A DNA stretch of 62,596 bases from positions 1 to 62,596 of the forward strand of contig NZ_JABJWC010000019.1 in NCBI RefSeq assembly GCF_013155395.1, written 5' to 3'. Positions within the stretch are counted from its first letter, which is position 1. The number at the start of each line of letters is the position of its first letter. The stretch is from Komagataeibacter melomenusus (GTDB lineage: Bacteria; Pseudomonadota; Alphaproteobacteria; Acetobacterales; Acetobacteraceae). Shown here piece after piece: positions 1-62,596 of the stretch. A program made the translations under genes and the position numbers. The notes beneath the pieces were generated by a model, which did no database searches, was not told the DNA's origin, and saw only the letters and a program-made list of their open reading frames with translations.

Positions 1-675
1 GATACGCCAAGCTACCCAGACCAGTCTCACCCAGTCCAGACCGCCAATCATCATCCCCTAAAGGACAACAATCGCGCCGCCAGCATATCCCTTCCAGATA
101 CTCTCTCTATTCTCTTGTCAAAGAACCGCCGGAGCAGCATCGCCGTCCGGTGAAGGGGCTTTTACGGATATTAGCCCCCCCCTGTCAACGCCACGCCAAA
201 AACCCCGAAAACACACGGAATCCCGCCATAAAACACCCATAACATTCACAAACCGCACCAAAAAAAGTGCACCAGAATGAAATTTATATGAAAAAAGGAG
301 GGGCAAGCCCCTCCTTTCCTCAAAGCCACTGCGGTGCGTGGGTATCAGTCCCCTATCGCGCCGACCCAACCAGACCGACACCTTAATATCCCACCACGCA
401 ACACCGGAGACAGCGCCTTCTATTCATTCAAGTCGATCAGACTGCCCTGTCATCGCGTGATCATGAATGGCGAAACCTGCTTAATATATATGCCCAAAAG
501 CGTCCGTCGTTTAATTCCGCTTCAAATTGTTTTATCGCAAGGCAGATTTCATTAAATGTCACACCCTTATGGGTGATCAGATGTGTTATCTCTACAAAAC
601 CTTCCTTGCGGGACAGGCAAATAGGGATAGAACTATGTCATCTTGTTTTTAAGCGCGCTGACAGGCTTACTTTAA
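1..675. other. Gene-free left end
   Basis: No convincing gene is visible here. The short open frames on both strands have no recognisable motif, poor initiation signals and compositions unlike real proteins of this genome. The stretch is AT-richer than its surroundings and contains one strong hairpin (listed separately). No tRNA or rRNA signature was found by eye. It probably holds the end of an upstream transcription unit plus the promoter for the sphingolipid locus, but I cannot point to convincing -35/-10 boxes. Confidence 0.6.
294..317. terminator. Bidirectional terminator-like hairpin
   Basis: An uninterrupted 10-bp stem (AAAGGAGGGG pairing with CCCCTCCTTT) closes a four-base CAAG loop. 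An A-tract precedes the left arm, so on the minus strand the hairpin is followed by a run of T, as in an intrinsic terminator; on the plus strand only three T follow. It probably ends a transcript entering from one side of this gene-free region. Confidence 0.65.
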
Positions 676-1809
676 GTGCATCATATCCTTTTCCCGTATA
701 TTGCCCAGCCGCATCAGGAATTTCATTCACTCCCGATCGCACTGGAAATGGCGCGCCTGTACGAGAATGTCCGGGTTCACATCGCCAGCCTGTCAGAGGA
801 ACGTGCGGCACGCCTCCGCCAGCTGGCGCATCTTTATCCGGAGTCTTCCGTCACCTTCGATACGCTGGCCATGCCGCACTGGATCCGTGATCATATAAAG
901 CAGCACGGACCGACGCCCCTGAGCAAACTGGCCGTGCTTTTTCTGAACAGAAATTATTTCAACAAGTTTCAGGCTATCGTGATTCCGGAGCGCACATCGC
1001 TCTACTTACGCAAGATGGGGGTCCATCATCCCCGCCTGATCTGGACCCGCCATGGCGCCGGAGACCGGGCGATCGGCTTTACCAATGACGTGCGGAAATT
1101 CGATTATATCCTGATGGCAGGCCATAAGGTTGAAGAGCGGCTGCTCCACGCGGGCACATTGCGCAAAGGCCACTATACTACTGGAATCTATGCTAAATTT
1201 GACATGGTGCGTCGGCTCCATGTTCAGGCGCGCCCGCTTTTTGACAATGGGCGCCCCACGGTTCTCTATAATCCGCATTTCAGTCGCAGCCTGTCTTCGT
1301 GGCCACGATTTGGTATGAAATTGCTGGAATATTTCGCGCGGCAGGAAAAATACAATCTCATCTTTGCCCCGCATTACCGGCTTTTCGATACACACCGTGA
1401 GAAAAGCATGGAAATGCTCGCGCCCTTTACCAGATTGCCCCATATGATCATTGACCTTGGCAGCGACAAAAGCGTGGATATGACCTATACCATGGCTGCT
1501 GACCTCTATGTAGGCGATGTCAGTAGCCAGGTCAGTGAATTCCTTATCAAACCGCGGCCCTGCCTGTTCCTTGACGCGCACCACACCCCATGGCGCGGAG
1601 ACCCCAGTTACGAGAGCTGGACCCTTGGCCCCGTCGTGGAAAGCGTGGAGACGGCAGGCAATGACCTTGACAATGCTTTCCTGTCACATGCAAATTTCCT
1701 TGATCGGCAAAAAGAGTATATACGCGACACATTCGGGTTTGAGCCGCCAGCAGATACGGCGGCCAGAGGCGCGAAATCGATTATTGACTTTTTGAGGGTA
1801 ATTGGTTGA
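676..1809 (+). CDS. GT-B / CDP-glycerol glycerophosphotransferase-like enzyme
   Basis: The 377-residue protein looks like the CDP-glycerol:poly(glycerophosphate) glycerophosphotransferase and GT-B group. Visible motifs are a TRHGAGDR block near residue 124, an LYNPHF strand near 197, and GDVSSQVSEFL near 285, which resembles the family's nucleotide-binding D-x-S-S...E motif. The start is a GTG directly after an in-frame TAA, so it cannot be longer; the N-terminus (HILFPYIAQPHQEFHS) looks like a true beta-strand start. No clear ribosome-binding site is seen. It overlaps the next gene by TTGA, which suggests coupling to the acyl-AMP ligase and a role in head-group transfer in the sphingolipid locus. 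The substrate is inferred, not shown. Confidence 0.6.
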   Translation: MHHILFPYIAQPHQEFHSLPIALEMARLYENVRVHIASLSEERAARLRQLAHLYPESSVTFDTLAMPHWIRDHIKQHGPTPLSKLAVLFLNRNYFNKFQAIVIPERTSLYLRKMGVHHPRLIWTRHGAGDRAIGFTNDVRKFDYILMAGHKVEERLLHAGTLRKGHYTTGIYAKFDMVRRLHVQARPLFDNGRPTVLYNPHFSRSLSSWPRFGMKLLEYFARQEKYNLIFAPHYRLFDTHREKSMEMLAPFTRLPHMIIDLGSDKSVDMTYTMAADLYVGDVSSQVSEFLIKPRPCLFLDAHHTPWRGDPSYESWTLGPVVESVETAGNDLDNAFLSHANFLDRQKEYIRDTFGFEPPADTAARGAKSIIDFLRVIG

Positions 1810-3605
1810 ACACCGCCCATTCGCCGTTTCAAGATACGTCTGTGGAAGTCAAATTACCGGAAATGATAAGCCTCCCGACCCCCTCCGATTCTGGTCTGCC
1901 CCGTCGTTACGGCGATTTTTCGTCGTTTCCGGCTGCGCTGGACTATGCCGCCCAGGGCAAGAGCGGCTTCAACATCTATTCCGGCAAGGGCGTCCTGCTC
2001 GAAACGCTGCCTTACAGCACGTTGCGCGAACAGGCGATCGAGACCGGCAGGCGCCTGCTGTCACTCGGGCTGAAACCGGGCGACCGGGTGGCCATCGTGG
2101 CGGAAAGCGATGGTGACTTCGCCCGCATCTTCTTTGGCTGCCAGTATGCCGGGCTTGTGCCAGCCCCCCTGCCGCTGCCCGTCGCCTTTGGCGGGCGTGA
2201 AGGCTATGTCGCGACCCTGCGCGGCATGATCGAGGGGGCTGCCGCCTCAGCCGTGGTCATTGCCTCGATCATCGCATCCTGGACGGACGAGATCACCACC
2301 GGGCTGGACCTGAAATTCTCCGGCACGCCAGCCGAACTGCTGCAGACACCCATTACGGTTGAAACCCTGCCCCCCGTCGGGCCGGATGACCTGTCCTACC
2401 TGCAGTTTTCCTCGGGCAGCACGCGTTTCCCCATGGGCATTGCCGTCACCCAGCGTTCGGGCATGGCCAATGCGCACGCCATTGCGCTCAATGGGCTCAA
2501 GGTGCGCGAAACCGGCGATCGCTGCGTGTCGTGGCTGCCGCTCTATCATGACATGGGACTCGTTGGTTTTTTCTTAACGCCCATGACCTGCCAGCTCAGC
2601 GTTGACATGCTGCCCACGCGCGAGTTCGCCCGCCGCCCCCATGTGTGGCTGGACCTGATCAGCCGCAATCGCGGCACGATTTCCTACAGCCCCTCCTTTG
2701 GCTATGAACTGTGCGCGCGCCGCGCCACCTCGATCGAGCTTGATCTCTCATCGTGGCGCGTGGCGGGCATTGGCGGTGACATGATCCGCTATCATATCCT
2801 TGAGGATTTCGCCCAGCGCTTTGCCTCCGCCGGGTTTGACAGCGGCGCCTTTACCGCCAGCTACGGCATGGCGGAGGCGACGCTGGCCATCAGCTTCGCC
2901 CCGCTGGGCGCGGGCATCTGCACCGATACGATCGACCTGCGTGCCCTTGAGACACAGGGCAAGGCCGTGCCCTCCAACGATCCGGCCCGCGCGCTGCGCA
3001 CCTTCGTGCTGTGTGGTGAAGTGTTGCCGCAGCACGAGCTTGAAGTGCGTGATGCACAGGGCCATGTGCTGGGCGACCGCGAGATCGGCACCGTCTATGT
3101 GCGCGGCCCGAGCCTGATGCAGGGCTATTTCCGCCGCCCGCAGGAAACTGCCCGCGTGGTCGATGCCGAAGGCTGGCTCAATACCGGCGATCTTGGCTAC
3201 ATGCTCAACGGGCAGGTTGTCATAACCGGTCGCGCCAAGGACCTGATCATCATCAACGGCCGCAACATCTGGCCGCAGGATCTGGAATGGTCGGCCGAGA
3301 CCGAAATCAGCACCCTGCGCAGCCGTGATGTGGCCGTGTTCTCGGTGGATGAGGACGAAGGCGAGAAGATCGTGGCCCTGGTGCAGTGCCGCGCCACCTC
3401 GCCTGAAGCCCGTGAAACGCTGAAAACCGAAACGGCCAGCCTGTTCCGCCGGCAGCATGGGGTGGATGTCTCCATCATCCTGGTGCCGCCCCATACCCTG
3501 CCGCAAACCTCATCAGGCAAGCTGACGCGGGCGCGGGCGCGGGCCATGCTGCTGTCTGGGGCGTTCCAGCCGCTGGAAACATCATCTTCCGTCTCCGTGG
3601 TCTGA
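1806..3605 (+). CDS. Fatty acyl-AMP ligase / acyl-ACP synthetase
   Basis: This 599-residue ANL-superfamily enzyme should adenylate a fatty acid with ATP and pass it to an acyl carrier protein. The A3 loop (SSGSTRFPMG, near residue 202), YGMAEATLA near 353 and the late GRAKDLIIINGRN motif fit the FAAL branch. The A3 loop carries Met where most members have Lys. I favour the TTG start that overlaps the preceding stop, because a GAGGG box lies 8 bases upstream; an ATG at 1863 is the alternative but has no spaced site. The carrier gene downstream and serine palmitoyltransferase make it the probable supplier of acyl chains for sphingolipid synthesis, a role known for homologues in other alphaproteobacterial sphingolipid loci. 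Confidence 0.85.
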   Translation: MNTAHSPFQDTSVEVKLPEMISLPTPSDSGLPRRYGDFSSFPAALDYAAQGKSGFNIYSGKGVLLETLPYSTLREQAIETGRRLLSLGLKPGDRVAIVAESDGDFARIFFGCQYAGLVPAPLPLPVAFGGREGYVATLRGMIEGAAASAVVIASIIASWTDEITTGLDLKFSGTPAELLQTPITVETLPPVGPDDLSYLQFSSGSTRFPMGIAVTQRSGMANAHAIALNGLKVRETGDRCVSWLPLYHDMGLVGFFLTPMTCQLSVDMLPTREFARRPHVWLDLISRNRGTISYSPSFGYELCARRATSIELDLSSWRVAGIGGDMIRYHILEDFAQRFASAGFDSGAFTASYGMAEATLAISFAPLGAGICTDTIDLRALETQGKAVPSNDPARALRTFVLCGEVLPQHELEVRDAQGHVLGDREIGTVYVRGPSLMQGYFRRPQETARVVDAEGWLNTGDLGYMLNGQVVITGRAKDLIIINGRNIWPQDLEWSAETEISTLRSRDVAVFSVDEDEGEKIVALVQCRATSPEARETLKTETASLFRRQHGVDVSIILVPPHTLPQTSSGKLTRARARAMLLSGAFQPLETSSSVSVV

Positions 3606-3801
3606 CAGGTCCGGCAGGCCCTCCATCGCCGTTGGCACGTCAGTTGAGGGTGGAAAGCAGGACTGGCCAAAAACCTGTTTTTCGCGCATAAGGCTTTGCA
3701 ATAAGGGGATGGATTGCAGTCCCCGTCCCCGCCCACGCGGGGCGACCATTCATGCTGATCCGCTGCCCCTGGCAGCCCGGACATGCCATAAGGATGTAGG
3801 A

Positions 3802-4053
3802 ATGAGTGAAACGGTAGCGAGTGTCTCCGCGCTGATCGTGAAGACGCTGCTGGCGAACCCCAAGGTTCCCCGTGATATCAATGGCAGCAGCAAGATCGTT
3901 GAAGATCTGGCCTTTGATTCACTGGCCGTCATGAATTTTGTCATGGAAATCGAGGATACCCTTGATGTTTCCGTGCCGCTTGACCGGCTGGCCGATATCC
4001 GCACCATCGATGACCTGGCGGCCTGCATCGTCTCCCTCAAGCAGGCTTCCTGA
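3802..4053 (+). CDS. Acyl carrier protein dedicated to sphingolipid synthesis
   Basis: A small acidic carrier of 83 residues. The phosphopantetheine-attachment Ser lies in the motif DLAFDSLAVMNF. An AAGGAT box about 9 bases before the ATG sets the start. It differs from the housekeeping acpP at about 17 kb in this window, so the organism has at least two carriers. It sits between the acyl-AMP ligase and serine palmitoyltransferase, 6 bases before the latter, and is inferred to present the acyl thioester to that enzyme, as described for bacterial sphingolipid systems that use acyl-ACP rather than acyl-CoA. Confidence 0.85.
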   Translation: MSETVASVSALIVKTLLANPKVPRDINGSSKIVEDLAFDSLAVMNFVMEIEDTLDVSVPLDRLADIRTIDDLAACIVSLKQAS

Positions 4054-4059
4054 CACGTC

Positions 4060-5262
4060 ATGTCGATTTTTTCCAAATATGAAGGCCTGGCCTCCGCCCT
4101 CGCATCCGTAACCGCTGGCGGTGGTCGCAACCCCTTCGATGTCGTGATCGAAAAGCCCATTTCCTCAACGGTAGGGCTGATCGAAGGGCGCGAGACGCTG
4201 CTGTTTGGCACCAATAACTACCTTGGGCTGAGCCAGTCCCCCGCTGCAATCAAGGCTGCGGTCGCGGCGGCGGAAGCCTATGGCGTGGGCACGACCGGCT
4301 CGCGCATTGCCAACGGCACGCAGGGGCTGCACCGCCAGCTGGAGGAGCGGCTGTGCGCCTTCTTCCGGCGCAGGCACTGCATGGTGTTCTCCACCGGCTA
4401 CCAGGCCAATCTTGGCACCATTTCCGCCCTTGCGGGCAAGGATGACTACCTGCTGCTCGATGCCGACAGCCATGCCAGCATCTATGATGGCAGCCGCCTT
4501 GGCCATGCGCAGGTCATCCGCTTCCGCCATAACGATGCCGATGACCTGCACAAGCGCCTGCGCCGCCTTGAGGGCACGCCGGGCGCGAAGCTGGTCGTGG
4601 TTGAAGGCATCTATTCCATGATGGGCGATGTGGTGCCCATGGCCGAGTTCGCCGCCGTCAAGCGCGAGACCGGGGCGTGGCTGCTGGCTGATGAAGCCCA
4701 TTCCGTGGGCGTGATGGGCGAGCACGGGCGCGGCGTGGCCGAAGCCGATGGCGTGGAAGATGACGTGGACTTCGTGGTCGGCACCTTCTCCAAAAGCCTG
4801 GGCACGGTGGGGGGCTACTGTGTCTCCAACCATGCAGGGCTGGACCTGATCCGCCTGTGTTCACGGCCTTACATGTTCACGGCCTCGCTGCCGCCGGAAG
4901 TCATTGCGGCAACCATGGCGGCCCTGACGGAACTGGAAAACCGCCCCGAACTGCGCACGCGCCTGATGGACAACGCCCGCAGGCTGCATGCGGGCCTGCA
5001 GGCGGCGGGCCTGCGCACCGGGCCGCAGGCGAGCCCGGTCGTATCGGTCATTCTGGATGACGTGGCGGTGGCCGTGGCATTCTGGAACCGGCTGCTTGAC
5101 CTTGGGGTTTACGTCAACCTCAGCCTGCCGCCCGCAACGCCGGACCAGCACCCGCTGCTGCGCACCTCCGTCATGGCAACACACACGCCCGCGGAAATTG
5201 ACAAGGCCGTGGGCGTGTTTGCCACGATCGCGCGCGAGATGGGGCTCAACCGCGCCGCCTGA
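4060..5262 (+). CDS. spt: Serine palmitoyltransferase
   Basis: A fold-type I PLP enzyme of the alpha-oxoamine synthase family, 400 residues, expected to condense L-serine with a fatty acyl thioester to 3-ketosphinganine, the first committed step of sphingolipid synthesis. Visible are the cofactor-stacking His138 (DADSHASIYDG), Asp211 in LLADEAHSVG and the Schiff-base Lys245 in GTFSKSLGTVGG. The family also contains KBL and BioF; the adjacent dedicated carrier, acyl-AMP ligase, lipid kinase and fatty-acid hydroxylase favour the SPT assignment. Its 3' end overlaps the convergent next gene by 17 bases. Confidence 0.87.
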   Translation: MSIFSKYEGLASALASVTAGGGRNPFDVVIEKPISSTVGLIEGRETLLFGTNNYLGLSQSPAAIKAAVAAAEAYGVGTTGSRIANGTQGLHRQLEERLCAFFRRRHCMVFSTGYQANLGTISALAGKDDYLLLDADSHASIYDGSRLGHAQVIRFRHNDADDLHKRLRRLEGTPGAKLVVVEGIYSMMGDVVPMAEFAAVKRETGAWLLADEAHSVGVMGEHGRGVAEADGVEDDVDFVVGTFSKSLGTVGGYCVSNHAGLDLIRLCSRPYMFTASLPPEVIAATMAALTELENRPELRTRLMDNARRLHAGLQAAGLRTGPQASPVVSVILDDVAVAVAFWNRLLDLGVYVNLSLPPATPDQHPLLRTSVMATHTPAEIDKAVGVFATIAREMGLNRAA

Positions 5263-6208
5263 AGAAGCCTGCCTGCCGGAGCTTCCATAACAGGTACGGC
5301 AGGCAGATCAGCGGATGCCGCTCGGAAAACGGCCCGAGCGGCAGGTCGATGCCGGAATGCCGCCTGATCTTCCATGCGATATAGCGCGCGCCCCCTTCAA
5401 AGGTGAAAGCACCCTTGAACAGCCGGCTGACATTGAGCACCCGCCCCAGCCGCCCGCGCAGCCACCAGCCTTCTTGCATGCTGCGCCGCAGTTGCGGGGT
5501 CAGGCGCGGGGCAAGACGATCCCCCTCACGCGCAAACGGCAGGCCATCAGCCAGCCATATGTCAGGCAGCAGCGCGCGATAGCGCGCCTCGCGCCCCTCA
5601 AGCAGGGCCGATGGCCTGCGCCCGTTCTCCACCCGCAGTTCCGCGCCGTAGGTATGCGCGAACAGCGCCAGCCAGAATTCATCCGCCGTGCCCTGCTCCG
5701 GGCCAAGAGCCGCCGCCCAGCGCCCGGCCTGCCCCATGGCGCGCACCAGGCAGCCCAGTATGGCGTCAGCCGCCTCCGGCCCACGCACCCAGACCAGCCT
5801 GACCGGCTGGCAGAACCGCGCCCAGATGGTGGTATCGAGTGTTGCCCGCCCCGTCATGCGCCGGAACTGGGCGATCGACAGGATGGCGACCTTGGCGCGG
5901 ATGATGCGCCCGGCTATGGCAATCTCGTGATATTCGACATTGGGCGGCAGCAGGCGATTGGCCTCACGCGCGAAGTAGCCTGATTTCCAGTCTTCCAGCC
6001 GTTCCACGATGACATAGAAGTCCAGCACGCCATCAGGGTCGGGTTCTCGCAGCACGGAGCCGTAAAAGAGCACGCCCAGGGGCTGTGCCGCGCCCAGCAG
6101 TTCACTGACGAACTGCGTGACAAAGGCAGGAACGGGCTGGACCAGTTCACTGGCCAGTGTATGGGCAATGCGCCCTGCCGCGGCAAGGCGGCTGGATGGA
6201 TCAGCCAT
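5246..6208 (-). CDS. Tam41-like lipid nucleotidyltransferase (phosphatidate cytidylyltransferase-like)
   Basis: A 320-residue protein with a polymerase-beta-type nucleotidyltransferase motif: FYGS near residues 48-51, then LDFYVIVE at 62-69. The spacing and the DF-x-x-x-V signature resemble Tam41/MMP37, the mitochondrial CDP-diacylglycerol synthase. I place the start at the second ATG because a GAGGA box lies 9 bases before it, whereas it abuts the first ATG. It follows the lipid kinase by 12 bases on the same strand, so the two are probably co-transcribed. I infer that it activates a phosphorylated lipid, possibly ceramide 1-phosphate, with CTP. Without structure or assay the substrate stays open. 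Confidence 0.6.
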   Translation of the reverse strand: MADPSSRLAAAGRIAHTLASELVQPVPAFVTQFVSELLGAAQPLGVLFYGSVLREPDPDGVLDFYVIVERLEDWKSGYFAREANRLLPPNVEYHEIAIAGRIIRAKVAILSIAQFRRMTGRATLDTTIWARFCQPVRLVWVRGPEAADAILGCLVRAMGQAGRWAAALGPEQGTADEFWLALFAHTYGAELRVENGRRPSALLEGREARYRALLPDIWLADGLPFAREGDRLAPRLTPQLRRSMQEGWWLRGRLGRVLNVSRLFKGAFTFEGGARYIAWKIRRHSGIDLPLGPFSERHPLICLPYLLWKLRQAGFFRRRG

Positions 6209-6220
6209 GCTCAGCATTCC

Positions 6221-7213
6221 TCAGGCGTGGATGAAGTCGATGGGGGCCGTGGCGGACAGCACGATCCGGCCGGACGGGCCGGGGGAAAAAACTTCCCCAT
6301 CCAGCACAAAATCGGATTCAAGCGCCATTTCGATCCGCTCTTCACACCCGCTGCAGTAATCCGGGTTGTGCCGCAGCCAGGCCGGGTGCCGCCCGCGCAG
6401 CAACGCCCAGGCGGCAGCGGCAAGACGCGAGGGCTGGCCTGCCACATGCAGGTAATTGATCACATCAGAGCGACCGCCCGCCGCATTCCAGAACGGCCAT
6501 ATGCCATGCGGCAGGCGCTGGAGCGTGCTGGACAGGAACAGGAAGCAGTTGCCATGCCGCACCGAGCGCTGCCCCGCCTTGAGCGTAATCGGGTTGCCCT
6601 GCATCCATTCCCGGCGCGAGCGGCGCGTAAACAGATGGGCGACCGAAGACAGGAACGAAACCACCACCGCCATTTCATGGGAATAATGGTTCAGGATGGC
6701 AGGCTGGTGGGCCAGTTCGATGCCGCGCGTAAAGGCGGCGGCACCATGGAACATGCCCACGACCGCAGGCCTGCCCTCCGCCTCGGGCCATTCGACAACC
6801 AGCCCGCACCGCCTGCGCGCCTTGTGGCGCAGCGTGCCCGCATCGGCAAGGCTGACCAGCAGGTCAAGGGCTTTTTGCCCGCGCAGGCCAAAGCCCACGT
6901 CACCCGCGATCAGGTTGGTATTGCCCGAAGGCAGGATGGCAAGGGCGGGAAAACGCTCGGGGGCGTAATGGCGATGGATGGCGGTCAGTACATCGCTGAC
7001 CGTGCCATCCCCGCCATCGACCACGATACAGCCCATGTCGCGCGCGGCCAGTTGCGCGATTGCGGCATCGAGAAGGGAACGGTCGGCCGGATCAATGAAA
7101 TTCTCTCCCAGAAGGCTACGGGCCATCGGGGCATACGAACTCTTGTCGCCCATGTTCCGCCGGCTGCGCGGGTTATAAACAAGCGCAAAACGTCCGGTCA
7201 CTGATGATTCCAT
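6221..7213 (-). CDS. Diacylglycerol/ceramide kinase family protein
   Basis: A 330-residue lipid kinase of the DAGK catalytic family. The N-terminal domain shows the nucleotide-binding motif DGGDGTVSDV at residues 66-75 and an LPSGNTN loop near 92. The C-terminal half is the usual beta-sandwich domain. In Caulobacter a DAGK-family gene in the sphingolipid locus is a ceramide kinase; the same role is inferred here from the neighbouring serine palmitoyltransferase genes. It heads a two-gene minus-strand unit with the Tam41-like gene and is divergent from the phosphoesterase gene, with 66 bases between the starts. Confidence 0.75.
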   Translation of the reverse strand: MESSVTGRFALVYNPRSRRNMGDKSSYAPMARSLLGENFIDPADRSLLDAAIAQLAARDMGCIVVDGGDGTVSDVLTAIHRHYAPERFPALAILPSGNTNLIAGDVGFGLRGQKALDLLVSLADAGTLRHKARRRCGLVVEWPEAEGRPAVVGMFHGAAAFTRGIELAHQPAILNHYSHEMAVVVSFLSSVAHLFTRRSRREWMQGNPITLKAGQRSVRHGNCFLFLSSTLQRLPHGIWPFWNAAGGRSDVINYLHVAGQPSRLAAAAWALLRGRHPAWLRHNPDYCSGCEERIEMALESDFVLDGEVFSPGPSGRIVLSATAPIDFIHA

Positions 7214-7279
7214 CCCTGTCTGAAATTTGACTTACAGGCCATAAGCAACCATCTGCCTTCTATTGCAAGGCACGAAACG

Positions 7280-8233
7280 ATGGAACGCATCGCCGCGCGG
7301 GCAGGCATAACACGGCCCGGCCGCGTTGCTGACCGGCCGGATGCAGGGAAAGACACCAGCTTGAACACCATCACCATAGCCCATCTTTCTGATCCGCACC
7401 TGCCAACGGAGATGTCGCCCCCGCGCCTGCGCGAGAAACTGAACAAGCGCCTGTTCAGTGATCTTTCATGGAAGCGGCGCCGCCGTTTCCTGCATCGCCC
7501 GGAAATTCTGGCCCGCGTGATGGCCGATATCGCCAGCGCCGGGGTGGACATGATCGCGCTGACCGGCGACCTGACCAATATGGGCCTGCCGGGCGAATGC
7601 CGCCACGCCCTGCGCTGGCTGGAACAGATGCCCGCGCCGTGCACAGTCATACCGGGAAATCATGACACCCTTGTGCATGATAACTGGCAACAGACCATCG
7701 GCCTGTGGCAGCCATGGATGGGGGCGCTCCCCTTCCCGTTCGTGCGCCGGGTGGGACCGGTTGCGCTGATCGGGGTGAGTTCGGCGGTGCCGACCCCCCT
7801 GTTCAGGGCAACGGGCCGCATGGGCGCGCGCCAGACTGCGCGCCTTGCGGGCATATTGCATGAAACAGGCCGGCAGGGGCTATGCCGTATCGTCATGATT
7901 CATCATCCGCCCGTGCCGGGCCTGGCCATTGCCCGCAAGGCGCTCAGGGACCCCCAGCTTTTCGCCCAGAGCATTGCACGCGAGGGGGCGGAGATGGTAC
8001 TCCATGGCCATATCCATACCTCCACCCTGTCTTCCCTGCCCGGCCCTGCTGGCGCCGTGCCGGTCCTGGGTGTTGCATCGGCATCGGCGCGGTCGGATGA
8101 TCCGCTGCGCGCGGCGGCGTGGAACCGGATCGCCATCACGCCACGCGACGGTGGATATGCACTTGGTGTTACAAGGCGTTTCTTTCCGGCAGACGGCGCA
8201 GCGGGTACAACGCAGGAAACTATTTTTGAATGA
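7280..8233 (+). CDS. Calcineurin-like metallophosphoesterase
   Basis: A two-metal phosphoesterase with the full family signature in order: LSDPHL, TGDLTN, PGNHD, IHHPP and LHGHIHT. These supply the Asp, Asn and His metal ligands, so the protein should be active; the closest class is the CpdA/Icc type. The ATG start gives 317 residues with an AAGG box 9 bases upstream. A TTG at 7361, directly before the first beta strand, would remove 27 poorly structured residues and is a credible alternative. Position between the lipid kinase and the LptF-like gene suggests a step in sphingolipid head-group processing, such as dephosphorylating an intermediate. This is inference. Confidence 0.75.
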   Translation: MERIAARAGITRPGRVADRPDAGKDTSLNTITIAHLSDPHLPTEMSPPRLREKLNKRLFSDLSWKRRRRFLHRPEILARVMADIASAGVDMIALTGDLTNMGLPGECRHALRWLEQMPAPCTVIPGNHDTLVHDNWQQTIGLWQPWMGALPFPFVRRVGPVALIGVSSAVPTPLFRATGRMGARQTARLAGILHETGRQGLCRIVMIHHPPVPGLAIARKALRDPQLFAQSIAREGAEMVLHGHIHTSTLSSLPGPAGAVPVLGVASASARSDDPLRAAAWNRIAITPRDGGYALGVTRRFFPADGAAGTTQETIFE

Positions 8234-8273
8234 GTCCTCACCCGTATCGTTTTTCGGATATAAGCACGCCTAG

Positions 8274-9506
8274 ATGAACCGCATGTCTTTACAGCACGGG
8301 ATTCTGGCCAAGCTGCGTCCCAATACCATGGACCGCTACCTGCTGCGGCAGGTCGTGCCGCCGTTTTCCATCGCACTGGGCGTAGTCATGTCCGCCCTGC
8401 TGCTGGAGCGGCTTCTGGTGCTGTTCAACATGCTGGCTGCCAATGGCAGTTCCATGAAGACGTTCTTCGGTCTGCTCAGCGACCTGATCCCCCATTACCT
8501 GGGGCTGGCGCTTCCGGCGGCCATGTGCGTCAGCGTGTTCTCCATCATCCGGCGCATGAGCGCCAACCATGAAATCGATGCCCTGACGGCCAGCGGGGTC
8601 TCGATCTTCCGCATCTGCCAGCCTTTCGTGCTGACGGGGGCGGTGTTTGGCGTGCTGGCCTTCTCGCTTTATGGCTTCATCCAGCCTTACGCGCGCTATG
8701 ACTACCGCTCGGCCTTCTATTTCGCCAGCCACGCAGGCTGGACGCCGCACCTGCAATCCAAGATGTTCGCCATCTCCGATGACATCATGCTCACGGCCGA
8801 GAGCGTCGACCATGCGGGCTCGCGGCTGTTCCATGTCTTCATCCGTGACAATTCGGACAAGACGCGCGTGCGCTACATCACCGCGCAGAAGGGCTATCTG
8901 TACAACCCCGCCGATGGCTCGCGCATGCGCCTTGACCTCGTTAACGGCACCATCGTGACCGACACGCACGACAAGCCCCCCTCCATCACCGGCTTTACCC
9001 GCACCACCCGCCTCATTTCCGGCGAGGCCAAGCTTGATGATGAAGCCTATCGCAAACGCGGCGAGACGGAACGCGAACTGACCGTACCCGAGCTGTATTA
9101 CGGCATCCGCCACGGCTATCCCGGCATCAGCCCGTCCTACATGCTGGCCGAACTGCACTTCCGCCTGGCGCGCACGGCGGCCATTCCGTTCATTCCCATC
9201 CTGGCCTGCGCGCTGGCGGGCGTGCGCAAGCGCCAGAAGGGCAATCCCGGCCTGGCCATTGCCGCCATCACGCTGGTCAGCTTTGATCATACGCTGCAGA
9301 TGGGCATGAGCTTCGTCGCCAATATGCACATGTCCCCGCTGCTGGTCATCTGGCTGCCCACGGTCATCTTTGCCGTGGTGTGCGTGGGCATGCTGATCCG
9401 CCAGGCGGGGGGCCTGCGCATCCTGCTCTCGCCGGGGCCAAGCCTGCCGCCCCGCCAGCTCTCGGCAGATGGCCTGCCGCGGCGCATGATGGAAAAAGAA
9501 GCATGA
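8274..9506 (+). CDS. lptF: LptF-like permease (YjgP/YjgQ family)
   Basis: A 410-residue membrane protein with the YjgP/YjgQ architecture: two N-terminal helices, a helix pair around residues 70-150, a large periplasmic domain at about 155-285, and three C-terminal helices. The family forms the membrane part of the LptB2FG extractor, which moves lipopolysaccharide out of the inner membrane. Canonical lptFG are usually near lptD or pepA; here the pair sits between a metallophosphoesterase and a fatty-acid hydroxylase in a sphingolipid locus. It may therefore be a paralogue devoted to sphingolipid export, or the only LptF of the cell. It overlaps the next gene by ATGA. Confidence 0.75.
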   Translation: MNRMSLQHGILAKLRPNTMDRYLLRQVVPPFSIALGVVMSALLLERLLVLFNMLAANGSSMKTFFGLLSDLIPHYLGLALPAAMCVSVFSIIRRMSANHEIDALTASGVSIFRICQPFVLTGAVFGVLAFSLYGFIQPYARYDYRSAFYFASHAGWTPHLQSKMFAISDDIMLTAESVDHAGSRLFHVFIRDNSDKTRVRYITAQKGYLYNPADGSRMRLDLVNGTIVTDTHDKPPSITGFTRTTRLISGEAKLDDEAYRKRGETERELTVPELYYGIRHGYPGISPSYMLAELHFRLARTAAIPFIPILACALAGVRKRQKGNPGLAIAAITLVSFDHTLQMGMSFVANMHMSPLLVIWLPTVIFAVVCVGMLIRQAGGLRILLSPGPSLPPRQLSADGLPRRMMEKEA

Positions 9507-10609
9507 AGCTTCGCCTGCGCCTGGCCAGCGGCACGGTTCTGCTCGGATATCTCTCGCGCGAGCTGCTGGCCAAGGTGTTCACCACGGTCATCATCGTCGT
9601 CGCCCTGATGGAAATCCTGGCCCTGCTGGAACAGGTGACCGAAATCATGCACCGCCACCTTGGCCTGTCCGGGGTGTTGTACTACGCGGTCATGCACCTG
9701 CCGCTCCTGTTCGGCAATGCCATGCCCATCGCCGTGCTGATCGGCGCGCTGCTGACCCTGCTGCAACTGACCACATCGAACGAAATCTCGATCATGCGGG
9801 CGGCGGGCCTGTCCACGCCGGGGCTGATCAAGCTGTTCCTGCCCACCATCATCGGCCTTGGCGTGCTGTGCGGGGTGGTCAATGACCAGATCACACCGCG
9901 CTCGGAACAGCACCTTGCCCAGTGGTGGAACGCCACGACGCCCGATGCCGCGACGACATGGCACAACTACTGGTTGCGCGCGCGCGATGACCTGATCAAC
10001 ATCAACTACCTTTCCCGTGGGGGGCAGGCGCTTGACGGGGTCACGATATACCACCGCGACCACCAGAGCCTGCTGGAAAAGGTCACGACCCTGCGCGACG
10101 TGCATTACATGCATGGCCACTGGTACGGCACGCCCACGCGGGTGCTGAGCGTGATCAGCCCGACCCGCATCGACCTGCTTGACACGCCGGAGCAGTCCGT
10201 GCGCCTTGACTGGCCCGATACGCTCACGCCGGGCTACCTGATGCAGATTACCGTCAGTTTCACCCAGTCCATCGGCACCATGCTGGCCGAGCAGAACGAC
10301 ACCCTGCCCTCCAGCCAGTCGCCCTCGTTTTTCATAACCGAAATACTGGGACGCATCATGTTACCGGTCACGTTCGCGGTAATGCTGTTACTCGCCGTGC
10401 CGGTGGTCTATATCCCCCCCCGGGCTGGCACGCGCAGCTGGTTGCCCATATGGTGCCTCGGCGCTGGCCTGCTGTTTGTCGTGTTCCAGGGGCTGCTCCG
10501 CGCGCTTGGCAATGCGGGAACGTTGCCCTCGCTTATGGCGATATTCGTCGGGATCCTGATTTTCATCCTTGGCGTCATCACCGTGCTACTGAGGATCGAA
10601 GAGCGATGA
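9503..10609 (+). CDS. lptG: LptG-like permease (YjgP/YjgQ family)
   Basis: The second YjgP/YjgQ protein, 368 residues, with the same plan: N-terminal helix pair, MRAAGLSTPGL coupling segment near residue 97, periplasmic beta-jellyroll region and C-terminal helices. The ATG overlaps the upstream stop (ATGA), so it is translated together with its partner, consistent with an FG heterodimer. The ATPase (LptB) and the bridge protein (LptC) are not in this window and would have to be shared or encoded elsewhere. The gene in turn overlaps the fatty-acid hydroxylase by ATGA, tying the exporter to lipid modification. Confidence 0.75.
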   Translation: MKLRLRLASGTVLLGYLSRELLAKVFTTVIIVVALMEILALLEQVTEIMHRHLGLSGVLYYAVMHLPLLFGNAMPIAVLIGALLTLLQLTTSNEISIMRAAGLSTPGLIKLFLPTIIGLGVLCGVVNDQITPRSEQHLAQWWNATTPDAATTWHNYWLRARDDLININYLSRGGQALDGVTIYHRDHQSLLEKVTTLRDVHYMHGHWYGTPTRVLSVISPTRIDLLDTPEQSVRLDWPDTLTPGYLMQITVSFTQSIGTMLAEQNDTLPSSQSPSFFITEILGRIMLPVTFAVMLLLAVPVVYIPPRAGTRSWLPIWCLGAGLLFVVFQGLLRALGNAGTLPSLMAIFVGILIFILGVITVLLRIEER

Positions 10610-11388
10610 TTACAAATACCCTGAAGAACAGTTCCATCCGCACAGGCCGCAGCTTCGACCTGGGCAAGATGAACCTGTCACAGCTCTGGATTGCCTACCT
10701 CACCTACCCCACCATCCTCCTGTATTTCGTGCTGGCCATCGCCAGCTACGCGGTCATGGTGTACGCCTACACGTCGTTCGTGCCGGTTGCCATCAGCATC
10801 GCGGCGGTGGTGCTGGTCTATCCGCTGGTATGGTATGGCATCCATCGCTTCATCCTCCATGGCCGGTTCCTCTACCGCATGAAATGGAGCGCCACCCTGT
10901 GGAAGCGCATCCACTTCGATCACCACCAGGACCCCCACCTGCTTGACGTGCTGTTCGGCTCGCCGCTCAACACCATTCCCACCATTGCCATCGTCACCAT
11001 TCCCATCGGCTACGCCATTGGCGGGCTGGCGGGTTCGGGTGCTGCCTTCGGCGCGGGGCTGACCATTACGTGCATCTATGAGTTCTTCCACTGCATCCAG
11101 CACCTGAACTACAAGCCGCGCATGCGCTGGATCCAGTTGATGAAGCAGCGCCACGTGCTGCATCACTTCCATAACGAGAACGGCAATTACGGCATCACCA
11201 GCTTCGTGGCCGACCGCATCTTCCACAGCTACTACCCCGATGCCCGTGGCTGCCCGCGCAGCGCCACCGTGTTCAACCTTGGCTATGACCTGGAGGAAGC
11301 CCGTCGCTACCCCTGGGTGATGGAAGAGACCGGCTCCCCCCCGCGCGACCGCCCCGATGGCGCCAACACCACCCGGAATGCGGCGTGA
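10606..11388 (+). CDS. Fatty acid hydroxylase (sterol desaturase superfamily)
   Basis: A 260-residue integral membrane di-iron enzyme. The histidine clusters are H80-x4-H85 (HRFILH), H103 with H106/H107 (HFDHH), FFHCIQH, and RHVLHHFHNE, which together bind the two irons. Hydrophobic helices flank the clusters. The family includes sphingolipid fatty-acid 2-hydroxylases and C4-hydroxylases. Acetic acid bacteria are known to make sphingolipids with 2-hydroxy fatty acids, so a 2-hydroxylase role is likely but the position of hydroxylation cannot be read from sequence. Coupled by ATGA to the LptG-like gene and by GTGA to the NTP transferase. Confidence 0.82.
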   Translation: MITNTLKNSSIRTGRSFDLGKMNLSQLWIAYLTYPTILLYFVLAIASYAVMVYAYTSFVPVAISIAAVVLVYPLVWYGIHRFILHGRFLYRMKWSATLWKRIHFDHHQDPHLLDVLFGSPLNTIPTIAIVTIPIGYAIGGLAGSGAAFGAGLTITCIYEFFHCIQHLNYKPRMRWIQLMKQRHVLHHFHNENGNYGITSFVADRIFHSYYPDARGCPRSATVFNLGYDLEEARRYPWVMEETGSPPRDRPDGANTTRNAA

Positions 11389-12170
11389 GCGCGGGCATGG
11401 CGCTGAATGTTCTCATCCTGGCGGGCAGCCGGCCGGGACGGCCCGACCCCATGGCGCAGGCGGCGGGCATTTCGCACAAGGCCCTGCTGCCGGTTGGCGG
11501 CAGCCCCATGATCAGCCGGGTCATCTCGGCCCTCCAGTCGGTCGAGGCTATTGGCAAAATTGCCATCTGCATCGAGCGCCCCGAGGTGCTGGCCGGCATC
11601 GTGCCTGACAACGTGACCTTCATTGCCCCCGCTTCCGGGCCGAGCGCCAGCGTGATGAAGGCGCTCGACACGCTGGGCACGCCGCTGCTGGTCACCACGG
11701 CCGACCACGCCCTGCTCGAGCCCGCCTGGGTGCGCAGTTTCGTGCAGCAGGCACAGGAGAGCGGGGCCGACGTGGCCGCAGGCATCGCGATGGAACGCGA
11801 CATCCTGCGCGATGTGCCGGGCACCCGGCGCACCATGATCCGGCTGGCTGATGGCGCTTTCTCGGGGTGCAACATGTTCCTGTTCCGCACACCTGCGGCA
11901 GCAGGCGTGATCCGGCTGTGGCAGAAGCTCGAGGCCGACCGCAAGAACCCGCTCAGGATGGCGCGTACGCTTGGCCTGGGCATCCTGCTGCGCTTTGTGC
12001 TGCGCCGCCTGACCCGTGCTGATGTCTGCCGCCGTATCGGCCAGCTTTCACACGCGCGGGTGGCCATGATCGAACTGCCCAACGGGCGCGCCGCCGTGGA
12101 TGTGGACAAGCCCGCCGACCTCGAGCTTGTCACGCACCTGCTCGCATCACATCCCCTGCCCGCGACCTGA
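11385..12170 (+). CDS. MobA-like NTP transferase domain protein
   Basis: A 261-residue nucleotidyltransferase of the GT-A/MobA-like fold. The N-terminal strand VLILAGSRPG followed by HKALLPVGGSPM gives the nucleotide-binding loop and the conserved Lys; TTADHALL near residue 105 supplies the metal-binding Asp. Such enzymes activate small phosphorylated compounds as CDP-, UDP- or GDP-derivatives. The GTG start overlaps the hydroxylase stop; an ATG four codons downstream is the alternative. As the last gene of the coupled lptF-lptG-hydroxylase chain it may produce the activated head group for the sphingolipid. No substrate motif is evident. Confidence 0.65.
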   Translation: MSAGMALNVLILAGSRPGRPDPMAQAAGISHKALLPVGGSPMISRVISALQSVEAIGKIAICIERPEVLAGIVPDNVTFIAPASGPSASVMKALDTLGTPLLVTTADHALLEPAWVRSFVQQAQESGADVAAGIAMERDILRDVPGTRRTMIRLADGAFSGCNMFLFRTPAAAGVIRLWQKLEADRKNPLRMARTLGLGILLRFVLRRLTRADVCRRIGQLSHARVAMIELPNGRAAVDVDKPADLELVTHLLASHPLPAT

Positions 12171-12188
12171 GGCCCCTGCCCCTACACC

Positions 12189-12689
12189 ATGCACCGCCCA
12201 TCCGCGCCACAGGTCCAGTCCGCCATCCGCACGGGCGTCAGCCAGATGTGCCGGATGCATGGGTGGGCGGTCCTGCATGAATTCGTACTGCCCGACCGCA
12301 GGCGGGCCGATATCATGGCGCTTACGCCACAGGGCGACCTGCTGTGCATCGAGATCAAGTCCGGACTGCCGGATTTTCGCGCCGACCATAAATGGCCCGA
12401 TTACCTGCAATGGTGCGACCAGCTCTATTTCGCGGTCAACCAGGACTTTCCCCGCCATGTCCTGCCACAAGCAGCCGGGCTGGTCATCGCCGCCACCCGG
12501 CCTGCGGCCATGCAGGCGGCTAGCTGCATGGACTGCGCCATCATCCGCCACCCGCAGCCCACCCCGCTTGCCGCCGCGCGCAGGCGCAAGCTCACCCTGC
12601 AGTTTGCCATGCAGGCCGCCGAACGGCTGGGCCGGGTAGACATGCCGCAGGTGGAACATGCGGTGAAAACGGCGTTACGTGTAGAATAG
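12189..12689 (+). CDS. mmcB: MmcB family DNA repair protein
   Basis: A 166-residue protein with a PD-(D/E)XK-type nuclease core: RRADIMALTPQG followed by LLCIEIKSGLPDFRADHKW, where Asp and the E-x-K pair form the expected metal site. This matches MmcB, a mitomycin-C-inducible repair factor described in Caulobacter. It starts 18 bases after the NTP transferase and precedes the phosphatase gene, so it may share their transcript. No LexA box could be confirmed by eye. Confidence 0.8.
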   Translation: MHRPSAPQVQSAIRTGVSQMCRMHGWAVLHEFVLPDRRRADIMALTPQGDLLCIEIKSGLPDFRADHKWPDYLQWCDQLYFAVNQDFPRHVLPQAAGLVIAATRPAAMQAASCMDCAIIRHPQPTPLAAARRRKLTLQFAMQAAERLGRVDMPQVEHAVKTALRVE

Positions 12690-12713
12690 AGTGTTCCACA
12701 AGAAAGGTTACCC

Positions 12714-13502
12714 ATGTCACAGGCCATCCTGACCCGTTTTGAAGCCGCCCGCTCCGTCGTGCGCGATGCCGCAGCCCTTGCCATGAAGATGCGCCCCGCC
12801 CCCGGCGGCCCCAAGGGCACCCAGAAAAGCGCGCAGGACTGGCTGACCGAGACCGATGGCGCGGTTGAAGCCTTCATTTCAGAGCGAATCGGCACGCTGT
12901 TCCCCGAGGATGGCTTTCAGGGCGAGGAAGAAGGCCGCACCCGCACCGGCAGCCTGCGCTGGGTGGTGGACCCGATCGATGGCACCTCCAACTACGCGCG
13001 CGGGCGCAATCGCTGGTGCATCTCGCTCGGCCTGATGGATGGCGACACGCCCGTCGCGGGTATCATCGAGGCCCCGATGCTGGGCGAGACCTATACGGCG
13101 GTAAAGGGGCATGGCGCGTTCCTTAACGGGGAGCGCATCCATGCCTCCCCCGTGACCGACCCCGCCTCATCCCTGATCGAGATGGGATGGAGCAACCGCG
13201 TGCCGCCGGGCGTGTTCCAGGCAAAGATCGATGCCATCCTGGGACTGGGCGCCATGCCACGCTCGGGCGGCTCAGGCGCCATCGCCCTGGCCGAGGTCGC
13301 CTGCGGGCGGCAGGACGGCTACCTTGAAATCCGCATCAACCTGTGGGACGTGGCCGCCGCCCTCGTGCTGCTGGAGGAAGCGGGCGCGAAGGTTTCCCCC
13401 TTCCTGCGCGATGGCGGGCTTGAGGATGGCATCCATATCCTTGCCGCTGCCCCCGGCATTGCCGATGCCCTGTCGCAGGCGGTGGGCGTCTCCCTTAAAT
13501 AA
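12714..13502 (+). CDS. Inositol monophosphatase family protein
   Basis: A 262-residue Mg-dependent phosphatase. The signature E-E-E-G (FQGEEEG), WVVDPIDGTSNYARG and, near the C-terminus, INLWDVAAALVLLEEAGA supply the metal ligands, so the enzyme should be active. Possible substrates are inositol 1-phosphate, histidinol phosphate (HisN type) or 3'(2'),5'-bisphosphonucleotides; the sequence does not decide among them. It follows mmcB by 24 bases on the same strand. Confidence 0.8.
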   Translation: MSQAILTRFEAARSVVRDAAALAMKMRPAPGGPKGTQKSAQDWLTETDGAVEAFISERIGTLFPEDGFQGEEEGRTRTGSLRWVVDPIDGTSNYARGRNRWCISLGLMDGDTPVAGIIEAPMLGETYTAVKGHGAFLNGERIHASPVTDPASSLIEMGWSNRVPPGVFQAKIDAILGLGAMPRSGGSGAIALAEVACGRQDGYLEIRINLWDVAAALVLLEEAGAKVSPFLRDGGLEDGIHILAAAPGIADALSQAVGVSLK

Positions 13503-13628
13503 CGGCAATATGGGGCTGGATCATGCCACGCAGGCTTGCCTTGGGAGCCATGATTCAGCCATGAACACAGACCACTCCAGTGCACGGACCGTTTTGGTGG
13601 ATCTGCCGTGACGAATCGGAAAGGGAGC

Positions 13629-14444
13629 ATGGGTTTGCACAAGTTTCATCTCATCAGGACGTCACTCGCCACGCTGGCCCTGATGATGCCGCTGCACGCC
13701 GCGATGGCCGCCAGCATGGAAGAAGAACAGAGCCTGGTGGACCGTGCCACGCTGACCGTGCGCGACATGTTCTCAGGCGCCACGGCCGGCAGCAAGGTGA
13801 CCCGTTACCTGGCCGAATCGCGTGGCGTGATTGTCTGCCCCTCGGTCTTCCGCATGTCGATCGCCTTTGGTGGCGGCGGTGGCGGCTGCGTGTTCCTGAC
13901 GCGTGATGCCCATGGCTCATGGTCCGACCCGGCCTTCTACCGCATGTCATCGGCCAATTTTGGCCTGCAACTGGGCATGCAGGATGTGGAGGTCATGCTG
14001 TTCGTCATGACGGATCAGGGCGTGCAGTCGCTGCTCGACAGCCAGATGAAACTCAGCGCCGATGTCGGCACTTCTTTCGCCTCATCGGGTTCCGGGCTGG
14101 AAGCGGGCACGGCGGGCGAGCACAACACCTCCATCAAGGGCGTGCAGAAATCCAAGGGCCTGTTTGCCGGTGCGGCCCTTGGTGGCTCCAAGATGCGCGT
14201 CAACAGCGCCGCCAACCGCGCCTATTACAACCAGATCGTCGGACCTGAGGATATCGTGGTGTCCATGCGGGTGAACAACTCGGGTGCCGACCCGCTGCGC
14301 TCCGCCCTGACCGAAGTGCTGGCCACCGCCCAGAGCCGTCCGGACAAGAACGGCCAGACCAGCACCCCCGCCACGCAGACCCAGCAGCCGATGGAAACCG
14401 CACCTTCTGGCTCGGTCAGCAGCCAGAGCCTGCCTGCCCAGTAA
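13629..14444 (+). CDS. SYLF-domain lipid-binding protein, exported
   Basis: A 271-residue protein with an N-terminal signal peptide (hydrophobic SLATLALMMPLHAAMAAS, cleavage probably after MAA). The following domain is SYLF/Ysc84-like, with the glycine-rich IAFGGGGGGCVFL strand and the GLEAGTAGEHNTSIKG segment typical of the family, which binds phosphoinositides or other lipids. The C-terminal 40 residues are rich in Thr, Gln, Ser and Pro and probably disordered. The ATG was chosen over an upstream GTG because AAAGGGAG lies just before it. A strong hairpin follows the stop. Confidence 0.8.
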   Translation: MGLHKFHLIRTSLATLALMMPLHAAMAASMEEEQSLVDRATLTVRDMFSGATAGSKVTRYLAESRGVIVCPSVFRMSIAFGGGGGGCVFLTRDAHGSWSDPAFYRMSSANFGLQLGMQDVEVMLFVMTDQGVQSLLDSQMKLSADVGTSFASSGSGLEAGTAGEHNTSIKGVQKSKGLFAGAALGGSKMRVNSAANRAYYNQIVGPEDIVVSMRVNNSGADPLRSALTEVLATAQSRPDKNGQTSTPATQTQQPMETAPSGSVSSQSLPAQ

Positions 14445-14454
14445 AGAAACACAT

Positions 14455-14540
14455 TAAAATTTCGGGTGCCGCCTTTTTTCGAAAAAGGCGGCATTTCTTT
14501 TTGAAGCGTTCTGACAAAAGCCTCACCAAACACTTTCAGT
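14455..14540. repeat. Intergenic hairpin repeat, copy 1
   Basis: A composite AT-rich element: a GCCGCC-T-run / A-run-GGCGGC hairpin at 14468-14492 followed by a tail with AAAAGCCTCACCAAA and ACTTTC. The same arrangement, same orientation, occurs at about 46.6 and 55.6 kb. Here it lies between convergent genes; the hairpin followed by ATTTCTTTTT can act as the intrinsic terminator of the SYLF gene. This copy is the most diverged in its tail, which reaches the mltG stop codon. Confidence 0.7.
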
Positions 14541-15543
14541 CATTGGCGCGCGGGGTGGCCTGCGCTGCGTGCCTGCTGGCCCGGAAGGCCGCCACATGGC
14601 GGTTATGGTCATCCAGCGTGCTGGTAAAGTCATGCCCGCCCAGACCATTGGCCACAAAATAAAGCTGGTCCCCCTGAGCCGGATGGGCGGCGGCATAAAG
14701 CGCCGCCATGCCGGGCGAGCAGATCGGCCCCGGCGGCAGGCCGACAATCACGTAGGTATTATACGCCGTAGGCTGCTGTAGATCGGCATGCGTAAGCGCA
14801 TGCCCCAGCGGCCCTGCCCCCTTGTTCAGCCCATAAACCACGGTCGGGTCGGACTGGAGCCGCATGCCCTGGTGCAGGCGGTTGAGGAACACACGCGCCA
14901 CCATGGGGCGCTCTGAGGCGATGGCCGTTTCGCGCTCGATCATGGAGGCCAGCACCAGCAGGTCATGGCGGTTGACGATGGCCGGGTCCACCACGCGGCT
15001 TTCCCATGCCTGATCGATGGCGCGGTCCATGGCATGCTGCATGCGCGCCAGCATCTGCGCGCGCGGCATGCCCCATTCGTAATCATAGGTCAGCGGCATG
15101 ACCGACCCCTCATCGGGGAAGGGAAAGCCGCCCTCCATGTAGGGGGCATGTTCCAGCAGGTTGGCGATCTGGATGGCGGAAAGCCCCTCCGGCACGGTCA
15201 GCCTGTGCACGACCGGCCTGCCATGTCGCAACACCAGCAGCACCTGATGGATGGAGGCATGGGCGGGAAACACCAGTTCCGCCGCGTGGAACGCGCCATC
15301 CACCCGTGTCAGCACGGTCGCGGCCTCGAACACCTTTTGCGCAACCCAGCCCTGATCGACAATGCCCGCAGCCTGCAGGCTGCTCAGGACCTGCGCGGTG
15401 CCGCCATGCGGTATGACCAGCGTGCGCTGTTCGGCCAGCGGACCAGGGGCGTCGTACTGCCGCACCCCCATGAACAGGATGCCAAGACCTGACAGCACCA
15501 GCACGAGAAATGCCAGCCCGCATACCGCCAGAACCCTGCGCAC
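14536..15543 (-). CDS. mltG: Endolytic transglycosylase MltG
   Basis: A YceG-like membrane-anchored lytic transglycosylase that cuts nascent peptidoglycan glycan strands. A single N-terminal helix (LAVCGLAFLVLVLSGLGILF) anchors it. The catalytic Glu is in LVLASMIERETAI, followed by FLNRLHQGMRLQSDPTVVYGL and the NTY...GLPPGPICSPG segment typical of the family. The longest frame starts at a TTG at 15573, but a GAAGGAG box lies 5 bases before the GTG at 15543, giving 335 residues starting right before the anchor helix, so I prefer that. The fabF-mltG order is common in bacteria. Confidence 0.9.
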   Translation of the reverse strand: MRRVLAVCGLAFLVLVLSGLGILFMGVRQYDAPGPLAEQRTLVIPHGGTAQVLSSLQAAGIVDQGWVAQKVFEAATVLTRVDGAFHAAELVFPAHASIHQVLLVLRHGRPVVHRLTVPEGLSAIQIANLLEHAPYMEGGFPFPDEGSVMPLTYDYEWGMPRAQMLARMQHAMDRAIDQAWESRVVDPAIVNRHDLLVLASMIERETAIASERPMVARVFLNRLHQGMRLQSDPTVVYGLNKGAGPLGHALTHADLQQPTAYNTYVIVGLPPGPICSPGMAALYAAAHPAQGDQLYFVANGLGGHDFTSTLDDHNRHVAAFRASRHAAQATPRAND

Positions 15544-15570
15544 ACCCGCTCCTTCGCCCGATGCCAGAAA

Positions 15571-15596
15571 CAAAAAGGGGCGCCCTTGGGCGCCCC
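15571..15596 (-). terminator. Intrinsic terminator after fabF
   Basis: On the minus strand, five bases after the fabF stop, GGGGCGCC pairs perfectly with GGCGCCCC around a four-base loop and is followed by five T. This is a textbook intrinsic terminator. It lies inside the longest possible mltG frame, which supports the downstream GTG start for mltG and suggests mltG expression depends on read-through or its own promoter. Confidence 0.8.
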
Positions 15597-15600
15597 GGTC

Positions 15601-16884
15601 TTATACGCCGCGCAGGATGATGCTGGCGTTGGTGCCGCCAAAGCCGAAGCTGTTGGACAGGATGGTGTCGATCTTGCGCTCCTGCGCCGTATGCGCCACC
15701 CGGTCGATCACGCTCTCGCGTGAGGGATTGTCGAGGTTGAGCGTGGGCGGCGCGACATTGTCGCGAATGGCGAGGATGGAATAGATCGCCTCGACCGCGC
15801 CCGCGGCACCAAGCAGGTGGCCCGTGGCCGACTTGGTGGACGACATGGCCAGCTTGCGCGCATCATCGCCAAACAGGCGCTCGACGGCATCAAGCTCAAG
15901 GTCATCGGCCATGGTGGAGGTACCATGGGCGTTGACGTACTGAATGTCAGCCGTGGTCAGGCCCGCGCTGCGCACGGCGTTCTGCATGGCGCGGAATGCG
16001 CCCTCATGCCCTGCGGCAGGCGCCGTGATGTGGTGCGCGTCACCCGACATGCCGTAGCCGATCACCTCGGCATAGATCTTCGCGCCACGTGCCTTGGCGT
16101 GCTCGTATTCTTCCAGCACCACGATACCCGCACCCTCACCCATCACGAAACCATCGCGGTCACGGTCCCACGGGCGGGAGGCCTTCTCGGGGGTATCATT
16201 GAAGTGGGTGGACAGCGCCTTGGCGGAGCAGAACCCCGCAATGCCCAGCGGGCACACGGCGGCCTCGGCCCCACCGGCCACCATCACGTCGGCATCGCCG
16301 AGCATGATCATGCGCGCGGCATCGCCAATGGCATGCACGCCGGTGGCGCAGGCGGTCACGACCGAATGGTTCGGCCCCTTGAATCCGTATTTGATCGAGA
16401 CATGCCCCGAGACCAGATTGATCAGGGCGGACGGAATAAAGAACGGCGAGAGCCTGCGGGCCCGGCCTTCCTTTACCGTCACGGATGCCTCGTAGATAGT
16501 CTGGAGACCGCCGATGCCTGCGCCGATCATGACGCCGGTGCGGCAGCGATCCTCTTCCGATTCAGGCTTCCAGCCCGAATCCTCGACCGCCTCGGTGGCC
16601 GCGACAAGACCGAGATGGATGAAGCGGTCCATCTTTTTCTGGTCCTTGACGGGCACCCAGTCCGAAAGGGTCAGGCCGCCACTTTCCGTTGGGCCTGCGG
16701 GCACTTCGCCCGCAACCTGCGCGGGCAGGTCAGAGGCATCGAACGATGAGATACGGCCAAAGCCGTTCTCCCCGGCCACGATCCGTGACCAGTTGCGCTC
16801 AACACCCAGTCCGAGTGGGCTGACCATGCCCATACCGGTTACGACAACGCGCCGCTGTCCAGACATTGATCCGGTAGACTGCAT
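15601..16884 (-). CDS. fabF: Beta-ketoacyl-ACP synthase II (FabF)
   Basis: The elongating condensing enzyme of type II fatty-acid synthesis, 427 residues from the ATG. The thiolase-fold active site is complete: Cys in VVTACATGVHAIG, His in NAHGTSTMADDLE and His in ATGHLLGAAGAVEAI. The N-terminal RRVVVTGMGMVSPLG is standard. A second in-frame ATG six codons in has a weaker site. It follows acpP by 74 bases on the same strand, in the fabD-fabG-acpP-fabF order seen in most bacteria. Confidence 0.95.
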   Translation of the reverse strand: MQSTGSMSGQRRVVVTGMGMVSPLGLGVERNWSRIVAGENGFGRISSFDASDLPAQVAGEVPAGPTESGGLTLSDWVPVKDQKKMDRFIHLGLVAATEAVEDSGWKPESEEDRCRTGVMIGAGIGGLQTIYEASVTVKEGRARRLSPFFIPSALINLVSGHVSIKYGFKGPNHSVVTACATGVHAIGDAARMIMLGDADVMVAGGAEAAVCPLGIAGFCSAKALSTHFNDTPEKASRPWDRDRDGFVMGEGAGIVVLEEYEHAKARGAKIYAEVIGYGMSGDAHHITAPAAGHEGAFRAMQNAVRSAGLTTADIQYVNAHGTSTMADDLELDAVERLFGDDARKLAMSSTKSATGHLLGAAGAVEAIYSILAIRDNVAPPTLNLDNPSRESVIDRVAHTAQERKIDTILSNSFGFGGTNASIILRGV

Positions 16885-16958
16885 CAACCCGCCCTGCTTC
16901 CTGAAAGTAACGATACCTGACTGAATTCGTAGTACATTATGATCGACAAACGGGTCGA

Positions 16959-17198
16959 TCAGGCAGCTTTCTGCTTCTCGATGTAGTCGATCGCGTCCTT
17001 CACGGTCGTGATCTTTTCAGCGGCATCCTCGGGGATCTCGACGCTGAACGCTTCCTCGAAAGCCATGACCAGCTCGACCGTGTCGAGGCTGTCGGCGCCC
17101 AGATCGTCGATGAAAGAGGCATCCGGGGTGACCTTGCTTTCGTCAACACCAAGGTGCTCGACTACGATCTTCTTAACCTTATCGGCGATTTCGCTCAT
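16959..17198 (-). CDS. acpP: Housekeeping acyl carrier protein
   Basis: A 79-residue acidic carrier that holds growing acyl chains on phosphopantetheine. The attachment Ser is in [18 protein letters not shown], identical in layout to E. coli AcpP. An AGGA box lies about 12 bases before the ATG. The 256-base gap upstream, the longest in the fab cluster, probably holds its own promoter, in keeping with the high abundance of AcpP. Confidence 0.96.
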
Positions 17199-17454
17199 CT
17201 GTCTCTGCTTCCTGTCTGCCCCTGAAGAAACGGGCGGTTCGAAACGTGTTCGTCCTGTAACGTCCCTGCAAACCGATGACCGGCACCGGCCCGCTTCGGA
17301 CGAAGCTGCGGGCGATTAGCACGGTTTTGATGCAATCGCCAAGGCGGCGTTTGCATTTCCTGTCCGCACGCCCCGCAATGAAGGGGACAGCTGGGCTGTC
17401 AGGACTATCTTTTTTGTCACTTCAGGCCCGCTGTCCAGCAAAATATCACATTGC

Positions 17455-18210
17455 TCAGACCATCGCCATGCCACCATTGACATGCAATGTCGCCCCCGTG
17501 ACCCATCCGGCCTCGTCCGATGCCAGATAGACCACCGCGGGCGCTATGTCACCCGGCTGGCCCATGCGGCCGAGCGGGATGGAGCCGACCAGCTTTTCCT
17601 TCTGCGCTTCAGGCAGCACGTCGGTCATGGCGGTCTGGATGAAGCCCGGCGCCAGCGTGTTCACGGTCACGCCCCGGCTGCCGGCCTCCTGCGCCAGTGA
17701 CTTGCCCATGCCGATCATGCCTGCCTTGGCGGCGGCGTAGTTGGCCTGGCCTGCATTGCCCGTCACCCCCACCACGGAGGCGATGTTGATGATGCGCCCC
17801 GCCCTGCGGCGCAGCATGCCCTTGAGTGCCGCGCGGCACAGGCGGAAGGGGGCGGCAAGGTCCACGTCGAGCACGCGGCTCCAGTCCTCGTCCTTCATCC
17901 GAATCGCAAGCGTGTCGCGCGTCAGCCCCGCATTGTTGACCAGAATGGCCAGGGGGGCGCCTGCCTTTTCCTCGGCGGCGGCAACCAGCGCGTCAGCCGC
18001 CGTGGCATCCGACAGGTCAGCGGGGCAGACATGCAGGCGGTCAGCACCGCCTTCGGCCCCGATGCTGGCCGCGACCTCCTCCAGCACCGCCTGGCGCGTG
18101 CCCGACAGCACCACCGTGGCCCCCTGGGCATGCAGCGCGCGCACGATCTCGCGCCCGATTCCCCCCGATGCGCCGGTCACCAGCGCTACTTTTCCATCCA
18201 GCCTGAACAT
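17455..18210 (-). CDS. fabG: 3-oxoacyl-ACP reductase FabG
   Basis: An NADPH-dependent short-chain dehydrogenase, 251 residues. It shows the cofactor-binding TGASGGIG, the NNAG motif (VNNAGLTRD), the catalytic Ser in INIASVVG and the Y-x3-K pair in QANYAAAKAGMIG. The frame can be opened further to a TTG, but the ATG directly before FRLDGKVALVTGA is in the normal place and has a GAAGGGAA site upstream. Lies between fabD and acpP. Confidence 0.95.
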   Translation of the reverse strand: MFRLDGKVALVTGASGGIGREIVRALHAQGATVVLSGTRQAVLEEVAASIGAEGGADRLHVCPADLSDATAADALVAAAEEKAGAPLAILVNNAGLTRDTLAIRMKDEDWSRVLDVDLAAPFRLCRAALKGMLRRRAGRIINIASVVGVTGNAGQANYAAAKAGMIGMGKSLAQEAGSRGVTVNTLAPGFIQTAMTDVLPEAQKEKLVGSIPLGRMGQPGDIAPAVVYLASDEAGWVTGATLHVNGGMAMV

Positions 18211-18248
18211 GAGCTGTCCGTTCCCTTCGGTATCGATCAATCAGAATG

Positions 18249-18268
18249 CCCCGGCTAGCAGGCCGGGG
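18249..18268 (-). terminator. Hairpin between fabD and fabG
   Basis: A perfect 7-bp GC stem (CCCCGGC/GCCGGGG) with a six-base loop directly after the fabD stop. There is no T-run on the minus strand, so it is more likely an attenuating or mRNA-stabilising hairpin than a full terminator. Confidence 0.4.
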
Positions 18269-18275
18269 CGTCGTT

Positions 18276-19253
18276 TCAGCGCGTGGCCAGATAGGCTTCG
18301 ATATCGGCGGGCGTGCCGACCGAGCGGGTGGCCACATCGCCATTGATGCGCCTGACCAGCCCTGCCAGCACCTTGCCCGCGCCGATCTCGACAAAGCTGT
18401 CCACGCCCATGGCCACCATCGCATCCACGCTTTCGCGCCAGCGCACGGTGCCGGTAATCTGGCGCACCAGCAGGTCGCGGATCGTGGCCGGGTCGGTGAC
18501 CTTGGCCGCCGTCACGTTGGCCACCACGGGCACGACGGGGGCGTTGATCCCGGTCGCGTCCAGCGCCTGGCGCATGGCCTCGGCGGCGGGTTCCATCATC
18601 GAGCAGTGGAAGGGAGCGGAAACCGGCAGCTTGAGCGCGCGCTTGACGCCCTGCGCCTTGGCCAGGTCGATCACGCGGTCGATCGCCGCCATCTCGCCCG
18701 CCACGACCACCTGGCCGCCGCCATTGTCGTTGGCCACTTCGATGATCTGTTTGTGGGCCTTTCCCGCCTCATCGGTATAGGTCGCGGCCTCGGCGCACAG
18801 GCTGGCGGCGCGCGCCATGTCCATGCCCACGCCGATCAGGGCCGCCATGCCGCCCCTGCCCGGCGGCACTGCGGCCTGCATGGCATTGCCGCGCAGGCGC
18901 AGCAAGCGGGCCGTCTGGGCAATGCCCAGCGCACCGGCGGCAGCAAGGGCGGAATATTCGCCCAGCGAGTGGCCGGCCACCAGCGCCACGTCGCGCCTGA
19001 TATCCACGCCACCTTCGCGCTCGAGCACCCGCAGCACGGCCAGGGAGACGGCCATGAGCGCGGGCTGGGCGTTGTCGGTGCGGGTCAGGTCCTCCATCGG
19101 GCCTTCGAACATGAGCTTGGAGAGATGCTGGCCCAGCGCCTCATCAACTTCCTGAAACACTTCGCGCGCCGGGGCGAAGGCCTCGGCGAGGTCGCGCCCC
19201 ATTCCAACTGACTGACTTCCCTGACCGGGGAAAACAAAGGCTTGCACAGGCAT
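18276..19253 (-). CDS. fabD: Malonyl-CoA:ACP transacylase FabD
   Basis: The 325-residue enzyme that loads malonyl groups onto ACP. It has the N-terminal FPGQGSQSVGMG, the nucleophile Ser in VAGHSLGEYSALAAAG and the catalytic His in APFHCSMMEPA. Of three closely spaced ATGs I chose the one directly before PVQAFVFPGQG; a GGAAG box sits just upstream, a little close. It begins the fatty-acid block and is preceded on the same strand by ydcF. Confidence 0.95.
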   Translation of the reverse strand: MPVQAFVFPGQGSQSVGMGRDLAEAFAPAREVFQEVDEALGQHLSKLMFEGPMEDLTRTDNAQPALMAVSLAVLRVLEREGGVDIRRDVALVAGHSLGEYSALAAAGALGIAQTARLLRLRGNAMQAAVPPGRGGMAALIGVGMDMARAASLCAEAATYTDEAGKAHKQIIEVANDNGGGQVVVAGEMAAIDRVIDLAKAQGVKRALKLPVSAPFHCSMMEPAAEAMRQALDATGINAPVVPVVANVTAAKVTDPATIRDLLVRQITGTVRWRESVDAMVAMGVDSFVEIGAGKVLAGLVRRINGDVATRSVGTPADIEAYLATR

Positions 19254-19319
19254 GACTTCCATCCACACTGACTATGGTTCTTGGGTTCACCCGCGTGATG
19301 CGGGCTGGGGCGGACAGTG

Positions 19320-19865
19320 TCAATCACCATCACGCCCGGCGCGGAGCAGGTGGCCTGCCAGCAGCAGCACATCCCACGGCAGGGCCGCGACCTCACGCAG
19401 GCGCCACAACCACCGCTTGCTCCAGCGCCGCGCGGCGGGCACGGGCGGCGGCGGCACGCGCACCACCGGCCAGCCCATCATGCGCATGAGCACAAGGCAG
19501 CGCGGCAGGTGGTAGGCGCTGCTGGCCACCGCCACCGGCCCCACATGCCCGCGCTGGCGCAAGAGCCGCGTGCAGGCAATGACGGAGGCCAGCGTGTCGG
19601 GGGCCGTATCCTCCACCAGCAGTGCATCAGGAGGCACGCCCGCCGCGCCGAGCAGCGTGGCCATGACCCTTCCCTCCCGCAAGCCGGAAGGGTGGGCGGG
19701 ACCACCGGTTGGAACATACAGCACCGGGGCATGGGTCTCGCCAAAGGCATGGGCCGCGGCCAGCCGCAGCCACAACGTGACCCCCGGTGCGCCATCGGGT
19801 CGCAGCCTTGCCCCGAATATAACCACGGGCAATACTTGGCCAGCCTGCCTATCGGTATGCAGCAT
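19320..19865 (-). CDS. YdcF/ElyC family protein (DUF218)
   Basis: A 181-residue member of the DUF218 family: VVIFGARLRPDGAPG at the N-terminus, PTGGPAHPSGLREG in the middle, LLVEDTAPDTLASV and SSAYHLPRCLVLM. Relatives include SanA and ElyC, linked to cell-envelope integrity, but the biochemical activity of this group is not settled. No membrane anchor is evident except a hydrophobic stretch at the C-terminus. It follows the methyltransferase gene by three bases, so the two are surely co-transcribed. Confidence 0.7.
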   Translation of the reverse strand: MLHTDRQAGQVLPVVIFGARLRPDGAPGVTLWLRLAAAHAFGETHAPVLYVPTGGPAHPSGLREGRVMATLLGAAGVPPDALLVEDTAPDTLASVIACTRLLRQRGHVGPVAVASSAYHLPRCLVLMRMMGWPVVRVPPPPVPAARRWSKRWLWRLREVAALPWDVLLLAGHLLRAGRDGD

Positions 19866-19868
19866 GGC

Positions 19869-21143
19869 TCAGGCAGGCGCGCGCAGCAGCACCCGGTTGA
19901 GCGATTCCAGCGTGGTGAACATCTGCGCCCATATCCTGGCAAAGCGGCTGGCCGAGACGCCCCGCGTCTCCATGATGGCGGCCAGATCGGCCACCGTGCG
20001 CTCGCCATCGATCAGCGGCAGGATGCCACGCGCCTGCGGCGGCAGGGCAATGGCGACCTGAAGCGTGCCGAACGCAAAGGGCAGCCGGTCATCGCCCCCC
20101 ATCATGCGGGCGAGTTCAAGGCCGGGAATCTCGCGCATGACGGGCACGGCGCCCGGGGCAGACGGGTCGGCCCGCACAACCGGCTCGCTGTTACGGCGCA
20201 CATAGGCCACATGGGTGGCCATGTTGCCCGCCACGTCCTCCGCCACGGCCTGGCGGGCGCGTTCAGGCAGGGCCGCAATCCGCTCGCGCAGGCGCGGGTC
20301 GGGCAGCAGCAGGGCGGGGTCGTAGCGGGCGGGTTCCATCAGGCAGGCCGCCGCCAGCCCCGCGCGGTCCAGCAGGGCGTGGAAGGCGGTGATGTCATAG
20401 GCCCGGTCACGCGGGTTGAGCAGCAGGTCATACAGCCCCGCGTCGCCCCCGGTCAGGTGATCGCCAAAATTGGTGTTCTGCCGCAGCCAGGCGGTGGCGG
20501 GCAGATGCCGCATGACGCGACGGGCCACGTCCAGCCGCCCCTTTGGGGCTTCATCCACCGGGGCGAGACGCTCGAGCGCATCCTGCAGCATGTACACGCC
20601 CGTGCGGCCATAAGGCGCATAGACCATCAGCCCCATGCCGCCACCGGGCGCAAGCACGCGCTCAAGGGCCGCAAGCCCGGCATCGGGGTCGGGCAGGTGG
20701 TGCAGCACGCCACAGCAGTCGATGTAGTCGAACGGGCCGGGGGCCACCTGCGCGATATCGGTCAGGTCACCGCGCACGAAGCGCATGTTCTCCAGCCCGC
20801 GCACCGCGGCACGCTGGCTGACAATGTCGAGTGCCGCGGGCGAACGGTCGAGGCACAGCACCTCCCCCGCTCGGCCGGCCCGCGCCATGTGGGTGGCCAG
20901 CATGATCGCGCCATCGCCCGTGCCGCACCCCGCCACCAGCACCCGCAGGGGCTGCGAGCGGGGACGGGTGGCGCCAAACACCCAGTAATCGATCTCACGC
21001 AGGTGGCTGGGGCTGCCGATCAGCAGCCTGCCCTTTTCCTCACGCGGGTCGCGGGCGGGATAGGGGTACTGCTCGTACTGGGCAAGCAGCCCGGCATCAC
21101 GCCCGTCATGCGGGGCGGGGGGAGCACTTTCATCGCGGGTCAT
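19869..21143 (-). CDS. Class I SAM-dependent methyltransferase with C-terminal extension
   Basis: A 424-residue protein. The SAM-binding glycine loop is VLVAGCGTGDGAIM near residue 68, followed by VLCLDRSPAALDI and the post-loop IDCCGVLHHLPDPDAGL. About 150 residues follow the Rossmann core and include a segment (LPLIDGERTVADLAAIM) that resembles a winged-helix or PqqD-like module. The substrate is unknown; both small molecules and peptides are possible. It lies 8 bases after the substrate-binding-protein gene. Confidence 0.7.
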   Translation of the reverse strand: MTRDESAPPAPHDGRDAGLLAQYEQYPYPARDPREEKGRLLIGSPSHLREIDYWVFGATRPRSQPLRVLVAGCGTGDGAIMLATHMARAGRAGEVLCLDRSPAALDIVSQRAAVRGLENMRFVRGDLTDIAQVAPGPFDYIDCCGVLHHLPDPDAGLAALERVLAPGGGMGLMVYAPYGRTGVYMLQDALERLAPVDEAPKGRLDVARRVMRHLPATAWLRQNTNFGDHLTGGDAGLYDLLLNPRDRAYDITAFHALLDRAGLAAACLMEPARYDPALLLPDPRLRERIAALPERARQAVAEDVAGNMATHVAYVRRNSEPVVRADPSAPGAVPVMREIPGLELARMMGGDDRLPFAFGTLQVAIALPPQARGILPLIDGERTVADLAAIMETRGVSASRFARIWAQMFTTLESLNRVLLRAPA

Positions 21144-21151
21144 GACGGGTC

Positions 21152-21910
21152 TCAGCGCGGCAGCAGCTTGCCGCGCTGCCAGGCCTCGGCGGCCTCTTCG
21201 GCACTCATGTCCTCGAAGCGCATGGCATGGTCGAGCGCGCTGACCACCTTGTTGCCCAGCGTCAGTTCATCAAGCTCGTCGAGCAGGTCGCTGTCCATGT
21301 CGCCACGAATGGCGGAACGCAGCAGGATGCGGGCTTCCTGCTCCGCGCCATAGCTGGCCTTGGGGTCATCGAGTGCGAGCAGCTTCTGGCCGTAATGCAC
21401 GAAGGAAGGCTGCCAGGCGGGAATGATCTCGGGCAGGCTGCCCTCAAGCACCTGTGCCGCGTGGTCATGGGCCTCCGCGTCGGGGCGGGCGGCGATGGTG
21501 TAGCCTGCCTCGGTCAGGTTATAGGCGGCCACGACCTGACGCACCCGGTCGAGCACAGAGGCGGGGGTCACGATCTCGCGGCTGACGGGGCAGTCCGCCG
21601 CGGCAAGCCCGGCCACCGAGGTCACGCCCGTGGCAGCGGCCTCGGGCACGCCCCAGCCGAAGGCGGGGCGATAAAGCTGGCCGAAGGCTTCCATGCCCAG
21701 TTCGGGGGCTACGAAGGCAGCATCGACATCAGGCAGCCAGGCCGAGACAAACAGGTCCACATCGCCACGGCGCATGTGCTCGATCATCTCCGCGCGCGGG
21801 GCAATGACGTATTCGATTTCCAGCTCGTAGGCTTCAAGCACGCGGGCAACGGCGGCGGCGGTGGCCTGCTGCACGGATTCATCGAGGTGCCCGAGGGTCA
21901 CGGTGGTCAT
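21152..21910 (-). CDS. OpuAC-like substrate-binding protein without a signal peptide
   Basis: The 252-residue sequence looks like the glycine-betaine/choline binding domain of ABC transporters: VTLGHLDESVQQATAAAVA at the start, DVDLFVSAWLPD, and a closing domain with IIPAWQPSFVHYGQKL. The protein begins directly with the first beta strand, with no signal peptide or lipobox, and no ABC permease or ATPase gene is nearby. It is therefore probably cytoplasmic and may act as a ligand-binding sensor or scavenger rather than a transporter part. Upstream in-frame sequence gives no hidden leader. Confidence 0.7.
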   Translation of the reverse strand: MTTVTLGHLDESVQQATAAAVARVLEAYELEIEYVIAPRAEMIEHMRRGDVDLFVSAWLPDVDAAFVAPELGMEAFGQLYRPAFGWGVPEAAATGVTSVAGLAAADCPVSREIVTPASVLDRVRQVVAAYNLTEAGYTIAARPDAEAHDHAAQVLEGSLPEIIPAWQPSFVHYGQKLLALDDPKASYGAEQEARILLRSAIRGDMDSDLLDELDELTLGNKVVSALDHAMRFEDMSAEEAAEAWQRGKLLPR

Positions 21911-21946
21911 GTAGTTTCACTCCTTGGTGGGGCCGTGCCCGGCCTG

Positions 21947-22732
21947 TCAGCCCTGCTGCTGGGGAATCTGCGCCGCCTGCCCGGTCCGGACCGGCGCCTT
22001 GCGCGGGGGATGGGCGGATGCAACGGCATAGTCAAATACGACAGTAGTGACGATATAGGGTGCCGCGAATTTCTTGAAGGCTTCATGCGCCGGATCGAAA
22101 TAGGCCGGGTCGGTCACGACCGGGCGGCCCACGTAATAATTGCGATCCCCCTCCGAGCGGAAGGTGACCACGAAGGCCTGCTGCAGCCCCTCATCCACGC
22201 CCTCGCCGCTGATCTGGGCGCCGGTCTCGATCGAGACCACCACGGGCGAGCCGTCCTCGCGGCGCGATGTACGGGCCAGCGCCATGAAGCGGCTGACCAC
22301 CTCGGCGCGCTGCGCATCGGTGATGGTCGGCAGGAAGCGGAACAGCACGATATGGCGCACAAGGCCGCGATGGAAACCCGGCGCGGTAAAGCGCAGCAGC
22401 CCCGTCTGGGAGGCCATGAGCCGCTCGGCGCGCGTGGCATCGCTGACCGGCGGCTCGGCAGGCGCCTGCGCCGTGCTGGCCGGAGCCGAAGCGGGCGCCC
22501 CGGCGGTTGCCGGGACCGCAGGCGGCGGAGCCTGAACCGGCGCCACAGGCGTGGCCGGGGCTGCTGTCGGGGCCGGAACAGGCGCAGCCGGGAGTGGCGC
22601 CTGAACCGGGGCCACGGCGGCATCCGGGGCGGGCGTTGCGGGCGCGTCATCCGCCCGGGCGGGTCCTGCCATGAACAGCCAGCCCGCCGCGATGATGGCA
22701 GCCTGTCCCGCCCTGATGTCACGCACCTTCAT
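21947..22732 (-). CDS. Exported Pro/Ala-rich protein with Dabb domain
   Basis: A 261-residue protein in three parts. Residues 1-27 form a signal peptide ending in AGPARA. Residues 28-95 are a low-complexity tract of Ala and Pro (APVQAPLPAAPVPAP and similar). The remainder is a stress-responsive alpha/beta-barrel (Dabb) domain, beginning VRHIVLFRF and including the typical YYVGRPVVTDPAYFDPAH segment. Dabb domains form dimeric barrels; the periplasmic location and linker are unusual for the family. Function unknown. Gaps to its neighbours are under 40 bases. Confidence 0.6.
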   Translation of the reverse strand: MKVRDIRAGQAAIIAAGWLFMAGPARADDAPATPAPDAAVAPVQAPLPAAPVPAPTAAPATPVAPVQAPPPAVPATAGAPASAPASTAQAPAEPPVSDATRAERLMASQTGLLRFTAPGFHRGLVRHIVLFRFLPTITDAQRAEVVSRFMALARTSRREDGSPVVVSIETGAQISGEGVDEGLQQAFVVTFRSEGDRNYYVGRPVVTDPAYFDPAHEAFKKFAAPYIVTTVVFDYAVASAHPPRKAPVRTGQAAQIPQQQG

Positions 22733-22769
22733 TCAGTCTTCATTCCTTTCATGCGGCAGCCATTGGAGG

Positions 22770-23594
22770 TCAGGCTGCGGCGGTCATCCGCGCGAATTTG
22801 CGCTGGCGCATCATGAGCAGGCGGTACACCGCTCTGCTGATCAGCCCGCTCAGCCGCCCGCGGGGCGTCCAGCCAATGGTCTTGAGAATCATGCCTGTAA
22901 CCCGCACGGCATGGCGCGGCTTGTACAGCCGCAGCGCGCGCGACATGTAGGCCGCGATGCAGCGGCGGTGGTCGTAGGGCACGGAAGCGGGCTCGTTGGT
23001 GGTGTGGAAGGCGGAGGCCAGTTCGTCATCCTCGCTTTCCGTCACCCGGCCCAGGGCGATGCGGGTGCGCTGCCATGCGCCAAGGCGCTCGCGCTCCAGG
23101 TAGCGGCGCATATGGTCATAGAACAGCTTGAAATGGCGGTATTCATCGGCGGCAATCTGCTTGCATATGGCCCTGAGCAGGGGCTCGTCGGTGGCATCGG
23201 CCAGCGCGGTGTAGAAGGAGGACGTGCCCGTCTCGACCATGCAGCGCGCGATCAGTTCCCCCGTGCGCGAGCCGCGGATGGAGGCATCCACCTCAAGGTC
23301 GAGGCTGTAGGCCTGCCGGTAGCGGGCGAAGGCGGCCATGTAGTCCCAGTCCGGGTCGGCCAGCATGGCCCAGCGTCCCAGCGCATCGCCATGCTGCACT
23401 TCTTCTTCCGCCCAGTTATCCGCCGCGCGGGCAAAAGCGGGATCATCGGCAAAGACATTCTTCAGGTAGCGGGCGTAATCGAGGCCGTTCCGCTCCACGA
23501 CCGAGGCCGCCTTGATGACGGGTATCATGTCAGGGTCCACCCGTTGCGGGTCGAAACTGTTCCAGTTCATCTGTTCAATGCGCCAGTGTTTCAT
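22770..23594 (-). CDS. Ferritin-like di-iron protein
   Basis: A 274-residue, mostly helical protein with a di-iron pattern: Glu63-65 with His68 (AEEEVQHGDAL), Glu120 in VETGTSS, and Glu151 with His154 (ADEYRHFKLF). The paired E-x-x-H motifs are those of the ferritin-like superfamily that includes acyl-ACP desaturases and oxygenases. I chose the ATG before KHWRIEQMNW, with a GCAGG box upstream; a longer frame adds an implausible 39 residues. The substrate is not known. It is divergent from sucC. Confidence 0.65.
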   Translation of the reverse strand: MKHWRIEQMNWNSFDPQRVDPDMIPVIKAASVVERNGLDYARYLKNVFADDPAFARAADNWAEEEVQHGDALGRWAMLADPDWDYMAAFARYRQAYSLDLEVDASIRGSRTGELIARCMVETGTSSFYTALADATDEPLLRAICKQIAADEYRHFKLFYDHMRRYLERERLGAWQRTRIALGRVTESEDDELASAFHTTNEPASVPYDHRRCIAAYMSRALRLYKPRHAVRVTGMILKTIGWTPRGRLSGLISRAVYRLLMMRQRKFARMTAAA

Positions 23595-23779
23595 CGCAAC
23601 CTGCTCTTGTACTTTTTCTCCATGAAGGCGCGCGCCGCGTGCCATTGATGCGGAGGACATGACACATGTTTCATGTTTACGCCAATCCTGACACCATCGC
23701 GCCCCTGTCATTGTGCGGCCAAATCATGCTAGGGGCCTAGCCCGACACCGCCAATAAGAACGACAGATTGGGTCGCCAC

Positions 23780-24979
23780 ATGAATATTCATGAATACCAG
23801 GCCAAGGCGCTCCTGCGCTCCTACGGCATGCCCGTGCCCGAAGGACATGCCGCCACCACCGCCGATGAAGCCACAGCCGCCGCCAGGACGCTTGGCGCGC
23901 CGGTCACCGTGGTCAAGGCGCAGATCCACGCCGGTGGGCGCGGAGCCGGGCATTTTGCGGGCAAGCCCGAAGGCAGGGGCGGCGTGCGCCTCGCCCGCAC
24001 CCCCGCCGAGGTGGCCGAGGCCGCCCACGCCATGCTCGGTCAGGTACTCGTGACAAAGCAGACCGGGCCTGCGGGCCGCCTCGTGCGCACGCTGTATGTC
24101 GAATCCGGCTGCGACATCGCGCGCGAGCTGTATTTTTCCATGCTGGTCGACCGGGTGACCGGGCGCGTGGTCATTGTCGCATCCCCTGATGGCGGCATGG
24201 AGATCGAGGAAGTCGCCGCCCGCACGCCCGAGCGCATCTTCAAGGAATATATCGACCCCGCGAAGGGCCTGTGCGACTACCAATCACGCGAACTGGCCGT
24301 GCGCCTGGGCCTGAAGGGGCGCGAGATCCGCGCGTTCCAGAACGTGGTGCGCGCGGCCTATAACGCATTCACCAGCCTTGACGCCGCCATTGTCGAGGTC
24401 AACCCGCTGGTCGTGACCGGTACTGGCGACCTGCTGGCACTCGACGCCAAGATGTCATTTGACGAGAACGCGCTCTACCGCCACCCCGAGATTGCGAAGC
24501 TGCGCGACGAGCACGAGGAAGACCCCCGTGAGCGCGAGGCCGCCGAATACGGCCTGGCCTATGTGGGGCTGGACGGCAATATCGGCTGCATGGTCAACGG
24601 CGCGGGCCTGGCCATGGCCACGATGGACATCATCAAGATGGAAGGCGAGGAGCCTGCCAACTTCCTCGATGTCGGGGGCGGTGCGTCAAAGGAACGCGTG
24701 GCGGCGGCTTTCCGCATCCTCATCGGCGACCCCAAGGTGCGCGGCATCCTGGTCAACATCTTTGGCGGCATCATGCGCTGCGACGTAATTGCCGAGGCCA
24801 TCATCGCCGCCTCGCACGAGACCGGGCTGAACGTGCCGCTGGTGGTGCGCCTGGCGGGCACCAATGTCGATCGCGGCAAGGCGCTGCTGGCTGAATCCGG
24901 CCTGACCATCATCCCTGCCGATGACCTGGGCGATGCCGCCCGCAAGATCGTAGCCGCCGTCCGTAACGCGGGAGCCTGA
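23780..24979 (+). CDS. sucC: Succinate-CoA ligase (ADP-forming) beta subunit
   Basis: A 399-residue ATP-grasp subunit. N-terminal [11 protein letters not shown], the [16 protein letters not shown] loop, [10 protein letters not shown] and the C-terminal [14 protein letters not shown] are diagnostic. It couples succinyl-CoA cleavage to ADP or GDP phosphorylation in the TCA cycle. The ATG is preferred over a TTG four codons upstream. A close relative, malate-CoA ligase (MtkA), cannot be fully excluded by eye. Many acetic acid bacteria bypass this step with acetate:succinyl-CoA transferase AarC, so a complete sucCD pair is of physiological interest. Confidence 0.88.
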
Positions 24980-24984
24980 AGCCC

Positions 24985-25857
24985 ATGTCCATTCTCGTCA
25001 ACAAATCCACCAAGGTGATCACGCAGGGCTTTACCGGCGCGCAGGGCACCTTCCATACCGAGCAGGCGCTGGCCTACGGCACCCACGTGGTGGGCGGTGT
25101 CACGCCCGGCAAGGGCGGCAGCGTGCATCTGGGCCTGCCGGTGTTCGACACCGTGGCGCAGGCGCGGGCTGCTACCGGGGCCGATGCCTCGGTCATCTAC
25201 GTGCCGCCCGCAGGTGCTGCCGATGCCATCCTTGAGGCCATTGCCGCCGGCATCGGGCTGATCGTGTGCATTACCGAGGGCATTCCCGTGCAGGACATGG
25301 TGCACGTGCGCGCGGCGCTGGAGCAGTCGGGCAGCCTGCTCATCGGCCCCAACTGCCCCGGCATCATCACGCCCGGCGAGTGCAAGATCGGCATCATGCC
25401 CGGCCCCATCCACCGCCGCGGGCATGTGGGCATCGTCTCGCGCTCGGGCACGCTGACCTATGAGGCCGTGGCCCAGACCACCGCCATCGGCCAGGGCCAG
25501 AGCACCTGCGTTGGCATTGGCGGCGACCCGGTCAAGGGCATGGACTTCACCGATGTGCTCGCCCGCATGATCGAGGACCCCGACACCCATTCCATCGTCA
25601 TGATCGGCGAGATCGGCGGCACGTCGGAAATCGACGGGGCGGAACTGATCCGTGCCAGCGGCACGCACAAGCCGGTGGTGGGCTTCATTGCCGGCGCCAC
25701 CGCCCCGCCCGGCCGCCGCATGGGCCATGCGGGCGCCGTGATTACCGGCGGCCACGAGACCGCGAGTGCCAAGATCGAGGCCCTGCGCGAGGCGGGCATC
25801 CATGTCGCCCCCAGCCCCGCCGAACTGGGCACGACGCTGGCCCGCGTGCTGGGCTGA
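24985..25857 (+). CDS. sucD: Succinate-CoA ligase alpha subunit
   Basis: The 290-residue catalytic partner of SucC, five bases downstream. The CoA-binding Rossmann start is [40 protein letters not shown] and the phosphorylated His in [14 protein letters not shown] are present. The pair should form an active alpha-beta enzyme. A terminator hairpin follows. Confidence 0.9.
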
Positions 25858-25866
25858 TCCCCCTTT

Positions 25867-25912
25867 CCGGCGATGGCCCCATAGGAATAAAAGTGTGGTC
25901 ATCGCCGGTTTT
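25867..25912 (+). terminator. Terminator hairpin between sucD and bioB
   Basis: A 12-step stem including one G-T wobble (CCGGCGATGGCC with GGTCATCGCCGG) closes an 18-base loop and is followed by TTTT. It most likely ends the sucCD transcript. Confidence 0.65.
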
Positions 25913-25966
25913 GTATGGCACAGCCGGAAGCGTTTTTTCCACCACCTGCCAGAGGACCCAAGCCCG

Positions 25967-26977
25967 ATGCCCGATGGGAGCAGCCCGGATACCCTGCCCA
26001 TGCATGGCACCCCCATGCCCCCCGTCCGCACGGACTGGACGCGCGATGAAGTCGCGGCCCTCATGGCCCTGCCCTTCCCCGACCTGATCTACCGGGCGCA
26101 GACCGTGCACCGCGCGCGTTTTGACCCTACGGAAATGCAGATCTCCACCCTGCTGTCGATCAAGACCGGCGGCTGCCCCGAGGACTGCGCCTACTGCCCG
26201 CAGAGCGCCGTGCATGAAGATGGCGGCGTCAAGGCCAGCCGCCTGATGGCCGTGGAGGAAGTGCTGAAGGAAGCCCGCGCCGCCAAGGCTGCGGGGGCGG
26301 CGCGCTTCTGCATGGGGGCGGCGTGGCGCAGCCCCAAGGAGCATGACCTCGAGACCGTGTGCGCCATGGTCGAGGGTGTTAAGGCGCTGGGGCTGGAAAG
26401 CTGCGTGACGCTGGGCATGCTCGACAACAGCCAGGCGCACCGTCTCAAGGATGCCGGGCTGGATTACTACAACCACAACATCGACACCTCGCCCGAATAT
26501 TATGGCGACATCATCTCGACCCGCACCTTCCAGGACCGGCTCGATACGCTGGAGAACGTGCGCGACGCGGGCATCAATGTCTGCTGCGGCGGGATCGTGG
26601 GCATGGGCGAGGACAGCACCGACCGCGCGGGCATGATCGCAACCCTGGCCAGCCTGCCCCGCCACCCCGAGAGCGTGCCGATCAACATGCTCGTGCGCGT
26701 GGAAGGCACGCCCCTGGCCGACAGGGCCGAGGCGGTTGACCCGATCGAGTTCGTGCGCACCATCGCCGCTGCCCGCATCACCATGCCCGCCAGCCGCGTG
26801 CGCCTTGCCGCAGGCCGCGAGGACATGACCGATGAAGCCCAGACCCTGTGCTTCCTGGCCGGTGCCAACTCCATTTTCTATGGCGAGCGCCTGCTGACCA
26901 CCCCCAACCCCGCAGCAATGCGCGACCGGCAGTTGCTTGACCGGCTGGGCATGCATACATCCCACAAACAGGGCTGA
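25967..26977 (+). CDS. bioB: Biotin synthase
   Basis: A radical-SAM enzyme of 336 residues that inserts sulfur into dethiobiotin. The C-x3-C-x2-C cluster motif is [36 protein letters not shown] and the C-terminal [15 protein letters not shown] are characteristic. AGAGGA lies 10 bases before the ATG. No other bio genes are adjacent, and no BirA operator could be recognised in the short upstream gap. Confidence 0.95.
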
Positions 26978-27063
26978 ACCCGACGCGGCCGGGCGGGGAC
27001 CGGCCGGGGCATTTCCCATGCTGGCTCTTGCAATCCGGCCACGTGCATCACGAAATCTGGAAC

Positions 27064-27699
27064 ATGTCCTATACCGTAAAGGAAATCTTCCCCACCCTGC
27101 AGGGTGAGGGCGCACAGGCTGGCCGCACGGCCGTGTTCTGCCGCTTTGCAGGCTGCAACCTGTGGAGCGGGCTGGAGCGCGACCGCGCAAAAGCCATCTG
27201 CCAGTTCTGTGATACGGATTTCATCGGTACGGATGGCGCAGGCGGTGGCCGCTTTGCCGATGCCGATGCCCTGGCGGACGCCATTGCCGCGCAGTGGCCC
27301 GGCCCGGATAGCGCGCGGGCCTTTGTGGTCTTTACCGGCGGCGAGCCCCTGCTCCAGCTTGATGCGGCGCTGATTGCAGCCATCCATGCGCGCGGTTTTG
27401 AAGTGGCGGTGGAAACAAACGGCACCCTGCCCGCCCCCGCCGGTATAGACTGGCTGTGCGTCAGCCCCAAGGCGGGTGCCGCGCTGGTGCAGAAAGCGGG
27501 GCATGAACTCAAGCTAGTCTATCCCCAGCCCGACCTGCTGCCTGAACAGGTGGCGGGGCTGGATTTCGGGCAGTTCTGGCTTCAGCCCATGGATGGCGCG
27601 CACCGCAACCACAACACGGCGGCAGCGGTTGACTACTGCATGCACCACCCGCAATGGCGGCTGTCGCTCCAGACCCACAAGCTGATCGGGATCCCCTGA
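27064..27699 (+). CDS. queE: 7-carboxy-7-deazaguanine synthase QueE
   Basis: A radical-SAM enzyme of 211 residues that forms the deazaguanine ring in queuosine biosynthesis. It has the short N-terminus [17 protein letters not shown] and the modified cluster motif C-x14-C-x2-C, seen as GCNLWSG then [21 protein letters not shown] and VETNGTLP are conserved. The ATG matches the normal start of the family. QueC begins 2 bases after its stop. No PreQ1 riboswitch was recognised upstream. Confidence 0.93.
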
Positions 27700-27701
27700 C
27701 C

Positions 27702-28442
27702 ATGAGCGTTTCCCCTCCCCCACCCTCCAGGCCCGAGAACGAAGCCGCCCTTGTCCTGTTTTCCGGCGGGCAGGATTCAGCCACGTGCCTCGCCTGGGCG
27801 CTGGCGCGGTTTGGCCGGGTGGAAACGCTGGGCTTCGATTACGGGCAACGGCACGCGGTGGAACTGGAATGCCGCGCCACGCTGCGCGATGGCATGGCGC
27901 GGCTCAACCCCACCTGGGCGCAGCGCCTCGGCGCAGACCACACGCTCGACCTCGCAGCCCTTGGCACCGTGTCGGACACGGCGCTGACGCGCGAGGCGGA
28001 AATTGCGCTGACCGAAGGCGGGCTGCCCAACACCTTCGTGCCCGGCCGCAACATCATTTTCCTCACCTTTGCTGCCGCCCTGGCCGCGCGCCGCGATATC
28101 CGCCACATCGTGACCGGCGTGTGCGAGACGGATTATTCCGGCTATCCCGACTGCCGCGATGACACGATCAAGTCCCTGCAGGTGACCCTCAACCTGGGTA
28201 TGGCCAGCCATTACATCCTCCACACCCCGCTCATGTGGATCGACAAGGCCCAGACATGGGACCTCGCCGCGCAGCTTGGCGGCGAGGCGCTGGTGCGGCT
28301 GATCAACCGCGAGAGCCATAGCTGCTACCTCGGCACGCGCGGCGTGATGCATGAATGGGGCCATGGGTGTGGCACATGCCCGGCCTGCCTGCTGCGCAAG
28401 GCGGGGTGGGAGCGGTTCATGGCACACAAGCACCATGTTTGA
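27702..28442 (+). CDS. queC: 7-cyano-7-deazaguanine synthase QueC
   Basis: An ATP-dependent enzyme of 246 residues converting carboxydeazaguanine to preQ0. The PP-loop is [35 protein letters not shown] and the zinc cysteines in [16 protein letters not shown] are present. Ends with an 8-base overlap with queD, so the three genes form one operon. Confidence 0.95.
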
Positions 28443-28962
28443 ACTGGTCTTCAGCCGCCGCTTTTCCATGGCGCACCGGCTGCTGGCAGGCAGTAGCGAG
28501 CGCTGCGCCCTGCCGCATGGGCATAATGAATATGTGCGCGTGCACCTGCGCGCCACAGCCCCCGCAGCGCTTGATGGCCAGGCCAACATGGTCCTGCCCT
28601 TCCAGCGCGCCAAGGGAGTGTGGCATGCCTTCATAGACGGGCATGTCGATCACGCGCTGCAACTGGGCGAGGATGATCCGCTGCTGCCATGGTTCCGTCA
28701 GCATGAGCCCCGGCGCGCCGCCCGCATCCTGGTCACGCCGGGCGACCCCACGACCGAACTGCTGGCCTGCCTGCTCATGGCCAAGCTGAACGCCTTCCTT
28801 GCCGCCGATGGCGGGGCGCTGACCTGTGCCGCCATCGAAATAGAGGAAACGCCAACAAACACGGTCCGCTACACTGGCGACCCGCTTGCGGTCCTGCCAC
28901 AACCCCGCCCTGCCGCACGGTGCTGGTGGCGGCGCGCGGATACGACCATAGCCGATACCTGA
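28435..28962 (+). CDS. queD: 6-carboxytetrahydropterin synthase QueD
   Basis: A 175-residue tunnelling-fold enzyme that makes 6-carboxytetrahydropterin from dihydroneopterin triphosphate. The zinc ligands are His15 (SMAHRLLAG) and the HGH pair in [13 protein letters not shown], where the Cys is the expected catalytic residue. [10 protein letters not shown] and VEIEETP-like [14 protein letters not shown] are family features. The C-terminus is longer than in E. coli and basic. It completes queE-queC-queD; GTP cyclohydrolase and later queuosine enzymes are not in the window. Confidence 0.9.
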
Positions 28963-28993
28963 TCCCCTTACCCTGAAAGGCCCCGTTTTTTAT

Positions 28994-30454
28994 ATGTCAG
29001 CACTCGCCCGCTACCGCCAGGAATGGTTCGGCAACATCACGCGCGACACCCTGGCCGGCATGGTCGGCACTTTTGCGCTGATCCCCGAGGTCATCGCGTT
29101 TTCCTTCGTGGCGGGGGTGGACCCGGCCGTCGGGCTCTACGCTTCCTTTGTCATCAGCGTGGTCATTGCGTTCACGGGCGGCAGGCCGGGCATGATCTCG
29201 GGGGCAGCGGGCTCGGTGGCGCTGGTGGCGGCAGCGCTGGTGCGCGGCCACGGCGTGCAGTACCTGCTGGCAGCCACCCTTCTGTGCGGCCTGCTGCAGG
29301 TCGTGTTCGGCATCCTCAAGCTCGACGTGCTCATGCGCTATGTCTCGCGCCCGGTGCGCACCGGTTTTGTCAACGCGCTGGCCATCCTGATCTTTTCCGC
29401 CCAGTTGCCGCACATGCTGCATGTGACATGGCACACCTATGCCATGATCGCGCTGGGGCTTGCCATCATCTACACCGTGCCGCGCTTTTTTACCGCCATC
29501 CCCTCGCCGCTCATCTGCATCGTGGTACTGACGGTGGTGGCGGTGGCCTACCCCATGCCGCTGCACACGGTGGCCGATCTGGGCCGCCTGCCCGACAGCC
29601 TGCCGCATCTGGTCTGGCCTGATGTGCCCTTCTCGCTCGATACGCTGCGCATCATCGCCCCCTACGCCCTGGCCATGGCCAGCGTGGGCGTGCTCGAATC
29701 CATGATGACCGCCCGCGTGGTCGATGACATGACCGATACCCATAGCAGCAAGCAGCGTGAATGCATGGGCCTTGGCGTGGCCAACATTGCGGTGGGGATG
29801 TTTGGCGGCATCGCGGGCTGCGGCATGATTGGCCAGACAGTTGGCAACCTGCGCTATGGCGGGCGGGGGCGGCTTTCCACCTTCGTGGCGGGTGCGTTCC
29901 TGCTGCTGCTGATGGTGGCATTGCGTCCGTGGGTGGCGCAGGTGCCGGTGGCGGCGCTGGTTGCGATCATGATCATGGTCTCGGCCAGCACGTTCTCGTG
30001 GGGGTCGCTGCGTGACTTGGCGCACCACCCGCGCACGACAAGCATCATCATGCTGGCCACCGTGGCGGTTGTGGTGGGCACGCATGACCTCGCCGCAGGT
30101 GTTGCCGTAGGCGTGCTGCTCAATGGGCTGTTCTTCGCCTTTCAGGTGTCGAACATGCTGTCGGTCACCAATACGCTTTCCCCCGATGGCCAGACACGCA
30201 CCTATATCGTGAACGGACAGGTGTTCTTTGCATCATCCGACGGGTTTACCGATGCTTTCGACCTGCATGACACTGTTCGCGACATTACCATCGACCTGAC
30301 CCACGCCCATCTGTGGGACATGACCGCCGCTGGCGCGGTGGAAGAACTGGTGGGCCGGATGAAGGCGCAGGGCATGCAGGTGCGCCTGACCGGCCTGAAC
30401 ACGGCCAGCGCCACGCTGATCGAGCGGCACACAGGGCTGGAAAGCCTGACCTGA
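28994..30454 (+). CDS. SulP family anion transporter with STAS domain
   Basis: A 486-residue integral membrane protein with about ten or more helices in the first 390 residues, including GVDPAVGLYASFV and GRPGMISGAAGSVALVAAALV, which match the SulP signature. The C-terminal 90 residues form a STAS domain (YIVNGQVFFASSDGF ... DITIDLTHAHLWDMTAAGAVEEL). Substrates of this family include sulfate, bicarbonate, dicarboxylates and chloride; the substrate here is unknown. It starts 31 bases after queD and may be read through from the que operon, without obvious functional connection. Confidence 0.85.
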   Translation: MSALARYRQEWFGNITRDTLAGMVGTFALIPEVIAFSFVAGVDPAVGLYASFVISVVIAFTGGRPGMISGAAGSVALVAAALVRGHGVQYLLAATLLCGLLQVVFGILKLDVLMRYVSRPVRTGFVNALAILIFSAQLPHMLHVTWHTYAMIALGLAIIYTVPRFFTAIPSPLICIVVLTVVAVAYPMPLHTVADLGRLPDSLPHLVWPDVPFSLDTLRIIAPYALAMASVGVLESMMTARVVDDMTDTHSSKQRECMGLGVANIAVGMFGGIAGCGMIGQTVGNLRYGGRGRLSTFVAGAFLLLLMVALRPWVAQVPVAALVAIMIMVSASTFSWGSLRDLAHHPRTTSIIMLATVAVVVGTHDLAAGVAVGVLLNGLFFAFQVSNMLSVTNTLSPDGQTRTYIVNGQVFFASSDGFTDAFDLHDTVRDITIDLTHAHLWDMTAAGAVEELVGRMKAQGMQVRLTGLNTASATLIERHTGLESLT

Positions 30455-30463
30455 AAGAGAGCT

Positions 30464-30488
30464 GGCAGGAGGGCATGACCCTCCTGCC
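30464..30488 (+). terminator. Hairpin after the SulP gene
   Basis: A perfect 10-bp stem, GGCAGGAGGG with CCCTCCTGCC, around a five-base loop starts 9 bases after the stop. No T-run follows, but the position between convergent units suggests transcription ends here. Confidence 0.55.
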
Positions 30489-30718
30489 ACGCCAGAGTCA
30501 GACCCGCCTGGCCTGTGTCATGCAGGCGGCATGATGGCCGCCTGCGGCCACCGGTCACGGCAGGAAATGAGAGACCCATACCTGCATGGGCCATGATCCG
30601 GATATCGCATGTTATCGCCATCCGGAGCCCTGCTGGTCCGATCGGGTCCAGCCTGATCCAGGGATTTACCGCCCTGCCGCCTCATGCCGCGCTGCGGGAT
30701 GCGCGGTTCATTCCGGCC

Positions 30719-31142
30719 CTAAGGCTTCGCTGGGGGCTGCGCAACAGGCAGCGATGGCCACAGGGCTGGATCGGACAGTTTTTCGATCGTGACTGCCGCA
30801 AGTTCCTGCGGCGTATGCTGGTCAAACCTGAACCACTTCGCCTTGAGATACGTATCCTCCGGGTTAATACGCTCCCTTTCGCGCGTAATGTGCCACGCCG
30901 TCACCTTGCGCGGCGATATGAACTCCCCCCAGGCCATCCATCGTATAGCCCTGTGGCGCGCATCGGGCCACCTCCAGCACATATCCGCCGCCACGCAGGT
31001 CGAACTGGAAGGTCAGCAGGTCAATTGCATCGGGACCGGGACGCCGGAAGTGGGTCAGTGATCCCCTGAACCCCTGTTGGCGCAACCATGGTACAACGCT
31101 GGCCTTCAGTTCACGGTCCATATCCGCGCGGGTATGGGTCAT
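30719..31142 (-). pseudogene. Frameshifted DUF4304 family gene
   Basis: Two overlapping minus-strand frames together make one DUF4304-like protein. The first part runs from THTRADMDRELKASV to VARCAPQGYTM; the second continues WGEFISPRKVTAWHI to the end (KAKWFRFDQHTPQELAA). The switch point has a tandem four-base repeat (CCATCCAT at 30934-30941 on the plus strand). Removing one unit restores a continuous reading through GYTMAWGEFI. A six-C run beside it is a second possible site. It is either a recent pseudogene or a sequencing error. The family has no established function. Confidence 0.65.
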
Positions 31143-31192
31143 CCGCCTGCCCTCGTGCGTAGAGGGCATGCGCCCTAGTTGCCATCAAGTGG

Positions 31193-32095
31193 TTATTTCG
31201 TGCTTTTTGCCTTGCCCGTGGCCGAAGTCGCGGCAGGCACGGCAAAAGGATCAGCCACTGTAGCCGTGCCCGCAAGCTTGGCCCACTGGTCGGCCGCCGT
31301 CGTATCGCCCGCCTGCCGTGCGCTCTGGCTGGCGCGGGCATAAAGCTGGGCCGCGGCCTGCGCATTGCCTGCCCTGGTTGCCGCACGGGCGGCCACGCCA
31401 AGGGCGCGGGCCATGTCACGGTAATGCACCTGTGTCTGGCGGATGGTCGCGGCCTGCAACGCATCCTGCCACGCGGTCTGGGCGCTGCCGCCGGTGGCGA
31501 GCAGGTTGCGGGCCGCCATTTCCCTGGCATCCGCGCTCCAGCTATCGGGGAGTTTGCCGGTCAGCGTCTCGAAATAGGCCGCGACCGAGGCCAGGGTTGC
31601 GCTATCCCCGCTTTCATCGGCAATCAACCCACGGATGAACTGGCCTTTTTCGGCAATATCAGGGTCCTGCGCGCCGGCGGCAAGGGCGGCCTGTTTTGCG
31701 GCTTCCGCCTCGCGACCCAGCCGATGCAGCGCACCGGCCTCCACCAGGTCCAGCCCCGTATCATCCGCCGCCTGCCCGCGCAGCGCCACTGCCGCGCGGG
31801 TCGAGGTAATGGTGGCCAGCGCATCCTGTGGCCTGTTTTCATCAAGCTGCACGGTGGCCAGGTTATAGCCCGCATCGCCAATGGCCGTGACATCATCACG
31901 CGCCACGGCACGCTGGCCTGCCGCGCGGTACTGCTGCTCGGCCACCGCAAGGCGGTCAAGCCCCACGGCATCGCGTCCGGTATCCATGTCCTGCGACAGG
32001 GTGCTGTCGGTCGGGGGCGCGGGCTTCTGTGCCCCGCCGCAGGCGGCAAGGGCCAGTGCCAGGCCCAGTGCCGCGTAGTCCTTTTTCATTTTCAT
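31193..32095 (-). CDS. Lipoprotein of the Mla-like operon, helical repeat type
   Basis: A 300-residue protein whose start overlaps the mlaD stop by ATGA. The signal sequence ends in a lipobox, LALAAC with Cys19, followed by GGAQ, which suggests sorting to the outer membrane because no Asp is at position +2. The rest is Ala-rich and helical, with TPR-like periodicity (AVAEQQYRAAGQRAVARDD, AAAQLYARASQSARQAGDT). Position suggests an outer-membrane or periplasmic partner of the MCE protein, analogous in role but not in sequence to MlaA or to PqiC/YmbA-type lipoproteins. Function inferred only from context. Confidence 0.65.
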   Translation of the reverse strand: MKMKKDYAALGLALALAACGGAQKPAPPTDSTLSQDMDTGRDAVGLDRLAVAEQQYRAAGQRAVARDDVTAIGDAGYNLATVQLDENRPQDALATITSTRAAVALRGQAADDTGLDLVEAGALHRLGREAEAAKQAALAAGAQDPDIAEKGQFIRGLIADESGDSATLASVAAYFETLTGKLPDSWSADAREMAARNLLATGGSAQTAWQDALQAATIRQTQVHYRDMARALGVAARAATRAGNAQAAAQLYARASQSARQAGDTTAADQWAKLAGTATVADPFAVPAATSATGKAKSTK

Positions 32096-33042
32096 GGCTG
32101 CACCTTCTGCGCGGGAAGACGGGCATGGCTTTTCTTCACCTTGTTGCCGCTGCCGCCCAGCAGCCACATGCCCCGCATCTGATCGACCAGCTTCTGCAGG
32201 CTGCTGGCCGTGGTCTGGGCCTGCACCAGCAGGACCGGCAGTTGCTGGCTGGCATCCTTCAGGTTGCTGGTGATGGCGGGTGTTGCGTTGCTCAGGTCGC
32301 CCGTCGCCTTCTGCACGTTGCTCATCGAGGCACTGGCCTTGTCCATCACGGTGGCAAGCTGCTTCTCGATCGGGGTCAACTGGCTGACCGTGGCATCAAG
32401 GCTGGTGATCATCTGTTCGGCCTGGCGGATCAGGTCATCATTGGTCATGAGCCGCCCGATGGAGCCCTTGCCCGCATGCATGTCGGTAATGGTGGCATCG
32501 AGCGTTGCCATCATGTGCTGGGCGTTATCAAGCACCGGAATCACACGGTCACGGATATCGCTGAAGGTCTGGGTAATGGTATCGGCCGGGTTGGGCGCGT
32601 TGGTGGCGCTGAGCACGGCGTAGCTCCAGTCCAGCTTCTCGCCCACGCCACGCGAAATGTCGATGTAGCTCGCCCCCGCCACCACGAAGCGCTTGCGGAT
32701 GATGGCCGTGCTGTCATGGCGGATATAGGGTTCGATATCGGGGTCGATCTCGGCAACGGCGTACATGCCGCCCGAGGGGTTGATGCGCACCCGGCGCACC
32801 GTGCCCGCATGGATGCCCATCACCTCCAGGTCATCACCAACCGAAAGGCCGCTCACCCCATCTTCAGGCAGCACGATGCGCAGCCTGCCCGCGGGCGTGA
32901 GCCAGTCGCGCAGCACGCCGGCCTCGATCACCGCGCCAAACAGGATGACCAGGGCGAGCAGAACAAGGATGCCTACCCATTCATCGGCGTAACGGACGCG
33001 CACAAGCTGCCGGATTCCGTCTGACTGTTGTTTCTGCACCAT
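32092..33042 (-). CDS. MCE/MlaD family lipid-transport protein
   Basis: A 316-residue protein with one N-terminal helix (WVGILVLLALVILFGAVIEAG) and a single MCE domain beginning RLRIVLPEDGVSGLSVGDDLEVMGI and ending ASYIDISRG. The C-terminal half is long and helical, with heptad-like stretches (MIGSLD-type QAEQMITSLDATVSQLTPIEKQLATV is interrupted here), resembling PqiB/MlaD-type needles or coiled coils. MCE hexamers carry lipids between membranes. Its ATG shares the A of the preceding TAA (TAATG), so it is coupled to the degenerate ABC subunit. Confidence 0.82.
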   Translation of the reverse strand: MVQKQQSDGIRQLVRVRYADEWVGILVLLALVILFGAVIEAGVLRDWLTPAGRLRIVLPEDGVSGLSVGDDLEVMGIHAGTVRRVRINPSGGMYAVAEIDPDIEPYIRHDSTAIIRKRFVVAGASYIDISRGVGEKLDWSYAVLSATNAPNPADTITQTFSDIRDRVIPVLDNAQHMMATLDATITDMHAGKGSIGRLMTNDDLIRQAEQMITSLDATVSQLTPIEKQLATVMDKASASMSNVQKATGDLSNATPAITSNLKDASQQLPVLLVQAQTTASSLQKLVDQMRGMWLLGGSGNKVKKSHARLPAQKVQP

Positions 33043-33743
33043 TACACCACCCGCAGGGAAAAAAGACCTTCGTCGAGAAGGCGCATGTGGATATTCACCG
33101 CCTTGCGATATTCATGCCACGCAGCAGTGGAGCGGACGAACCACAGCACCCCGCAGCCACGGTCGCGCGCGGCGGTCATCGTCTCGAAAAACGGCAGGAC
33201 CGTCTCTTCTGGCAGCATGTCGGAAATATCTTCCAGTATCAGCAGGTCGGGCCGCCCCATGAAGGCGCGCACGCAGGCCGCCCGCGCCAGGTCCGCGCCT
33301 GAAAGCCGGTCCGGCGCGGTAATGGGCAGGCCGGGAAAGCCGAACGTATGCCCAAGCTCGGTCGCGCGCCGGACCACGTGATCGAACGGGTCGGTTGTAT
33401 GGTACAGGTGTGGCAGCATGATGTTGAGATGCGTGCCGAACAGGCTCAGCCAACTGCCATGGCGCGAGATGCGGCCAATACGCCCGCGCAGCGCGTTGAG
33501 CTGCCGGTCATACAGCGTGCTCCAGTCCAGCCCCATGAACTTGATGCTGCCCTGCGTGAGCGGGATCATGCCCGTGCACAGATCGGCGAACATGGCGGCG
33601 CGCTCGAAGTCGCGGCAGTCGATCACCGCGCATTCACCCGGCATGATGCGCAGGTTGTAGGGCGCGGGCATGAGGCCACTTTCCTCGAACGAGGGCACGG
33701 CATCACGGAGTTCCAGCAGGGGCGCGTTTGCTGCCATGGTCAA
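33042..33743 (-). CDS. Degenerate MlaF-like ABC subunit
   Basis: A 233-residue protein in the position of the Mla ATPase. It keeps the overall ABC layout but lacks its catalytic motifs. The Walker A site reads DCRDFERAA where GPSGxGKTT is expected, so the phosphate-binding Lys is lost (Arg in its place). The Q-loop region reads RISRHGS without Gln. The signature is LSGAD rather than LSGGQ. Walker B is LLILEDI with the Asp-Glu pair reversed, and the switch His is Arg (WFVRS). It cannot be a normal ATPase. It may be a structural adaptor or may pair with an active ATPase encoded elsewhere. Coupled to mlaE by ATGA. Confidence 0.75.
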   Translation of the reverse strand: MTMAANAPLLELRDAVPSFEESGLMPAPYNLRIMPGECAVIDCRDFERAAMFADLCTGMIPLTQGSIKFMGLDWSTLYDRQLNALRGRIGRISRHGSWLSLFGTHLNIMLPHLYHTTDPFDHVVRRATELGHTFGFPGLPITAPDRLSGADLARAACVRAFMGRPDLLILEDISDMLPEETVLPFFETMTAARDRGCGVLWFVRSTAAWHEYRKAVNIHMRLLDEGLFSLRVV

Positions 33744-34636
33744 AAATCCAGCATGAAGAGGATATTGACCACCAGCACCAGCATGATCCCGCGGGCAAAG
33801 CCGCGTGGCATGATGGTGGCCATCGTATCGTTACTGCTTACGGTCAGCCCCGAAATACATGACCCCAGCCCGACAAAGAAACCGACCAGCACGAATTTGA
33901 GCGGGATGATGAGGTAATCCCACGTGGTCATGGCGGCCAGCACGTTGAAGAAGAACGTCCAGACCGATGAGGTGATGGCCCCGCTGGCATGCGCCACCAC
34001 AAAACCCATGAGCAGCGACACGACCGCGAAGATCATGCCCAGCGTAAAACCACCCACCGTAAAGGCGAAGGTGCGCGGCATGACCAGGGCAAGGAAGGGG
34101 TCGATGCCACGGGCCTGCAGGCCGCGCACCTCGCCGCCGAGCACCATCATCCCGATCTCGGTCAGCGAGAGCATGCCGCTGCGGCCCATCAGGATGATGC
34201 CCACGAGAATGGGCGCGATTTCACGCACCAGCACCGACACCAGGATCGAGCCCGTCATCTGCGCCATGCCGGCATAACCCAGCCAGTACGCCGCCTGCGA
34301 CACGACCATGAGGCCCGCGAGTGTCGCGGTAATGACAATGCTCAGGAAACCGCCGCCAATGACCTGCCGCAAGGTGGCGCGGAACTCATAGATGACCGGC
34401 CTGCGCCATGAATTGGGGCGCAGGCTCTCGCGCAGCGTGCCCCACCCGGCCCCGATCAGCAGCAGCGTGAAACGGACCTGATGGCGCGTCAGCCGCCCGA
34501 TGGCGGCAAGCCAGGGCGCAAAACGCCCGAGCAGCGTGGCGAAGCGGCCCGTATCCCTGCGGTCCTCTGGCGGGGCCATCTGGGCCAGCACGCTCGATGC
34601 CTGCTGCTCGGGCGGCGGGGGAGACGTATCCGTCAT
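33740..34636 (-). CDS. MlaE family ABC permease
   Basis: A 298-residue membrane protein. After about 60 cytoplasmic residues come amphipathic and transmembrane helices with the MlaE signature: LVREIAPILVGIILMGRSG, a conserved TEIGMMVLGGEVRGLQARGIDP coupling loop (interrupted here in quotation), PRTFAF and a closing helix. The family moves phospholipids between the inner membrane and the MCE complex. Its ATG overlaps the stop of the sensor gene and its stop overlaps the degenerate ABC gene, so all are translated as a chain. Confidence 0.85.
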   Translation of the reverse strand: MTDTSPPPPEQQASSVLAQMAPPEDRRDTGRFATLLGRFAPWLAAIGRLTRHQVRFTLLLIGAGWGTLRESLRPNSWRRPVIYEFRATLRQVIGGGFLSIVITATLAGLMVVSQAAYWLGYAGMAQMTGSILVSVLVREIAPILVGIILMGRSGMLSLTEIGMMVLGGEVRGLQARGIDPFLALVMPRTFAFTVGGFTLGMIFAVVSLLMGFVVAHASGAITSSVWTFFFNVLAAMTTWDYLIIPLKFVLVGFFVGLGSCISGLTVSSNDTMATIMPRGFARGIMLVLVVNILFMLDF

Positions 34637-36996
34637 CGCCGCCCGGCCAGCACATAGGTGCGCGTCAGCCCCGCGCCGGGAATGAAGAAGCGCCCACGCT
34701 CACGGAACAGGAAGTTCTGGCGCAGTTGATGATAGACATCCTCCGTCACCTGGATGGTGCCGACATCAGGCGCGCCCTGCGCCATCATCTCGGCCATGCC
34801 CATGGCGTCGCCCCACAGGTTGAAGGCCTGCGGCGCCTTGCCAAGCAGGCCGCCAAAGACGGGGCCGACATCGATGCCGATGCGGAAGACGGGGTCGAGA
34901 TCCTCCTTCGCCAGCACGGCCAGCGTGCTCTCACGCATCATCAGCGCCGCGTTGGCCATGCGGAAGGCCGCCCCCTTGTCCGGCGTGCGTGAGCAGCCCG
35001 CCACGCACACCACGCGATGACCGAGCATGCGGATGGAGAACAGGCCGCACTGCCGGGCGATATCCTGCAGCATGCCCGCCATCGAATCGATGAGCTTGAG
35101 GTTGGCCATCGGGTCGTTCTGGGCCGTCATGACCATGTCCGACAGGCTGATGACCATGATGGCCACGGCAGGGAAGAACCCTTCCATACTGGCCAGGTCC
35201 TGCGCCGCGGGCTGGCCGTTCATGCCCAGGCTGCCGGGTGCGAGCAGGAAGCCCTGGCTGGGATCATGCGGCACTTCATCGGGCGAGGGCTCGGATTCCA
35301 GTTCCTCACGCGCGGCGGCGACCGCCGTGTAATGCTGTGCCGAGAAGCGGGCCGCCGCAACGCCCGCCATCATCTCGACAAAGTGGGAGACCACCTCCGC
35401 CCGCGGCGCATCCTCAAGCGTGATGACGCCCACAGGGCCGCTGCTGCCAAGAATGGGGCTGCAGAACAGTGCCTGGCTGCCAAACGAGCGCATGTAGATG
35501 CGGTAGAACGCCCCGACCCGCTCATCACCCGCAGCATTCTGCGTTGCCAGCACATCACCATGCGAGACGGCATCGAAAAAGGTCTTGAGGTCGGTGGTGG
35601 CCATCTCGAAGCCACCGGAATGCACATCTTGCTGCCGGTCGTAGGAATCGATGCACATCAGCGTATGCCCGTCATGCAGGATGCGCCAGATGGCGGCGCG
35701 CCGGGCGTGGGACTGGTCGGCCAGTGTCTCGGTCAGGAGCAGGGCGTTATCTTCGGGGTTGAACAGGTCCGGATAGGTTGCGACCGACTGCAGGGCATGG
35801 CTCTCGTAATTGGCCACGGCACGGGACTGCGCGATCTGCGCGCGCATATGGTCGGCCCGGCGCGCCTGCAGGAACAAAAGCAGCCCCAGCCCCGAGGCCA
35901 GGAACACCACCAGGACGATGAAGAGCAGGTTCTGCCGCCCATCCGCCATGGCGAACTGCGAGAAATCATCCTCCGGCGCCACGAGCAGCAGCACCCAGCT
36001 ATCGCTGCCAACGGGCAGGTTGGCGGTAATGGTGACGTAATTCTTGCCCTTGACCTTGACCGTGCGCGCGCCATCGCCATGAACGCGATATTCATCAAAC
36101 GCCTTGGTCATGACCGGAAAGTGCTGCGGGTCGAGCTTCATTTTGTCAGGATCGCCGCCAGCCGCCGCCTCGGCCTCCCGCATGCCGTGGCCTGCCAGCA
36201 CATGCCCGTCGCGATCCATCAAGATGGCGTTGCCACTTTCACCAATGCGCAGGGAATTGAGGAATTTGTTCAGGTGCGCCAGCGACATGTTGATGGCATA
36301 GACATAGGTCTTGTCATCCTGCCCCTTATAGGGAATGGCCGCCGTAAGCGTGAGCTGGCGGGTCACTTCCACGATATAGGGACGGGTCCAGTGCAACTGG
36401 CCTTCCTTGACCGTATCGGCAAACCAGGCATGGCCGCGCGGGTCGTAGCTGCCGGCCGCGGTCTGCCACTGCCTGAGCATCTTGCCATTGGCGTCGCGCA
36501 GTTCATGGGTGAAGACGGGCGGCTTGTCCGCCTGCCTGACCAGGGTGGTCAGGGCCACCTGCTGGTCGTTCTCGCCATGTTCAAGCGTGCTGAAATTACC
36601 ATCGCCATCAGCGATGTAGAAAGACTGGATCTGCGGCACGTTGCGCAGCATGGTGCTGCTGTAGCCCATGAAGATCTTCTGTTCCACCGCGGGCGCGCCA
36701 TGTTCGAGCATGTCACGCGCCACCACGCTGCCAGACGAGGCGGGCGCAAGGAAGGAATTGACTTCCTTGGCGATGTAATCCTGCTGGCTGACCAGCAGTT
36801 CATGCGTCAGGGCAAGGGCTCCGGTGCGCACCGTGCGGTAGGAGTGCCAGCCAAAGCCTGCGATGATGGCAATGATGCCCACCACGCACGCCACGGGCAC
36901 GCCCACATGCAGCAGGAAACGCTTGACCTGATCGGAAGGGGCAATCGTGGGATCGACAATCTCGTCCGTGGACAATGCTCTCTTCCTGTTCAACAC
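34633..36996 (-). CDS. dCache-GAF sensor with catalytically degenerate class III cyclase domain
   Basis: A 787-residue membrane protein: helix 1 at 27-49, a periplasmic double-Cache sensor at about 60-345, helix 2 at 356-377, a GAF-like domain at about 400-550, a linker, and a cyclase-type domain at about 608-785. Fold motifs persist (FRIGIDVGPVFGGLLG, NLWGDAM), but key residues are gone. The first metal Asp is replaced (VISLSDM for LFADI), the second is His (MLGHR for TIGDG), and the catalytic Asn and Arg of GDTVNxAxRM read Gly and Met. It is therefore probably a pseudo-cyclase, perhaps a regulator. It is the first gene of the Mla-like operon, 74 bases after dnaQ. Confidence 0.72.
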   Translation of the reverse strand: MLNRKRALSTDEIVDPTIAPSDQVKRFLLHVGVPVACVVGIIAIIAGFGWHSYRTVRTGALALTHELLVSQQDYIAKEVNSFLAPASSGSVVARDMLEHGAPAVEQKIFMGYSSTMLRNVPQIQSFYIADGDGNFSTLEHGENDQQVALTTLVRQADKPPVFTHELRDANGKMLRQWQTAAGSYDPRGHAWFADTVKEGQLHWTRPYIVEVTRQLTLTAAIPYKGQDDKTYVYAINMSLAHLNKFLNSLRIGESGNAILMDRDGHVLAGHGMREAEAAAGGDPDKMKLDPQHFPVMTKAFDEYRVHGDGARTVKVKGKNYVTITANLPVGSDSWVLLLVAPEDDFSQFAMADGRQNLLFIVLVVFLASGLGLLLFLQARRADHMRAQIAQSRAVANYESHALQSVATYPDLFNPEDNALLLTETLADQSHARRAAIWRILHDGHTLMCIDSYDRQQDVHSGGFEMATTDLKTFFDAVSHGDVLATQNAAGDERVGAFYRIYMRSFGSQALFCSPILGSSGPVGVITLEDAPRAEVVSHFVEMMAGVAAARFSAQHYTAVAAAREELESEPSPDEVPHDPSQGFLLAPGSLGMNGQPAAQDLASMEGFFPAVAIMVISLSDMVMTAQNDPMANLKLIDSMAGMLQDIARQCGLFSIRMLGHRVVCVAGCSRTPDKGAAFRMANAALMMRESTLAVLAKEDLDPVFRIGIDVGPVFGGLLGKAPQAFNLWGDAMGMAEMMAQGAPDVGTIQVTEDVYHQLRQNFLFRERGRFFIPGAGLTRTYVLAGRR

Positions 36997-37070
36997 ATCA
37001 GGGCCAGTGGAGGGGCAAGACTAGACCAAAGCCACCCGAACGGCCACTCCCTTTGTTACATACCCCCTAT

Positions 37071-37751
37071 TCAACCCAGCCACACGGGGTCGGACAGGGC
37101 GGCCACAAAGGCCTGATGGGCCTCGATTTCCGCCGTATCGGGCTGCACGCGCACGCTCACATGGCCCGGCGGCCGCGCATAGGTATAGGTTGCGATGCCC
37201 CCACCCCCTTCAGCCACCGACAGGCCCAGCCCGCGCTGGCGGCCACCGGTCAGTTCCAGATAGACCTCGGCCAGCAGCTTGCAGTCGAGCAGGGCGTTAT
37301 GGGTGGTGCGGGCCGAGAGGTCGATGCCAAAGCGGCGGCACAGCGCATCAAGGCTGTTGGGCATGCCGGGAAAACGCTCGCGCGCCATGTCCAGCGTATC
37401 GACCATGCGGCCCATGTCGAGTTCGGGCAGGCGGGCGCGGGCGAGTTCCGCATTCAGGAAGCCGAAGTCGAACCGCGCATTATGGGCGACCAGCGGGTCG
37501 CTGCCCACGAACTCGAGGAAACCGGGGGCAATCTCGGCAAATTTCGGCTTTCCCTCAAGGTCGGCATAGGTAAAGCCATGCACGCGCGATGCCTCCTCGG
37601 GCACATCGCGCTCGGGGTCGATCAGCACATGGAAATTATTGCCCGTGGGCAGGTCGCCCATCAGTTCCAGCGCCGCGATTTCAATCACGCGGTCGCCCTT
37701 GAGCGGGTCAAGACCCGTGGTTTCCGTATCGAACAGGATGGAGCGTTTCAT
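37071..37751 (-). CDS. dnaQ: DNA polymerase III epsilon subunit (proofreading exonuclease)
   Basis: A 226-residue 3'-5' exonuclease of the DEDDh type. ExoI is LFDTETTGLDP, ExoII is VAHNARFDFGFLN and ExoIII is THNALLDCKLLAEVY, which gives all four acidic residues and the general-base His. The C-terminal tail should bind the alpha subunit. The ATG overlaps the coaE stop by ATGA, a common coaE-dnaQ arrangement in alphaproteobacteria. Confidence 0.93.
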   Translation of the reverse strand: MKRSILFDTETTGLDPLKGDRVIEIAALELMGDLPTGNNFHVLIDPERDVPEEASRVHGFTYADLEGKPKFAEIAPGFLEFVGSDPLVAHNARFDFGFLNAELARARLPELDMGRMVDTLDMARERFPGMPNSLDALCRRFGIDLSARTTHNALLDCKLLAEVYLELTGGRQRGLGLSVAEGGGGIATYTYARPPGHVSVRVQPDTAEIEAHQAFVAALSDPVWLG

Positions 37752-38377
37752 ACGGGCTTTCTTCCATAGGCCGCCCATGCGGCGGGGCTGGCGTCATGCA
37801 TGGCGCGCAGCAGGCGCCTGACCTGCCGCAGCGTGTCATGCCGCGACAGCCCGGTTTCAATCACGATATCAGCCCTGCGCCGCCGGGCGGCATCGGGCAT
37901 CTGGCGGGCCAGCACGGCATCGAGTTGCGCGGGTGTCATCGTGCCACGCCGCAGCACGCGGGCGCGCTGGACGGGGGCGGGCGCGCTGACCACCACCACC
38001 TTGTTACAGAGCCGCTCGGCCCCCGTCTCGAACAGGAGCGGAATATCAAGCACCACCCACCGGCACCCGTCACGCCGCGCCCGTTCAAGGAAGCGCGTGC
38101 GCGCCGCCCGCACCAGGGGGTGCAGAATGCCCTCAAGCCCGCGCATGATGGCGGGATCACCCAGGGCCGCGCGCCGCAGCACTGCCCGCTCCAGCACGCC
38201 ATGGCGCACGCAGCCGGGCACCAGCTTTTCAATGGCGGGCAGCGCGCGGCCATGCGGGGCCTGAAGCGCGCGCACTTCGGCATCGGCATCGAACACGCGC
38301 AGGCCCGCGCGGCGCAGCAGGGCCGCCATGGTGGACTTGCCCATGCCGATCCCGCCCGTAAGCCCGAGCACCCGCAT
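37748..38377 (-). CDS. coaE: Dephospho-CoA kinase
   Basis: The last enzyme of CoA synthesis, 209 residues. The P-loop is GLTGGIGMGKST right at the N-terminus, then FDADAEVRAL, LHPLVR and VLDIPLLFETG, all typical. The start at MRVLGLTGG is fixed by homology; the frame opens further upstream but overlaps aroE. Five bases separate it from aroE. Confidence 0.93.
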   Translation of the reverse strand: MRVLGLTGGIGMGKSTMAALLRRAGLRVFDADAEVRALQAPHGRALPAIEKLVPGCVRHGVLERAVLRRAALGDPAIMRGLEGILHPLVRAARTRFLERARRDGCRWVVLDIPLLFETGAERLCNKVVVVSAPAPVQRARVLRRGTMTPAQLDAVLARQMPDAARRRRADIVIETGLSRHDTLRQVRRLLRAMHDASPAAWAAYGRKPV

Positions 38378-38382
38378 GGCGT

Positions 38383-39264
38383 TCAGCCCCCCGCGTGCGC
38401 CGCACGCAGGTCGGCATCGAGCAGGGCCTCGACCTCCGGGCCGATGGCAGGCTTCGCGCCAAACCATTTTTCAAACCCCAGCCCGGCCTGATGGATCAGC
38501 ATGCCCAACCCGTCGACCGTGCGCAGGCCGTGGCGGGCGGCCAGTTGCAGCAACCCGGTCTGGCGCGGTACGTAAACGATGTCGCACACCACAAGCCCGG
38601 CATCGGCCTGCGCCAGATCAAGCGGGAAAGCGGCATCATCCGCGCCTTCCATCCCGATCGAGGTGGTGTTGACCAGCAGCGTGCAGCCCACCAGCGCCGC
38701 ACCCGCGCGCGCCCAGTCGACCACCTCGATTCCCTCAAGCAGGGCTGCCAGCGCCTCGGCACGGGCGCGGGTGCGGTTGGCAACGATCACCTGCACGCCA
38801 CGATCCAGCAGGCTTGCGGCGATGGCGCGCGCCGCCCCGCCCGCGCCAAGCAAAAGGGCGCGCCCGCCGCGCACTGCCACGCCATGCGCCTCGACATTGG
38901 CCACGAAGCCATCACCATCGGTGGAATAGCCCTCGATCTGGCCATCAGCGGCAAAGACCAGCGTATTGACCGAGCCCGATCTCTGCGCCGAGCGGTCAAG
39001 ACGGTCCACGATGCGATAGGCGGATTCCTTGTGCGGGATGGTGACGTTCACCCCCCTGAAGCCCGCCGCCTGCAGGCCCCTCACCGCCGTGTCGAACGCG
39101 CCGGGCTGCACGGGCAGCGGCACGTAGGCGCCATTGATGCTGCCCTGCGCCAGCCAGAAATTATGCATCAGCGGCGAGCGTGAATGCGCCACCGGCCAGC
39201 CGATCACCCCTGCAAGCCGGGTGTGCCCGTCAATGCGGGGGCTGCGTTCCATCGTGTTGTTCAT
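38383..39264 (-). CDS. aroE: Shikimate dehydrogenase
   Basis: A 293-residue NADP-dependent enzyme of the shikimate pathway. Substrate-binding GWPVAHSRSPLMHN, the catalytic Lys in NVTIPHKESAY, the nucleotide loop LLGAGGAARA and the C-terminal DGLGMLIHQA are present. The ATG before NNTMERSPRIDG was chosen; another ATG lies four codons in. Clustered with coaE and dnaQ as in many alphaproteobacteria. Confidence 0.92.
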   Translation of the reverse strand: MNNTMERSPRIDGHTRLAGVIGWPVAHSRSPLMHNFWLAQGSINGAYVPLPVQPGAFDTAVRGLQAAGFRGVNVTIPHKESAYRIVDRLDRSAQRSGSVNTLVFAADGQIEGYSTDGDGFVANVEAHGVAVRGGRALLLGAGGAARAIAASLLDRGVQVIVANRTRARAEALAALLEGIEVVDWARAGAALVGCTLLVNTTSIGMEGADDAAFPLDLAQADAGLVVCDIVYVPRQTGLLQLAARHGLRTVDGLGMLIHQAGLGFEKWFGAKPAIGPEVEALLDADLRAAHAGG

Positions 39265-39281
39265 GAACGGCGTGTTCCTGC

Positions 39282-40109
39282 TCAGTGGCCTCGGTGGCGG
39301 TAGTCTTCCCAGGCCTGGGGCAGGATGCGCGCCAGCCGCGCGGCCCACCTGGCCTGCCCCTCGGGGGTGGCGATCAGGTCCTGCCTGATCTCGATTTCCA
39401 GATAGGGCAGGCCGCGCCCTTCGGCATGCACCGGCACGGTGTAGTCGTTCGCATCCGTCAGCGCATAGGGTTCGTTACTGCCCACCACCAGCCCGTCTTC
39501 CGCTGCCAGCAGGTCACGCACGCGCAGGCCGAAGGCGGGGTTGCGGTTGTGCAGCACGCCGGTATGCCACGGGCGGGCCTGGCCGTTCATGCAATCGGTA
39601 AAGCTGTGCAGCGAGACCAGCACCACCGGCAGGCCAGCCTCGATCCGCGTGGAAATCTCGCTGCCGATCTTCTGGTGGTAGGGCAGGAAGATTTCCTCCA
39701 CCCGCCAGCCTTCCGCATCGGCGCTGAGGCCCGCATTGGCGGGCACCGGCGTGCCGTCGCTTTCGCGCACGATGGAGGTGGGGTGCCCCGGCGCGCGGTT
39801 GCAGTCTATCACGAGGCGGGAATAGGCCTGCTCGATCAGCACGCAGCCCAGATGCCCGGCCAGAAGGCGGCCGGTTTCAGCCATGCCCAGGTCACAGGCG
39901 ATATGGCGCGCCCGGTCCTGGGCACTCACCCCCATGTCGCCCAATGCTGCGGGAATGGCGCGGCCCGCATGGTCGCTGACCAGCACGAAGGGCAGCCCCC
40001 CTGCCGTGGCCACGCCATCAAGCGCCGACGGGCCGAACTGGATGACCGGCGCCGGGTCGGCCGGGGTCAGCAGACGCGGCGGCTCCTGTGCAAGGGCTGC
40101 ATGGTGCAT
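39282..40109 (-). CDS. N-formylglutamate amidohydrolase family protein
   Basis: A 275-residue member of the family that hydrolyses N-formyl-glutamate or related formyl-amino acids. Visible are FVLVSDHAGRAIP, IDCNRAPGHPTSI, PYHQKI, LVSLHSFTDCMNG and LEIEIRQDLI, which hold the likely zinc ligands and catalytic Glu. AGAGGA lies about 12 bases before the ATG. It starts the aroE-coaE-dnaQ unit and is divergent from argH across 249 bases. No histidine-utilisation genes are near, so its real substrate is open. Confidence 0.8.
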   Translation of the reverse strand: MHHAALAQEPPRLLTPADPAPVIQFGPSALDGVATAGGLPFVLVSDHAGRAIPAALGDMGVSAQDRARHIACDLGMAETGRLLAGHLGCVLIEQAYSRLVIDCNRAPGHPTSIVRESDGTPVPANAGLSADAEGWRVEEIFLPYHQKIGSEISTRIEAGLPVVLVSLHSFTDCMNGQARPWHTGVLHNRNPAFGLRVRDLLAAEDGLVVGSNEPYALTDANDYTVPVHAEGRGLPYLEIEIRQDLIATPEGQARWAARLARILPQAWEDYRHRGH

Positions 40110-40358
40110 TGTGGCGTAACGTCCTCTGCCATGGGCGGGTTGGGTGCCGACATTACAGCCCCGGCCCGCCAAGTGAAAGACCCCGTCGGGGCGGCACGCC
40201 GCAACCCCGCCCCGCGCCACGCCGCCTTCGCGCAGGATTGCGGCGCGCCATGATTGTATCTGCCGCGCCGCGCCGGTAGGGTGCGCTGCGCGCAATGGCA
40301 TCATGCCATGGATGACGCGCCACAATCCTTTTCACACTTGGGGTAGCTGGAACACAGG

Positions 40359-41783
40359 ATGCCGGGGAACGCAAAAACGCTGACGGATCAGGACGCGCAC
40401 AAGGCGAACGCACAATGGGGCGGGCGCTTTGCCGGGGGGCCTGCGGCCATCATGCAGGACATCAATGCCTCGATCGGCTTTGACAAGGCGCTGTGGCGGC
40501 AGGACATCGCGGGATCGAAAGCCCATGCCACCATGCTCGCGAAGACCGGCATCATCTCGAACGAGGACGCCCGGGCCATTACCGAGGGGCTGGACCAGAT
40601 CGGCCGCGAGATCGCGGCGGGCACGTTCGAGTTCAGCACCGCCCTTGAAGATATTCACATGAATATCGAGGCCCGCCTGTCCGACCGCATTGGCGAGGCG
40701 GGCAAGCGCCTGCACACCGCGCGATCGCGCAATGACCAGGTGGCGACCGATTTCCGCCTGTGGGTGCGCGATGCGATTGACGGGCTGGACCAGCAGGCCG
40801 CCGCCCTCATGCGCGCCCTTGCCCGCCGCGCGCGCGAGCACGCGGCAACGCCCATGCCCGGCTTCACCCACCTGCAGACCGCCCAGCCCGTGACCTTCGG
40901 CCATCACCTCATGGCCTATGTCGAGATGCTGGCGCGCGATCGCGGCCGCCTGAACGACGCCCGGCGCAGGCTCAATGAATCCCCGCTCGGCTCGGCAGCA
41001 CTTGCGGGCACGTCCTTCCCCATCGACCGGGAGATGACGGCCCATGCGCTGGGCTTCGACCGCCCCACCGCCAACTCGCTCGATGCCGTGTCGGACCGCG
41101 ATTTCGCGCTGGAATATCTCTCGGCCCTGTCCATCATGGCGATGCACCTCTCGCGCCTGGCGGAGGAAATCGTGATCTGGTGCTCGGCCCCCTTCTCGTT
41201 CATCCGCCTGTCGGATGCATTCACCACCGGCTCGTCCATCATGCCGCAAAAGCGCAACCCGGACGCAGCCGAGCTAGTGCGCGCCAAGGGCGGCCGCATT
41301 ACCGGCGCGCTGGTGGGGCTGCTGACAGTCATGAAGGGCCTGCCGCTGGCCTATGCCAAGGACATGCAGGAAGACAAGGAACCCGTCTTCGCCGCCACCG
41401 ATGCCGCAACCCTGTGCCTTGCCGCCATGGATGGCATGGTGCGCGACCTCACGGTCAATGAGGCACAGATGCGCGCCTATGCCGGGTCCGGCTTCTCCAC
41501 CGCCACCGACCTGGCCGACTGGCTGGTGCGCGTGCTCAAGGTGCCCTTCCGCACCGCGCACCATGTGACGGGCCGCCTCGTGGGCAAGGCGGAAGCCAAG
41601 GGCGTGGGGCTGGCCGAACTGAGCCTTGCGGAAATGCAGGAAGAGGAAGCGGGCATCACGCAGGACATCTTCTCGGTGCTGAGCGTCGATTCCTCCATCG
41701 CCTCGCGCACCAGCCACGGCGGCACGGCGGCCGATAACGTACGGGCACAGGCCACCCGCTGGCTTGACACACTGGGAGCATGA
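40359..41783 (+). CDS. argH: Argininosuccinate lyase
   Basis: The final enzyme of arginine synthesis, 474 residues, aspartase/fumarase superfamily. [11 protein letters not shown] at the start, [16 protein letters not shown], the TGFTHLQ-like [12 protein letters not shown] and the signature [12 protein letters not shown] with the catalytic Ser loop are all present. The ribosome-binding site is weak. Its stop overlaps the small lipoprotein gene by ATGA. Confidence 0.95.
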
Positions 41784-41947
41784 AAATGAACATCCTGACC
41801 AACCTGCGCCGGGGCGCGCCCCGCTTCATGCTCATGGTGGCCATGCTGGCCGCCCTGAGTGCCACGCTGGGCGCCTGCGGGCGCATTGGCAACCCGCACA
41901 GCCCCAGCAAGGCGATCTACAACAACTACCCCGACAAGGACCGCTAG
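41780..41947 (+). CDS. lptM: Small LptM-like lipoprotein
   Basis: A 55-residue lipoprotein: basic N-terminus, hydrophobic core ([15 protein letters not shown]) and a lipobox LGAC with Cys33, followed by a short tail [16 protein letters not shown] small lipoprotein between argH and lysA is a recurring alphaproteobacterial arrangement; in E. coli the LptM (YifL) gene is beside dapF, and LptM promotes assembly of the LptDE lipopolysaccharide translocon. The ATG overlaps the argH stop (ATGA). The LptM call is by size, lipobox and synteny, not by detailed alignment. Confidence 0.7.
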
Positions 41948-41959
41948 GACCCGCGCCGG

Positions 41960-42361
41960 TCAGGCCAGGCTGTCTGGCCCGAAACTGTCGGGCAGCAGGT
42001 CGGCCAGCGTATGGACCACCAGCACCGTGCCCTGGGGCGAGATCATGGTGATCTCGGCCTCGGGCGGGGCGAATTCCCTTATCTTCTGGCGGCATCCCCC
42101 GCAGGGCGTGCAGGGCGCACCCGTGCCGCCGCACACCACCACGCGCCGGATCGCGCGCGCGCCTGCCGCCACCATGGCGGCTATGGCGCCTGCCTCGGCG
42201 CAGGTGCCCTCGGGGTAGGCCGCGTTCTCGACATTGCAGCCTGCGAACACCTGGCCATCCGCGGTCTCGACCGCGGCCCCGACCTGAAAGCGCGAATAGG
42301 GCGCATAGGCATGGGCCCGCACGGCCATTGCCGCCCCTGCCGCGGGGTCGTGATCCATCAT
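41960..42361 (-). CDS. cdd: Cytidine deaminase
   Basis: A 133-residue zinc deaminase of the homotetrameric class. The catalytic motif is GTCAEAGAI (Cys ligand plus Glu) with the second ligand pair in PCTPCGGCRQKI; YSRFQVGAAVE and CNVENAAYPE are standard. Two ATGs are adjacent; an AAGGA box lies about 10 bases before the first. It is inserted in reverse orientation between the argH-lipoprotein pair and lysA. Confidence 0.9.
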   Translation of the reverse strand: MMDHDPAAGAAMAVRAHAYAPYSRFQVGAAVETADGQVFAGCNVENAAYPEGTCAEAGAIAAMVAAGARAIRRVVVCGGTGAPCTPCGGCRQKIREFAPPEAEITMISPQGTVLVVHTLADLLPDSFGPDSLA

Positions 42362-42436
42362 GGGCCTGTCCTTCCTGTTCTTTCCTGCGTCAACCACCTT
42401 GGAAGGGATGCGGCAAGGCGGTATCGTGCAGGCATC

Positions 42437-43807
42437 ATGGCTGATACTCCCCTCCCCTGTCCCGGACAGGACCCTTCCGTCGCCGACCTTCTGGCCGTCC
42501 GTCCCGCGCTGTCAATGCACGCCATGGACGGGCTCGTGCTCGAGGACGTGCCGCTCAACGCCATAGCCGATGCGCTGGGCACGCCCACATGGGTGATGAG
42601 TGCGGGCACGCTGCGCGCGCGCTACCGCAGGCTGGCCAGTGCCTTTGGCGCGACGGACCGCCCGGTTTCCATCCATTTCGCGGTCAAGGCCAACGACCAT
42701 CTGGCCGTGCTGCGCGTGCTGGCGGCCGAAGGCGCGGGAGCGGACGTGGTGAGCGGGGGCGAACTGCGCCGCGCCATGGCGGCGGGCATCCCGGCGGGCA
42801 AAATCGTGTTCTCGGGCGTGGGCAAGACCGCTGACGAGATGCGCCTGGCGCTGCGCGCGGGCATTTTGCAGATCAACGTGGAAAGTGCCGAGGAACTCGA
42901 ACTCCTCTCCGCCACGGCGCAGGCCGAAGGGCTTGAGGCGGCGGTTGCCCTGCGCATCAACCCCGATGTCGATGCCGGCACCCACGCCAAGATCACCACC
43001 GGGCTTGCCAACAACAAATTCGGCATTCCCTATGACCGCGCGGTTGACCTCTATGCCCGCGCTGCCGAACTGCCCGGCATCCGCCCGGTGGGACTGGCCA
43101 TGCATATCGGCAGCCAGATCGTGCGCATGCAGCCTTACCGCACCGCCTATGCCCGGCTGGCCGCACTCGTGCATGCCATCCGCGCGCGCGGGCTGGTGGT
43201 CGATGCGCTGGATTGCGGCGGCGGCCTTGGCATTTCCTACCGCGATGAAACCGAAGGCGCGCCCGAGGCGCTGGCCGCAGCCATCGAGGCCGAACTTGGC
43301 GGGCTGGGCACGCGCCTTGCCATCGAGCCGGGGCGCTGGCTGGCCGGGCCTGCGGGCGTGCTGCTGAGCACCGTCATCCTGCGCAAGCGCGGCTATGACG
43401 GCATGCCGCCCTTCCTGGTGCTCGATGCGGCGATGAACGACCTCATGCGCCCCAGCCTGTATGATGCCTGGCACGGTATCCTGCCGCTTTCGGCCAGGGA
43501 TGCAACCGCCCCGGCCGAGACCGTGCATGTGGTCGGCCCCGTGTGCGAAAGTGGTGACACCTTCGGCCACGACCGCACCCTGCCCCACATGGAGGCAGGC
43601 GCGCGCGTGGCCCTGCTGGATTGCGGGGCCTATGGCATGGTGATGAGTTCCACCTATAACGACCGCCCGCTGGCGGCACAGGTGATGGTCGATGGCAATC
43701 GCTGGGCCGTGATCCGCCCGCGCCAGCCCGTTGAGGAACTCTGGGCCGCCGACCATGTTCCCCAGTGGGTGGACAAAGCCCTTACCCCCGCTGGCGGAGG
43801 CCTATGA
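42437..43807 (+). CDS. lysA: Diaminopimelate decarboxylase
   Basis: A fold-type III PLP enzyme of 456 residues that makes lysine from meso-diaminopimelate. The PLP Lys is in HFAVKANDH, the glycine loop in CGGGLGISY, and the substrate Cys-Glu in GPVCESGDTFG. Start is the ATG before ADTPLPCPG. Its stop overlaps the DUF4175 gene (ATGA), a pairing seen in many alphaproteobacteria. Confidence 0.95.
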   Translation: MADTPLPCPGQDPSVADLLAVRPALSMHAMDGLVLEDVPLNAIADALGTPTWVMSAGTLRARYRRLASAFGATDRPVSIHFAVKANDHLAVLRVLAAEGAGADVVSGGELRRAMAAGIPAGKIVFSGVGKTADEMRLALRAGILQINVESAEELELLSATAQAEGLEAAVALRINPDVDAGTHAKITTGLANNKFGIPYDRAVDLYARAAELPGIRPVGLAMHIGSQIVRMQPYRTAYARLAALVHAIRARGLVVDALDCGGGLGISYRDETEGAPEALAAAIEAELGGLGTRLAIEPGRWLAGPAGVLLSTVILRKRGYDGMPPFLVLDAAMNDLMRPSLYDAWHGILPLSARDATAPAETVHVVGPVCESGDTFGHDRTLPHMEAGARVALLDCGAYGMVMSSTYNDRPLAAQVMVDGNRWAVIRPRQPVEELWAADHVPQWVDKALTPAGGGL

Positions 43808-46548
43808 CCGCCGGGCAGGACATTACCCGGACAGGCGGCGGCCTGCCGCAACGCCTTGCGCGCGCGCGCGGGCAGGCCCGCCGTGCCCTGTGGGCGGAAC
43901 GCCTGTGGCCGCTCATGCTGCCTGCCGCCAGCACGGCCATGGGGGTGGCCCTGCTGGGGCTGGCGCGCATCCCCCAGCGCCTGCCTGACAGCGTGCATGC
44001 GCTGGCGCTGCTCGGGCTGGCCGGTGCCGTATCATGGCGCACCTGGCGGCTGTGGCAGGCCGTAAGCCCTCCCACCCCAACCGAGACCGACCGCCGCGTG
44101 GAACAGGCCTCCGGCCTGACGGGACAGCCGCTGCGCACCCTGCACGACCGGCCCGCCAATACCGGCACCCCCGCCGTGCATGAACTGTGGCAGCTGCACC
44201 TGCACCGCACGATGGCGGCGCTTGAGCACCTGCGCGGCGGCTGGCCGCATCTGGGCCTGCCCGCCTCAAGGTGGGTGCGCGCCACCCCCATACTGGCCGT
44301 GCTGCTGGCTGGCGGCCTTGTCTGGACCGGCCCCCATGCCGCCAGCCGCATCACGGCTGCTTTCCTGCCTGGCATGGATGATGCCGACACCCCTGTCCCG
44401 CAGGTCAATGCCTGGATCACCCTGCCCGACTACGCGCCCGGCGCCCCGGTCTTTCTTGATGCCACGCATGCCACTGCCACCATTCCCGCAGGGGCCGTGC
44501 TGAGTGTTACGCTGAACGGGCTGGACGGCGCGCCCACCCTGCGCATGCAGGCCAGCCAGTCTGCGCCCGCCATTGGCCCCCACGGCTTTCACGCACTGGG
44601 CAAGGATAGCTGGAGTGCCACCGCCCCCCTTCTGGCCAGCGGCACGCTGCGGCTGCGGGGCCGGGGGCGCACGCTGGCGCAATGGAGCCTGCATGTTACC
44701 CCCAACCCGCCACCGGATGTGGCCTGGGGCCCCAACCCCGGCAGCAGCGAGGGGGAATGGCGCACCCGCCTGCCCTACCACGCAGCCCAGCCCTACGGCA
44801 TTGCCAGCCTGCACGCCGAACTGGTCATGCCCGACAGCCCGAACGACATCGTGCGCGTGCCCCTGCCGCTCAACGGCCAGCCCCGCGCGGCTGATGGCGT
44901 GGCTACGCCCGACCTGTCAGACAACCCATGGGCGGGCGAGGACGTGACCGGCCGCCTTGTGGCCACCAGCCACAGCGGCACCACCGCCACCTCCGCCCCC
45001 GTAAAGCTGCGCATCGGCGCGCGCGCGTTCCATAACCCTGTGGCCAAGGCCATTCTGGACATTCGCAAGCGCCTTGCCCTGCACCGCGAGAACCGGGCGC
45101 AGGCCGCGCGCGAACTCGTGGGGCTGGGGCAGGCCGATACCGTGCTGACCCACCATGTCGGCCTGCTGCTGGCCCTGACCAGCACCGCCGCCCTGCTGGG
45201 CAACGAGGATGCCAGCGATGAGCCCGCCATTGCCCAGGCCACCGCGCGGCTGTGGTTTCTGGCCCTCGATGTGGAGCACAACCGCCGCGATATTGATGAT
45301 GAACAGGCAGATTTTGGCGTAAAGGCCGCGCAGGATGCCGTGCGCCAGCAGCTTGAGCACATGCGCGAGATGGGGCCTAAAGGGCAGGATGCCGAGCAGC
45401 AGGCCGAACTCCAGCACCGCATGCAGGCGCTCAAGGATGCGATCGCGCGCAAGATGCAGGCGCTGGGCCAGCAGGCCATGCGCGAGCATTCCGCCATTCC
45501 CGCCCTGCCGGAAATGACCCTGCAGGGCGAGCAGAATCTGGGCCAGATGATGCAGCAGTTGCAGGATGATGCCGCATCGGGCCGCAATGCCGACGCCATG
45601 CAGAAACTCCAGCAGATGGAGGACATGGCCGACGGCATCCGCAACGCCACCCCGCAGGACATGATGCAACTGGCCCAGCAGATGCAGGCCCGCCAGCAGG
45701 CGCGTGAACTGCGCCGTGACCTGCGCGACCTGGTCACCCGCCAGGCGCAGCTGCTCGACCACGCCCAGTCGCGCCTTGATCAGGACCAGCGCCAGCATGA
45801 ACGCGAGGCCGCCAGCCGCCAGACCGACATGGATGAGGATGAAGGCGACCTCTCATCCATGTCCACCGCCGATCTTTTGCGCCAGCTTGGCATAACGCCC
45901 CAGGGCGGCACCCCGGCCGCGCCGCAGGCAGGCCCGCCCCCTCCACCAAGCCTGACGCCCGAGGCCCGTACCGCCCAGCAGCATGCCGATCGTGCCGTGC
46001 AGCACGCCCTCGCCCGCGCCCTGCATGAACTCCAGCGCGAATTCAGGCAGGCAATGGGCAAGGACATGCCCGCCCTCGACAAGGCCCAGACCGACATGAA
46101 GGCGGTGCGCGCGGCCCTTGGCGCAGGCAAGGACCCTGAGGCCGCGGCAGCGGAGAAAAAAGTGCTGGCCGACCTGCAGCAGGGCAACCAGCAGATGCGC
46201 CAGTCCATGCGCAGCCAGAGCAGCAGGGGCACCATAAGCGTGCTGCTGCCCATGCTGTCTGATGATGGCAAGGGCAAGGGCGCCCACGGCAGTGGCGGCA
46301 ACCAGTCCGGCGACCCCGATGATGAGGATGACGAACAGCAGCAGGCCGGTGACAAGGGCGATCGTGACCCGCTTGGCCGCAAGAGCGGCGGCACCCATGC
46401 CGGGATGGATAACGACACCCACCTGCCCGACAATGCCAGCCGGGAACGCGCGCGCGAGATCGAGCAGGAACTGCGCCGCCGCGATGCCGACCGCACGCGC
46501 CCGCCAGAGGAACTCGAATATCTCGACCGCCTGCTCCGCCCGTTCTGA
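43804..46548 (+). CDS. TIGR02302/DUF4175 family membrane protein
   Basis: A 914-residue protein of unknown function restricted mainly to alphaproteobacteria. Two or three helices lie within the first 200 residues, followed by a beta-rich domain to about 410. Then come a long helical region very rich in Gln, Met and Ala (MQQLQDDAASGRNADAMQ, AQQMQARQQARELRRDL) and an acidic, charged tail (DPDDEDDEQQQAGDKGDRD). The C-terminus is RPPEELEYLDRLLRPF. It is translationally coupled to lysA. A cell-envelope role is often supposed; nothing in the sequence proves one. Confidence 0.75.
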   Translation: MTAGQDITRTGGGLPQRLARARGQARRALWAERLWPLMLPAASTAMGVALLGLARIPQRLPDSVHALALLGLAGAVSWRTWRLWQAVSPPTPTETDRRVEQASGLTGQPLRTLHDRPANTGTPAVHELWQLHLHRTMAALEHLRGGWPHLGLPASRWVRATPILAVLLAGGLVWTGPHAASRITAAFLPGMDDADTPVPQVNAWITLPDYAPGAPVFLDATHATATIPAGAVLSVTLNGLDGAPTLRMQASQSAPAIGPHGFHALGKDSWSATAPLLASGTLRLRGRGRTLAQWSLHVTPNPPPDVAWGPNPGSSEGEWRTRLPYHAAQPYGIASLHAELVMPDSPNDIVRVPLPLNGQPRAADGVATPDLSDNPWAGEDVTGRLVATSHSGTTATSAPVKLRIGARAFHNPVAKAILDIRKRLALHRENRAQAARELVGLGQADTVLTHHVGLLLALTSTAALLGNEDASDEPAIAQATARLWFLALDVEHNRRDIDDEQADFGVKAAQDAVRQQLEHMREMGPKGQDAEQQAELQHRMQALKDAIARKMQALGQQAMREHSAIPALPEMTLQGEQNLGQMMQQLQDDAASGRNADAMQKLQQMEDMADGIRNATPQDMMQLAQQMQARQQARELRRDLRDLVTRQAQLLDHAQSRLDQDQRQHEREAASRQTDMDEDEGDLSSMSTADLLRQLGITPQGGTPAAPQAGPPPPPSLTPEARTAQQHADRAVQHALARALHELQREFRQAMGKDMPALDKAQTDMKAVRAALGAGKDPEAAAAEKKVLADLQQGNQQMRQSMRSQSSRGTISVLLPMLSDDGKGKGAHGSGGNQSGDPDDEDDEQQQAGDKGDRDPLGRKSGGTHAGMDNDTHLPDNASRERAREIEQELRRRDADRTRPPEELEYLDRLLRPF

Positions 46549-46580
46549 GAAACTGTTTGAAAACACCTCACCGATAAAAA

Positions 46581-46663
46581 ATGACGAAAGTTTTCGGGCG
46601 CCGCCTTTTTCAAAAAGGCGGCGTTCTCAGAAGCTTTTTGAAAAGCTTCACCAAAAACTTTCG
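46581..46663. repeat. Intergenic hairpin repeat, copy 2
   Basis: The best-preserved copy. A first hairpin (CGCCGCC-TTTTT / AAAAA-GGCGGCG, 46599-46623) is followed by a perfect 18-base palindrome AAGCTTTT-TG-AAAAGCTT at 46631-46648 and the tail CACCAAAAACTTTCG. It separates two convergent genes and can terminate both. Shared in order and orientation with the elements at about 14.5 and 55.6 kb. Confidence 0.8.
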
Positions 46664-46679
46664 TCCGTTTTCTATGGCT

Positions 46680-49301
46680 TCAGGCGTTGCCTGCGTCGCT
46701 GCCCCGCACCGGTATGGCCTGTGTCACCGGGGCCGTGGCGAGGTCGATCGCATCATAGGAAGGTGTGCGGCCTGCCATCTCCGCATCATCGCCAGGCAGA
46801 AGCTGGGCATCGGGCAGTTCGCCCTTGGCGCGGGCCTGTATCAGGCGCTCAAGATTTTCACCGATACGGGGATAATCCTCGACCAGCTTGCGGAAGTCGC
46901 GCGCGCTCATGGTCATGAAATGCCCGAACTGCAATGACCGGCTGGTTGCCGCCACGCGGCCCTCCTTCAGGGCTTCCTCGCCACCAAGCACGGCGCCTGC
47001 CCCAAAGCGCACGTCATGCTTGGGGTAATGGGTCTCGGCCAGGCCCGCGCTGATGAAATAGACCGTGCGCACCTTCTGCCCCTTGCGGTACAGCCGCTCA
47101 CCAGGCGTGGAAAAATGGATCGACATCTTCATCGCGATGTCATGCAACACGCCATCGGCCACCCCCTCAAAGAGGGGGAAATTGTGGATACGGCTTTCAA
47201 TACCCGCGCGGATGTTGAATTTCAGCCGGAAATCAAGCTGCTCGCGGCGGTGTTCCACATCGCGGTGCAGTTCGCGGTGCAGTTCCTCGCTCAGCAGCGA
47301 TTCCGACATCAGGGTGTCGTATTTTTCTTCTTCCAGCCTGAGCGCGATCTGGCGCAGCATCCGGTTTTCCAGCGCCTCGGAATAGCCGTGATAATGCAGC
47401 CGCAGGGTCTGGAGCGCTTCATCAAGCAGCTTGCACTGCCGGCCAAGCACCTCGCCCACGATCTCGCTGATGCGCACGCCAAGCGTGGGCTCCATGCGCT
47501 GGCGCATGAAGCGCGTGAGCGACAGCGAGACGAAATAGCCGATCATCAGCATCTCGAAACGCTCCATCATGCAGTACATGAGGGGAGTGTCGAAATTGAA
47601 GCGATGATGGATGAACTGCGCTATGCGAAAACGCAGCGAAGGCCGCAGCCTGCGCCGCAGGGCACGCACATAGCCAAACCGGCCTTCAAGGCGCGCGCCA
47701 TCGACCATGGCCTCGGCCGAGCGCAGCAGCGTTTCCATTACCCGGCGCGACAGGCCCTGGATGCGGAACAGGTCGAGCAGGATGGAGCGTTCGCGATTGG
47801 CGATCACGATCAGGGCAAGCGTCACGCGCTGGCGGTCGCCAAGGGCCGTGTCAAACGTATTGGCCTGTTCCTCCGAATGGACGCGCCGGTCGAGCACATC
47901 GACCACCGTGCTGGTCACGTTGGGGGAAAAGCCGAGTTCGCCCGCCACGTCGCGCGTCTGGTCACGTACTTCGCCAAGGCCAATGGCCAGGATCTGGTGG
48001 CGCAGCGCCTGATCGATCAGTGGCAACTGGTCAAGCTTGAGGAACAGCACGAGGTAGCGCAGCGACAGCCCGTTGACGAACAGCGTGATCAGCACGAACC
48101 CCGTGGCGATGATGCCGATGAAATGCGCGATGCTGCTCGAGACATGCTCGTTTTCCGTCACGGCCAGCGCCAGTGCCAGCGTAATGGCCCCGCGCAGCCC
48201 GCCCCAGACCATCGTGACCTTGAACGGCGTGGGCACCGGCGGCGAGAGCTTGGTAGCAGCTAGCACCGGCAGCATGCCGAACACCACCGCCCCGCGCGCG
48301 AGCAGTCCGGCACCGGCAGCCACAAGGATCAGCACGCAGTCCCACTTCGTCATGCCCACCAGCAGGCGCGGCACGAGCATCGACGCCAGCACGAACACCA
48401 GCGACCCCGCCCAGAACACAAGCTGCTGCCACAACTCGTTGAGGAAGCGCCAGGTCTGGGGCCGAAAGGTGGACGGACCATAGATGGAAATGGTCAGCCC
48501 CGAGGCAGCCGTGGCCACCACGCCGGAAAAACCAAGGAATTCATCGCACACGATATAGGACAGGTAGGGCAGCGCCACCGTCAGCGTCACCTCGGCCGCC
48601 GGTGCCGCGCCAAGGGCCGGGATCATCATGAGCACCAGCCGCCCGAACAGCACGCCAATGATGAGCGCACCAATGAACGAGACCAGAAACTCCAGCACCG
48701 CCCCGCCCAGCATGATCTTGTGGTGCGAGGTAATCGAGCCGAGCAGGATGGTGAAGATGGAAATGGCCGCTGCGTCATTGAGCAGCGCCTCGCCCTCCAC
48801 CAGGCGGGTCAGGCGGCTTGCGGCCCCGATTTCCTTGAAGATGCCCGCCACCGCCGACGGGTCGGTCGTGGCCACAATGGAGCCAAGCAGCAGGCACACA
48901 GCAAGCGGCATGCCCGCCAGCGGATAGAGCGCGAAACCGATGGCGGCGGTGGAAACCGCAACCGCGACCACGGCCAGCAGCAGCACGGTGGCGGTTTCAT
49001 GCGCGAGCCTGCGCACGTCAATGCCCAGCGCGCCCTGAAACACCAGTATGGGCAGGAAGATGAGCAGGAACGCTTCGCTGTTAAGCGGGAAGTCCAGCAG
49101 CGTTTCCGCAGCGCCATTGAATATTTCCAGATGGCTGTTGCGCAGCACCAGATCGGCCGCACCACCGATCACGATGCCCACGATGGCCAGCAGAACGGTT
49201 TCGGACAGTTCGAGGCGGCGGGCAAGCGGCTGGACCGCGCTGACCACGACAAGCAGCACGGCAATCGCCATCAAGATTGCTGCCAGACCCGCTATCTCCA
49301 T
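46680..49301 (-). CDS. CPA1-type Na+(K+)/H+ antiporter with cyclic-nucleotide-binding domain
   Basis: An 873-residue fusion. About 410 residues form a monovalent-cation/proton antiporter with twelve or so helices; the ion-binding motif is GEALLNDAAAIS, preceded by VATTDPSAVAGIFKE, and WGGLRGAITLALAL follows. A long cytosolic helical region comes next, then a cyclic-nucleotide-binding fold near residues 715-830 (FPLFEGVADGVLHDIA, PGERLYRKGQKVRTVYFI). The layout recalls the plant SOS1 exchanger. The Arg-containing phosphate cassette is not well preserved (FGAGAVLGGEEAL), so nucleotide binding is uncertain. Probably pH or salt homeostasis. Confidence 0.82.
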   Translation of the reverse strand: MEIAGLAAILMAIAVLLVVVSAVQPLARRLELSETVLLAIVGIVIGGAADLVLRNSHLEIFNGAAETLLDFPLNSEAFLLIFLPILVFQGALGIDVRRLAHETATVLLLAVVAVAVSTAAIGFALYPLAGMPLAVCLLLGSIVATTDPSAVAGIFKEIGAASRLTRLVEGEALLNDAAAISIFTILLGSITSHHKIMLGGAVLEFLVSFIGALIIGVLFGRLVLMMIPALGAAPAAEVTLTVALPYLSYIVCDEFLGFSGVVATAASGLTISIYGPSTFRPQTWRFLNELWQQLVFWAGSLVFVLASMLVPRLLVGMTKWDCVLILVAAGAGLLARGAVVFGMLPVLAATKLSPPVPTPFKVTMVWGGLRGAITLALALAVTENEHVSSSIAHFIGIIATGFVLITLFVNGLSLRYLVLFLKLDQLPLIDQALRHQILAIGLGEVRDQTRDVAGELGFSPNVTSTVVDVLDRRVHSEEQANTFDTALGDRQRVTLALIVIANRERSILLDLFRIQGLSRRVMETLLRSAEAMVDGARLEGRFGYVRALRRRLRPSLRFRIAQFIHHRFNFDTPLMYCMMERFEMLMIGYFVSLSLTRFMRQRMEPTLGVRISEIVGEVLGRQCKLLDEALQTLRLHYHGYSEALENRMLRQIALRLEEEKYDTLMSESLLSEELHRELHRDVEHRREQLDFRLKFNIRAGIESRIHNFPLFEGVADGVLHDIAMKMSIHFSTPGERLYRKGQKVRTVYFISAGLAETHYPKHDVRFGAGAVLGGEEALKEGRVAATSRSLQFGHFMTMSARDFRKLVEDYPRIGENLERLIQARAKGELPDAQLLPGDDAEMAGRTPSYDAIDLATAPVTQAIPVRGSDAGNA

Positions 49302-49526
49302 TCAAAATCCCCGCCTTCCGGCCACATCAATATATATAGGCCAACCCTAGTGACCGACCATGAACAGATTATGTCCGTTGCGTATCGGCGCTACAGAATC
49401 CGGCGTTATAAACCCACTATCTGGCCGTAAAAGATGTTCCTTCAAGGACCAGAAACGTCAGTATCAATAATGCCACAGAAGCGTTGCATGAACAACACAG
49501 CGCCGATCACATTATGTTCCACTTTT

Positions 49527-50150
49527 TCACAGCGGCCGTTCCGCGCGGGTCGCGGCAAGCCAGGCCTTTACCTGCCCTGCCGGGTCGGGCATGCGGATGA
49601 AATCCGATACCGCCGAGACACAGTCCGCCCCTGCCGCAATGCACGAAGGCGCGCGCTCGAGCGTGATGCCGCCAATCGCCACCAGCGGCAGGTCGCCGAT
49701 GCGCTGCTTCCACATGGTCAGCTTGTCAGTGCCCTGCGGCCCCCACGGCATTTTTTTCAGCCTGGTGGGCCAGACCGGGCCAAGGGCCACGTAATCGGGG
49801 CTGACGGAAAGCGCGCGCTCGAGTTCCGCCTCGCTATGGGTGCTGACGCCAAGCCTGATCCCGGCGGCACGGATGGCGGGCAGGTCCGCCGTATCAAGGT
49901 CTTCCTGCCCCAGATGGATGTAATCCACCCCCTCCCCGATCGCGATGCGCCAGTAATCATTGAGCACGAGGCACACGCCATGCTGCCGCGCCTGCGCGAT
50001 GCCTGCACGAATCTCGCGCAGCAGGGCATCTGGCGCCAGGTCCTTGAGGCGCAGCTGGATCAGCCTGGCGCCCGCCTGCCCCAACTCGCCAACCCAGCGG
50101 GCTTCATCAACAACCGGATAGATGCGCGAGGGGAGCGGTGCGTGGCTCAT
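49527..50150 (-). CDS. thiE: Thiamine phosphate synthase
   Basis: A TIM-barrel enzyme of 207 residues that joins the thiazole and pyrimidine phosphates. [52 protein letters not shown] and AIGGITLE follow the family pattern. The ATG overlaps the thiG stop (ATGA). It is the last gene of thiO-thiS-thiG-thiE. Confidence 0.93.
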
Positions 50151-50917
50151 AGGACGGCCTGCCCGATAACGGGGGTGGAGGGCACGGCCATGTCGCGTTC
50201 TTCCATCGGGTCGGCAATATAGGCCATGCGCCCGGCCTCGACCGCCATGGCGAAGGCGCGCGCCATTTCAGCCGGATCGCCCGCCTTGGCCACCGCCGTG
50301 TTGATCAGCACCGCGTCATAGCCCAGTTCCATGGCCTGTGCGGCATGCGAGGGCACGCCTATGCCCGCATCGACCACCATCGGCACATCGGGGAAGTGCG
50401 CGCGCAGTGCGCGCAGGCCAAACAGGTTGTTCAGCCCCTTGCCCGAGCCGATCGGCGCGCCCCAGGGCATCAGCACCTCGCAGCCCGCGCGCAGCAGGCG
50501 CTCGGCGCCCACCAGGTCCTCGGTCATGTAGGGAAAGACCCTGAAGCCGTCCTCGGTCAGGATGCGCGCGGCCTCGACAAGGGCGAACATGTCGGGCTGG
50601 AGGGTGTCGGATTCGCCAATCACTTCAAGCTTGATCCAGTCGGTGCCGAACACCTCGCGCGCCATCTGCGCCGTGGTCACGGCCTCGCGCACGGTGTGGC
50701 AGCCTGCCGTGTTGGGCAGCACGGGCACGTCAAGCCCGCGAATCAGTTCCCAGAACGCCTGGCCCGCGCGCGCGCCTGCCGCCTCGCGCCGCAGCGAGAC
50801 GGTCACCACCCCCGCCCCGGCCCGGCGCACGGCATCGGCCAGGATCTCAGGCGAGGGATACTGCGCCGTGCCCAGCATCAGGCGCGATGACAGTTCGGTG
50901 CCATAGAAAAGGGTCAT
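50147..50917 (-). CDS. thiG: Thiazole synthase
   Basis: A 256-residue TIM-barrel enzyme that builds the thiamine thiazole from deoxyxylulose phosphate, dehydroglycine and ThiS-thiocarboxylate. [26 protein letters not shown] with the Schiff-base Lys, [15 protein letters not shown] and [19 protein letters not shown] are diagnostic. It starts five bases after thiS. Confidence 0.95.
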
Positions 50918-50922
50918 TGCGG

Positions 50923-51123
50923 TTATCCTCCCTGCATGGGGGCCAGAATTTCCACCTGCGCGCCCTCGTGCAGCGCATGGGCCGGGCGCTGGCGGGCCGC
51001 GACAAAGCAGCCATCCACCGCCGTGGCGATGCGGGTGGTGGCGTCATAGCCCATCTCGTCAAGCAGGGCGCTCAGGGTTGTGGCCTGCACGTCATGGCGT
51101 TCGCCGTTTACCTGTATCTGCAT
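50923..51123 (-). CDS. thiS: Sulfur carrier protein ThiS
   Basis: A 66-residue ubiquitin-like carrier ending in the required Gly-Gly (ILAPMQGG), which is thiocarboxylated to deliver sulfur to ThiG. The start [11 protein letters not shown] is standard. It sits between thiO and thiG in the operon. Confidence 0.93.
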
Positions 51124-51146
51124 GGAACGCTCCTAATAAGGGCTGC

Positions 51147-52142
51147 TCACGCCGCGCCGAACACGATATCGGCCGCCTCCGCCGCCCGCACGGGCGAGAG
51201 CAGGAAGCCGTGGCGATACATGCCGTTGATATGGATGAGCCGCCCCTCATGATGCACCGCAGGCATGTTGTCAGGATAGGAGGGGCGCAGGCCGGTGCCG
51301 GTTTCAAGGATCTCGGCCTCGCCAAAGGCGGGGTGCAGGGCATAGACCGCACCCAGCATTTCCACCATCGAGCGCAGCGTCATGGGGCCTGCATTCTCGC
51401 TCTCGATCATGGTGGCGCCGACCATGTACACATGGTTCGCACGCGGCACAATGTAAATGGGTATGCGCGGATGCAGCATGCGCACCGGGCGGCGCAGCGT
51501 GACATCGGGACAGCGCAGCAGCAGCATCTCGCCGCGCACGCCGCGCATGTCGCTCAACTGGTCGCGGGCGGCAATGCCGGTGCAGTCCACCACCCAGTCA
51601 AAGCCCGCGGGGTGTTCATCAACCGGCACGTTGAAACGGATCTCACCACCCAGTTCGACCACGCGGGCGGCAAGGGCGGCCAGTGCATCACGCGGGTTGA
51701 CGTGGCCCTCCCCCGTGAAGAACAGCGCGCGCGAGAAGCGATCGGCCAGGTCCGGCTCAAGCTGCGCGATCTCGGCCTCGCCAATGGTCTCGTAATGCGA
51801 GGTGCGCCGACCAAAGCGCATGATCTCGCGCACGTCACGCGCAGGTGCGAGCACCAGCGTGCCATTGCGGTCCACGCCGGGCACGTGCGCATCCCACCAG
51901 TCGAGCGAGGCAAGGGACTGGGCAGTGACCTCCGGCGTTGCGGATTCGGCCTCGCACCACGGCGCCAGCATGCCGCCTGCCTTCCATGATGCGCCCCAGC
52001 CCACGCGCGGCCCACATTCATGCACCACCACCCGCGCCCCCCGCTCGGCCAGGGTTACTGCCGCCGTCAGCCCCGAAACCCCGGCACCACGCACCAGAAC
52101 GCGCGGACCCGACCCGTGGGGGAATGCCGTTGGTGCTGTCAT
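51147..52142 (-). CDS. thiO: Glycine oxidase ThiO
   Basis: An FAD amine oxidase of 331 residues that converts glycine to dehydroglycine for thiazole synthesis. The Rossmann motif VLVRGAGVSGLTAAVTLAERG, DWVVDCTGIAAR and the C-terminal NGMYRHGFLLSPVRA are typical of the DAO family. It starts the thi operon. The 68 bases to glmS contain no THI-box (no CTGAGA or ACCCTTTGAACC-like core), so no TPP riboswitch is seen here. Confidence 0.9.
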   Translation of the reverse strand: MTAPTAFPHGSGPRVLVRGAGVSGLTAAVTLAERGARVVVHECGPRVGWGASWKAGGMLAPWCEAESATPEVTAQSLASLDWWDAHVPGVDRNGTLVLAPARDVREIMRFGRRTSHYETIGEAEIAQLEPDLADRFSRALFFTGEGHVNPRDALAALAARVVELGGEIRFNVPVDEHPAGFDWVVDCTGIAARDQLSDMRGVRGEMLLLRCPDVTLRRPVRMLHPRIPIYIVPRANHVYMVGATMIESENAGPMTLRSMVEMLGAVYALHPAFGEAEILETGTGLRPSYPDNMPAVHHEGRLIHINGMYRHGFLLSPVRAAEAADIVFGAA

Positions 52143-52210
52143 GTGCCTGCCGTGCCCCTGTGCCTGTTCAGTCCTGCTGGCGGCGAGTGTGCCAGCGTGC
52201 CTGCGCGTGT

Positions 52211-54034
52211 CTATTCAACAGTAACGGATTTGGCCAGATTACGTGGCTGGTCCACATCGGTGCCTTTGATCAGGGCTACCTCATAGGCTAGGATCTGCAC
52301 CGGAATGGTCTGCAGGATGGGGGCCACGAATTCATCCACCGTCGGGATCGCCACTACGCATTCCGCGATCTCGCGCAGGCGCGGCGCGCCCGCCATGTCG
52401 GTAAATACCAGCAGGCGGCCGCCACGGGCCTTGGCTTCCTGCAGGTTGGACAGCGTTTTTTCAAACAACGGCCCCGACGGCACGGTAGCCACGACCGGCA
52501 CGGTGCTGTCGATCAGCGATATGGGGCCGTGCTTCATCTCGCCCGCAGCATAGGCCTCGGCGTGGATATAGGTGATTTCCTTGAGCTTGAGCGCCCCTTC
52601 GAGCGCTACGGGGAACATCGCCCCGCGCCCCAGATACAGCACGTCACGCGCTTCGGCCACGATCGCGGCCATGCGGCGGATCTCGTCGTGGCGCTCGAAC
52701 ACCTCGGTCGCCTTGCTTGGCAGGTCGAGCAGGTTGGTCACCATGCGCTCTTCCTGGTCGGCATCAATCGTGCCGCGCGCGCGGCCAAAGGCGATGGTCA
52801 GGCACGCCAGCACGGAAAGCTGCGCCGTGAATGCCTTGGTGCTGGCCACCGAGATTTCAGGCCCCGCCACGGTGCCCAGCACGGCATCGCTTTCGCGCGC
52901 CATGGTGCTCTGCTCCACATTGAGCACCGAGACGATATGCTGCCCCGCCGCCCGCATGCCACGCAGGGCGGCCAGCGTATCCGCCGTCTCGCCGGACTGC
53001 GAGATGAGCAGCCCCAGCCCGCCATGGGCCAGCGGCGGGTTGCGGTAGCGCATCTCGCTCGCCACGTCGATATCAACCGGCAGGCGGGCGTACTGCTCGA
53101 TCCAGTAGCGCCCGATCATGCCCGCATAGAAGGCCGAGCCGCAGGCAGTGATGACGGCACGCGGGATGGCGGCAAGGTCGAACGGCAGGTCGGGCATGAC
53201 CACGCGGCGGGTGGCGGGGTCGATCAGACGCTGGAGCGTCTGGCCGATCACCACCGGGTGCTCGTGCAGTTCCTTCTCCATGTAATGGCGGTAGCCATCC
53301 TTGCCCACCGAGGCCGCGATCAGCGCCGTCAGCCGCACCGGGCGCTCGACCGGGTTGCCCGCCATGTCAAAGAATGCCGCACCGGCGGCCGTGATGACCG
53401 CCCAGTCGCCATCATCAAGATAGGCGATGCGGCGGGTCAGCGGGGCCAGGGCCAGGCTGTCGGAGCCGAGGAACATCTCGTTATCGCCAAAGCCCACCAC
53501 CAGCGGCGCGCCATGCCGCGCGCCGATGACCATGCCGTCATGACCTGCGAAGATCATGGCCAGCGCATAGGCCCCCTCCAGCCGCTTGAGGCATTCATGC
53601 GCGGCCTCACGCGGGGAAAGGCCGCGCTGGAGGTGGTAGTCGACCAGCTGGGCAATGGTCTCGCTATCGGTATCGGTCGAGAAGACCTGACCTGCGGCCT
53701 CAAGCTCGCGGCGCAGTTCCTCGAAGTTTTCGATAATGCCGTTATGCACCACCGATACGCGCTCCGTGCCATGCGGGTGGGCATTGTTCTCGGTGGGCGC
53801 GCCATGGGTGGCCCAGCGCGTGTGGCCAATGCCGGTTACGCCAGGCAGCGGCAGGCGCGCCAGCAGGCTGGCCAGATGGTCGAGTTTGCCCGCCGCCCGG
53901 CGGCGCTCGACATGGCCGTGCTCCAGTGTTGCGATACCGGCGGAATCGTAACCGCGATATTCCAGCCGCCGCAGGGCATCAAGAATGACCGGCGTGGCCT
54001 GATTGCTGCCAACAACGCCTACAATGCCACACAT
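52211..54034 (-). CDS. glmS: Glutamine-fructose-6-phosphate aminotransferase (isomerising)
   Basis: A 607-residue enzyme making glucosamine-6-phosphate, the first step to UDP-GlcNAc and in acetic acid bacteria also relevant to envelope polysaccharides. The N-terminal nucleophile Cys2 is in MCGIVGVVG; two SIS domains follow (ACGSAFYAGMIG; LGRGAMFPVALEGALKLKE), and the C-terminus is PRNLAKSVTVE. Its start shares a base with the glmU stop (TGATG), so the two are coupled. No glmS ribozyme is apparent. Confidence 0.96.
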   Translation of the reverse strand: MCGIVGVVGSNQATPVILDALRRLEYRGYDSAGIATLEHGHVERRRAAGKLDHLASLLARLPLPGVTGIGHTRWATHGAPTENNAHPHGTERVSVVHNGIIENFEELRRELEAAGQVFSTDTDSETIAQLVDYHLQRGLSPREAAHECLKRLEGAYALAMIFAGHDGMVIGARHGAPLVVGFGDNEMFLGSDSLALAPLTRRIAYLDDGDWAVITAAGAAFFDMAGNPVERPVRLTALIAASVGKDGYRHYMEKELHEHPVVIGQTLQRLIDPATRRVVMPDLPFDLAAIPRAVITACGSAFYAGMIGRYWIEQYARLPVDIDVASEMRYRNPPLAHGGLGLLISQSGETADTLAALRGMRAAGQHIVSVLNVEQSTMARESDAVLGTVAGPEISVASTKAFTAQLSVLACLTIAFGRARGTIDADQEERMVTNLLDLPSKATEVFERHDEIRRMAAIVAEARDVLYLGRGAMFPVALEGALKLKEITYIHAEAYAAGEMKHGPISLIDSTVPVVATVPSGPLFEKTLSNLQEAKARGGRLLVFTDMAGAPRLREIAECVVAIPTVDEFVAPILQTIPVQILAYEVALIKGTDVDQPRNLAKSVTVE

Positions 54035-55401
54035 CAGCCCTGTTCCTTCCTGTTCTTCAGTCGCTGGCGGAACACGCGGGCATAGCCTGCCTTGTCCGCC
54101 TGGCGCGCCCGGCCAATGGCCAGGGCATCATCGGGCACGTCATGCGTAATCACGCTGCCCGCCGCCGTAATCACCCCTTTGCCCAACCGCACGGGGGCGA
54201 CAAGCACCGAATCCGACCCGATGAAGCTCTCGGCCCCGATTTCCGTATGGTGCTTGAACACGCCATCATAATTGCACGTAATGGTGCCCGCGCCGATATT
54301 GGCTTTCGCCCCCACGGTGGTATTGCCCAGATAGGTCAGGTGGTTGGCCTTGGCGCCCGCGCCAAGCGTGGTGGCCTTGAGTTCAACAAAATTGCCCACG
54401 CGCGCGCCCGTTCCCACATCCGTGCCCGGACGCAGGCGGGCATAGGGGCCGATCTGGGCATCAGGCCCGACCGTTGCACCCTCGATGTGCGAAAACGCAT
54501 GGATTTCCGTGCCGCGCCTGACATGCACCCCCGGCCCGAACACCACATGCGGGTGCACCACCGTGTCAGGCTCGAACACCGTATCGGCGCACAGGAACAC
54601 GGTATCGGGCGCCACGAGGGTCGTGCCACCCGCCATGGCGGCAAGGCGCAGGCGGGCCTGCACGCAGGCTTCGGCCTGGGCGAGTTCGGCACGGGAATTG
54701 ATGCCGCGCAGTTCATCCTCGGGGGCCACGACCGCGCGCACCCTGCGCCCTTCGGCCACGGCGCGCGCCACCACATCGCCCAGATAGTATTCGCCCTGCG
54801 CGTTATCGTTATCAATCTCGCCCAGCCAGCGGCGGAAATCGGCGGCATCAGCGCATAGCACGCCCGCATTGCACAGCCCGATGGCGCGTTCGGCGGGTGT
54901 TGCATCCGCCCATTCCACAATGCGCTGCACCAGTCCGTCACGCGTGAGCACGCGACCGTAACGCGCGGGATCAGCCGGTTCCATGGCCAGCAGGGCAAGG
55001 CCGGTATCATCGCTGCGGCGCTGGGCCAGCAGGGCACGCATGGTGCCCGGCGTAATCAGGGGATTATCACCATAGAGCACTGCCACATCGCCCGTGCCGA
55101 ACGCGGCCTCGGCCTGGCGGGCGGCATGGCCCGTGCCCAGGCGGTCGTGCTGCACCACGACTGTGTGCGGGGCAGCGAGGGCGGCCACGTCGTCCATGCC
55201 TGGCCCGGCTACGACAATAATCCGGTCAAACACTTCGGCTGCATTATCAATCAGGTAGCGCAGCATGGGCTGGCCTGCGAGCGGATGCATGACCTTGGGC
55301 CGCTCCGATTTCATGCGCGTGCCGCGACCTGCCGCCAGAATGACGGCGGTCGATAGGGGTGCGGCGGAGGCGGACAGGGCGGTCTCTGTGTCGGTCTTCA
55401 T
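54034..55401 (-). CDS. glmU: Bifunctional GlcNAc-1-phosphate uridyltransferase / GlcN-1-phosphate acetyltransferase
   Basis: A 455-residue two-domain enzyme. The N-terminal pyrophosphorylase has VILAAGRGTRMKSERPKVM; the C-terminal half is a left-handed beta helix with repeated hexapeptides (GPYARLRPGTDVG, TVGAKANIGAGTITCNYDG). With GlmS it supplies UDP-GlcNAc for peptidoglycan and lipid A. The promoter should lie in the upstream gap next to repeat copy 3. Confidence 0.96.
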   Translation of the reverse strand: MKTDTETALSASAAPLSTAVILAAGRGTRMKSERPKVMHPLAGQPMLRYLIDNAAEVFDRIIVVAGPGMDDVAALAAPHTVVVQHDRLGTGHAARQAEAAFGTGDVAVLYGDNPLITPGTMRALLAQRRSDDTGLALLAMEPADPARYGRVLTRDGLVQRIVEWADATPAERAIGLCNAGVLCADAADFRRWLGEIDNDNAQGEYYLGDVVARAVAEGRRVRAVVAPEDELRGINSRAELAQAEACVQARLRLAAMAGGTTLVAPDTVFLCADTVFEPDTVVHPHVVFGPGVHVRRGTEIHAFSHIEGATVGPDAQIGPYARLRPGTDVGTGARVGNFVELKATTLGAGAKANHLTYLGNTTVGAKANIGAGTITCNYDGVFKHHTEIGAESFIGSDSVLVAPVRLGKGVITAAGSVITHDVPDDALAIGRARQADKAGYARVFRQRLKNRKEQG

Positions 55402-55786
55402 GGCAGTGTGCGGGTACTCCGCACCTGACTACCCTGTCAAACCCTTATCGGCGCGGGGACGCATCACTTCGAATGTCCGAGTGCTACGATAGTGCTGCCC
55501 AAAAATAACATGCTGATAAAAAACACAAAAATCAGGCACCTCTCATTTTATGAGATCATGCCCTTGATGCGTTTTTTTGAAAAAACAGACCCGTGCCGTC
55601 CTGAAGTCATAAAAGTTTTCAGGTGTCGCCTTTTTTTAAAAAGGCGACGTTGCCCAAAAGCTTCTTGAAAAAAGCCTTACCAAAAACTTTTCCTTTTTAT
55701 CAATGATTTGGCCCCAGGCAATCTCTTATGACTTGCAGGGCCGTGCGCAGTGGGGCTTCCTCAACGCCAGACAGTCAAAGGCGTTC
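55402..55786. promoter_or_regulatory. Divergent glmU / gph intergenic region
   Basis: This 385-base AT-rich gap separates glmU (leftward) and gph (rightward), so it should hold promoters for both. It contains repeat copy 3 and, just before it, a small T-run/A-run hairpin near 55571 (GTTTTTT with AAAAAAC). The gph coding frame is open for 84 bases before the chosen ATG, but this part lacks family similarity. No clear promoter boxes could be assigned. Confidence 0.45.
55610..55692. repeat. Intergenic hairpin repeat, copy 3
   Basis: AAAAGTTTTCAGGTGTCGCC with a T/A-rich stem: GTCGCC at 55625-55630 pairs with GGCGAC at 55643-55648. It is followed by AAAAGCTTCTTGAAAAAAGC and the tail TTACCAAAAACTTTTC. 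The stem carries compensatory changes relative to copies 1 and 2 (G-C to T-A on both arms), which argues that the paired structure is maintained. Unlike the other copies it lies between divergent genes. Confidence 0.75.
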
Positions 55787-56467
55787 ATGATGACATTCTC
55801 CCCTTCCCGTCTGGCAGTTTTTGATATGGATGGCACGCTGATCGACAGCCTGCCTGATCTTGCGGCCTGCGCCGACTGGCTTTTGGCGCAATACAACCTG
55901 CCGGGCATAACACCCGAGGCCGTGCGCCCGATGATTGGCGATGGCGTGGCCATGCTCGTCAGCCGCCTGCTCGACCATGCCGGTCCCGCCGCCACAAGCA
56001 TAGACCGTGCCGAGGCCACGGCCCGCTACATGGCCCATTACACCCCCCATTCAACCGATCACACCCGCCCCTTTCCCGGCACGGTCGCGGCGCTGGCGGC
56101 CCTGCACGCAGCAGGCTGGCGCATGGCGGTCTGCACCAACAAGCCCGTAGCAGCGGCCCGGCGCATCCTTGAGGTCATGGATCTGGAAAAATGGTTTGTC
56201 ACTGTAGGCGGCGGTGACAGCTTTGGCGTGCGCAAGCCCGACCCGCGCCACCTGCTGGGCACGATCGAGCAGGCAGGGGGCACTCCTGCCCGCGCCCTCA
56301 TGATCGGCGACCATCATAACGACGTGGCCTGCGCCACAGGCGCCCATGTGCCGGTCATCTTCGCCCGCTGGGGTTACGGGCGGCCGGAAATGGAAGCCGG
56401 GGCCACGGTAGGCGCCGATTCCATTGCCGAAGTGCCGCATCTGGCAGGCGAATTGCGGCCTGCCTGA
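55787..56467 (+). CDS. gph: HAD-family phosphoglycolate phosphatase-like enzyme
   Basis: A 226-residue HAD hydrolase with a helical cap. Motif I is VFDMDGTLIDS, motif II CTNKP, motif III Lys in GVRKPDPRHL and motif IV IGDHHNDVACA, so all catalytic residues are present. Phosphoglycolate is the likely substrate, removing a product of oxidative DNA damage, but related HAD substrates are possible. Two adjacent ATGs could start it. It ends 6 bases from the convergent gyrB stop. Confidence 0.85.
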   Translation: MMTFSPSRLAVFDMDGTLIDSLPDLAACADWLLAQYNLPGITPEAVRPMIGDGVAMLVSRLLDHAGPAATSIDRAEATARYMAHYTPHSTDHTRPFPGTVAALAALHAAGWRMAVCTNKPVAAARRILEVMDLEKWFVTVGGGDSFGVRKPDPRHLLGTIEQAGGTPARALMIGDHHNDVACATGAHVPVIFARWGYGRPEMEAGATVGADSIAEVPHLAGELRPA

Positions 56468-56473
56468 ACTGCC

Positions 56474-58978
<2,505 letters not shown>

Positions 58979-59032
58979 TCAGAATGCATTATAGCCTCAA
59001 CTGCCCGGCGGAACCAGCATTCCCCGCGCGAA

Positions 59033-60157
59033 TCAGGTCTCATGGGCAAGATTACCCGCACCCGGCGTCTCGAAGGCGGCATGGCCGCGCAGCGGGGCGA
59101 ACTGTTCGGCGTCCGTTCCGGTCAGGAACACACCTGTGTTCATGCGGCCCACGGCACGGAACAGGGCCTGCCTGCGGGCTTCATCCAGGTGCACCAGCGG
59201 TTCATCAAGCAACAGCATGGGCACCTGCCCCCGGCATGCGGCCAGTATGCGCGCATGGGACAGCACGATGCCCAGCAGCAGCGCCTTCTGCTGGCCCGTG
59301 CTGGACTGGGCGGCGGCGCGCCCGCTCACCCGGTCAGCCAGCGCAAGACCGGTGCGGTGCGCGCCAAAACGGCTGCCGCCACGCTGGCGGTCAATACCGC
59401 GCGCGTGCGCCATCTGCCCGGCCAGCCAGTCCTCCACGGCCAGCGCAGGCTGCTGGGCCAGATGGGCGGCAATATCACAGTCCAGCTCCAGCCGGGCGGC
59501 GGGAAAGCCATCGGCCAGCGCCTGCCCATCGGTATTGAGGCGACTGACCATGTCCATCCGCGCGGCAACGGTGGCCACCGCATGGCGGGCCATGGTGTGC
59601 TCGAGGGCGGCAAGCCAGGCGGGATCGGGGTTGCGCTGGGCCAGCAGGCGGCTGCGCTGGGCCATGGCGCGGTCATGGGCTGCGAGTTCACGCGCATGGC
59701 CGGGTTCAAGCGCCTGCACCAGCCGGTCGAGAAACCGCCGCCGCCCCCCTGCCCCTTCAAGGAACAGGCGGTCCATCTGCGGCGTGATCCAGACAGCCGA
59801 GAAATATTCACCAACGCCATCACGGTTGCGCAGGACCTGCCCGTCCACCCGGAACACCCGGCGCTCGGGCCGCAGCGGGTCGGCGCCCGTTGCAAGCTGC
59901 ACGGACAGGGCTTCATCCCCGTCCATGCCTTCCACCTGTGCCGCAACGCCCCACAGGCCCGCGCCATGGCGGGGCAGTTCATCCATGCGCGCGCCGCGCA
60001 GGCCACGACCGGGCACCAGCAGCGACACGGCCTCAAGCAGGTTGGTCTTGCCGCTGCCATTCGGCCCGGTAATGACCGTAACCGGCTGCGCCGGCTGCCA
60101 GGACAGGCGGCTGTAGTTGCGGAAATCCGTCAGCGTCAGCCGGGTTATGCAGGCCAT
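59033..60157 (-). CDS. recF: DNA replication and repair protein RecF
   Basis: An SMC-like ATPase of 374 residues acting at single-strand gaps with RecO and RecR. Walker A is ITGPNGSGKTNLLEAV, the signature SSTGQQKALLLGI, and Walker B LLLDEPLVHLDEARR. N-terminal ITRLTLTDFRNY is typical. It follows dnaN by 22 bases and is surely co-transcribed. Confidence 0.94.
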   Translation of the reverse strand: MACITRLTLTDFRNYSRLSWQPAQPVTVITGPNGSGKTNLLEAVSLLVPGRGLRGARMDELPRHGAGLWGVAAQVEGMDGDEALSVQLATGADPLRPERRVFRVDGQVLRNRDGVGEYFSAVWITPQMDRLFLEGAGGRRRFLDRLVQALEPGHARELAAHDRAMAQRSRLLAQRNPDPAWLAALEHTMARHAVATVAARMDMVSRLNTDGQALADGFPAARLELDCDIAAHLAQQPALAVEDWLAGQMAHARGIDRQRGGSRFGAHRTGLALADRVSGRAAAQSSTGQQKALLLGIVLSHARILAACRGQVPMLLLDEPLVHLDEARRQALFRAVGRMNTGVFLTGTDAEQFAPLRGHAAFETPGAGNLAHET

Positions 60158-60179
60158 GCCGCCGTAATAAAAGGCGCGC

Positions 60180-61304
60180 TCAAACGCGCATGGGCATCAG
60201 CACGTACAGCGCCGAGGGGCTGTCCACATCGCGCACGATGGTGGGGGCGGAACTGTCGGAGAAGGCGAATTCCACCTCCTTTTCCACCTGGTCGGTAATG
60301 TCATTCAGATACCGGGCCTGAAAGCCGATCTCGATGGGCGGCGCGTCATAGGAGACGTGATTTTCATCAAGCTCCTCGGTGGCCGAGCCCTGGTCCTGGC
60401 TGGCAGCCGACAGGGTAAGCAGGTTATGGCCCATGCTCAGCTTGACCGGACGCGACCGCTCCTGGCTGATGGCCGCGACACGGGCTACCGCATCGGAGAA
60501 GATCTTCTTGCCCACGCGCAGGATGCGGTCATTGCCGTGCGGGATCACGCGCTCATATTCGGGGAAGGTGCCATCGATCAGCTTGGAGGTGAGCGTGATG
60601 TTGCCGATGGTGAACTGGATGCGGGTATCGGACAGGGCCACATCGACCTGCTCCGGCCCTTCATCAAGCAGCTTGCGCAGCTCACCCACGGTCTTGCGCG
60701 GCACGATCACGCCGGGCATGCCCTCGCTGCCCGGCGGCAGTTCGGTCTCGACGCGCGCAAGGCGGTGGCCATCGGTCGCCACCGCGCGCAGCACCGGACC
60801 GGCCTCGCCTTCGGCCACATGCAGGAAAATGCCGTTGAGGTAGTAGCGCGTCTCCTCCGTGGAGATGGCGAAGCGCGTGCGGTCGATCAGGCCCCGCAGC
60901 ACCTGCGCGGGAATGCTGAATTCATGCGGCAGGCTGCCTGCCATCATGGAGGGGAAGTCATCCACGTCGAGCACATTGAGGCTGGTGGCAAAACGCCCCG
61001 CCCGCAGGCCCAGCGGCGCATCGCCTCCGGCATGGTCGAACTCGACCTGCGCGCCATCGGGCAGCTTGCGCACGATTTCGTACAGCACGGCCGCCGGTGC
61101 CGTAACCGCGCCATCACGCAGCGTTTCGGCCGCCATGCCCTCGACCACGGCAATTTCCATGTCGGTGGCGGTCAGCGTCATGGCGCCATCAGTGACATTG
61201 ATCAGCACATTGGCCAGGATGGGGATGGTATTGCGCTTCTCGGCAACGCTCTGGATATGGGCCAGTGCCTTGAGCAGCGTTACGCGGTCAGCCTTCAACT
61301 TCAT
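60180..61304 (-). CDS. dnaN: DNA polymerase III beta subunit (sliding clamp)
   Basis: The 374-residue processivity clamp, three repeated domains. The start KLKADRVTLLKALAHIQSVAEKRN is split here only for length: KADRVTLLKAL then VAEKRNTIPIL; TDGHRLARVETELP and the C-terminal ALYVLMPMRV, which forms the partner-binding pocket, are standard. GAGGAT lies about 8 bases before the ATG. The 108 bases to dnaA contain no gene. Confidence 0.96.
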   Translation of the reverse strand: MKLKADRVTLLKALAHIQSVAEKRNTIPILANVLINVTDGAMTLTATDMEIAVVEGMAAETLRDGAVTAPAAVLYEIVRKLPDGAQVEFDHAGGDAPLGLRAGRFATSLNVLDVDDFPSMMAGSLPHEFSIPAQVLRGLIDRTRFAISTEETRYYLNGIFLHVAEGEAGPVLRAVATDGHRLARVETELPPGSEGMPGVIVPRKTVGELRKLLDEGPEQVDVALSDTRIQFTIGNITLTSKLIDGTFPEYERVIPHGNDRILRVGKKIFSDAVARVAAISQERSRPVKLSMGHNLLTLSAASQDQGSATEELDENHVSYDAPPIEIGFQARYLNDITDQVEKEVEFAFSDSSAPTIVRDVDSPSALYVLMPMRV

Positions 61305-61412
61305 CGGTACGATATCCTCCACATCCCGCAGCACCCGAAAAAGTACAGAACGGGGGAGACCTGTCTAGCAGCCTGAAGCAACAGCGGTAAAGGGGCGCGC
61401 GGGGGAAATGCG

Positions 61413-62474
61413 TCAGGTCTCGAGCATGCGGCGCAGCAGTTCCACGTCCTCGGCAAAGGCAGGGTCCTGGGCCATCAACTGCTCCACCTTGGTCACGCCA
61501 TACATGACGGTGGTGTGGTCGCGGTTGCCGAACTTGCGCCCGATCTCGGGGTAGGAGCGGCTGGTCAGCTGCTTGGCCAGGTACATCGCCACCTGCCGTG
61601 GCCGTGCCACGGCCCGGCCCCGCCGGGCGGAGAACATGTCGGTCAGGCGCGTGTTCCAGTGCTCGGCCACCTTGCGCTGGATTTCCTCGATGGTGACGCG
61701 ACGGTCATGCGCCTTGAGGATATCGTGCAGCACATCCTGCGTTGCTTCCAGCGTGACGGGGCGGCCAAACAGGTTGGCATGCGCGATCAGCCGGTTGAGC
61801 GCGCCCTCAAGCTCGCGCACGTTCGAGGTGATCTTGTGGGCCAGGAATTCCAGCACCTTGGCAGGCACCACAACGCCGGAGGCTGCGGCCTTGGCCTCAA
61901 GGATCGAGATGCGCAGCTCGAACGTGGTGGCATGGATATCGGCCACCATGCCGCAGCCAAGGCGGGTGCGCAGCCGGTCCTCAAGCCCTGACAGGTCGGA
62001 GGGCGACTTGTCGGCCGAGACCACGATCTGCCGCCCGGCATCGACGAGCGCGTTGAAGGTGTGGAAGAATTCGTCCTGCGTGTTGTCCTTGCCGATGAGG
62101 AACTGCAGGTCATCGATCATCAGCACATCGACGGAGCGCAACTGGTCCTTGAACTCGAGCGTGGACTGCGAGCGGATGGCCCCGATGAAGCGGTACATGA
62201 ACTTCTCGGCCGACATGTAGGCCACCGAGACCTTGCCGCCACGCAGCAGTTCCGCACCGATGGCGTGCATGAGGTGGGTCTTGCCCAACCCCACGCCGCC
62301 ATACAGAAACAGGGGGTTGAAGCCGGGGCTGGACGGGCGCTCGGCCACGCGGCGGGCGCAGGCATAGGCGAACTCGTTGGGCTTGCCCACGATGAAGGTG
62401 TCAAACGTAAAGCGCGGCTCGAGCGGGGCGGCAAGGTCGCTGCGCACCTCGGCCTGGCGCGGGCTTTCCGCCAC
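61413..62474 (-). CDS. dnaA: Chromosomal replication initiator DnaA, 5'-truncated at window edge
   Basis: About 350 C-terminal residues of DnaA. Domain III has Walker [15 protein letters not shown], Walker [11 protein letters not shown] and sensor 1 [11 protein letters not shown]; domain IV ends with the DnaA-box-binding signature [17 protein letters not shown]. The true 5' part (domains I and II) is missing. Upstream of residue AESPRQAEV the frame is destroyed by a 124-base displaced duplication, so an open frame that seems to continue to 62558 is a shifted copy of the same DNA and not real N-terminus. Confidence 0.93.
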
Positions 62475-62596
62475 GGCGGGCGCAGGCATAGGCGAACTCG
62501 TTGGGCTTGCCCACGATGAAGGTGTCAAACGTAAAGCGCGGCTCGAGCGGGGCGGCAAGGTCGCTGCGCACCTCGGCCTGGCGCGGGCTTTCCGCC
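62351..62596. repeat. Direct duplication of dnaA sequence at the window end
   Basis: Bases 62351-62472 recur as 62475-62596 with no visible mismatch, offset 124 bases, separated by two bases. The second copy runs exactly to the last base. Because 124 is not a multiple of three, the copy shifts the dnaA frame. This pattern at a contig edge is typical of an assembly artefact, though a real tandem duplication cannot be ruled out. Confidence 0.9.

Follow-up and report, generated by a model that had tools for sequence, protein, structure and literature searches.

An MCE-type operon of Komagataeibacter and its relatives in which the nucleotide-binding domain lacks ATP-site motifs

The window, a stretch of 62,596 nucleotides from Komagataeibacter melomenusus, contains an mlaE-type permease gene followed, in the position of mlaF, by a gene for a nucleotide-binding domain (NBD) protein with degenerate ATP-site motifs, termed F here. 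Is F a decaying gene, a subunit that uses ATP in some unusual way, or an NBD that is retained for a role other than hydrolysis? An earlier note, made from the sequence alone, proposed a conserved pseudo-ATPase and left open whether the transporter is ATP-independent, powered by another ATPase or regulated through a dead subunit.

Operon organization and gene products

Five closely packed genes were found on the minus strand in the order cyclase homologue-mlaE-F-mlaD-lipoprotein:

34633..36996, minus strand: cyclase homologue (Pfam, alignment to 5o5k, family counts)
33740..34636, minus strand: mlaE-type permease (Pfam MlaE, E 1.7e-33)
33042..33743, minus strand: F, pseudo-NBD (pseudo-ATPase) at the place of MlaF, probably starting from the ATG at 33737
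33594..33617, minus strand: former Walker A of F, CRDFERAA, residues 41-48
32092..33042, minus strand: mlaD-type MCE protein (Pfam MlaD, E 2.3e-10)
31193..32095, minus strand: lipoprotein, 300 aa (sequence; lipobox LAAC)

The start of mlaE overlaps the stop of the cyclase homologue (ATGA), the mlaD stop and the lipoprotein ATG at 32095 likewise overlap (ATGA), and the F stop and the mlaD start have one base in common (TAATG at 33042). The F open reading frame (33042-33743) codes for 233 aa from a TTG codon and for 231 aa from the ATG at 33737, which appears to be the likelier start because the close orthologues L009, L012, L016 and L019 carry ATG at that column; residues of F are numbered from this ATG. 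The earlier note described overlapping codons on both sides of F: the one-base overlap with mlaD stands, whereas the ATG start places F 2 nt past the mlaE stop.

The MlaE domain (116.4 bits, cut-off 22.5) and the MlaD domain (41 bits, cut-off 25.1) both exceed their curated Pfam cut-offs, which places the operon, by its domains, among the MCE lipid transport systems, and the MlaE protein matches the MlaE chains 7ch8, 6ic4, 6z5u and 6xbd in a phmmer search. The alignments used for structure prediction combined the window protein with 53 (F) or 42 (mlaD, alignment A4) of the 79 named loci. For the mlaD-type protein, the AF2 single-chain model is poor (pLDDT 62.6) and predicts, at this low confidence, an N-terminal helix, the MCE domain and about 130 residues arranged as three long C-terminal helices; the C-terminal tail is conserved in alignment A4. 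The lipoprotein has a lipobox (LAAC) with Gly right after the Cys, and its sole Pfam match is a weak TPR_7 (E 0.13). A loose lipobox pattern was found in 126 of the 136 homologues examined, with G, S or A as the next residue in 122. By the E. coli sorting rule, Gly in this position directs a lipoprotein to the outer membrane, and the sequence points to the same destination here.

The first gene of the operon codes for a dCache-type periplasmic sensor region, a GAF domain and a class III cyclase domain. Guanylate_cyc (E 4.8e-20), GAF (E 1.3e-5) and MCP-like_PDC_1 all score above their Pfam cut-offs, and dCache_1 (E 3.2e-11) scores slightly below (43.7 bits, cut-off 45). In an alignment to 5o5k, a bacterial cyclase of solved structure, the homologue has His for the second metal Asp, Gly for the transition-state Asn and Met for the Arg, and the first metal Asp aligns to Ser. 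Among the 159 family rows with all of these columns, both metal Asp residues occur in none, Asn in eight, Arg in six, and Asn and Arg jointly in none; 18 of the 177 rows were omitted because a key column was gapped, and the omitted rows include at least one plain misalignment (L098). The first metal column is ambiguous, with a nearby F-x-D in 123 of the 159 rows; when F-x-D is taken as the metal Asp, both Asp residues are present in seven rows from four genomes, none of which has the Asn or the Arg. The operon's first gene shares the cyclase domain with class III nucleotide cyclases by sequence, but the catalytic residues of an active enzyme (two metal Asp, Asn and Arg) were never found together in the rows counted, and the window protein does not carry this set. 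A PF00211 search of its own genome at 1e-10 gave no match besides this homologue. We conclude that it is likely a pseudocyclase, a case less clear-cut than that of F and resting on one control cyclase (L211), as one of the six intended was found and aligned. As a new point, the operon looks to encode a second pseudoenzyme candidate besides F.

NBD ancestry of F and its ATP-site residues

The likeness of F to MlaF-type ATPases, described in the earlier note, holds for the NBD fold along the length of the protein. Searched against the PDB, a profile of 50 F family homologues matched 280 sequences with E-values of at most 0.001, the best being 1.9e-20; the 60 listed are all ABC proteins. The AF2 model of F, built from 54 rows, has the NBD fold (pLDDT 90.8), and the 50 Foldseek matches listed, out of 1711, are ABC proteins (E 3e-14 to 2e-12), including LolD, FtsE, MacB and MlaF. 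What does not hold is a particular closeness to MlaF by sequence: among annotated NBD families, LolD, DevA, FtsE and MetN score best, with MlaF listed but not first, and F scores 16.2 bits against the NCBIfam MlaF equivalog cut-off of 441. The label "MlaF-type" rests on operon context: in all 191 loci with flank (a minimum of 1400 bases ahead of F and 1300 behind it), F is preceded by mlaE and followed by mlaD. Against the NBD fold, the window F stays below the Pfam ABC_tran cut-off (20.5 versus 25 bits), and only 27 of 50 family members match ABC_tran at E 0.01. The profile E-value and the existence of a clade without a P-loop show that the observation is not due to chance; by descent, F is an ABC NBD, and its NBD fold is predicted.

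At the canonical columns of the window F, the Walker A residues G/G/G/K/S correspond to C41, F44, R46, A47 and A48, the Q-loop Gln to R92, the Walker B D/E to E169 and D170, the D-loop D to P176 and the switch H to R202, and the signature reads L145-S-G-A148. This agrees with the degenerate Walker A and signature, the Glu-Asp in Walker B and the His-to-Arg change at the switch noted earlier. The missing Q-loop Gln was also correctly described for this protein but does not extend to the whole family, in which Gln is present in 29 of 144 distinct homologues. In the F model, the helix after the old P-loop has its first residue at position 44, three ahead of A47 (the Lys equivalent), and the loop is therefore predicted to be shortened.

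For the family counts, 197 loci, with some genomes fetched repeatedly, were reduced to 144 distinct core sequences, and ABC matches below 150 bits were omitted; the broken copy L097 has no Walker A and signature columns, which leaves 143 sequences for these positions. The Walker A pattern GxxGxGK[ST] was found in none of the 144 distinct homologues, the Walker A Lys in none of the 143 with the column (Ala in 112), the signature S-G-G in none of the 143 with the columns, and the Walker B Asp and Glu together in none of the 144. The place of the Walker B Asp is taken by Glu in 138 of 144 and by Asp in three, that of the switch His by Arg in 99 and by His in two, and the D-loop Asp is found in one; 113 of 144 have none of the Lys, the Walker B Asp, the His and the Gln. 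Among eight ordinary ABC NBDs co-aligned as a control, the P-loop is kept in six, with a gap in one and Gln for Lys in one. The possibility of a P-loop shifted elsewhere in F was rejected, as none of the 144 distinct sequences contains a GK[ST] pattern. Intact Walker A and B in homologues from the same operon, named in the earlier note as evidence that would count against a pseudo-ATPase, did not occur among the homologues found.

Across 207 loci, F family members score at least 164 bits and other ABC matches at most 84 bits. A quick tree was built from 46 family and nine ABC rows, with the long end branches of L084 and ABC_L002 flagged; in it, a single branch with SH-aLRT 99 and a stem of 2.34 sets the F family apart. 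On these sequences, the loss of the ATP motifs fits one ancient event.

Conservation, distribution and other MlaE systems

We estimated dN/dS by the Nei-Gojobori method for the window genes against seven Komagataeibacter genomes and four genomes from neighbouring genera. Within the genus, F has values of 0.04-0.13, similar to those of mlaE (0.06-0.12) and mlaD (0.05-0.09); in the comparison with the four neighbouring-genus genomes, F gives 0.16-0.32 at dS of 0.8-1.0. By these codon comparisons, F is under purifying selection within the genus, and the low within-genus values together with the clade-wide absence of the motifs support the description of F as a conserved pseudo-ATPase. The family has conserved residues of its own, including W72, R84-R89 (RGRIGR), H113, G133-P138 (GxPGLP), D149 and R157, among others.

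The order cyclase-mlaE-F-mlaD-lipoprotein is kept in 184 of the 191 loci with flank (133 of 139 when distinct F proteins are counted), and the cyclase homologue lies upstream in 189. No lipoprotein was seen in five loci, including the short cuts L196 and L197, for which the longer cuts L207 and L205 show it. Two loci from one genus, L089 and L092, keep mlaE-F-mlaD-lipoprotein, with the cyclase not detected before mlaE; among three upstream ORFs, Pfam identified a solute-binding protein and an Mfd-like protein, with no match for the third. Low or split scores were observed for mlaE in L013 and L060 and for the cyclase homologue in L060 and L038, which suggest broken frames in these loci, perhaps due to assembly errors.

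Among the 299 genomes drawn from the family Acetobacteraceae, 90 have an F match below E 1e-20, with the next match, an ordinary ABC protein, at 5e-12; deeper members were reached by profile (e.g., G318 and G380-G382). Of the 385 genomes drawn from the class, six match F at 1e-24, including two from outside the family (G449 and G764), where all five operon genes are present. Loci L203 and L204 represent the full five-gene operon in two genomes outside the family, and L203 clusters in the tree with the family member L086 (SH-aLRT 100), a grouping that gene transfer would fit. Named carriers (79 loci) include Komagataeibacter, Novacetimonas, Gluconacetobacter, Acetobacter, Asaia, Gluconobacter, Acidomonas and Tanticharoenia, and the nearest named proteins, at 99% identity, belong to Komagataeibacter xylinus and K. 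nataicola. One 2.0-Mb genome, G126, has the operon as shortened, broken pieces (L097, G126:C1:299182-305580), and a second strong MlaE was not seen there (best E 1.6e-30 among the matches listed). The operon may be on its way out in this genome, where only broken pieces are left, and therefore the system can be lost.

A search for an intact mlaF, recommended in the earlier note, revealed two in the same genome, each next to another mlaE gene, so that the F operon is accompanied by two further MlaE systems with intact ATPases. The one on contig C80 is an mlaF-mlaE pair (L208, G000:C80, 3866-5478), whose MlaF has GGSGTGKS, Asp-Glu and His; no mlaD, mlaC or mlaB was found in the four adjoining ORFs scanned. 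The one on contig C72 (L209, G000:C72, 4173-7907) comprises STAS-mlaE, an intact mlaF (GGSGCGKS), an mlaD-type MCE protein and an ABC_trans_aux lipoprotein. At least two MlaE matches were found in each of the 80 carrier genomes searched (of 96), with just two in 18 of the 80 among the matches listed. In 79 of the 80, one MlaE matches at E 5e-69 or better, while the best pseudo-operon MlaE reaches 2e-38 among the matches listed. We considered the F operon as a replacement of a lost Mla system and rejected it, given the separate strong MlaE in 79 of 80 carriers, with G126 as the exception. Since ordinary Mla genes exist beside the F operon, it is not their relic either, and the best reading is that of a specialized third MCE-type system beside two intact ones.

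Comparison with known systems and possible modes of action

Similar to MlaFEDB of E. coli, A. baumannii and P. aeruginosa, the F operon encodes an MlaE permease and an MCE protein together with an NBD-fold protein. It differs by the absence of ATP-site motifs in the NBD and of a recognized mlaB or mlaC gene, and by the addition of a cyclase homologue, a lipoprotein and a long helical extension on the MlaD-type protein. According to excerpts of PMC7790496, lipid transfer from MlaD to MlaC is spontaneous in vitro, and the direction of Mla transport and its need for ATP are still argued. The chimeric Mla-Pqi system Mpc, described for Hyphomicrobiales (excerpts of PMC12436622), likewise combines an MlaE-type permease, a protein in the MlaF position, an MlaD-type protein and a proposed inter-membrane bridge, whereas its MpcF is an ABC ATPase and its MpcE carries a STAS domain. 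The Mpc gene layout given in these excerpts is close to that on C72, which comes from an acetic acid bacterium and is separate from the F operon. PqiABC and LetAB are MCE systems like the F operon and, in the same excerpts, have no ATPase domain; they differ in having PqiA/LetA membrane proteins and multi-MCE stacks, whereas the F operon has an MlaE permease and a dead NBD. The F operon is assembled from familiar types of parts (MCE system, MlaE, NBD fold, cyclase fold). Among the literature matches listed, which cover subscription papers thinly and exclude preprints, none describes a pseudo-ATPase within an MlaE/MCE operon, and main-text passages of two Gluconobacter oxydans knockout papers (PMC12041372, PMC8602642) contain nothing on the operon genes.

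We propose that F is probably a dead NBD, retained to form the structural cytoplasmic base in an MCE lipid conduit that is not ATP-powered at F. In such a system, F would dimerize and dock on MlaE, neither binding nor hydrolyzing ATP, and the MlaE-type permease, F, the MlaD-type needle and the lipoprotein would form a conduit resembling MCE systems for which a periplasm-spanning form is proposed. As in Pqi and Let, lipid would travel from one membrane to the other along its own gradient or be driven elsewhere. Opening would be set by the conformation of the base, plausibly via the periplasmic sensor with its degenerate cyclase, and not by ATP. Among the mechanisms left open in the earlier note, an ATP-independent or regulated conduit is favoured. 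Weighing against this reading are the single motif residues retained by some members (Gln in 29, switch His in two and Walker B Asp in three of 144), the higher dN/dS of F outside the genus, the broken copy in G126 and the presence of F matches in only 90 of the 299 family genomes. We suggest only tentatively, as a guess more apt to fail than to hold, that the two pseudoenzymes build a signal-gated ATP-free lipid bridge, in which a sensor ligand changes the twofold pseudocyclase dimer, and this in turn opens or closes the twofold pseudo-NBD dimer under MlaE; if so, the sensor would do the job of ATP binding in ordinary MlaFE.

Other explanations assign F a different function. It could pair with an intact MlaF encoded elsewhere, the heterodimer powering the operon's MlaE by ATP, and degenerate/intact NBD pairs are indeed known among other ABC transporters; the genome has two intact MlaF genes, and a further strong MlaE is present in 79 of 80 carriers. 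However, a composite ATP site consists of the Walker A of one subunit and the LSGGQ of the other, and F has neither in all members with the columns; since F could complete neither composite site, and an intact NBD was not found within the operon, we consider such pairing unlikely. An unconventional use of ATP or another nucleotide without a P-loop would agree with the retained NBD fold, the Glu at the Walker B Asp place (138 of 144), the Arg residues R42 and R46 conserved near the old P-loop in closer relatives and the cyclase homologue encoded by an adjoining gene, but it is hard to reconcile with the Walker A Lys missing from all 143 homologues and the predicted shortening of the loop, and appears improbable.

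The association with the cyclase homologue (189 of 191 loci) and the conserved W72, H113 and D149, which have no known catalytic role, could also be explained if F were a signalling adaptor that links the pseudocyclase to other proteins outside any transporter. This is very doubtful in view of L089 and L092, which retain mlaE-F-mlaD-lipoprotein with no cyclase detected. Finally, the loss of all motifs and the broken copy in one genome (L097) might be taken for signs of a decaying gene or a sequencing artefact, an explanation with almost no chance of being correct given the losses shared by many independent assemblies, the open frames, the low within-genus dN/dS and the fixed operon, so that the earlier judgement against decay is upheld.

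For the favoured reading of F as a dead NBD at the base of a lipid conduit, the significance lies in MlaFE-like transporters that have lost their ATP sites clade-wide with the NBD still under selection. The F clade offers a natural test of non-hydrolytic NBD roles and of whether phospholipid can move through an MlaE permease without ATP, and the co-conserved degenerate cyclase would represent a new kind of lipid transporter control. Tests are easy in the carriers, which belong to the bacteria of vinegar, fruit and cellulose.
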